From positions 1-33,870 of the forward strand of contig JARVKB010000020.1 of NCBI GenBank assembly GCA_029775925.1: a DNA stretch of 33,870 nt, written 5' to 3'. The notes under the pieces are model-generated. The model saw only the letters and a list, made by a program, of their open reading frames with translations. It was not told the DNA's origin and did not search any database. The position numbers and the translations under genes were made by a program. Shown here piece by piece: positions 1 through 33,870 of this stretch (within the stretch, counting starts at the first letter, position 1; every line of letters starts with the position of its first letter). Source of the stretch: Nitrososphaeria archaeon (GTDB lineage Archaea > Thermoproteota > Nitrososphaeria > Nitrososphaerales > JACAEJ01).

Positions 1-917
<917 letters not shown>

Positions 918-1083
918 CGGGAGTACGGTTGGCTTTTGCGAGGGTACACGGCCCAAGTCAGATTCAATCTTGAAGTTGAATCTCCATCGATATTTGCGTA
1001 TTTGGAGGTTAAGGTTGCATCGCGAGGGCTCAGCCCATGAGCTTAACCTTAACGCCGCCGTAAATACGCCAAATATTTAAAAG
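918..1083 (-). promoter_or_regulatory. 16S rRNA leader and promoter
   Basis: Minus-strand TATA-like box CTTTTAAATATTT lies near 1070-1083, giving a start around 1045 and a leader of about 130 nt. The leader can form two hairpins. One pairs GTTAAGGTT with AACCTTAAC (around 1010-1052) and has GGGC/GCCC inside. The other pairs GATTCAA with TTGAATC (around 960-985). The sequence next to the mature 5' end probably forms one strand of the rRNA processing stem, whose partner lies off the window. Promoter and start are inferred from spacing. Confidence 0.5.
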
Positions 1084-1093
1084 ATAAAAATAG

Positions 1094-1702
1094 TTATTTA
1101 AATTTATCGTAATTATCCTTATATGATTGTCCTGTCAAAGAATCTTCTAGCAAATCTATCTTCAGTGAGACTTTCCTAGCATTTTGTTCATAGCCCTTTA
1201 ATGTTGAAATAAAACCCTTAACTATAGATGTTATAACGTTTTGAACATATGGTTTTAAAGGTATTCTTTTTCCATCTATTGTAAGATTGACTTTGATAGA
1301 AGGTAAACTCTCGATTTTACTTAATAAACTATCCAAAGGCATCCCAGTACTCCATGATGCCAAAGAATGAAGAGTCTTCTTACCGATGTTTATTTTTGTT
1401 AATAATTCGTCATCGAAACCTTCTGCTATAACGTAATCTAATGGGGGAACCAATTCTAATGCATCTAATATTTTCCCAGATTTGGCCAAAACAAATATAT
1501 TGGATGTATTTATCCCTATAACAGCCTCTGCACCTAAGCTAAGGAAACGATGAGCTTCTTTCTCAATAAATTTTAATTTTTTTCCTTTAACGGAAAACAC
1601 TATCGCTAGTTTATTGTCTTTTTTGATAAGTTCCTTTGTGATCCCTTCAATAAGGGAAATCCTGTTAGATTTAGTAGAACCTGTTATGCCAAAAAGCCTC
1701 AA
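1094..1702 (-). CDS. MobB-like protein with degenerate P-loop
   Basis: This 202-residue protein resembles the archaeal MobB family (molybdopterin-guanine dinucleotide cofactor adapter GTPases). It has an N-terminal beta strand and nucleotide-loop region, the AHRF..LGAEAVIGI segment, a VIAEGF motif like the family's VEGF, and a C-terminal part with IPLKPYVQN typical of archaeal homologues. The N-terminal loop reads GITGSTKS. The conserved glycine before the lysine of the Walker A motif is a threonine, so GTP binding is doubtful. It starts with TTG just after an AGGAG. It is the last gene of a PAC2-Hsp20-MobB-like minus-strand run (20 bp gap). No molybdoenzyme gene is nearby, so a role in cofactor delivery is only a family inference. 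Confidence 0.6.
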   Translation of the reverse strand: MRLFGITGSTKSNRISLIEGITKELIKKDNKLAIVFSVKGKKLKFIEKEAHRFLSLGAEAVIGINTSNIFVLAKSGKILDALELVPPLDYVIAEGFDDELLTKINIGKKTLHSLASWSTGMPLDSLLSKIESLPSIKVNLTIDGKRIPLKPYVQNVITSIVKGFISTLKGYEQNARKVSLKIDLLEDSLTGQSYKDNYDKFK

Positions 1703-1722
1703 ATCTCCTCTTCTCTTAATGG

Positions 1723-2118
1723 TTATAATATCTTTATTGTATACCTTTTTCTTACTTTAGGGAGCAAAACTTTCAGTATCCCATTTCTGAACGTAGCTTT
1801 AGCACCTTCAGGGTCGACTTTTTCTGGCAGTCTTATGGACTTTCTAAAAGTTTTGAACTCAAGCTGTTTCTGGCAAGTCCCCCACCTTTCCCATTTTATA
1901 CCCTCTTTCATCCTTGCAATTATCTCAAGGCGATCTTCTGTAACGCTCAGATCTATGTCTTCTTTTCTTTCAACAAAGGGAAGATCCACCATAACTACTA
2001 TCTCATTATTCCTGTCCTCAATATTGACAAGTGGGACTAAGCATTTCTCAGTAGCATCCCAAGAAGGACTCATTAATGCTTCAAATTCTTCAAGAATTTC
2101 ATCGATCCAGTCTGACAA
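1723..2118 (-). CDS. Hsp20 / alpha-crystallin family small heat-shock protein
   Basis: A small heat-shock chaperone that would bind unfolding proteins in the cytoplasm without ATP. It has the alpha-crystallin fold: a VxVDLP-like strand (VVMVDLPF), the FRKSIRLPEKVDP segment and the C-terminal GILKVLLPK motif, then a short tail ending in the TIKIL beta strand. A GTG at 2127 is possible. However, the ribosome-binding site GAGGTGA (2124-2130) sits 5 bases before the in-frame TTG at 2118, so I prefer that start (131 residues). It follows the PAC2 gene closely, which suggests coupled translation. Placement in an operon with a proteasome-assembly-type protein suggests a protein-quality-control unit. 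Confidence 0.85.
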   Translation of the reverse strand: MSDWIDEILEEFEALMSPSWDATEKCLVPLVNIEDRNNEIVVMVDLPFVERKEDIDLSVTEDRLEIIARMKEGIKWERWGTCQKQLEFKTFRKSIRLPEKVDPEGAKATFRNGILKVLLPKVRKRYTIKIL

Positions 2119-2133
2119 ATTTTTCACCTCTAA

Positions 2134-2883
2134 TCAATGGTACATCATAGGTATTTGTGTCTCTAATGGTTTTTTCATGGCCCCCATGGCTCCTTGTGTT
2201 TGCCTCATAAGGTCTCTAGCTTTAATTCTTATCTCATCAGACCTTTCTATTAATGGCTTAACATCTATATTCATATTTAAAATTTTATTGACTGATGAAA
2301 TTGCGGATGCTGCAGCACCTGGATCAGGATAGTTTAGAAAAGATTGGGCAAGAATCGCTATAGCTGGTATGTTTCTTCTTGAGCATTCTTTTAACAATAA
2401 AGCGTATATGCCTGCTATGAAACCTTCTTCCATTATTTCGATTTTATTCTTTTTTATTATGTTCAAAGCATCATCGTTATTTCCAATTCCAAAAACCATC
2501 GGATTGTCTATCTCCATCCTATCTTGAACAGGAATTCCAGTCAAAGATATAACTAGCTTAGCCCTTTTCTCCTTGAACCAGTCTGCAAGTGCTCTTACAA
2601 GATCGTAGATTACATTAGGCGGTATAGCTATCTCTGACGTAACTAAAAGGACCTTCTCATTACCGAATATTCTAACAGGCTCTGTAAGAATTCCTTTATG
2701 AAGCACCATCACAGGAGGAAAAGAAGGGGATTCTATATAGGCTACTTCATTTAAGCCCAATTGATCGACGATATGAGATACTGCGATGACTCCTACTAAG
2801 CCTATGTCTGGAAAGCCTTCTATGACTACTGGTGAAGTTACCTTGATACCTTCTTTCTCTACTATCTTTATTTCTTTTTGCAT
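2134..2883 (-). CDS. PAC2 family protein (proteasome assembly chaperone-like)
   Basis: This 249-residue protein has the PAC2 family signature GFPDIGLVG near residues 23-31, followed by the conserved blocks around SPSFPP, the ISLTGIPV strand and the YPDPGAAASAI segment. PAC2 proteins are related to eukaryotic proteasome-assembly chaperones; archaeal members are mostly uncharacterised. The gene begins at ATG 2883 directly downstream of an AT-rich TATA-like stretch (ATATATTAAATAA), so the mRNA is probably leaderless or nearly so. It is the first gene of the minus-strand operon with Hsp20 and the MobB-like gene. Confidence 0.85.
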   Translation of the reverse strand: MQKEIKIVEKEGIKVTSPVVIEGFPDIGLVGVIAVSHIVDQLGLNEVAYIESPSFPPVMVLHKGILTEPVRIFGNEKVLLVTSEIAIPPNVIYDLVRALADWFKEKRAKLVISLTGIPVQDRMEIDNPMVFGIGNNDDALNIIKKNKIEIMEEGFIAGIYALLLKECSRRNIPAIAILAQSFLNYPDPGAAASAISSVNKILNMNIDVKPLIERSDEIRIKARDLMRQTQGAMGAMKKPLETQIPMMYH

Positions 2884-3164
2884 AAAATGATTTAAATTAT
2901 TTATTTAATATATCTTTTTTTGATAAAAGACATGAACAAAGACTGAAGAAAATTTTAAGGCTTAATTTTTGAAAAATATTGGCTATAGAAGATTAAAGGA
3001 TTAACCACCGCCCCATTGATATCAAGATCAAATCTTAAGAAGACTTAAATCTATAATTTGATGCCTTATTTTACGGACCGATAGTTCAGGGTAGAATTGT
3101 TCAACCTCTAATACCTGACTTGCACTTGGGAGAATTTAAATAAAGGTCGGGCGATATAGGGGAC
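2884..3164. other. Intergenic region with a tRNA-like 5'-half
   Basis: AT-rich spacer between the PAC2 promoter and the LAGLIDADG fragment. From 3074 it reads like the first 25-30 bases of a tRNA: GGACCGA acceptor strand, TA, a GTTC/GAAT D stem. About 25 bases upstream is a TATA-like TAAATCTATAAT (3045-3056). No matching TpsiC arm or 3' acceptor strand (TCGGTCC) follows, so it is at best a decayed or partial tRNA. Confidence 0.3.
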
Positions 3165-3341
3165 GTGAGGGAACTCCGAATAACCCCACGTAGAAAAGCT
3201 ATACCAATGGAAGTTATTAAATCAAAAGTAGATAGAGCCTGGCTTGGTGGCCTTATACAAGGAGAAGGAGCTATAACTACATATTATATGAGAAGTGATG
3301 ATACTACCAAAGTCACGATCGACATAGATATTTGGCCCTGA
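3165..3341 (+). pseudogene. Truncated LAGLIDADG homing-endonuclease-like fragment
   Basis: A 58-codon frame (GTG at 3165, or ATG at 3207) encodes a short basic lead-in and then DRAWLGGLIQGEGAI, a clear match to the LAGLIDADG motif as seen in WLAGLIDGEGSI-type endonucleases. A beta-strand-like TTKVTIDIDI and then a stop follow. Working single-motif enzymes are usually 120-200 residues, so about two thirds is missing and no continuation appears in other frames before the tRNA at 3372. A TATA-like TTTAAATA (3135-3142) lies about 27 bases before the GTG, so it may still be transcribed. It is probably the residue of an intron- or intein-type mobile gene. Confidence 0.55.
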
Positions 3342-3371
3342 TATATCGAAACGTAGGATAAAATGAGAAAA

Positions 3372-3443
3372 GGGCCGGTCGTCCAGTGGTAGGACACCCG
3401 CTTTGCAGGCGGGAGGTCGCGGGTTCGAATCCCGCCCGGTCCA
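3372..3443 (+). tRNA. tRNA-Ala (anticodon UGC)
   Basis: A 72-base cloverleaf with all arms paired: acceptor GGGCCGG with CCGGTCC, D stem GTCC/GGAC, anticodon stem CCCGC/GCGGG with loop TTTGCAG, and T arm GCGGG-TTCGAAT-CCCGC. The anticodon is TGC. The G3:U70 wobble pair, the main alanine identity element, is present (G3374 with T3440). The discriminator base is A and no CCA is encoded. There is no intron. A TATA-like GATATATC lies about 28 bases upstream. An open frame across the tRNA on the other strand is an artefact. Confidence 0.97.
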
Positions 3444-3448
3444 CATAA

Positions 3449-4600
3449 CTACCATTTTTTGAATTTTATCGATTTTAATCGCTTTATTAGATTAAAGGAG
3501 TCTAACAAACTTCGACTTTGAGAACCGTTCTTCAGTTTTTTCTTAATCCCTCCTATACTTCTAAGTGTAGAAACGCCACAATTACAACTCTTGTTAATTA
3601 TGTATGATACATCTTTTGTACGGAATCTGATTAAAGGCATTCCTACTCTGCTCAAAGTCGTAAAAATTAATTCTCCTTCTTCTCCTGGTGCCAAGGGCTC
3701 TTTTGATTTGGCGTCCACCACTTCGTAGTAAAAATCAGCTTCATTGATATGAAGGCCATTTTGATAAAGACACTCTATAGCATTGGCCATGCCTGCTTCC
3801 ATAGTTCCATAATGATCTAAAGCTTTACAACCCCATGCTCTCTCAATCTCTTCTCTAATAGATTTTGTGAAGGGATGAAACTCACAGCCTCTACTTAATA
3901 ACATAATTTTAACCCCCGCTTTTCTAAGATCGTATTTTGGGATCAGAGTTCTTGTCATATTTACTAAATATGGATTAGAACCAATTATCAGTTTGGGCTT
4001 TATATCAAGTACCTTTTTATATTGTTCCTCAAAGTCTATGGATCCGGTAGAAACAAGTTCTGCACCTGCTTGTCTTACAGCCTTCTCAACCAAGTAGTTA
4101 CAACCCCATTGAGCTTCAAATGGAAAGACAATCTGGACTACATCATTACTACTTATACCTAACATCCTTATCGCAGCGGAAATGGAATCTATAATATTCA
4201 AAAGCTCATCCATTGTAAAGAAAATTCTTCTAAACTTCCCATCTGCTTCTTCTATTGTAAATCCTCTTAGAATACCGTCTTGAGTTATACATAAGAATAA
4301 ATATGGATCCTTCAACACATCCTTAGCTGTTGTGAATGGTATTTTACCGAAGTCTTCGAATGAGTTTATTTCTTCAGGTATTATTCTATTCTTTTCAAAG
4401 AGTCTCTTGTAGAAAATGCTTCTTTCATAAACATATCTCACCATTTTTTTAAGACTATAAAGCTTGTATTTTTCTAAATCGCTCTTGGTAATATCTTTTA
4501 AATCTTTATTCTTGAAAAGCTCTTGAAAAGCTTTGTCAGAATGGATTTTCCTCATGATGCTTTGGTGCACCCATTCTTCAAAAGGATTCGAGGAAGGCAT
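3449..4600 (-). CDS. Phenylacetate-CoA ligase / F390 synthetase-like protein lacking the P-loop
   Basis: This 383-residue protein belongs to the PaaK-like branch of adenylate-forming enzymes. The family's RxxYERSxFY start (YVYERSIFYKRLF), the LGISSNDVVQIVFPF block, the acidic HYGTMEAGM motif (A5-like) and the EEGELIFTTL...PLIRFRTKD motif are all visible. Active members carry an SSGTTG phosphate-binding loop before the TMDEL-like helix. Here that place reads DGILRGFTIEEADGKFRR, with no Ser/Thr/Gly loop. The C-terminal lid domain is also short against the roughly 430 residues of PaaK. It may be a non-adenylating relative. It is divergent from the DUF169 gene and ends five bases from tRNA-Ala. 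Confidence 0.65.
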   Translation of the reverse strand: MPSSNPFEEWVHQSIMRKIHSDKAFQELFKNKDLKDITKSDLEKYKLYSLKKMVRYVYERSIFYKRLFEKNRIIPEEINSFEDFGKIPFTTAKDVLKDPYLFLCITQDGILRGFTIEEADGKFRRIFFTMDELLNIIDSISAAIRMLGISSNDVVQIVFPFEAQWGCNYLVEKAVRQAGAELVSTGSIDFEEQYKKVLDIKPKLIIGSNPYLVNMTRTLIPKYDLRKAGVKIMLLSRGCEFHPFTKSIREEIERAWGCKALDHYGTMEAGMANAIECLYQNGLHINEADFYYEVVDAKSKEPLAPGEEGELIFTTLSRVGMPLIRFRTKDVSYIINKSCNCGVSTLRSIGGIKKKLKNGSQSRSLLDSFNLIKRLKSIKFKKW

Positions 4601-4680
4601 ATAGGATTAAAGATAAGAAATTAATTTATTTTAACCTTATCATAATTTTTGGGATTTTATCCAAAAATTGAAATATAAGT

Positions 4681-5484
4681 ATGGATGCAAATTCAATTAA
4701 GTGTATTCGTTTGAAGTGGAAAGAAATCTCTGAATTAATTAGAAGATACATATGCCTTTCTACAAATCCTGTCGGCGTATGGCTTTTTAAGAAAAGGGAT
4801 GATATACTTAATCTCCAAAATCTCAGATATATTGGTAGAAGAACGAACATATGCCAAATGATACCTATATCAAGATACAATAAAGATGCCACTCCCATCT
4901 ACACATTTAGAGAGAATGTGGCATGTGTTTGGGGAGCTGCATGTCTTGGGCTAATAAAAACTCCTGAAAGATTTTCTGATGGGTCCATATTCATAAATTT
5001 TGCGAAGGATAGATCAGCTTCTATTAGATTACAACAATCTGTTATCAATCTTGGTGAAGACGGTAAAAAGTACGAGGGCGTCATGTGCATGCCCCTTAAT
5101 GCTTCACCAGTAGACCCTCATGTGATCGTGATTTATATATCGCCAGCTCAAGCCCTTAGGCTGATAATCGCTTCTGCCTACAGTACGGGAGAAAGTATAG
5201 AGCTCATTACTGTTGGTCAGGCATCTGTTTGCTCAAGCATAGCCAAAGCAATTCTCACAAAGAAACCCAATATGGAGATACCTTGCATAGGAGATCGAGT
5301 TTTTGGATATGTTCAAGAACATGAGATGATCTTCTCCTTTCCTGCAGAATTTGCAGAGCAATTAGTGGAAGGATTAAAGGCGACCGAACAGGTAGCATCT
5401 TATCCATATCATCCATATTTAGATAGATTCATAATAATGCCAAATGTTAAATGGGAAACAAGTCAAGAAGATCTAAACCTTTAG
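4681..5484 (+). CDS. DUF169 family protein
   Basis: This 267-residue protein has the DUF169 pattern: an N-terminal TNPVGVWLFK strand (family PVAVKL), a cysteine-containing VACVWGAACLGL segment, a conserved central region and a GDRVFGYVQEHEM segment towards the C-terminus. The family is widespread in archaea and anaerobes; I know no firm biochemical function. It is transcribed divergently from the P-loop-less PaaK-like gene with 80 bp between them, so the two may share regulation. No Shine-Dalgarno sequence precedes the ATG, so the mRNA is probably leaderless. A second DUF169 gene lies at the right edge of the window. Confidence 0.75.
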   Translation: MDANSIKCIRLKWKEISELIRRYICLSTNPVGVWLFKKRDDILNLQNLRYIGRRTNICQMIPISRYNKDATPIYTFRENVACVWGAACLGLIKTPERFSDGSIFINFAKDRSASIRLQQSVINLGEDGKKYEGVMCMPLNASPVDPHVIVIYISPAQALRLIIASAYSTGESIELITVGQASVCSSIAKAILTKKPNMEIPCIGDRVFGYVQEHEMIFSFPAEFAEQLVEGLKATEQVASYPYHPYLDRFIIMPNVKWETSQEDLNL

Positions 5485-5488
5485 AAAA

Positions 5489-5749
5489 TCAAAGGCCAGC
5501 CCATCTGAGCCTTCTTCTAATGGTACTAAAGGTTGGCACCACCGAAGTTTTAAAATGCGGGCCCATGGTGAACTCGAGTGCATCAAAGGCAATCCGAACA
5601 AAAAAGGCAATTAGATAAGGAAACAGGAAGGCGCCACCACCATTAGAACCTAATATGTAAGGAAAACGCCAGATGTTACCTATACCCACGGCAGAGCTTA
5701 TGCTTACAAGGATAAAGCCTATACTAGATGACCATCTCTCTCGTGGCAC
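5489..5749 (-). pseudogene. Remnant of a sodium:neurotransmitter-symporter-family transporter
   Basis: The 86-residue frame matches the start of NSS/SNF transporters. It has the W-S-S-x-x-GF entry, the first membrane helix with [14 protein letters not shown] (sodium-site region) and [12 protein letters not shown], then helix 2 with a weak ALEFTMG and the tail before helix 3. Real members have 11-12 helices and about 430-500 residues, so roughly four fifths is gone. The frame ends four bases from the end of the DUF169 gene, suggesting a deletion or rearrangement at that junction. The start is GTG. It is unlikely to make a working carrier. Confidence 0.75.
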
Positions 5750-5904
5750 GGAACCATAAAATTAAAATGCAATTATAAATTTTCTTCTTAATACTATCGT
5801 TGTTGATTTTTACACAATCTTCACAATCATAATAGAAGTTATTAACCTCATGACATTATACTAATGGAAATTCTTTTAGACTTCTGATTAAATTATAATT
5901 TGGA

Positions 5905-7104
5905 TTGCCCAAAAGCCTTTCTCCCATTACAATATTCGGTTTAAGCACTGAAGGATATAAAATAGCATCATTTCTATCATCTTACAATTTACAAACTACT
6001 ATAATAGATGAAAATCTCAACGTTGGAATGCAGTTAAAAAGAGATATTCTTGAAAGATTCGATTCTGTTTCTGCACTTCTAGAAGATGAAGCTTTACTGA
6101 GTCTTGAGCCTGTAGAGGAGGCGATAAGCAAAGCAAAATGTATATTCTTCACTCCTAAGATAAGGGCTAAAGAAATAGAAGCCAGATCCATCATAAGCTC
6201 AAGGCTAAAGAGCATAGTAAAGAATCTCTCCAAAGGAACTATCTTTGTTAATACATTACCAACAAGTTATGGTGGTAATGTAGAAAATGCATCTTTAATA
6301 GAAAAGTTGACTGGTTTAAAAGCTGGTGCGAGCTTTGATTATATATATGCGCCATTAAGCCCTAGGACTAATCAGCCATCAGTCCTAGGCTCAATCAGGG
6401 TCGACCTGGATAAAGCCTTGATCGAACTCCTCGAATCTGCTTTAATGAATTTGCCCAAGATCTTACCTCTCAACTTAGCAGAGTTACTTTACTTCAAAAA
6501 AATAATAAAAAAATACAATTCTATGGTTACAGAGTTGGAGTTATTTGAAATTTTAGGCAAAGAAGGAAAATCGACTTTGAAGAATTTTACAGATGATCAT
6601 GAAATTTATTTGGAAAATATGGTTGAAAATTTGTTCGATATAAAAGTCATCTCAGATTCTTTGAAGACAGGGGAACCCATGAGGTATATGGTATCTGGCA
6701 TATTAAAAAGTCTCGATGGCTTCCTTAAATATCTAATAAACGAAGTTCGTTCTATCATAAGAGATGAAGGTTTTAAAGCAAGCAGAACGAGAATCCTAGT
6801 AGTCTGGTCAATAGATCCTTTTGAGATCAGAGGTGATAAATTGTCAACTCTTTCTAGCCTTGTGGAAAAACTCCATGATTGTGTCGGAGAAATTATCGCC
6901 TTCAACAATGTGCCTTATCTTAGGACTTTTTATGTAGAATCTGAAACAAAAAGAGGATTACCTCTTACAATGGATAAAGATAGCATAATCTTGACTTGCT
7001 CGAAGAATGATTTTGAATCAGTTTCTAAGAAAATCAAAGCTGAAAGACCAGAAATTAGGCCCATTATTATAAAAGCCAATCTTCCGATAGAAGTTATAAG
7101 ATAA
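5905..7104 (+). CDS. UDP-glucose/GDP-mannose dehydrogenase-like protein, catalytic Cys not seen
   Basis: This 399-residue protein follows the layout of nucleotide-sugar dehydrogenases. There is an N-terminal Rossmann strand-loop ITIFGLSTEGYKIA, the AISKAKCIFFTP strand, the TGLKAGASFDYIYAPLSP segment (family KAG.DF..AYSPER) and a central helix starting AELLYFKK (family AEL.K...). The C-terminal Rossmann half begins RTRILVVWSID. The family's catalytic loop GxGGxCxPKD is not visible, so oxidation of a UDP sugar by the usual cysteine is doubtful. Translation must start at TTG 5905 or an even rarer codon, because an in-frame stop lies just upstream. The 3' end overlaps the convergent PAP2 gene by 11 bases. 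Confidence 0.55.
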   Translation: MPKSLSPITIFGLSTEGYKIASFLSSYNLQTTIIDENLNVGMQLKRDILERFDSVSALLEDEALLSLEPVEEAISKAKCIFFTPKIRAKEIEARSIISSRLKSIVKNLSKGTIFVNTLPTSYGGNVENASLIEKLTGLKAGASFDYIYAPLSPRTNQPSVLGSIRVDLDKALIELLESALMNLPKILPLNLAELLYFKKIIKKYNSMVTELELFEILGKEGKSTLKNFTDDHEIYLENMVENLFDIKVISDSLKTGEPMRYMVSGILKSLDGFLKYLINEVRSIIRDEGFKASRTRILVVWSIDPFEIRGDKLSTLSSLVEKLHDCVGEIIAFNNVPYLRTFYVESETKRGLPLTMDKDSIILTCSKNDFESVSKKIKAERPEIRPIIIKANLPIEVIR

Positions 7105-8149
7105 GTATCATTAATAGGATAATTAGGCTAGGTAAAAGATAGATGAATATGCACAAGGCGGATACTATTATTAAGATGCTAAATATAAAGATGAGTAAGC
7201 CTAATCTTAAAATGAAATTTGATAACCTAACATTTTTTATTTTCTTAGAAGACAGCATCAAAACAACACTAATAGATTGTAAAAATAATGATAAAAGAGG
7301 GTAGATAAATGCAGACAATACAGATGAAGGCCAAAGAAAAATTAAACCATAATCAAAAAAGTTTCTCAAGTCTAAGATGATAGGCAAATAATATATTATG
7401 TATTGAGGATTAAGAAGACCAGGTTCTTTGATAAGGATGAAGTTAATAGAAAGGATTGAGAAAAATATGCAAGATAATGCAATAAAGATCATTTTCCTCC
7501 ATGGTTTTCTAGAGAAACTCACCCATTCATTGTTAATTTTATCTATAAACAAAAAGGATCTTTTTGTTAATATAAATATCAAATTGGCAACAATTAAGCC
7601 TAAAAGTGCCCCTGCAATTGCATCTGTTGGGTAATGAATACCAAGGTATACTCTTGAAAAGGCAACAATTACGGATAGGATCAATAAAGGAAAAGCCATT
7701 CTTCCATAATTTCTAAATGCTAAAGTGCTACCAGCAAAAGCCCTAAATGAGTGGCCGGAAGGGAAAGAAGAACCATACTCTTCCAATCCGATTAGCTTTA
7801 CGCCTGTTAATAATTCATAAGGTCTTGGGCGGTATAACACAACCTTCAAAAAGAGTCCTAATATTCCTGATGTAATTATGGTTATAGTTAAGAATATCGC
7901 AAATTTCTTTTCTTTAAATCCACCGTAAACCCATAAAACTATTATAAATAAGAGCCAAAATAACCCTCCACCAAATTCTGATAATACCAACATGATATTA
8001 TCTAAAGCTTCTGATCCAGAGGCACTGTTTATTGCATAAAGTATATTTTTATCATAAGAATAAAGCAATGAAGAATAAATAAAACAGACTAATGCTATGA
8101 AAAAGATCAATAGAAATATTATTGATAAAATCTCGTGCCTTTTCGTCAT
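7094..8149 (-). CDS. PAP2 family membrane phosphatase
   Basis: An integral membrane lipid-phosphate phosphatase of 351 residues. All three catalytic motifs are present: K102-x6-RP (KVVLYRPRP), PSGH at 130-133, and SR-x5-H-x3-D (S165, R166, H172, D176). Several hydrophobic helices surround them, with one at the N-terminus. Three to four further helices follow the PAP2 domain after residue 210, so the protein is longer than the usual 200-250. The likely substrate is a polyprenyl diphosphate or a phospholipid phosphate at the outer membrane face, by family. It ends in an 11-base overlap with the convergent dehydrogenase-like gene. Confidence 0.88.
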   Translation of the reverse strand: MTKRHEILSIIFLLIFFIALVCFIYSSLLYSYDKNILYAINSASGSEALDNIMLVLSEFGGGLFWLLFIIVLWVYGGFKEKKFAIFLTITIITSGILGLFLKVVLYRPRPYELLTGVKLIGLEEYGSSFPSGHSFRAFAGSTLAFRNYGRMAFPLLILSVIVAFSRVYLGIHYPTDAIAGALLGLIVANLIFILTKRSFLFIDKINNEWVSFSRKPWRKMIFIALSCIFFSILSINFILIKEPGLLNPQYIIYYLPIILDLRNFFDYGLIFLWPSSVLSAFIYPLLSLFLQSISVVLMLSSKKIKNVRLSNFILRLGLLIFIFSILIIVSALCIFIYLLPSLIILLMILIL

Positions 8150-8160
8150 AAAAACATCTT

Positions 8161-9447
8161 TTACCAGGTTTTAGGAGGGAGACGGGCAAGAGGCTTTGCC
8201 AAATGCCTTCTAGCTCTAGGAGGGACTTCATAAATGCCTAATTTTATACTTCTTGGAGCTTCTTCGATTATTACTGATTCCTTGGGAAGCTTTTGCTTGC
8301 AATTTTTACATATAAATCCTTTTTCTTTTCCTGCTGACTTCATTCTTCTTTTGCATAAAGGACATATAGGATTTAACTTTTTTAATATTTGGCTTAGCTT
8401 AACTACCTCTATCTTCTCAAGGTTTACTGTTAATGGTAGATTTGGTTTTGGCTTCACTCCTCCATAAACTCTAACGACATCTCCAATAGTTAAGCCCTTA
8501 ACAATTTCCCTAAACTTTCTTGTAGGCTCATAAGCAGCGCAATCGATCACACCGCTATCATCCTTTATTTTGAATATCACGTGCCCTCCAGCTATTATTC
8601 TTGGCTTCTCACAAACTTCTCCTTTTATTGCAAAAGAACGATAAGGCTTAACTTCAGAAATTTTTGCATATATTATGTGCTCATCCGTGGCTTGATTCGT
8701 TTTATATATTATCCATCTCTCTATAGGTTCAAGGGCTTTCACCATTTTATGGGCCATCTTAGCTATTGATGGATTTTCAGCTCTAATTCCATAGAGAATT
8801 GGGCAAGGGGTGTGAGGGGTTATCCTTATCTCGCCCGTACTAGGATCGATGTTATCAAATGTATTAGGATAAGTCATTTCATCCATCTTAAATACTGATT
8901 CCCTATCTATTCTTCTCTCTTTTCCTCTATTACTAGGTACTCTATAAGCTATCAACTCATAAGTAAAGTCTTGCTCTAATCTCTCACCAATGGCTGCTAA
9001 AGCTCCTATTATCCCTCTTCCTATCTTGAATTTATGATACTCAGCTCCTATCTTCTTTGCCAATTCTTCTGCTTCATCTATGCTTACTATATCTTGAATT
9101 ACTTTTCTTGAAAATAATTTTAATTCTTTAGGTATATTCTCACCTTCAAGAAAGACTACCCCTGGATTCGTAGTTTCATGGTCCAACTCAGCTAATTCTT
9201 CTACTGTTCTAATTACCATCTTCTTAATTCTATCAATTAAATCATCTTCAGCTTCAACTTCGATGGCAATAGCACAGTTCCCTCTTGTCTTCAAGATCCA
9301 ATTTGGATTCAGCCTTATCAATCGAGGATAATCAACGATCTTCGCGCCCATCTCGATAATCCTATCTACCACTACCGCACCAACATAAGTTGTACACATT
9401 CCATCTTTAGAATCTGTATCGTCAAAGCCTATTTGAATCCTTTTCAC
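8161..9447 (-). CDS. tiaS: tRNA(Ile2) 2-agmatinylcytidine synthetase TiaS
   Basis: TiaS attaches agmatine to C34 of the CAU-anticodon isoleucine tRNA so that it reads AUA. The 428-residue protein has the family layout. It starts with IGFDDTDSKDGMCTTYVG, followed by the RLNPNWILKTRGNCA segment and the catalytic central domain with GRGIIGALAAIG. A long middle part with HTPCPILYGIRAE, an OB-fold region (residues about 270-350) and a C-terminal zinc ribbon (CPLC...CKNC) complete it. It starts at ATG 9447. This archaeon-specific gene supports the archaeal assignment. Confidence 0.95.
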   Translation of the reverse strand: MKRIQIGFDDTDSKDGMCTTYVGAVVVDRIIEMGAKIVDYPRLIRLNPNWILKTRGNCAIAIEVEAEDDLIDRIKKMVIRTVEELAELDHETTNPGVVFLEGENIPKELKLFSRKVIQDIVSIDEAEELAKKIGAEYHKFKIGRGIIGALAAIGERLEQDFTYELIAYRVPSNRGKERRIDRESVFKMDEMTYPNTFDNIDPSTGEIRITPHTPCPILYGIRAENPSIAKMAHKMVKALEPIERWIIYKTNQATDEHIIYAKISEVKPYRSFAIKGEVCEKPRIIAGGHVIFKIKDDSGVIDCAAYEPTRKFREIVKGLTIGDVVRVYGGVKPKPNLPLTVNLEKIEVVKLSQILKKLNPICPLCKRRMKSAGKEKGFICKNCKQKLPKESVIIEEAPRSIKLGIYEVPPRARRHLAKPLARLPPKTW

Positions 9448-9742
9448 TATGAGAAAATATGAGTTATTAACTAAAATCTTTTTCTAAACTTACTAGATGA
9501 TGTTAAGAAATAATGCCCTTATGATTCTCTATAACTCCCCATTTTAATAGAAAGAAAAATTATCTTTCAAAGATCGTCTTCCTTTTCCCTTAATAGATCT
9601 ATATTTATCACTATGATAAAGTGTGAACCATTCTAGAGGAAAAGAAGATTTTTGCTATTGGATACTTCTAGTTGAGTTATTGACAAAAGATAATAGATTA
9701 TCATTTTTGAAAGAATAAAAAATTGTAGTAAGAGGGCTTACC
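9448..9742. other. Intergenic spacer, 295 bp
   Basis: AT-rich sequence between tiaS and the Lrp-type gene on the same strand. I see TATA-like stretches near its left end that could serve tiaS, but no open frame with a recognisable product and no clear RNA gene. Confidence 0.3.
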
Positions 9743-9976
9743 TTATGTTTCAACTACTATCATTGTTAGCGTCGATCTAACTTTATCTAGTCTCCTTATC
9801 TTCCATGTTATCGTTTCCTTTAGTTTCTCCATAGTGTCAGCTTCTATCTTCGCGACAATATCGTAAACACCATAAACCACATAAACCTCTTTAACATTCT
9901 CAATTTTCTTTAACCCTTTGACTAACTCCTCTTCTGCTCCGAGTTCTACGTTTATCAACACAAAGGCTGTTGGCAT
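9743..9976 (-). CDS. Stand-alone Lrp/AsnC ligand-binding (RAM) domain protein
   Basis: This 77-residue protein consists only of the effector-binding RAM domain of Lrp/AsnC regulators. It begins AFVLINVELGAEEEL, continues with VKEVYVVYGVYDIVAKIEAD (the conserved GxYDI core) and ends with the strand STLTMIVVE. The usual N-terminal helix-turn-helix is absent, so it cannot bind DNA alone. Such proteins form the same ring dimers and may bind amino acids or partner with full-length regulators. A TATA-like AAATTTATTAAG about 25 bases upstream suggests a near-leaderless transcript. Confidence 0.85.
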   Translation of the reverse strand: MPTAFVLINVELGAEEELVKGLKKIENVKEVYVVYGVYDIVAKIEADTMEKLKETITWKIRRLDKVRSTLTMIVVET

Positions 9977-10033
9977 ATGTATTCACTATAAACCCTACTT
10001 AATAAATTTTAATTCAATTCATGCGTGATTTTT

Positions 10034-10324
10034 GGGTGCGTGTCGGCCGTAGCCCTCCTTTTGTTTTAGGTGGGATTCAGCTTAGCGACCTACCCGGGTC
10101 TCGTGCAGAACTCATAGACCCTTTTCGGTCTTGCTCCGCGCGGGACAACCGTTTCACTCCTACCCAGGAACCTCAAGAATTCTATCATCGTATATCCTGG
10201 TTCGGATATCGTTTCTGTTTTGTTGCCAACCATCTCTGGTTGTGCCTTACGGCACCGCGCTTCTGCACGGAGAGAGGAGCTTCCTCAGGGCATAGCCCCG
10301 TAACCCACCCACCGACTCGCACCC
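10034..10324 (-). ncRNA. rnpB: RNase P RNA (archaeal, type A-like)
   Basis: Read on the minus strand, this 291-base RNA opens with GGGTGCGAGTCGG, which pairs with CCGACACGCACCC at the 3' end to close helix P1. Conserved elements follow in order: CTGAGGAAGCTCC (CR-I), ACAGAAACGATA, GTGAAACGG, the GCGCGGAGCAAGACC segment, TGAGTTCTGCACGA, GCTGAATCCC, and ACAAAAGGAGGGCTAC (CR-V). The full length suggests an ancestral type A fold rather than the shortened type T. It processes tRNA 5' ends with protein partners. A plus-strand open frame over it is an artefact. Confidence 0.9.
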
Positions 10325-10344
10325 TTTTTAATTGGGAAACCTTT

Positions 10345-10362
10345 TTGTATTAATTTTTCGAT
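10345..10362 (-). promoter_or_regulatory. TATA-like promoter of RNase P RNA
   Basis: On the minus strand CGAAAAATTAATA is centred about 28 bases before the RNA's first base at 10324, the usual archaeal TATA-to-start spacing. Confidence 0.45.
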
Positions 10363-10439
10363 TATCTCTTAAATTCTTGGTTTTTAATCTTATTTGTTAT
10401 ACTTGAAAGATTATCAGATGATTTAATACCATCGCCCAA

Positions 10440-10571
10440 TTATGGCCATTGATAAATGATTCGACCACACTTATCGCATCGATACATCGGTATTGCCTTC
10501 TCATCGTCATTTTCACAATATGGTTTTAGCTCGCCACCGCACAAACATTTGAGTATAGTTAGAGTGGACAT
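10440..10571 (-). CDS. Small zinc-ribbon protein, 43 residues
   Basis: A short minus-strand frame starting at ATG 10571. It has cysteines at 9, 11, 19, 32 and 35 (KCLCGGEL, PYCEN, RCDKCGRI), a C-x-C-G plus C-x2-C-G arrangement expected of a zinc ribbon. It ends IIYQWP. No name is recognised. It lies just upstream of the RNase P RNA on the same strand, separated by about 115 bases including that gene's own promoter. Zinc binding is inferred from the cysteine spacing; partners such as RNA or a polymerase are possible but not shown. Confidence 0.6.
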   Translation of the reverse strand: MSTLTILKCLCGGELKPYCENDDEKAIPMYRCDKCGRIIYQWP

Positions 10572-10685
10572 TTAAATTAGAGCATACTAACTAATATTTA
10601 TAAGATTAGGTTTTAGTATAAATTATATTCGACAATTAAATAAAAAAGTTTATTTTGTGTTTCTTCTTAAATATTGCCCAAAGTT

Positions 10686-11231
10686 TTACCCATGAATTCC
10701 AAAGTATTCTTTTTCTATTCTATAAATATCTTCAGGACTTTTAGAAAGCCTATACTCCTCAAGAAGGTTCTTATTTAATTCTAAGAAATTCAGCCCCCAT
10801 TTAAATACGGATATTAACCTTTTACTTTCTTCAACATAATCAGCAATGTAAAGCGCAGATGCAAGGGCTTCGGCCGAGCTTAACATAGAAATTTTACCAT
10901 AATTTATAGGATTAGTAGCAATCAATAAAGGAAGCCTTCTATTTAAGCCCTTAAATCTCTTTGAAAATATCTCATCTACTTTCTTCCATGAACAATCTAT
11001 AGAAACAAGACCGAAGCCTAAATAAATCTTATCTTGAGGTGAAAAGATGCTCGATGCTTTAGGATTTAGGGTTATACCATTTTTAGGGATTTTGCTCTTT
11101 TGAAAGATAGGTTGAGCCAATCCTAAGCGACAAAGCTTCGCTGCAGTACATTTCTTTTGGTCGTCTTGTCTCATTTGGTAAATATAGATTTTTGGCTTAT
11201 GAATCAGAGAAGTTTTTTCTGATTTATTCAC
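10686..11231 (-). CDS. tsr3: Tsr3, 16S rRNA aminocarboxypropyltransferase
   Basis: Tsr3 (DUF367) adds the aminocarboxypropyl group of S-adenosylmethionine to a methylated pseudouridine in small-subunit rRNA. The 181-residue protein shows the family blocks CTAAKLCRLG, the LNPKA..IFSPQD segment, VSIDCSWKKV, RLPLLIATNPINYG and SSAEALASALYI. The LIATNPINYG and SSAEA blocks belong to the cofactor pocket. Its ATG overlaps the end of the PEP synthase gene by four bases, so the two are co-transcribed and translationally coupled. The pairing of an rRNA modifier with a gluconeogenic enzyme has no obvious functional reason. Confidence 0.92.
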   Translation of the reverse strand: MNKSEKTSLIHKPKIYIYQMRQDDQKKCTAAKLCRLGLAQPIFQKSKIPKNGITLNPKASSIFSPQDKIYLGFGLVSIDCSWKKVDEIFSKRFKGLNRRLPLLIATNPINYGKISMLSSAEALASALYIADYVEESKRLISVFKWGLNFLELNKNLLEEYRLSKSPEDIYRIEKEYFGIHG

Positions 11232-13606
11232 TTTTCAACCTTTCTTAAGCCTTCTAACAATATTTTCTGCTCTACACTTGCAACGAGCTTTCTTGTTTGA
11301 ACAACAACATCTGGATTAACACTAACACTATCGATACCAAGTCTAACTATTGCTTCTGTGAAGTCTTCATACACTGAAGGTGCCTGTCCACAAATCGATA
11401 CAGTCACCTTGGATTCATGAGCAACCTTTATCAAATGCTCGATGGCCCTTAATATTGCTGGATCGCGCTCATCAAAATATCTACTATCTAAGGTAGGTAA
11501 GATTTGACTATCTCGATCAGTTCCAAGGATAAGCTGAGTCAAATCGTTGCTACCAATGCTAAAACCATCACAAAGCTTACTGAATTCATCTGCCATGAAT
11601 ATTATCGATGGGACTTCGGCCATAAGCCAGACTTTAAAGTCTCTTCCTCTCATTAATCCTTCTTCTCTCAATATTGCTAAACATTTTTCGACTTCCCATG
11701 TTGTTCGTACAAAAGGTAGCATCACCCAAACATTCTTCAAGCCCCATTCATCACGGCACTTCTTTATCGCTCTACATTCAAGCCTAAAAGCCTTCTCATA
11801 TTGAGGGCTAATATATCTACTGACTCCTCTCCATCCAAGCATTGGATTATCCTCTTTCGGCTCATATTTTTCTCCTCCTTTTAACTGGGCATATTCATTT
11901 GTCTTAAAGTCTGAAAATCGGACTACGACTGGTCTTGGTTGTATAGTTCTGGCTACCCTCGCCACTCCTTCCGCCATCTTGTCGATGAACTTTGATTCTT
12001 GATTACTCTCAATCAAGTAAAGGGGATGTTCTCCTATATATGTTGTCATTATGAACTCAATTCTCATTAGACCTATCCCATCAAAAGGAAGATGAGCGTA
12101 ATCTTCTATCTTCTCAGGAACTCCTAGGTTCATGTAAATCTTAGTTGCTGTAACCAAAACTTGTTCAGAAGGAACGGGCATTGCTAAAGATGTCTTCTCA
12201 ATAGGTCTCCTTAACTCTTCTACAACTCCTTCATAAACAACACCTGTCCTAGCATCTACTGTATAATAGTTTCCATTAACTAGAACCTTAGTAGCATTCC
12301 CAGTCCCTACTATACAAGGGATGCCAAGCTCTCTGCTCACTATTGCTGCATGGCATGTCATACCTCCTTCATCTGTAATTATAGCACCTGCGATTCTCAT
12401 ATAAGGTGCCCAATCTGGGTTCGTCATTCTTGTGACAAGAATGTCTCCTTGCTTCATAAGCTTGGCAGCTTCTTCTGATGAGATTATTACTTTTGCTTGA
12501 CCTATATGAAAACCTGGGCTTGCTGGCAATCCCTTAAGAGCAACTACCCTCTCCGTAGTCTTAGTCTGAATCACTGATACTTTTGAATTTAAAAGCATTG
12601 GTGCTTTACTACTCCAAACAGTCTCGGGCCTTGACTGAACTATAAAGATGTTTTTTGGAGATGGCAAATCATTGTCTATTGCAAATTCTATATCTTGAGC
12701 CTTTCCATAATGCTCCTCTATCTTTTTGGCAAGTTCTGCCAATTTAAGAACTTCTTCATCTGTAAGAGAAGGAACATCTTGCTTTTCAGCAGGTACTGTT
12801 AGATGAACAGTCTTCCCTTCCTCATCCCTTGTGTAAAATATAGTTTTATGATTTATTTCTTTCTCAACTATCTTCATTGTATCTTTATCCACAACAAAAC
12901 GATCAGGGATTATAGAGCCAGATACTAAACTTTCTCCCAAACCCCATGTAGATTCGATGACGATTTTCGATCTATCTCCTGTCACAGGATGAATTGTGAA
13001 TATGACTCCTGCTGCTTTTGCATTTACCATCTTCTGAATACCAACACTTATCAAGACCTTATCATGAGGGAAACCTTTCTCATCTCTATAAAATATCGCT
13101 CTTGGTGTAAAAAGACTCGCCCAACATTTTTTAAGATAATAAATCAAATTATCAAAACCCTTGACATTCAAGTAAGTTTCCTGTTGACCTGCAAAAGAAG
13201 CATCGATCAGATCCTCAGCTGTAGCGGATGAACGTACAGCCACGTAAGCATCTAAAATACCTATATTATCACATAGTCTCTTATAGGCTTCCTTTACAGC
13301 CTTTAATACGTCTTTAGGAACTTGCTCAGCTTCTATTAATTCTCTTATCTTCCTAGAAGCTTCCTCATATTGTTGAGGATTTTTCTTTTCCTTAATGCTT
13401 TCTTTAATTATAGCGTAGATTTTATTTGATAAACCTGTCTCTTCTAAAAACCTTTTATAAGCGTAAGAAGTTACAGCGAATCCGGGAGGTACAGGAAAAC
13501 CTGCCTTTAACATTTCTCCTAGGTTGGCGTTTTTACCGCCAACTAAATGAACATCATCTTTACTCAACTTTTCAAATTCAATGACTAATTTATTTGTAAC
13601 TAACAT
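11228..13606 (-). CDS. ppsA: Phosphoenolpyruvate synthase
   Basis: This enzyme converts pyruvate plus ATP to PEP, AMP and phosphate for gluconeogenesis. The 792-residue protein has three domains. The N-terminal ATP-grasp part starts KDDVHLVGGKNANLGEM and has AVRSSATAEDL and FAGQQETYLN. The swivelling phospho-histidine domain contains GGMTCHAAIVSRELG, whose His carries the phosphate. The C-terminal PEP-binding barrel has GIGLMRIEF, IGSNDLTQL, DRDS and VSICGQAPS. Length matches the family. The start at ATG 13606 follows an AT-rich promoter stretch. tsr3 overlaps its end by four bases. Confidence 0.97.
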   Translation of the reverse strand: MLVTNKLVIEFEKLSKDDVHLVGGKNANLGEMLKAGFPVPPGFAVTSYAYKRFLEETGLSNKIYAIIKESIKEKKNPQQYEEASRKIRELIEAEQVPKDVLKAVKEAYKRLCDNIGILDAYVAVRSSATAEDLIDASFAGQQETYLNVKGFDNLIYYLKKCWASLFTPRAIFYRDEKGFPHDKVLISVGIQKMVNAKAAGVIFTIHPVTGDRSKIVIESTWGLGESLVSGSIIPDRFVVDKDTMKIVEKEINHKTIFYTRDEEGKTVHLTVPAEKQDVPSLTDEEVLKLAELAKKIEEHYGKAQDIEFAIDNDLPSPKNIFIVQSRPETVWSSKAPMLLNSKVSVIQTKTTERVVALKGLPASPGFHIGQAKVIISSEEAAKLMKQGDILVTRMTNPDWAPYMRIAGAIITDEGGMTCHAAIVSRELGIPCIVGTGNATKVLVNGNYYTVDARTGVVYEGVVEELRRPIEKTSLAMPVPSEQVLVTATKIYMNLGVPEKIEDYAHLPFDGIGLMRIEFIMTTYIGEHPLYLIESNQESKFIDKMAEGVARVARTIQPRPVVVRFSDFKTNEYAQLKGGEKYEPKEDNPMLGWRGVSRYISPQYEKAFRLECRAIKKCRDEWGLKNVWVMLPFVRTTWEVEKCLAILREEGLMRGRDFKVWLMAEVPSIIFMADEFSKLCDGFSIGSNDLTQLILGTDRDSQILPTLDSRYFDERDPAILRAIEHLIKVAHESKVTVSICGQAPSVYEDFTEAIVRLGIDSVSVNPDVVVQTRKLVASVEQKILLEGLRKVEK

Positions 13607-13710
13607 AGCTTATAACCTTATCATGAATTTTTTCACTAAATAAATATATATGTTATTATTTTATTGATCTCTCATCTGTAAATTTGTCAGGTCGAAGAGT
13701 TATTGAAAAG

Positions 13711-13753
13711 GTCTTTTATACCTTATTTAGAAACGATTTAATGGTGGAGGTGA
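13711..13753 (+). promoter_or_regulatory. Promoter and ribosome-binding site of the UPF0047 gene
   Basis: The TATA-like CTTTTATACC (13713-13722) predicts a start near 13741-13744. The purine stretch GGAGGTGA (13746-13753) is a perfect archaeal ribosome-binding site six bases before the ATT at 13760. An ATG at 13741 opens a seven-codon frame that ends in TAA. Confidence 0.5.
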
Positions 13754-13759
13754 AAGTTA

Positions 13760-14170
13760 ATTAAAGTTTTTTTTGATGAAATCGAAATCACAACAAAGAG
13801 TAGAACAGAATTGATAGATATAAGTAGTTATGTTGAAGATCATATAAGAAAAAGCAAGATAAAGAATGGCTTTTGTTTGATATATGCTTTACATTCAACT
13901 GTTGCAATAATAATAAACGAACATGAGGCAGGCTTAATGCAGGATATAATAAACAAAGTAGAAAAGGATTTTCCTAAAGGTGCAGGATGGCTCCATGATA
14001 GAATAGATGATAATGCAGATGCTCATTTAGCATCTGCATTCATTGGACCGTCAAGAGTATTTCCAGTTAAGGATGGGAGATTGATTAGAGGAACATGGCA
14101 GAACGTTTTCCTATTAGAACTCGATGGACCGAGAAAGAGAAAGATAATTTTAGAAACATTAGGTGAATAA
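13760..14170 (+). CDS. UPF0047 (YjbQ-like) protein, probable ATT start
   Basis: YjbQ-like proteins of about 135 residues form a compact fold; some members have weak thiamine-phosphate synthase activity. The conserved N-terminus (KVFFDEIEITTKSRTELIDI) lies upstream of the first ordinary start codon (TTG 13811). Without it the first strands would be lost. The frame opens at 13754, and ATT at 13760 follows GGAGGTGA by six bases, giving 136 residues. Other family marks are LHSTVAIIINEHEAGL, a histidine in WLHDRIDDNADAHL, and RGTWQNVFLLELDGPR. The alternative is a one-base sequence error that would join the ATG at 13741 to this frame. Confidence 0.85.
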   Translation: MKVFFDEIEITTKSRTELIDISSYVEDHIRKSKIKNGFCLIYALHSTVAIIINEHEAGLMQDIINKVEKDFPKGAGWLHDRIDDNADAHLASAFIGPSRVFPVKDGRLIRGTWQNVFLLELDGPRKRKIILETLGE

Positions 14171-14300
14171 ACATAGCCATGATCTCCTTACTCTCGTTAA
14201 TTTGATGAGCGAAAAGTTAATATTTTGTTTTTATAATCTTAATTTTGGATTAATATTTCATTAAAATTTTTAATATTAAAATTTAAGGAGGCTTATCGAT

Positions 14301-14870
14301 ATGAGCAAATCAATAGCAGAGGGTGAATCAGTGGAGGAAGCCAAATCTATTGAAAAATCTTTAGAAAGTGAGTTAAACGAACTAAGGAAAGCATTAAAGG
14401 AAGAACATGAAAGAGCAGAAGATTATTTGAATAAATTAAAGTATTTACAAGCAGATTTTGAAAATTTTCAAAAAAGAGTGAATAAAGAGATGCTTGATTT
14501 GGTGAAGTATGGAAATGAGAGGTTGATGGTAAAATTGTTAAATATTATTGATGATCTTGAGAGAAGTATTAAATTCAGTAAGGAATCAGATAACAAAGAA
14601 TCGTTAATAGAAGGAGTTGAGATGGTCTTGAAGAACTTGAAGGAAATTCTTAAGAAAGAAGGTTTAGAGGAAATAGAAGCTGTTGGAAAGAACTTCGACC
14701 CTAATTTACATGAAGCTGTAGCCCGTGTTCAGACCGACAACTATCCTACCAATACAGTAATAGAAGAGATAAGGAAAGGTTATCTTCTAAACGGGAAGTT
14801 GATAAGACCGAGCATGGTCAAGGTTGCCTTAAACTTAAATGAGAAAGGTGATAATCATGAGCAACGATAA
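14301..14870 (+). CDS. grpE: GrpE nucleotide exchange factor
   Basis: GrpE releases ADP from DnaK in the Hsp70 cycle. The 189-residue protein has a long charged coiled-coil N-terminal half (residues about 10-90), with [19 protein letters not shown] as the family helix. The C-terminal beta domain has the signature [12 protein letters not shown] and ends [14 protein letters not shown]. The ribosome-binding site AAGGAGG lies ten bases before ATG 14301, and a TATA-like stretch precedes it. It is the first gene of grpE-dnaK-dnaJ and overlaps dnaK by 14 bases. This operon is patchy in archaea and thought to come from bacteria. Confidence 0.95.
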
Positions 14871-16716
14871 GGAAAAGATAATAGGAATAGATTTAGGGAC
14901 AACGAATTCAGCAGCAGCCGTAATGGAAGCAGGAAGACCAATAGTCATACCGAGTGCTGAAGGTCCTACAGTAGCAGGAAAGATGTTCCCATCAGTTGTC
15001 GCATTCACAAAGGATGGACAACTCTTAGTTGGTGAACCAGCCAAGAGACAAGCCTTGACGAACCCTGAAGGCACAATATTTGAGATAAAAAGGAAGATGG
15101 GAACCGACTATAAGGTTCGTGTTTATGGTAAAGAATTTACTCCACAACAAATCTCAGCCTTTATCCTACAAAAGATAAAAAGAGATGCTGAGACTTACCT
15201 TGGGAGAAAAATTACCAAAGCTGTCATAACCGTTCCTGCTCATTTCAATGATAATCAAAGGCAGGCTACAAAAGATGCCGGAACAATAGCTGGATTGGAT
15301 GTTGTTAGAATAATAAATGAACCTACGGCAGCCTGTTTAGCTTATGGTCTAGATAAGCTTGAAAAAGAAATGAGAATAATGGTCTTTAGCTTTGGTGGAG
15401 GGACCCATGACGTAACCATTATGGAATTTGGCGGAGGCGTCTTTCAAGTAATAGCTACAAGTGGAGACACCCAGACCGGAGGGGCTGATATAGATTATGC
15501 TATCGTTAATCATCTCGTAGAGGAGTTCAAGAGACAGACAGGCATAGATTTGAGAAACGATAAGACGGCCATGGCTAGATTAAAAGAAGCTAGTGAAAAG
15601 GCTAAGATCGAACTCTCGACTCTTCTCACAACCGATATAGACTTGCCTTTTATAGCTATGGATAAAGATGGCCCAAAACATCTTCATTATACTTTGACTA
15701 GAGCGAAGTTAGAAGAATTGGCTCTGCCTATAGTTAAAAGAACAGAGGATACTATAACAAGAGTGTTGGAAGACGCAAAACTCACACCAAAGGATATAGA
15801 TAAAGTAATACTTATAGGAGGGCAAACAAGAATGCCTCTTGTTAGAAAATTCATTGAAGAAGTTGTCGGTAAACCTCCTGAAGTAGGAGTAGATCCTATG
15901 GAGTGTGTTGCTATAGGAGCAGCTATTCAAGGTGCCATTATAGCTGGCGAGGTTAAAGATATTCTCCTACTTGATGTTACACCTTTATCGCTAGGTGTAG
16001 AAACTCTTGGCGGTATATTCACAAAGATCATCGAGAGGAACACTACAATACCTACAAGGAGAAGCCAGATCTTCACAACTGCTGCAGATTTCCAGACTAC
16101 CGTTACCATTCATGTGCTACAGGGAGAGAGACCTATGGCTAGTGATAACGTATCTTTAGGAATGTTCAACTTGACAGGGATTCCACCAGCACCAAGAGGC
16201 GTCCCTCAAATAGAAGTCACATTCGATATAGATGTGAATGGGATATTGAATGTTACGGCAAAAGATCTAGCTACAGGAAAGGAAGCTAAGATTACTATAA
16301 CCAACCCGAAGAAGCTATCACAAGATGAGATAAAACGTATGATCGAGGAGGCTGAAAAGTTCGCTGAACAAGATAGGAAGAAGAAAGAGGAGGCTGAACT
16401 TCGAAACTTTGCAGATAACTTGATTTATACAGCTGATAAAACAAAGTCAGATCTTAAAGAGAAACTCAGCCAAGATCAGATCGAGAGAATAGACAAAGCA
16501 ATTAGTGAGTTGAAAGATGCTCTTAACGGAAAAGATGTAGACAAAATAAAAGCGAAGAATGAACAACTATCGAAGGTTTTACAAGAGATAGGAGCCATGG
16601 TCTATCAAAGAGCAGCCCAGCAAACTCAAAAACAAGAAGAAACTGAGCAAAAAAAGAATGAGAAGAAGGATAAGGTAATAGATGCTGATTACGAAGTCGT
16701 AGACGATAAGAAGTAA
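14857..16716 (+). CDS. dnaK: DnaK (Hsp70) chaperone with altered phosphate-2 motif
   Basis: This ATP-driven chaperone has 619 residues from ATG 14857, which follows AAAGGTGAT; an upstream in-frame ATG at 14839 is less likely. [10 protein letters not shown] (phosphate 1), [21 protein letters not shown] and [10 protein letters not shown] are normal. The substrate domain and lid follow, ending [13 protein letters not shown] like bacterial DnaK. The phosphate-2 motif, normally DLGGGTFD, reads SFGGGTHD: Ser178 replaces the first Asp, which coordinates the Mg-water network, and His184 replaces Phe. The DTHLGGEDFD loop reads [10 protein letters not shown]. ATPase kinetics may differ. DnaJ follows 25 bases downstream. 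Confidence 0.95.
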
Positions 16717-16741
16717 ATCCATTTACCAATATTGATCTTTT

Positions 16742-17839
16742 ATGTATAGCAATAAAAAGGACTACTATGAAGTCTTAGGTGTGCCGAGAAATGCTACACA
16801 GGAAGAGATAAAAAATGCCTATCGTAAATTAGCTTTACAATACCATCCAGATAGGAATAAATCTCCTGATGCTGAAGAGAAGTTCAAGGAGATATCAGAA
16901 GCTTACGCTGTACTATCAGATGAGGAGAAAAGAAGACAATATGACATGTTCGGTCATGCAGGCATAGATGGCAGGTACACAAGGGAGGATATATTTAGAG
17001 GTGTTGATTTCGATGAGATCTTTAGAGATTTGGGATTTAGTTTTGGTGGTTTTGATAGCATATTTGATTGGTTCTTTGGAAGACATGAGCACGAACCTGA
17101 GAAAGGATATGATTTAAGATACGACCTCGAGATAAGTCTAGAAGAAGCTTTTAAAGGTGTAAAGACCGAGATAGAAATTCCTCGCAATGAAAAATGTGAA
17201 GTTTGTAAAGGAACAGGAGCAAGACCAGGGACAGAGCCAAAAATATGCCCAAAGTGTCATGGTACAGGGCAAATACAATACACTCGAACATCAGGGTTCG
17301 CAAGATTCGTTCAGATAACAACTTGTGATAGATGTAATGGTAAGAAAACCATAATAGAGAATCCATGTAAAGTATGCCATGGTAGTGGAATAGTCAAACG
17401 CTATAGGAAGATAAGAATAGAAGTTCCTCCTGGTGTTGATACAGGCTATAGTCTAAGATTAAGAGGGGAAGGGGAAGTGAATATTAAAGGAGGAAAACCT
17501 GGCGATTTATATGTAGTCATAAACGTTAAACCCCATAAGTTATTTAAAAGAGATGGTGACGATATATTCTACGATGCCTATATAGGATTCACTCAAGCAG
17601 CTTTAGGCTCAGAAATAGAAGTCCCAACAATAGATGGGATTGCTAGACTGAAGATACCTCCAGGCACTCAAAGCGGGACTGTATTCAGACTAAAGGGTAA
17701 GGGAATGCCAAGAGTTAGAGGTTTTGGCAGAGGAGATGAATTAGTTAGAGTTATAGTGAGAATTCCAACAAATTTGACAGATAGGCAGAGAAAACTTCTT
17801 TTGGAATTGGCTAAAGAACTTGGAGAGGAGATCAGATGA
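16742..17839 (+). CDS. dnaJ: DnaJ (Hsp40) co-chaperone
   Basis: DnaJ stimulates DnaK ATPase and delivers substrates. The 365-residue type I protein has an N-terminal J domain with YHPDRN (HPD at 35-37), a short Gly/Phe linker and a zinc domain. The zinc domain has four cysteine repeats: [24 protein letters not shown] and CKVCHGSG. The third lacks the usual final glycines but keeps both cysteines. The C-terminal peptide-binding domains contain [17 protein letters not shown] and [19 protein letters not shown]. It starts at ATG 16742 without a clear ribosome-binding site and closes the grpE-dnaK-dnaJ operon. Confidence 0.96.
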
Positions 17840-17897
17840 GAAACATTATATCTATTCTTAGCGAAAAGTTTACATTTTAAAAAATAAATGGGTTTTT

Positions 17898-18077
17898 GTG
17901 ATTGATATGTTGGTTTGTCCTGTTTGTAAGAATGATAAGATAACTTTAAACCAAGATTTGAAAATTAAAGGCTCCTCCCCACATATCGTTTACCTTCAAG
18001 CAAAATGCAATAAATGTAGTCAGGCGTTAGTCATAGAGTTCACACCAACAAAAGTTCAAGCTCAATACCCCGAATGA
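17898..18077 (+). CDS. Small two-CxxC zinc-ribbon protein, 56-59 residues
   Basis: A short plus-strand frame beginning at GTG 17898 or ATG 17907. It carries two cysteine pairs, LVCPVCKND near the start and AKCNKCSQALVIEF about 35 residues later, the layout of a zinc ribbon. A TATA-like TTTTAAAAAATAAA (17875-17888) lies about 25 bases before the ATG, favouring a leaderless ATG start. It ends 12 bases before the kinase gene and is probably co-transcribed with it. I do not recognise a named family. Confidence 0.6.
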   Translation: MIDMLVCPVCKNDKITLNQDLKIKGSSPHIVYLQAKCNKCSQALVIEFTPTKVQAQYPE

Positions 18078-18089
18078 TTTGATAGAAGA

Positions 18090-18656
18090 TTGCAGGATGT
18101 TATAGGCATTACAGGTACGCCTGGAACCGGAAAAAAGACCATAGGTCGATTATTAGCTAAACTCCTAGGCTATGATCTTTTGGATTTAAATCAACTCGCT
18201 ATTGAGAAGAATGCTATAATGGGTGAAGACGAGCATGGTTTAATAGTAAATCTTCATCTTTTAAGAAAATATGTGAAGGATGCTATAAAAGGGAAAAAAG
18301 TAATTGTTGTAGGCCATTTATTACCATCTGTACTTTCTAAGAAAGAAATAAGATTTGTTGCCATATTAAGATGCTCTCCTTTTGAGCTTGAGAAGAGAAT
18401 TAAATCAAGAAATTATAGTGATAAGAAAATCAAAGATAACGTTACATCAGAGATATTAGGTCTATGTACCTATGATGCTTTGAAAAAATTTGGAAAAAAG
18501 AAGGTATCTGAATTCGATACCACTGGTAAAGATGCTAAAGATGTTGCTGAAAAGATAATTAAAGTAATAAATGGAGAAATTCCAAAAGAGATAGGATTTA
18601 TTGATTGGCTCAGCCTTTTTGAAAAAGCAGAGCAATTAAATCTTTTTTTGGCATGA
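18090..18656 (+). CDS. AK6/Fap7-type adenylate kinase-like protein
   Basis: The archaeal AK6 family, related to Fap7, acts as an adenylate kinase or ATPase and in eukaryotes helps late small-subunit ribosome maturation. The 188-residue protein begins VIGITGTPGTGKKT (P-loop) and has the DLNQLAIE segment, the IVVGHLLP strand, and LRCSPFELEKRIKSRNYSDKKI as the lid region. The P-loop reads GTGKKT where the family has GTGKTT, so the Mg-binding threonine is shifted or replaced. Translation must begin at TTG 18090; an in-frame stop lies 15 bases upstream and no ATG/GTG is available near the start. It follows the small zinc-ribbon gene closely. Confidence 0.8.
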   Translation: MQDVIGITGTPGTGKKTIGRLLAKLLGYDLLDLNQLAIEKNAIMGEDEHGLIVNLHLLRKYVKDAIKGKKVIVVGHLLPSVLSKKEIRFVAILRCSPFELEKRIKSRNYSDKKIKDNVTSEILGLCTYDALKKFGKKKVSEFDTTGKDAKDVAEKIIKVINGEIPKEIGFIDWLSLFEKAEQLNLFLA

Positions 18657-18741
18657 TGAGTACGATTCACTTTCAATATACTCTATTTTTAATATAAACT
18701 TTATTTCCATATAGTTTTTATTTGTAGATAAATTAAGAAAA

Positions 18742-18747
18742 AGGGGG
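18742..18747 (+). promoter_or_regulatory. Ribosome-binding site before a CTG codon (LSm gene)
   Basis: AGGGGG (18742-18747) can pair with the anti-Shine-Dalgarno UCCUCC using one G-U pair. It lies eight bases before CTG 18756 and 53 bases before the first in-frame ATG, so it favours the CTG as start. Confidence 0.45.
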
Positions 18748-18755
18748 AAATAAAA

Positions 18756-19172
18756 CTGTCATCTATTGCTTATAAAAGGTTCGGCGAGGAGCTCATCTCT
18801 ATGATAGGAAGAAGGGTTGCTGTAGAAACAGCTGAAGGTAAAGTATATGAAGGAGAGCTCGCCGGTATAGACGAGAAGCTTAACATCATATTAAACAATG
18901 TGATAGGTGCTGGAGATAGAGTCTACAAAATAGTCTTGAACAGTGTTTTTATAAAAGAGATAAAGTTAGTAGAGAAGCCTTTCGATCTGAAAGCCCTTGC
19001 TGAAAGGCTGAACAAAGTCTTCCCAGGTATGGTGAAGCTGAGAGAAGATATTAGATCTATAATAGTCATGGATAAAATAAAGGTAACAGAGCAAGGAGTA
19101 GAGGGAAGCGGATTAGCCGCTGAGAGAGTAAAATCTGTCTTCGATGAGTTTATAAGAGAAATAAAAGGATAG
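18756..19172 (+). CDS. LSm (Sm-like) RNA-binding protein with C-terminal extension
   Basis: An archaeal Sm-like protein expected to form a heptameric ring binding U-rich RNA. The first ATG (18801) begins at MIGRRVAVETAEGKVYEGELAGID, the Sm1 strands. The preceding in-frame residues (SSIAYKRFGEELIS) are exactly the N-terminal helix that archaeal SmAP proteins carry. From the CTG at 18756 the protein has 138 residues. Sm2 corresponds to RVYKIVLNSVFIKEIKL. The last 65 residues form an extra domain, as in SmAP3-type proteins. It has its own AT-rich promoter region after the kinase gene. Confidence 0.8.
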   Translation: MSSIAYKRFGEELISMIGRRVAVETAEGKVYEGELAGIDEKLNIILNNVIGAGDRVYKIVLNSVFIKEIKLVEKPFDLKALAERLNKVFPGMVKLREDIRSIIVMDKIKVTEQGVEGSGLAAERVKSVFDEFIREIKG

Positions 19173-19801
19173 TAATTTTTCTAGTTGTATTCTTAATCCA
19201 GTTACTTTCATTTAGCTTAAAATTAGCTTTTATTGATACCTTCTCATAATATCCTTTATAATTTCTCAGTTCAATGTTAAAGCTTGAGTCTTTTATGCTT
19301 AAAGAGGAAGACTGCTTCGCCATTTTAAGGGAAATAAAATGGTCCAATGAAGCAATATGCTATCTTGTTCATCTAAAGGTATAGTAAGATATGGGAACTA
19401 TGGCATATATCAAAAGTATTCAACGATAAGGCAGGGACAATATTTCACAGAACAAGATTACCTTTGAGAATTTGGTTTTTATTGCTTTTATGATCAACCA
19501 AATATGTCCATACTACAGTTATTTAAAATACTTAACATGTATTATGACCTGGTTTATAAAATAGTAAAAACTTAAGAAGAACTGATATATTAGCGTAATA
19601 AACAAAAAGATTAAAGAAATGACGACCCAATTGGATATATGTTGACATAAGTGGGGAATAAACATCGATGATTTCTCCTATCAACCATCAACAAGATAAA
19701 TTCTAATTCTTTTTTTTATTTTTTATATTTTTTAAAAAAATATAGGAAAAAATGCCCATAAGCCTTAAGTATTGTAACTTTACACCGTAATATGAGCAAA
19801 A
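19173..19801. other. 629 bp intergenic region upstream of mtaB
   Basis: Long AT-rich gap between the LSm gene and mtaB. A minus-strand frame (19150-19347) overlaps the LSm 3' end and has no recognisable product. Close to mtaB there is a T/A-run block (19709-19744) and a TATA-like TTAAGTATT (19765-19773), placing a start near 19795, a few bases before ATG 19802. No tRNA, riboswitch or CRISPR pattern is seen. It could hold regulator sites for the methanol genes, but I cannot point to one. Confidence 0.35.
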
Positions 19802-21205
19802 ATGGTTAAATTTAGATATACCAAAATGGCTTACGCAGATCCTGATGACATGGTTTTCGGCCACGCCATATATCCTGTCTTTTGTAAAAATTGGAATATA
19901 CAATTTGGCGCGGGGTATGTAGTTCCTGAGGTTAAGGTTGCCCCAAGGCCTGGAACCGGGGATTCTTTAGAAAAATTGAAGGCGGAACATGAGAAGATAA
20001 CAAGAGATGCGTGCGATAGAGCAGCTGCTATAGGTATACCTTTCTTCATGATCGAGCAAGAACACGTATTTCAACAGACTTACAATCCGAAGTGGGCCGG
20101 AGAGATAACAGCCCTCCAAGCAGCTATAATTGAAGAGTATGTGAGCAAGTATGGAATGAAGGCAGCTCTAAGACAGACCGTTGGTGATATCAGAGTTGCA
20201 GAAAAGCCGGGAGGTCTCCGTGAATCTTTGGGCTCAGAGTACGATAGGCGCATAGCCGAGACTGTCGAGGAGTGTTGTAGAAACGGTGCAAGCGATATAT
20301 GTATGGAAACCATGGGTGGTAAAGAAGTACTTGACTATGGGTGTATGCGACAGGATATTCGTGCAATTCTGTTTGGAATAGGATACCTTGGTAGCATAGA
20401 TATGGAGTATGTTTGGGATAGGAATGTAAAAATATGCAGCAAGTACTCAACAAATCCGGGTGGAGAGACTAACTGCAGTGGTGCCAACACTCTAATGTTC
20501 GTAGCAGGAGGGCTAACATCCCATGACTTCCCCCACACAGTAGCTATGATGGGAAGGGCAATGGCCGCTGCAAGAACATTGGTGGCATATGAATGTGGTG
20601 CTGTAGGTCCTCACAAAGACTGTGCTTATGAAGGACCTATTGTCAAGGCCGTATCAGGTAGACCTGGTGCACAGGAAGGAAAGCAAGCTGTATGTGCCCA
20701 TGGCGATATAATGGGCAACACTATAGCTGCAGTGTGTGATGTCTGGAGCAATGAATCTGTAGAGTATCACTCTGAGTTCGGAGGGACTACTCCTGCAGTC
20801 TGGCTTCAGGCAACAGCTATGGAAGCAGCCTTAATGAACACTGCCATTCAGACAGGTCAGGCAAAAATTTTAAGAGATCTTTACACCCTTACAGATAGAT
20901 ATAGAGACCCACAAGGTTATTGTCTATCCTATGACAACGCTTGGAGGATTGGAAAAGCTTTGGTCGAGTATGGTAAGGACATATACTTGAGGGCTAGGGC
21001 AGCTGCTTTAGAAGCCGGTAAGATAATGAAGGAAGCTCACGAGAAGAGAGAAGTTGTCCTAACTCGCTTCGAGCTTGACTCTCTTGAAAGAGCTATGGCT
21101 GAACTTGAAGCTATGACAACAGAGACATCAAGGTGGGTTGAGAAATGCATAGCAGATTACAAGAGAAAGGTGCCTAACTTCAAGCCCGAGAACTATGGGC
21201 TATAA
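19802..21205 (+). CDS. mtaB: Methanol:corrinoid methyltransferase MtaB
   Basis: MtaB cleaves methanol and puts its methyl group on the Co(I) corrinoid of MtaC. The 467-residue protein is collinear with Methanosarcina MtaB from FxYTKMAYA to the closing FKPENYG. The three zinc ligands known from the M. barkeri enzyme are in place: E169 (ICMETMGGKE), C225 (ETNCSGANT) and C274 (KDCAYEG). The E-x-Y-H-x-E-F-G-G-T block is also intact. Co-linear mtaC starts 14 bases downstream. A long AT-rich region with a near-leaderless promoter precedes it. It would act in the cytoplasm as the MtaBC complex. Confidence 0.97.
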   Translation: MVKFRYTKMAYADPDDMVFGHAIYPVFCKNWNIQFGAGYVVPEVKVAPRPGTGDSLEKLKAEHEKITRDACDRAAAIGIPFFMIEQEHVFQQTYNPKWAGEITALQAAIIEEYVSKYGMKAALRQTVGDIRVAEKPGGLRESLGSEYDRRIAETVEECCRNGASDICMETMGGKEVLDYGCMRQDIRAILFGIGYLGSIDMEYVWDRNVKICSKYSTNPGGETNCSGANTLMFVAGGLTSHDFPHTVAMMGRAMAAARTLVAYECGAVGPHKDCAYEGPIVKAVSGRPGAQEGKQAVCAHGDIMGNTIAAVCDVWSNESVEYHSEFGGTTPAVWLQATAMEAALMNTAIQTGQAKILRDLYTLTDRYRDPQGYCLSYDNAWRIGKALVEYGKDIYLRARAAALEAGKIMKEAHEKREVVLTRFELDSLERAMAELEAMTTETSRWVEKCIADYKRKVPNFKPENYGL

Positions 21206-21219
21206 GAGGTGAAAGAAAA

Positions 21220-22029
21220 ATGGTACTTCCAAAAATAAAAAATACCGATTTTATCTTTAGACGATACAATGTAGAGTTAGAAGGGCCTGCCATACCTGTT
21301 GAAGAGACACCAGAAGTAAAAGGAGCTCTACCAAAAGAAGAGCCATACAAATCACTCGCATTGGCAGTAGTAAAAGGGGATACAGATATAGTTTTATCGA
21401 AGGTAAAGGATGCGTTAAAAACGATAAAACCTTTGGACATAATAGAGAAGGGACTGGCCAAAGGCATGGATGCAGTAGGTGCACTTTATGCCAGTGGTAC
21501 ATATTTCCTGCCAAACGTTATGGTAGCAGCTGATGCCATGATGGCTGGTATCGCTGAGTGTGAGAAAGCGTTAGGTAAGGCAACAGAAAAGAAGGGCAAA
21601 GTAGTTTGTCACGTTGCTGAAGGAGATCCTCACGACATAGGGAAGAACCTAGTCGTGATGTTCCTTAGAGCAGCAGGTTACGATGTAATAGACTTAGGAA
21701 GAGACGTCCCAATAGAGACAGTAGTAGATGCAGTTAAGAAAGAGAAGCCCATGTGGCTCACCGGAACGGCCCTTATGACAACTACGATGTCGGCCTTCCC
21801 GAAGATTTCTGAGAAGCTCAAGTCAATGGGCATAGATATTCCATTCGGTTGTGGTGGAGGAGCCCTATCTAAGGAATGGGTGGAATCTTTCGATCTTGGG
21901 TTCTTCGGTGCTAAAGCCCACCATGCGCCAAAGTTAGCAGATGCCATCCTTAAAGGTATGGGCTGGAAAGATCTTAGAGTAAAGTACAACGAAGTAGTTG
22001 GAGAGTACTCTACAGGCAAAGGTTGGTAA
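21220..22029 (+). CDS. mtaC: Methanol corrinoid protein MtaC
   Basis: MtaC carries the corrinoid that takes the methanol methyl group from MtaB and hands it to MtaA. The 269-residue protein has an N-terminal helical cap (FLPNVMVAADAM) and a B12-binding Rossmann domain with EGDPHDIGKN. H138 in that motif is the lower cobalt ligand. LTGTALMTTTM and GCGGGA bind the corrinoid tail. The sequence aligns throughout with M. barkeri MtaC. A ribosome-binding site GAGGTGA lies seven bases upstream, directly after the mtaB stop. A perfect palindrome follows the stop codon. Confidence 0.97.
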   Translation: MVLPKIKNTDFIFRRYNVELEGPAIPVEETPEVKGALPKEEPYKSLALAVVKGDTDIVLSKVKDALKTIKPLDIIEKGLAKGMDAVGALYASGTYFLPNVMVAADAMMAGIAECEKALGKATEKKGKVVCHVAEGDPHDIGKNLVVMFLRAAGYDVIDLGRDVPIETVVDAVKKEKPMWLTGTALMTTTMSAFPKISEKLKSMGIDIPFGCGGGALSKEWVESFDLGFFGAKAHHAPKLADAILKGMGWKDLRVKYNEVVGEYSTGKGW

Positions 22030-22032
22030 GAA

Positions 22033-22054
22033 GCATAGCGGAATTCCGCTATGC
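22033..22054 (+). terminator. Perfect 22-base palindrome after mtaC
   Basis: GCATAGCGGAA followed at once by its reverse complement TTCCGCTATGC starts three bases after the mtaC stop. A CCCACAATTTTATTTT tract follows. An 11-pair hairpin here could mark the end of a mtaBC transcript or protect its 3' end, leaving mtaA to its own promoter 66 bases later. A dimeric protein-binding site is the alternative. Confidence 0.6.
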
Positions 22055-22119
22055 CCACAATTTTATTTTAAAACTTTATTTATTTTAACTTCATTAACTT
22101 AATTTAAGGTGATAAAATA

Positions 22120-23148
22120 ATGGTTGAACTCACTCCTAAAGAAAGGGCATTCAAGATATTAAAAGGAGAGAAAGTGGATAGAATACCTGCCACTTCGCTT
22201 GCTGGTTGCGGAGGAACAGTGAACGTAGAAATGCAAGAAGCTACAGGAATTTTTTGGCCAGAGGCTCATAAAGATCCTGAGAAGATGGCTAAGCTTGCTA
22301 TAGCAAGTTATGAACTTACCGGACTAGAATGTGTAAGGGTTCCGTTCGATTTCGTAGAGGAACCTGAAGCTCTCGGTTGTAAGATAAAGTTCGGTGAGAA
22401 GGTAGACTCTGTCCCTGCGGTTGTCGAACATGTTTTTAGTAGTCCTGAAGAACTTAAAAAGCCTGAGAACATACTCGAACTAGGGAGAATACCCGTTGTA
22501 TTAAAGGCAATAGAGATATTAAAAGAAAGAGTCGGTGATTTTCTACCTATCTCGAGTCTTGCTCTTGGTCCATTTACGCTTGCAGCCATGCTGGCTGGAG
22601 AAGCAAGATTCTTAACATGGGTATTAAAGAAACCTGATTATGTAAGGGCCTTCGTGGATTTTTCGACTGATGTTATCATAGAATATGCCAAAGCACAGTA
22701 TAAAGCTGGATCTCATATAGTTCAGATAGGTGATCCAACTGCATCTCCTGATCTAATAAGCCCAGACGCCTTTAGACAGTTCGCTAAACCTGCGTTGATA
22801 GAAGTAGCTGATAATCTTGATGGATTAAAGCTTTTACATATATGTGGGAAGGCAGAATCCATCGTCCCTGATATGGCAGATTGTGGTTATCATGGGATAA
22901 GCGTTGAAGAATCTGTAAATATATCTAGGATAAAAACTCTTGTAGGAAATGTAAAAATATTGGGCAATATAAATTCGAAGCGTACACTGCTATTTGGCAA
23001 ACCTGAGGAAGTGGAAGCTGAAGTGAAGTTAGCTATAGCTAGCGGCGTTGATTTCGTTGAGCCAGGTTGCGGTTTTGCCCCAAGAACCCCAACAAGAAAC
23101 ATAAAAGCTATGGTAGAAGCTACTAAGAAGTTTGGAGTGAAGACGTAA
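22120..23148 (+). CDS. mtaA: Methylcobamide:CoM methyltransferase MtaA
   Basis: MtaA moves the methyl group from methyl-MtaC to coenzyme M, giving methyl-CoM for methyl-CoM reductase (not in this window). The 342-residue protein has the URO-D TIM-barrel fold. The zinc ligands are present as H240-x-C242 (LLHICG) and C317 (EPGCGFAPRTPT). The N-terminal TPKERAFKILKGEKVDRIP is family-typical. MtbA for methylamines is similar, but adjacency to mtaBC supports MtaA. AAGGTGAT ends six bases before ATG 22120. The 90-base gap with the palindrome suggests partly separate expression. Confidence 0.93.
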   Translation: MVELTPKERAFKILKGEKVDRIPATSLAGCGGTVNVEMQEATGIFWPEAHKDPEKMAKLAIASYELTGLECVRVPFDFVEEPEALGCKIKFGEKVDSVPAVVEHVFSSPEELKKPENILELGRIPVVLKAIEILKERVGDFLPISSLALGPFTLAAMLAGEARFLTWVLKKPDYVRAFVDFSTDVIIEYAKAQYKAGSHIVQIGDPTASPDLISPDAFRQFAKPALIEVADNLDGLKLLHICGKAESIVPDMADCGYHGISVEESVNISRIKTLVGNVKILGNINSKRTLLFGKPEEVEAEVKLAIASGVDFVEPGCGFAPRTPTRNIKAMVEATKKFGVKT

Positions 23149-23188
23149 ACCGAAACTTATTTTTTCTTATTTAAAATATCCTGAAAAA

Positions 23189-23908
23189 TTAACTTTGTGC
23201 CTTCTGTCTCTCTTCCTCTTCTTTTTTCATAACCTTGACGGCACTCATTATTTGATCTATTAGCATCTTTACCTTATCAACAGCTTCTAATGCATCTTTT
23301 CCATAAGCATCTGATCCTATTTCTTTTCTCCATTCTTCAGTTACCGTACCGCCACCAATAATGGTCTTAACCTTGTCCTTTAGACCCACTTCTTTTAACT
23401 TGTCTTCAACTTCCTTCATGGATAGAAGTGTAGGTGTCATTAAAGTTGACATGGCTATCACATTTGCACCCTCTTTCTGAGCTGATTGAACAAAATCTTT
23501 TGATGGTATATCTCTTCCTAAGTCTATTACATTATAACCTGCTGCCATGAGCATCGCCTTGACTATGTTCTTACCTATATCATGAACATCCCCTTCCACT
23601 ACTCCTATGACTATGGTACCTTTAGCTTTAGTCTCGGTCTTTGGCAGAAGTGGTAATAAAACATTAAGACCAGCGTACATAGCATCAGCAGATAATAGAA
23701 CTTCTGGTAAGAAGTATTCCTTGCACTCATATTTCTCTCCTACTATCTTCATTCCTGCTGCCAAACCATCGACAATTCCTATATAGGCTTGCTCTTTTCC
23801 TGCTTTGACTAATTCTGCCCATTCTTGCGCTGCTTTCGTTACTGCAGCCTCATCACCAACAACAACACCATCAGCCATTCTTTTTAGAATATCTTCTCTT
23901 TGGCTCAT
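23189..23908 (-). CDS. MttC/MtbC-type methyltransferase corrinoid protein
   Basis: A second corrinoid carrier of 239 residues, with an N-terminal cap containing YFLPEVLLSADAM and the B12 motif EGDVHDIGKN; H109 would be the cobalt ligand. The STLMTP and IIGGGTV loops complete the site. It resembles the carriers for methylamines, betaine or methoxy compounds more than MtaC. No matching MtbB/MttB-type methyltransferase gene is adjacent, so its methyl source is unknown. It is convergent with mtaA (40-base gap). A strong AAGGAGAT precedes ATG 23908. Confidence 0.9.
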   Translation of the reverse strand: MSQREDILKRMADGVVVGDEAAVTKAAQEWAELVKAGKEQAYIGIVDGLAAGMKIVGEKYECKEYFLPEVLLSADAMYAGLNVLLPLLPKTETKAKGTIVIGVVEGDVHDIGKNIVKAMLMAAGYNVIDLGRDIPSKDFVQSAQKEGANVIAMSTLMTPTLLSMKEVEDKLKEVGLKDKVKTIIGGGTVTEEWRKEIGSDAYGKDALEAVDKVKMLIDQIMSAVKVMKKEEEERQKAQS

Positions 23909-24039
23909 CTAATCTCCTTAGCATCAATAGTTACACTGTTATATTAATTTTATTCTGTCTTGCTGGCTATCTAAGATCAAAGATAATAATAGCGTTATGT
24001 TTATTTTCCTACAATTCTATAAATATAGAAGATCGGGGC

Positions 24040-24693
24040 ATGTTGAACTCTTCTTCTGAAATTGATGATTACATTAACGAACTTGTGTATGGGCATAAGA
24101 TCGATTTTCCCAAAATTATAACTTTATTTCTCTTGATAAAGGAGAAAGGCCCTATAGGTCGGTATAAAATAGTCAAGGAGTTGGAGATTCCCGAAGGTAT
24201 TGCAAGAGGCGCTTTATCTTATCTAACAAATTTGGGTTTTTTTCATAAAACAAAAAAAGGCACAGTATTGACAGAAACAGGATCAAGTATTTTATCGATG
24301 ATATTTAAAAAAACAGGAATTAAAAGTATCAAGAACTTTAATTTTGATTTCATGGCTTTAGATAGCTGTTGCGCAGTCGCACAATTGTCTCATAGAAAAA
24401 GCCTTAATGTTTTGACATTAAGGGACAAAGCTGTAAGAGCGGGCGCTTCAGCGTTTATGTTGATTTCTTATGAAAGGGATAGATTTGTCATCCCTAAAGT
24501 TTACAAAGATATCTCAACAGTTTTTCCACCCTTGGCTGAGAAATTGAGTAAAGAATTCTCTCTTACAGATGGTGATTTACTAGCGTCTGCCTTTGCGCGT
24601 AATGCTTGGAAAGCTTCATATGCCTTAATATCTGTAGCAATTAACGATTATACTTATCTTATTACGAGTTCTAATAAAAGAAAGTTTCTATAA
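24040..24693 (+). CDS. DUF4443 winged-helix transcriptional regulator
   Basis: The 217-residue protein has an N-terminal winged-helix region at about residues 25-90, with IGRYKIVKELEIPEGIARGALSYLTNLGF as the recognition half. A C-terminal domain of the DUF4443 type follows, with the C-C pair in LDSCCAVAQLS, VRAGASAFMLISY and GDLLASAFARNAWKASYALI. It sits between the two halves of the methyl-transfer cluster and is divergent from the second corrinoid protein (131 bp between), so it may regulate one or both. The ligand is unknown. The start is ATG 24040. Confidence 0.7.
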   Translation: MLNSSSEIDDYINELVYGHKIDFPKIITLFLLIKEKGPIGRYKIVKELEIPEGIARGALSYLTNLGFFHKTKKGTVLTETGSSILSMIFKKTGIKSIKNFNFDFMALDSCCAVAQLSHRKSLNVLTLRDKAVRAGASAFMLISYERDRFVIPKVYKDISTVFPPLAEKLSKEFSLTDGDLLASAFARNAWKASYALISVAINDYTYLITSSNKRKFL

Positions 24694-24724
24694 AAATAGT
24701 GCAAAAATTTTTGCACTATTTTTA
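24691..24724. terminator. Perfect 34-base palindrome between convergent genes
   Basis: TAAAAATAGTGCAAAAA is followed at once by its exact reverse complement TTTTTGCACTATTTTTA. It overlaps the last bases of the DUF4443 gene and lies 20 bases beyond the end of the convergent URO-D-like gene. Each strand ends in a run of T after a GTGC/GCAC stem, so it can stop transcription from both sides. Confidence 0.65.
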
Positions 24725-24744
24725 TTTATTGATTAAGTCTGTGC

Positions 24745-25815
24745 TTATAATGTTTTTATAGCATCCGTAATCGCTTTCACTTTTTCTATAGGTTCTTCAT
24801 CTATAACTATTGGGTTATCAGAGCTTAATATAAAACCTCCCTCCTTACCTAATTTGTCGATTAAATTTCTGCAATAAACTCTAACATCTTCTTTATTTGT
24901 AAATTTCAAGAGCGATACATTGCCCATAATACACATATGGTTTCCGATGTTCTCTTTTGCTTTTATGATGTCTGTAGAGCTATCTAAATGTAGAATGCAT
25001 TCTTCCTTAGGGAGCTCTTTAAGGTAATTAAATATTGGATATGCATTAACATCGAACTGTAATATAGGCAATATCTTAGCATCTATGAGTTGCTCTATCA
25101 TTATTTTTGCTGTTGGCCAGACAAACGAAGAAAAATGAGGAGTGCCTATACTTTCAGGGGTCGAATTTATGAAGCTCAACCATATCCTTCTTACATTAGA
25201 TATCGTACAGAGCTTTATAAAGAGATTTGTCATATCATCTACAATTGTATTACATGCCCTAACTATTTTCCATGGATATCTTACAATATCCTTAGCGATT
25301 TCTGTGAATCCTCTAGCATAGGCAAGAAAACCGAAAGGCACTATTCCTAAAGCTCCTGCGTAAAGAGGAACTTTTCTCTCTTCCTCCCACTTTTGAGCGA
25401 AAGTCTTCGTCTTCTCTGCAGCGCTAATCACAGCTTTCTCTATATCTTCATCAATATCCTGCTCCTTGTAAACCCGAGAAATATAGCCTATAAATCCTTC
25501 TCCTATGAGCTCATCGTACCCATTAGAATCCTTCATTATGATCATCGCTTCTCGGGCACCGAGTTTACATGGTGTATAGGTCCTCCCAGTCATTAAGGTT
25601 AAAGGCCAAAAGAAAAAGCCATCGCATCCTCCTAAATCTGTGAATATCTTCTCAAAATTCTCTTCAGCCTTTCTAAGATCTGGAGGGGTATGTAGAGTTA
25701 TAACAGGAGCTATTGGTACCCTATCAGGTCTTTCAAGCCTCAAAGCCATGTTTATTCTTTCTAAAGGAGATATGGGTCTTGAAACTTCTTCTAGCACTTC
25801 CTCGATGGTCTTCAT
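24745..25815 (-). CDS. URO-D family protein without MtaA zinc ligands
   Basis: This 356-residue protein has the uroporphyrinogen decarboxylase/MtaA fold; the N-terminal SPLERINMALRLERPDRVPIAP is typical. Where MtaA has LLHICG it reads ILQFDVN, and where MtaA has the third cysteine (EPGCGF) it reads LSSDNP, so all three zinc ligands are missing. It is therefore not a CoM methyltransferase of the MtaA type. URO-D-fold proteins also serve as substrate-specific methyltransferases, for example vanillate O-demethylase MtvB. It is transcribed 33 bases after ramA, so a methyl-transfer or corrinoid-related role is likely; the substrate is unknown. Confidence 0.75.
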   Translation of the reverse strand: MKTIEEVLEEVSRPISPLERINMALRLERPDRVPIAPVITLHTPPDLRKAEENFEKIFTDLGGCDGFFFWPLTLMTGRTYTPCKLGAREAMIIMKDSNGYDELIGEGFIGYISRVYKEQDIDEDIEKAVISAAEKTKTFAQKWEEERKVPLYAGALGIVPFGFLAYARGFTEIAKDIVRYPWKIVRACNTIVDDMTNLFIKLCTISNVRRIWLSFINSTPESIGTPHFSSFVWPTAKIMIEQLIDAKILPILQFDVNAYPIFNYLKELPKEECILHLDSSTDIIKAKENIGNHMCIMGNVSLLKFTNKEDVRVYCRNLIDKLGKEGGFILSSDNPIVIDEEPIEKVKAITDAIKTL

Positions 25816-25848
25816 GATTCTTCAATAAAAGATCCAAACATTAATTAT

Positions 25849-27492
25849 TTATTTAAATTTTTCATGGAGTAGTTCTTTATACCTAAATACTTTTTGAGGG
25901 CAAACTCTCTCACATCTTAAACATGCAACACCAAGGCATAGATCTGATCTTACGAGTATTTTACCCGTTCCATCTATCTCCTTTACTGTAATCGCTCCTT
26001 CAGGGCACTCTACCTCACATGATCTGCAAGCGTTACACCCTGTAAATTCACCGATAAGTAAAACTCCGATATCTTTTATTATTTTTAGACCTTTTTCACC
26101 CAGGTCGGGAATATCTCTTTTGAATATTTTGTAAACCTTCGGATTCTTGGCTTTTCTTGGAAAACCTTGATAGTTATATTTTTTTAACCATTGTTCATAT
26201 TGCCATAAAGGCATACCTTCTTCCCAATATGCAAGTTCAAGAGGATAAACTTGCATGAATACCTGAGATTCTGGGAACATTATATGCTTCCCCCTTATCT
26301 GCTTGGCCATATCCTGCAAAAAATCGATCAGTTCAGGCTTGAGAACTATATCCCTTGCTAACGCAAGAGAAGTGTTTCCTACCTGGTAGATAGTCTCACA
26401 ACATCTTGGTATCTGCCCAACATTCAAGGACTTAAAAGCGTCAACATAAAAGCCAGACGCACCTGCCATGTAAGCTACGTTCACATCATCTTGAAGTACT
26501 CCGGCCTCTTCTGCCAAAGTAAAGTAACCAGCTCTAAAGGCCCCTAAAGCTTTCCCAGCCTCTTTCACATCCTTTTCAGTTACATAAATTCCATCTTGAA
26601 GGTGAATTTTTCTATCTACTGCGTTTACCTTTGGCAAGGTTATGAGACCTAGATCTATTCCTATGCTTATAATGGCTATTACGCCTGTTCCAGTCACCCC
26701 TAAAGCTTTACCGTGCATTTCACCTTGTTCCAAAACCTTACCTGTTGATGGGACAACTACATCCCCTTCGCATGCTATAAGTTCATTATTCAAAACATAA
26801 TTCCTCCACCCAAGAGTAGAAACATTCACATCACTGATAGCGCCAGGAGAAGCTAACATGCCTTTTTCTATTCTTTGACCTTCTATAGCAGGTCCTGCTG
26901 CTGCAGAGCCTGTATATATCTCGCCATTGTAGCAAAGAGCCATTTCTGCATTGGTACCAAAATCTGTAACAAAAGCATTCTCTCTCTTCTCAAATATCTT
27001 TGCTTCGTATAACATGGCTAAGGCATCAGCACCTATTTCATGCTTGACAGAAGGTGGGATGTATACCTTGGCTTTATCCTTCACTGATATGCCCAATTTC
27101 CCTGCCTCTATTATCGTTGCATCCCTTGTTGGTGGCTTAACTCCATATCTCTCAAGTGCATGCTTTCCCCAATATGCAAGATCTCTTATCTCTATTCCCT
27201 GGAAGATCGACAATTGGGTAGGATTGCCACTTGCCGCTAATAGCTCCACTTTATTCAGGTTTATATCCAAAGCTTTGATTATTCTATTCACTGCATCAAT
27301 CACTACAGCATGGGCTGTCTCTATGCCTATCTCTACTGCAAAGTGTAAATGGTCCATGATGTTTGCTCCAGGTAGTGGATGTCTCAAAGTTATGGCTGTA
27401 GATATTAGCTTCCCTGTGCTCAGATCTATTGCTTGTGCCCTTAAGCCACTAGTCCCTATGTCTAGTGCTATACCATATCCCTCTTCATTCAT
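25849..27492 (-). CDS. ramA: RamA-like corrinoid activation protein
   Basis: RamA-type proteins use ATP and low-potential electrons to reduce inactive Co(II) corrinoid back to Co(I). The 547-residue protein starts with an ASKHA ATPase fold (IALDIGTSGLRAQ), followed by VTDFGTNAEMAL, GSAAAGPAIEG and TGTGVIAIIS. It ends with two 4Fe-4S motifs, C-x2-C-x2-C-x3-C (CNACRSCEVEC) and C-x4-C-x2-C-x3-C (CLGVACLRCERVC). That C-terminal ferredoxin domain is the archaeal RamA arrangement; bacterial RACE proteins carry a 2Fe-2S domain at the N-terminus. The start is ATG 27492, or TTG three bases upstream. It is the first gene of a pair with the URO-D-like gene and probably serves MtaC and the second corrinoid protein. 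Confidence 0.93.
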   Translation of the reverse strand: MNEEGYGIALDIGTSGLRAQAIDLSTGKLISTAITLRHPLPGANIMDHLHFAVEIGIETAHAVVIDAVNRIIKALDINLNKVELLAASGNPTQLSIFQGIEIRDLAYWGKHALERYGVKPPTRDATIIEAGKLGISVKDKAKVYIPPSVKHEIGADALAMLYEAKIFEKRENAFVTDFGTNAEMALCYNGEIYTGSAAAGPAIEGQRIEKGMLASPGAISDVNVSTLGWRNYVLNNELIACEGDVVVPSTGKVLEQGEMHGKALGVTGTGVIAIISIGIDLGLITLPKVNAVDRKIHLQDGIYVTEKDVKEAGKALGAFRAGYFTLAEEAGVLQDDVNVAYMAGASGFYVDAFKSLNVGQIPRCCETIYQVGNTSLALARDIVLKPELIDFLQDMAKQIRGKHIMFPESQVFMQVYPLELAYWEEGMPLWQYEQWLKKYNYQGFPRKAKNPKVYKIFKRDIPDLGEKGLKIIKDIGVLLIGEFTGCNACRSCEVECPEGAITVKEIDGTGKILVRSDLCLGVACLRCERVCPQKVFRYKELLHEKFK

Positions 27493-27615
27493 CAAGATTA
27501 TTATAAAATATGAATATAATTATATTTTCTTGATCATAAGAATTTTTATCTTTGTTAGATGGTTAAACTCCTTTATCTTTTAAGACTTTAATAACATCAA
27601 CGACTATTGTAACTT

Positions 27616-28848
27616 ATGCATGAGAAAATAGACAAGTTCAGATCAATAAACAACCCATACAAGGATCATATAATAATTCATCCTATCATGAGAGGAGGGA
27701 TAATACCTGATGATATACAAAAAATACTGATCGATGAAGGATGGATGAAAGTTGGTTATGCAATCTGTTACGATTGTCTTGAAGGAAGATCCAGCTTAGT
27801 CTCAAAACCCCCTATCAATGATTTTCTTTCAAGTATAGCAGAATTCTTTAATGGAGATACAGCCGAGCATACTTTTGGATCAAGGGCCGCTCAGTTTTCT
27901 GTTATGAAAACTATAGCAGATAATATCTCAGAAGAATTTACTAAAATAGTTATAACTGATTCTTTATGCCATTATACGACTGTAATTGCAGCGGAGATGA
28001 ACAATCTTAAGATTTTAGAGGTAAATCACTCCGGTTATCCAGAATACAAAGTTAGAGCTGAAGATTTTATAGATAAGATTGAAAGCGTAAAAAAGGAAAC
28101 TGGGAAACGGCCTGCTTTAATAGCTATAACTCATGCCGATCCTTATTATGGAAATTTAAATCCAGTTAAAGAGGTAGGCAAGATAGCAAAAGAGTTTAAT
28201 ATACCATACATGATCAATGCTGCTTACACAGCAGGCATATTCCCTGTTAACATGAAAGATTTACAAGCAGACTTCATTACAGTTTCTGCTCATAAATCTA
28301 TGGCTTCGATAGGTCCTTTGGGCTTTTTGATTACAAATCAAGATTGGTCCGATAAAACCTTTAAGAAATCGACGATAAAGCTTGATTGGACTGGAAGGAC
28401 GTTCAGCAAAAAAATCGTAAACATCTTTGGTTGCAGTATTGGAGGATTGCCGTTAATTTCAGCGATGTACTCTTTTCCTTACGTTGTAGAGAGAGTCGAG
28501 AGATGGGAAGAGGAATTGAATAAGGCGAGATGGTTTATCTCAGAAATGGAGAAGATAGATGGCATAAGACTAGTAGGAGAAAGGCCTCATAATCATCACC
28601 TTATGCATTTCGAGACTCCGATCTTTTGGGAGATATCAAAGCATCATAAAAGGAAAGGATTCTTCCTTGCTGAAGAGATGATAAAGAGAGGCATAGTTGG
28701 GCTACATCGTGGATTAAGTAAACATGTAAAAATTTCTTTGTATGGGTTAAGTTGGGAAGAAGTAAAGAATGTTAGAGATACTTTTTATGACATAGCCAAA
28801 AAATATATTGACGAGTTTAAGATAAATTTCGATTTAAATAAGACATAA
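27616..28848 (+). CDS. pscS: O-phosphoseryl-tRNA(Cys):Cys-tRNA synthase (SepCysS)
   Basis: SepCysS converts phosphoseryl-tRNA(Cys), made by SepRS, to Cys-tRNA(Cys) using PLP and a sulfur donor. The 410-residue fold-type I protein has the PLP lysine K227 in SAHKSM. The three catalytic cysteines known in methanogen enzymes are C51 and C54 (CYDCLEG) and C273 (FGCSIGG). RGGIIP and ITHADPYYGN are also typical. It is divergent from ramA with 123 bases between. SepRS is not in this window. The enzyme marks the indirect cysteine pathway of methanogens and relatives. Confidence 0.95.
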   Translation: MHEKIDKFRSINNPYKDHIIIHPIMRGGIIPDDIQKILIDEGWMKVGYAICYDCLEGRSSLVSKPPINDFLSSIAEFFNGDTAEHTFGSRAAQFSVMKTIADNISEEFTKIVITDSLCHYTTVIAAEMNNLKILEVNHSGYPEYKVRAEDFIDKIESVKKETGKRPALIAITHADPYYGNLNPVKEVGKIAKEFNIPYMINAAYTAGIFPVNMKDLQADFITVSAHKSMASIGPLGFLITNQDWSDKTFKKSTIKLDWTGRTFSKKIVNIFGCSIGGLPLISAMYSFPYVVERVERWEEELNKARWFISEMEKIDGIRLVGERPHNHHLMHFETPIFWEISKHHKRKGFFLAEEMIKRGIVGLHRGLSKHVKISLYGLSWEEVKNVRDTFYDIAKKYIDEFKINFDLNKT

Positions 28849-28853
28849 ATTTT

Positions 28854-29399
28854 TTATTCACTTTCCCATCTTTTTATTAATTCTTTACTATTAGTGATCT
28901 CAGCACCATATATCTTTTTAATGTATTCTAATCCTTCTAAATGATCTTTTTCTGTAAAGGCATCTACACAATCCTCTGGAACTATTATTTTATATCCTCT
29001 GAAGAAAGCATCCGCAGCTGTATGCCTATCGCATATATTAGTATGTAAACCTGTTATTACAACTGTATCGACTTTTAAATCTCTAAGTAGTGGATCTAGA
29101 CCTGTCTCATAAAAGGCACTATAGGTTCTTTTTCCAATTAAATAATCTTTCTTGCTAGGCTTTAACTCATCTATTACTTGAGCTCCTTCTTCACCTTCCA
29201 TAGAATGCTTTCCCCAAAGCACCATTTCTCTATCCACTGGAAAGTGCGCATCCGTCACATAAATTACTGGTTTTGATTTTTCTCTAGCAGATTCTAGGAG
29301 CTTTTTTATATTCGGTATTATCCTTTGGGCTCTGTCACATTTTAGTTTACCATAAACGAAGTCTTTTGCCATATCTATTACTAAGATTGCCTCTGGCAT
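28854..29399 (-). CDS. Isochorismatase / nicotinamidase-family cysteine hydrolase
   Basis: This 181-residue protein has the family's catalytic triad: D9 (LVIDMAKDF), K90 (LIGKRTYSAFYET) and C123 (GLHTNICDRHTAADAFFRGY). D50 and H52 in VTDAHFP followed by WGKHSMEG resemble the metal site of nicotinamidases, so nicotinamide deamidation for NAD salvage is the leading idea. Isochorismatase-like hydrolysis of another amide or ether is possible. It is convergent with the SepCysS gene (five-base gap). No signal peptide is present, so it is cytoplasmic. Confidence 0.85.
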   Translation of the reverse strand: MPEAILVIDMAKDFVYGKLKCDRAQRIIPNIKKLLESAREKSKPVIYVTDAHFPVDREMVLWGKHSMEGEEGAQVIDELKPSKKDYLIGKRTYSAFYETGLDPLLRDLKVDTVVITGLHTNICDRHTAADAFFRGYKIIVPEDCVDAFTEKDHLEGLEYIKKIYGAEITNSKELIKRWESE

Positions 29400-29469
29400 A
29401 TCAATTAAGAAGATACACTAACAAATAAAGATTTAATTTAATGCTTTTTGCCATCACTTATTGACTTCC

Positions 29470-29776
29470 CTAAGCTTCAAGAATAACATCTTTAAGCCCG
29501 TCAAGCCTCATCATTTCTTCACCGGGATTGAAAGCTGGCCCGATTGCTGATCTCTTTTCTCCATCTTTAAACTCATTTAAATTTCCAAAGAGTCTATTAG
29601 AATTATTCCTTTAAGATTTCCGAACTGTTCTTTCTTACCGAAGTTAAAGATACTTTTGAGTCTTGGATCCGTCTTTAGGTTTGAAGGTATTAGCTAGATA
29701 GATAATATAATCATGATTCAGATCTATTTCTCCCTTTAAAATGCTACAAGAAATTAGTTAAGGTTTCAAGTTTCAT
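29470..29776 (-). pseudogene. Decayed gene following the 198-residue unknown
   Basis: An ATG at 29776 directly abuts the TAA of the upstream gene. Its frame runs MKLETLTNFL and hits a stop. Coding-like sequence then continues in other frames: ILKGEIDLNHDYIIYLANTF, then NFGKKEQFGNLKGIILIDSL, then FGNLNEFKDGEKRSAIGPAF and onward to a TAG at 29470-29472. Three frame changes would be needed to read one protein of about 105 residues. I recognise no family. It is best explained as a recently inactivated second gene of the DUF488 operon. Confidence 0.55.
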
Positions 29777-30373
29777 TTAACTTAAATTAAAGCCAAGAAG
29801 GAGACCTGAAAGTTGAGGGTCCGAGAGGGACACTACATCCTTGAACTGGCTCTTTAAAAAGTCAAAGGTTGGTGGAGAAGGAAATGAAAGAACATGATCC
29901 TTTATCTCTTTAATCTTTGAGAAGTGATAGATCTGGATCCCATTGAAAAGAAAGTAAGCGTCTCCGCTAGCAAACGTATCATGGTTGATCTTTGCATCCC
30001 TCTTTATTGCAAAAAAATCACTAATGATTACATATTTTTTATCCTTTTTGAATTCCTCAATTTTGTTGGGATCTAAACTCATCCCTACAACTTCGCCTTT
30101 GTTTATTAGTTGCATTACATTAATATCTTTTGGTATCTCAAAGTAAATATTGGTAAAAAGAACCATAGTAACCTCACGGGAAATAGACTCTTTGACTCCT
30201 TTGTTCTTACCACACCCTAAACCACCAAAGACGTTCTTCATAGCCATCTCTTCCAATTGTGCAACAATCTTACACTGTTCCTTGTTCAACTCAGCAACTC
30301 CTACAACCCCTTTAAAATTCATTATCTTAATCTTTACCTTCTCTAATACTTCCTTTCTAATTATAGTGTTCAT
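29777..30373 (-). CDS. Hypothetical protein, 198 residues
   Basis: I do not recognise this protein. It is soluble, without signal peptide or membrane helices, and lysine-rich. Visible features are a glycine-rich FGGLGCGKNKG loop near residues 49-59 (not a Walker A motif), a hydrophobic strand VTMVLFTNIYFEIP, KYVIISDFFAIKRD and a C-terminal QLSGLLLGF. It starts 19 bases after the DUF488 gene and is followed without a gap by a decayed frame, so all three formed one minus-strand operon. Confidence 0.6.
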   Translation of the reverse strand: MNTIIRKEVLEKVKIKIMNFKGVVGVAELNKEQCKIVAQLEEMAMKNVFGGLGCGKNKGVKESISREVTMVLFTNIYFEIPKDINVMQLINKGEVVGMSLDPNKIEEFKKDKKYVIISDFFAIKRDAKINHDTFASGDAYFLFNGIQIYHFSKIKEIKDHVLSFPSPPTFDFLKSQFKDVVSLSDPQLSGLLLGFNLS

Positions 30374-30392
30374 TAAAACTAACTTCTAACTT

Positions 30393-30821
30393 TTAGTATT
30401 TTAAATTATGCTCATAAAATCTTTCTTCATCAATAATATGGATAACTTTACAGCCCGAATTAACCAATTCTTTTGAGATATACCTTCTATGGCATTTAAA
30501 CCAAAAAGCTTCAGCACACATAATGGCAACCCTTCCTCTTTTAGCAATATCTAAAACTTCCGCTACGCCCTTCTTGAAATCTTCACTTTTTGAATAATTT
30601 TTGTATCCTCCTTTTCTAAAACCCCCTAGCTTTTCCATCCAGACATAATTGATAGATAATTTAGAAAGCTTTTCTATAAGATAGTCTTTGTTAAAATGGG
30701 GATATTTTTTTGAAGTTGGGAAGCGCCTTACATCTATTAAAATTTCTATCTTATACCTTTTTAAAATTGTAATAAATTCTTCAAAGCTTTTAGTAGAATG
30801 GCCTACTGTGTATATTTTCAT
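30393..30821 (-). CDS. DUF488 family protein
   Basis: This 142-residue protein has the DUF488 signature. It begins IYTVGHSTKSFEEFI, followed by LIDVRRFPTSKKYPHFN, then LGGFRKGGYKNY. The cysteine/histidine motif MCAEAFWFKCHRRYIS corresponds to the family CAE..P..CHR..I. The function is not established. A TATA-like TTTTTTATTATATGG about 25 bases before the ATG indicates its own leaderless promoter. It heads the operon with the 198-residue unknown. Confidence 0.85.
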   Translation of the reverse strand: MKIYTVGHSTKSFEEFITILKRYKIEILIDVRRFPTSKKYPHFNKDYLIEKLSKLSINYVWMEKLGGFRKGGYKNYSKSEDFKKGVAEVLDIAKRGRVAIMCAEAFWFKCHRRYISKELVNSGCKVIHIIDEERFYEHNLKY

Positions 30822-30893
30822 AAACCATTAACCATATAATAAAAAAGGAGGGTTTACCATTACGATCTTTCTTTGCTTAACTCTTAAATCGAA

Positions 30894-30938
30894 TTACTTT
30901 TCCTTTTTCTTAGATTTTTTCTTAGATTTCTTAGCCAT
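30894..30938 (-). CDS. Possible 14-residue lysine-rich peptide
   Basis: The frame reads MAKKSKKKSKKKEK and stops. It is preceded by GGGAAG about nine bases before the ATG and by a TATA-like stretch near 30980, so it has both signals of a small gene. Lysine makes up nine of 14 residues, resembling tails of ribosomal or nucleic-acid-binding proteins. Such a short frame in an A-rich region can arise by chance. Confidence 0.3.
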   Translation of the reverse strand: MAKKSKKKSKKKEK

Positions 30939-31150
30939 ACACAACTTCCCAGCCTACTTCAGGATCTTAATTATTGATTGGCAAATATATAAATTTATAG
31001 TAAAGCTTTTTTTATTAATTTAAAGATAGATGATTTTTGATAAAAATAATTAATTTAAATTAATTATTTTGTTAAAATATGTAAAAATAAAAAATTCTCA
31101 GTTCAACATAAAATTCATAAGTGATCGAGTAAAATATTAAACAAACCCAA

Positions 31151-31990
31151 ATGAATAATAATTCGATTAAAAGTGTAAAAACAGTAGCTTTTCAAGGAGA
31201 AAAAGGAGCGTACAGTGAAGAGGCAGCTATTTTATTTTTTGGCCCATCTATTGAAACAAAACCGTATAAATCTCTTCCCGAAGTATTTAAAGCAGTGGAG
31301 GAAAAGCATGTAGATAATGGCATAGTTCCAGCAGAAAATTCTCTCGAAGGGAGTGTGAATCAGACTTACGATTTGCTTTTAAGCTCTGAGCTAAAAGTGA
31401 GTGGAGAAGTAATCCTCAGGGTTAGTCACTGCCTCATAGCAAATAAGGAGATGAGTTTAGATTCTATTAAAACAGTATACTCACATCCTCAAGCTCTTGC
31501 TCAATGCAGAAACTTCTTGAGCAATTTAAATTGTGATTTGATACCAACTTATGATACTGCTGGTAGTGTGAAGATGATAAAAGAGAAGAAATTGATGGAC
31601 TCTTGTGCTATAGCAAGTGAGAGAGCTGCTAAAATATATAAAATGAGCATATTAGCAAAAGGCATAGAAGATGATAAGAACAATTACACTAGGTTCTTCA
31701 TATTGTCGAAAAACGATTCACCATATACAGGAAAGGATAAAACTTCAATAATCTTCTCTACAAAGAATGTTCCAGGAGCTTTATACTCAGCTTTAAGAGA
31801 ATTTGCAATAAGAAGGATAAACTTAACAAAGATAGAGTCAAGACCTACGAGAATTACACCTTGGGAGTATAACTTCTACTTAGATTTTGAAGGGCATAGA
31901 AGCGAGAAAAAGTGTAAAAAGGCATTAGAAGGGTTAGGAAAAAAAGCATCATTCGTAAAGATACTTGGCTCTTATCCAAAATGGTCTTAG
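31151..31990 (+). CDS. pheA: Prephenate dehydratase
   Basis: This enzyme turns prephenate into phenylpyruvate in phenylalanine synthesis. The 279-residue protein has the periplasmic-binding-like catalytic part (residues about 10-190), with VAFQGEKGAYSEEAA, VPAENSLEGSV, YSHPQALAQC and the TRF motif in KNNYTRFFIL. A C-terminal ACT regulatory domain carries the ESRP motif (KIESRPTRITPWEYNFY), which binds phenylalanine for feedback inhibition. There is no chorismate mutase domain. The ATG at 31151 follows an AT-rich promoter without a ribosome-binding site. Confidence 0.96.
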   Translation: MNNNSIKSVKTVAFQGEKGAYSEEAAILFFGPSIETKPYKSLPEVFKAVEEKHVDNGIVPAENSLEGSVNQTYDLLLSSELKVSGEVILRVSHCLIANKEMSLDSIKTVYSHPQALAQCRNFLSNLNCDLIPTYDTAGSVKMIKEKKLMDSCAIASERAAKIYKMSILAKGIEDDKNNYTRFFILSKNDSPYTGKDKTSIIFSTKNVPGALYSALREFAIRRINLTKIESRPTRITPWEYNFYLDFEGHRSEKKCKKALEGLGKKASFVKILGSYPKWS

Positions 31991-32045
31991 CTTTGAATTA
32001 TTATAAAAAAGCATAAAAACTAATGGTAACTTTAACTCATAATAT

Positions 32046-32132
32046 GGGCCGGTAGCTCAGCTTGGTTAGAGCGTTGAGCTGATAAAAATTGCGGATACTC
32101 AAAGGTCGCCGGTTCAAATCCGGCCCGGCCCA
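32046..32132 (+). tRNA. tRNA-Ile (anticodon GAU) with 12-base intron
   Basis: Acceptor GGGCCGG pairs with CCGGCCC, the D stem is GCTC/GAGC, and the T arm is GCCGG-TTCAAAT-CCGGC. The anticodon stem is TTGAG/CTCAA, but the loop between is 19 bases instead of seven. Removing 12 bases at the usual site after position 37 leaves loop CTGATAA, anticodon GAT. The intron (about 32085-32096) is AAAATTGCGGAT or a one-base shift. The mature tRNA is 75 bases, discriminator A, no encoded CCA. A TATA-like CATAAAAA lies about 30 bases upstream. An integrase remnant begins 45 bases after its 3' end. Confidence 0.93.
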
Positions 32133-32176
32133 CTTAAATTTTTAAGTGAATCTTGGAATATCCTTCCCTCTAATCG

Positions 32177-33134
32177 ATGATTATGGGGTCTAAGTACGCA
32201 CATCTGCTGGAGGATGCGGACGTTAGGCGCTGGTTTGATAACTTGGTGGCCAAGTCGGTTGTGACTGCAACGGTTTATCTCAGGACTTTGGGATTTTACT
32301 GTGAACTTAACAGGACTGACCCTAAGGCTATTCTTAGGGTTGCTAGAACTAAGGCTTTCAGGGATGACTTCACAGACTTTGTCCGGAAGATGGAAAAGGA
32401 GGGAAAAAGCTGGCTCCTACTTGTCCAGGTTTAAGAAGGTGCTCAACAGCTGGCTCGCCTATAACGGCGTTAACGTTAAGCTAAAGGTCAACATTAAAGG
32501 CGAGTCTGACACACCAAGAATCACTGATGAACGCGTGCCCAGCAAGGAGGAGCTTGACAGAATCCTCAGAATGGCTACGCCTAGAGGAAGAGTTTCAATC
32601 GCCCTAATGGCCTTCAGCGGGTTAAGACCGGAATCAATAGGAAACTATGATGGAAGCGACGGCCTGAAGCTTGGGGATTTTGTTGAAGCTAAAGTCAGCC
32701 CGGACGGCATAGAATTCCCAAAAGTTCCATCCATGCTCATAATAAGGAAAAGCCTCAGCAAAGCTAGGCATCAGTACTTCACATTCGTTCCTCAACAAAC
32801 AATAACCTACATTCAAGAATATTTGACGGAGAAGGTTAAGCAAGATGAAGAATTGAGTAAGGATTCTCCGCTTCTGGGTTTTGATCCGAGGGGCGTCAAT
32901 AAGAACAGGTTTCTAAGGACGACTTTAGTTACGAGAGACATTAAAGAGTCCATTTTAAAGGCCGGTTTCAGCTGGAGACCATACGTTTTAAGGGCTTACT
33001 GCGATACAAACATGATTATATCTGAGTCCAAGGGCAAAATCAGTCACCCATACTTGCAGTTTATTATGGGGCATAGCCAAAAAAGTATGGGAACAATCTC
33101 GTTCAGAGGCTTGTCTGCTTGGGCTGTTATCTGA
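32177..33134 (+). pseudogene. Tyrosine recombinase/integrase, frameshifted and lacking the catalytic Tyr
   Basis: The N-terminal part (from ATG 32177) has the core-binding domain VRRWFDNLVAKSVVTATVYL. At a run of five A (32404-32408) the frame shifts; dropping one A rejoins it to SYLSRFKKVLNSWLAYNG. The catalytic domain shows Arg I (MAFSGLRPESIGNYDGSDG), the lysine turn (LSKARHQYF), Arg II (RPYVLRAYCDT) and MGH in FIMGHSQKSM. The expected tyrosine block (family EARYTTNKG) is not found; the frame ends SFRGLSAWAVI. It is an archaeal plasmid/provirus integrase placed next to tRNA-Ile, the classic integration target. Confidence 0.85.
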
Positions 33135-33198
33135 AGCTTTCTAGGCTCAAGGAGGCACGGAACCCTCTCACTGATGCTGATTTTGGTGAAATCTTTGC

Positions 33199-33870
33199 TC
33201 ATCGAACCTTTCCTTCTCGAGATGCCATGTAGACTTTGTATACGCGTTTTTCTCTAACAGCTTGCATGGCCTTTTTTGATAAGTATTCGAGGGATTCAAC
33301 AATTTCTGGAAGGAGTTTTGCTGGAATTCCCATGAACATGTGCTCAGGCGGCGTATCTGTGGCTTCGCGGCATCCATAACAGCCAGGGCTTATGTTAACC
33401 TCGCCTGTAATGTAGGGAACCACTGTTACATCTACGCAGCAGCATTGGAAAATGGAGGAGCTAAAGTTGAGGCGTCCCCCTTCTTTGAAGTTTCTGGCTA
33501 GGCAAAGCCACATTATCTGTTCAGGAAGCCCTTCAACCACGACGATGTCCGGCGTTAAAATAAAATCTTTTAAGATGCCGGCGACTACTGCCTTTGCCTC
33601 CCCAAGTTTTATTCGAGGTATCATGCTCATTGTTTTTGCAGCAGCTTCCTTGGTCGTGTAAAGTCCCAATGAACAAAGCATTTCTCCACTTGCAATCTTC
33701 TCTGGCAAAGGCGCAAAGCCCATTGCTGCTTTAGCCGCTGGACAGGCTAAATCCTCAGCAGTCAACATTAGTGTTTGCCCTCGTCTAGCAAGCATGAGAA
33801 GTTGACAATATCTGGATTTCTGTGGTGGAGACTTTATGTTCGGTTTTTGCTCCTCTGTTTTAACTATTTT
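33199..33870 (-). CDS. DUF169 family protein (partial, runs off the right edge)
   Basis: The frame is open to the window end, so the start lies beyond it. The first visible residues include KSRYCQLLMLARRG and LTAEDLACPAAKAAMGF, the DUF169 pattern RYCQ...D..ACP.A...GF. VEGLPEQIMWL, FQCCCVDVT, ISPGCYGCREAT and HMFMGIPAKLLPEIVESL follow. An internal ATG at 33795 would cut the conserved RYCQ block, so it is not the true start. It is only distantly like the DUF169 gene at 4.7 kb. It lies in the more GC-rich segment beyond the integrase and may be cargo. Confidence 0.8.
   Translation of the reverse strand, partial: KIVKTEEQKPNIKSPPQKSRYCQLLMLARRGQTLMLTAEDLACPAAKAAMGFAPLPEKIASGEMLCSLGLYTTKEAAAKTMSMIPRIKLGEAKAVVAGILKDFILTPDIVVVEGLPEQIMWLCLARNFKEGGRLNFSSSIFQCCCVDVTVVPYITGEVNISPGCYGCREATDTPPEHMFMGIPAKLLPEIVESLEYLSKKAMQAVREKRVYKVYMASREGKVR

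Follow-up and report, generated by a model that had tools for sequence, protein, structure and literature searches.

A contig from an archaeal genome carries at its end the remnant of an element that was integrated at the 3' end of a tRNA-Ile(GAT) gene by means of a tyrosine integrase and then decayed, a reading to which we assign a probability of about 0.88. The window, that is, the whole stretch of 33,870 bases analyzed here, is the entire contig C21 of a MAG (34 contigs, 1.40 Mb, 96% complete, 3.2% estimated contamination), and its bases 1–917 are an archaeal 16S rRNA gene. Recombination between the attP core and the tRNA 3' end would have produced attL (the whole tRNA, an arm and the integrase) in the window and attR (an arm, an 11-bp tRNA end and the host flank) on contig C23. 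A one-base insertion into the integrase gene and the removal of its catalytic tail at 33075 would have followed, with DUF169 remaining to the left and ligase-fragment, ArsR-type and thioredoxin-like genes to the right. An integrated remnant at tRNA-Ile had been proposed in the initial annotation, and both borders and an empty site in three relatives now bear this out. Features are listed in Table 1.

Table 1. Features of the integrated element, the sibling integrase copies and the mosaic integrase genes.
Feature	Location	Strand	Basis or remark
tRNA-Ile(GAT), 12-nt intron, integration target	32046..32132	+	Rfam tRNA 63.4 bits (32046-32132); ARAGORN with introns 32046-32133
attL core GGCCCGGCCCA, last 11 nt of tRNA-Ile	32122..32132	+	second copy elsewhere in genome
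Left arm TTAAGTGAATCT, probable integrase binding site (inferred)	32142..32153	+	sequence comparison with C23, C19, C29
Integrase N-terminal reading frame, 85 aa	32177..32434	+	open reading frame
Integrase remainder, second frame, homology up to H299 of sibling	32388..33075	+	alignment
Extra base in A-run, breaks integrase frame	32404	+	alignment with C29, C11, L082, L084, L095
Break point and ~120 bases, not integrase	33076..33198	.	integrase homology ends at 33075
DUF169 gene, cut by contig end, probably foreign cargo	33199..33870	-	PF02596 E 7.8e-55; deviant codon use
Integrase, intact, 435 aa	C29		at Arg-like tRNA
Integrase copy with two stops	C11		at tRNA-Val(GAC)
Integrase copy, degenerate	C17		at tRNA-Ala(CGC)
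Integrase N-terminal relic	C19		beside tRNA-end-like core
Mosaic integrase gene	L083 9977-11302		compared with L018 (C29) 8522-9826
Mosaic integrase gene	L085 9986-11302		compared with L018 (C29) 8522-9826

The target gene at 32046-32132 was missed by ARAGORN run without introns. Its left flank, comprising prephenate dehydratase and the tRNA-Ile gene itself, is common to the window, two genomes of the same genus (G001 and G002) and one of the same family (G003). In all three relatives the tRNA-Ile site is unoccupied and host genes follow directly: a 157-aa membrane gene, a 237-aa gene in G001 and G002, and then panE and glnA (identified by eye). The left-flank homology to the window stops at 32132 (G001 and G003) or 32138 (G002). 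In the genome studied here, the host stretch found behind the relatives' tRNA-Ile is located on C23, where homology to the host flank of G002 begins at C23:146154, the first base of a second 11-bp copy of GGCCCGGCCCA (C23:146144-146154). A scan of 100,894 bases gave two occurrences of this 11-mer, one at the tRNA-Ile gene (32122-32132) and one on C23. This copy at the start of the host flank, together with the empty site in the relatives, identifies attL in the window and attR at C23:146144-146154, outside it. The direct repeat of the tRNA end is thus present at both borders, which lie on different contigs. Because the repeat is only 11 bp, attR, the second tRNA-Ile 3' end for which a search had been suggested, could be reached solely via the host flank: no copy was found at the end of the window, and a longer copy of the tRNA-Ile end (22 nt, at most 3 mismatches) occurs in the same genome at seven places, none of them an attR. 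Inside the core, the window has a C where the relatives have a T (GGTCCGGCCCA).

Both borders also carry related arms. The sequence GGACTCACTTAATTTTTTAATTGCATAT directly precedes the attR core on C23, and its inverse carries a twin of the attL arm; read in reverse, the C23 arm ends in TTAAGTGAGTCC, compared with TTAAGTGAATCT at attL. Further relatives of the arm are found on C19 (TTAAGTGAGTCC) and C29 (TTAAGTGAATCC), the nearly identical C19 arm having the same relation to a tRNA-end-like core as that on C23. Across eight scanned stretches, exact copies of the 12-mer TTAAGTGARTCC number three (on C29, C19 and C23), always beside a tRNA end; the window, C11 and C17 have versions with one or more differences. 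The left arm is a probable binding site of the integrase.

Two observations count against the integration reading at its right border. No assembled sequence joins attL and attR, which lie on different contigs, and a simple insertion leaves unexplained why host-like genes (HtpX, GNAT and a tRNA) occur only about 2.1 kb beyond attR on C23. The intervening element side encodes part of a DNA ligase, a regulator of the ArsR type and thioredoxin-like proteins, with 38–51% G+C over most of its length and 33% around C23:146751-147050. A DNA-level search of 121 genomes, with two candidates scored per genome, matched these 2.1 kb only to their own genome, so that their foreign origin, which also weighs on the integration reading, rests on gene content and on a G+C content that is not uniform. 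No capsid or packaging genes were seen in the assembled pieces of the element, the middle of which, between attL and attR, is unassembled.

The neighborhood of HtpX could be explained by a misjoin of C23 by the assembler at a duplicated thioredoxin cassette, so that C21 would be followed by a gap and then by thioredoxin, ArsR, ligase and attR, with no rearrangement; we rate this at slightly under even odds. The cassettes at C30:13039-13336 and C23:147266-147563 are 97% identical, their last 57 bases exactly so, and C30, which carries leuS, ends inside the thioredoxin stretch that it has in common with C23. The HtpX contig of G002 also carries DUF169, an ArsR-type gene and leuS (by eye and homology), and a misjoin would restore this HtpX–leuS order. 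Contigs C29 and C19 likewise end in a shared stretch, of 126 exact bases. However, the cassettes differ at 9 of 298 positions, and the assembler could therefore separate them over much of the stretch.

More tentatively, the chromosome may have been rearranged in addition to the integration, through recombination between the thioredoxin cassette of the element and that of the leuS locus on C30, which would have joined attR to the HtpX region. The same repeat is consistent with such an event, and so are the surroundings of HtpX, which stands with DUF169, an ArsR-type gene and leuS in G002, beside DUF169, thioredoxin and a transporter in G001, and beside attR here. Inversions between related integrated elements are on record in archaea, as described in part of PMC8371274. 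On the other hand, the end of C30 inside the shared stretch is equally expected from a misjoin. Moreover, the identity between C30 and G002 is 93% over 4,962 bases, compared with 78–86% in other long shared stretches, and C30 may therefore be a contaminant or a recent import.

The integrated DNA differs from its host flank in composition. G+C content increases from 36.4% (918-32045) to 45.3% (32134-33870). The increase is genuine, but not without parallel: of 588 equal-size windows taken elsewhere on the contig, 3 attain this value, and the DNA near 20 kb is equally rich. The initial annotation had noted the rise from about 32.2 kb; the border is placed slightly earlier by the homology, which ends at the tRNA 3' end. 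The change in codon use that it also described was confirmed, since the integrase pieces and DUF169 deviate more than every one of 24 host ORFs that we picked from the ORF list of the contig. The third-position G+C is 0.54 in the integrase pieces and 0.42 in DUF169, compared with 0.225–0.395 in the host ORFs. The integrase and DUF169 genes are foreign in both codon use and G+C. Among the host ORFs of the contig, codon use deviates most in a corrinoid methyltransferase-type gene cluster at 19802-28848 (named by eye), which is G+C-rich near 20 kb. At 5489-5749, on the minus strand, there is a truncated N-terminal piece of a sodium-dependent transporter, also named by eye.

Beyond the end of the integrase homology, positions 33076-33198 yielded a single chance-level match (E 0.41) apart from the window's own copies among the loci compared. 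The DUF169 stretch 33236-33870 is 92.4% identical over 635 bases to G012:C9, although G012 belongs to another family and its prephenate dehydratase shows a protein identity of 67%. The DUF169 gene was likely gained horizontally, and we infer that it, the thioredoxin genes and the ArsR gene are cargo of the element. Extension of C21 via the G012 neighbor of DUF169 gave no continuation in the genome studied here. The similarity of DUF169 to a genome of another family, the jump in G+C and codon use, the end of the contig 0.8 kb past the integrase and the estimated contamination might also suggest that the integrase–DUF169 end is a binning or assembly chimera foreign to the genome. This is very improbable, because the same 11-bp end forms attR at the orthologous right flank, which lies on a different contig, and because the same bin contains four sibling copies or relics of the integrase.

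The integrase start codon at 32177 lies 44 bases past the tRNA on the same strand, so the gene faces away from its target, as described initially, and was not split by integration (the classical non-suicidal arrangement). The gene is nevertheless damaged in two ways, both already recognized in the initial annotation. An extra base in the A-run GGGAAAAAGCT, absent from five of five aligned relatives, breaks the reading frame, with the second frame running on to 33134. Compared with the intact sibling on C29, this is the only indel before the homology stops at 33075; identity is 82% for residues 1–110 (both frames pieced together), 88% for residues 111–200 and 85% for residues 201–282. Tyrosine recombinases share the catalytic residues R, K, (H/Y)xxR, H and Y in this order. 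They are present in this order in intact members of the family, R150, K195, Y269, R272, H299 and Y307 being invariant in 25 intact integrase sequences. The window copy ends at H299, and the catalytic tyrosine Y307 is therefore lost. A consensus error at the A-run, conceivable in a MAG, is a further point against our reading of the decay. Although an A-run is a plausible slippery site, we rejected programmed frameshifting or transcript slippage, by which the broken integrase would still work, as having almost no probability, because the extra base is absent from the five relatives and the product would still lack Y307.

Presumably the element can no longer excise with its own integrase, and to this extent the suggestion that it is probably stuck stands. 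However, both att sites, their arms and an intact sibling integrase are present, so that excision might be rescued in trans.

Besides the window copy, the genome has four integrase copies or relics (on C29, C11, C17 and C19; Table 1), three of them preceded by a whole tRNA gene just upstream on the same strand (C29, C11 and C17). More distant integrases are encoded on C12 and elsewhere on C17. The tRNA at the C29 copy is Gln(CTG) according to ARAGORN; we take it to be Arg(TCT)-like, the assignment to Arg being unsure. A trace of the left end is found at C29:99636. An exact copy of the final 126 bases of C29, which lie at the 3' end of the integrase gene, is found 12 bases into C19, close to its start; those first 12 bases of C19 differ from C29. 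On the basis of this overlap, C29 and C19 likely join, and the sibling element would then be intact and about 8.8 kb long, encoding a RelE-like toxin, a metallophosphoesterase-type protein and a 710-aa protein with primase-like matches. Its right site would be at about C19:29600, followed by an older relic. No capsid or packaging PHROG was matched by the eight proteins of this element and C12. Similar tRNA-type sequences were observed at L021 14565-15397 (C17) and C23:150450-150555, one of them beside an integrase-like ORF (by eye); possibly they mark a second, unrelated integration site.

The 435-aa integrase of C29 has no Pfam match at E 0.01 and no PDB sequence match at E 1. It matches PHROG 1 'integrase' with E 1e-9, and scores 42 bits against the archaeal XerA model, far under the cut-off of 220 bits. 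The best Foldseek match of its predicted model (pLDDT 82.7, pTM 0.62) is archaeal XerA 4a8e (E 1e-7, TM by query 0.33), followed by the integron integrase, Cre and lambda Int among further matches. Given TM values by query of 0.24–0.41 and rmsd of about 5–17 Å for these, the predicted fold agrees with tyrosine recombinases at the domain level only.

The element adds a further example to a well-known kind, the classical, non-suicidal elements that integrate into archaeal tRNA genes. We compared it with known systems as presented in parts of PMC8371274 (including its account of Badel et al.), PMC6563490 and PMC3293823. Classical archaeal integrases of the pNOB8 type remain whole after integration, beside the tRNA and on the same strand, and prefer tRNA 3' ends (PMC8371274); the window integrase resembles them in being adjacent to the tRNA on the same strand and in using its 3' end. 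It differs in its 11-bp core, compared with 40–50 bp for the pNOB8 integrases of Sulfolobales (PMC8371274). Moreover, the pNOB8 integrase sequence family is defined by Phage_integrase (PF00589) with a SAM-like domain, and as the C29 sibling matches no Pfam family at E 0.01, we did not file it under that family. SSV-type suicidal integrases are likewise tyrosine recombinases with tRNA targets, but their attachment site is located inside the integrase gene, whereas here 44 bases separate the core from the start codon downstream.

Cryptic integrated elements of Thaumarchaeota have att sites down to 8 bp (median 17), use tRNA 3' ends, including those of intron-containing genes, and occur several per genome in different tRNA genes (PMC6563490). 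The short att, the use of a tRNA 3' end and of an intron-containing tRNA, and the occupation of several tRNA genes are common to our case; the co-residents in Thaumarchaeota were reported as different elements, whereas here they are close siblings of one integrase (PMC6563490). Close relatives among pT26-2-related integrases are found at different tRNA genes (Badel et al., per PMC8371274), as here, and inversion between related elements is a further likeness; however, the pT26-2-related integrases of Thermococcales are suicidal, while here the attachment site is outside the gene (PMC8371274). Close archaeal integrases at different tRNA genes are thus already published (PMC8371274). Badel et al. 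also describe classical integrases of Methanococcales with three targets (PMC8371274) and, in the part considered, a family without a Pfam domain, fam30-08, spread over classes or phyla. The ways in which integrases come to differ in specificity are incompletely understood (PMC8371274). In Ca. Caldiarchaeum, a recombinase-bearing insertion is located at tRNA-Thr (PMC3293823). It resembles our case in having a recombinase beside the tRNA, related copies in one genome and tRNA pieces separated by recombination, but there a 5' tRNA fragment is duplicated, and here the 3' end (PMC3293823). The proposal for Ca. Caldiarchaeum is intron gain, whereas here the intron is already present in the unoccupied tRNA-Ile of G001 and G002. 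Our integrase family was not found described in the parts of PMC8371274, PMC3293823, PMC6563490 and PMC10848311 considered.

Sixty two of 101 genomes searched, including the genome studied here, encode a match to the integrase family at E 0.001. Searches of phage and plasmid collections gave no family match, and IMG/VR gave none with a single protein and one remote match, at 21% identity, with an alignment. We surveyed 54 loci, excluding L050 and L051 as duplicates; a few others overlap in source. Of the surveyed loci, 47 included the N terminus together with upstream DNA; 26 of these have an ARAGORN tRNA at most 260 bases away, and 27 show a T-arm/acceptor pattern. Among loci with at least 60% identity (best segment), 15 of 18 have an ARAGORN tRNA 28–61 bases upstream; the remaining three are L096, which shows the pattern alone, C17, whose tRNA comes from a separate ARAGORN run, and C19, with only a core-like end. 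The association with tRNA genes is weaker for the more distant loci, where ARAGORN found a tRNA at 11 of 29. The 3' end of tRNA-Ala(TGC) in the window (3372-3444) resembles the targets of Ala-targeting siblings elsewhere, with no integrase behind it.

We then followed the targets on a tree of residues 1–282 (22 rows, 18 of them labelled, the C19 relic being left out), in which 10 of the 19 inner branches are open and long branches are flagged; four rows have less than half of the columns, and the outgroup does not form one side of a branch. Three target labels are our own reading: C29 as Arg-like, and L084 (Glu according to ARAGORN) and L096 as Val from the anticodon loop. The window copy belongs to a clade of seven (support 99/98) with two Ile, four Val and one Arg-like targets. 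The fewest target changes over the labelled rows are seven, as a raw count. The last 30–31 nt of the window tRNA-Ile are identical to those of the tRNA-Val(CAC) of L082 and L093, so these Ile/Val switches need no change of specificity. In contrast, the end shared with the window tRNA-Ile is 0 nt for the Arg-like tRNA and 3 nt for Ala (L080), and the other target changes do need one.

The integrases of L083 and L085 may be mosaic. Compared with C29, they are 41–56% identical in residues 1–282, 92–94% in residues 283–330 and 80–93% from there to the end. In comparisons by DNA blocks of 75, the identity of L085 with C29 or L081 is 41–68% for blocks one to eleven and 77–95% for the last four; the rise is smaller for L083 compared with L081 (71–79% in the last five), and L083 and L085 are 73–91% identical to each other throughout. 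In 15 more distant rows, residues 283–330 are also conserved (46–90%) and residues 331–435 are not (16–61%), which makes exchange of the catalytic tail the simplest reading of these sequences.

The remnant at tRNA-Ile is an almost complete case, with attL, attR, an unoccupied site, a dead integrase and an intact sibling, and it belongs to an integrase family that is matched in 62 of 101 genomes searched yet has no match in plasmid or phage collections and one remote match in IMG/VR. A broader scenario, which we offer as speculative and consider doubtful as a whole, is that the family reads the shared T-arm and acceptor end and not a single tRNA species, so that one lineage could occupy both tRNA-Ile and tRNA-Val(CAC) with its specificity unchanged, that siblings having the same arms could mobilize each other's dead relics in trans, that exchange of catalytic tails among co-resident copies would sustain the family and that its repeats would help to break the chromosome. 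The identical 30–31 nt end of tRNA-Ile and tRNA-Val(CAC) provides a simple test of integrase movement between tRNA genes.
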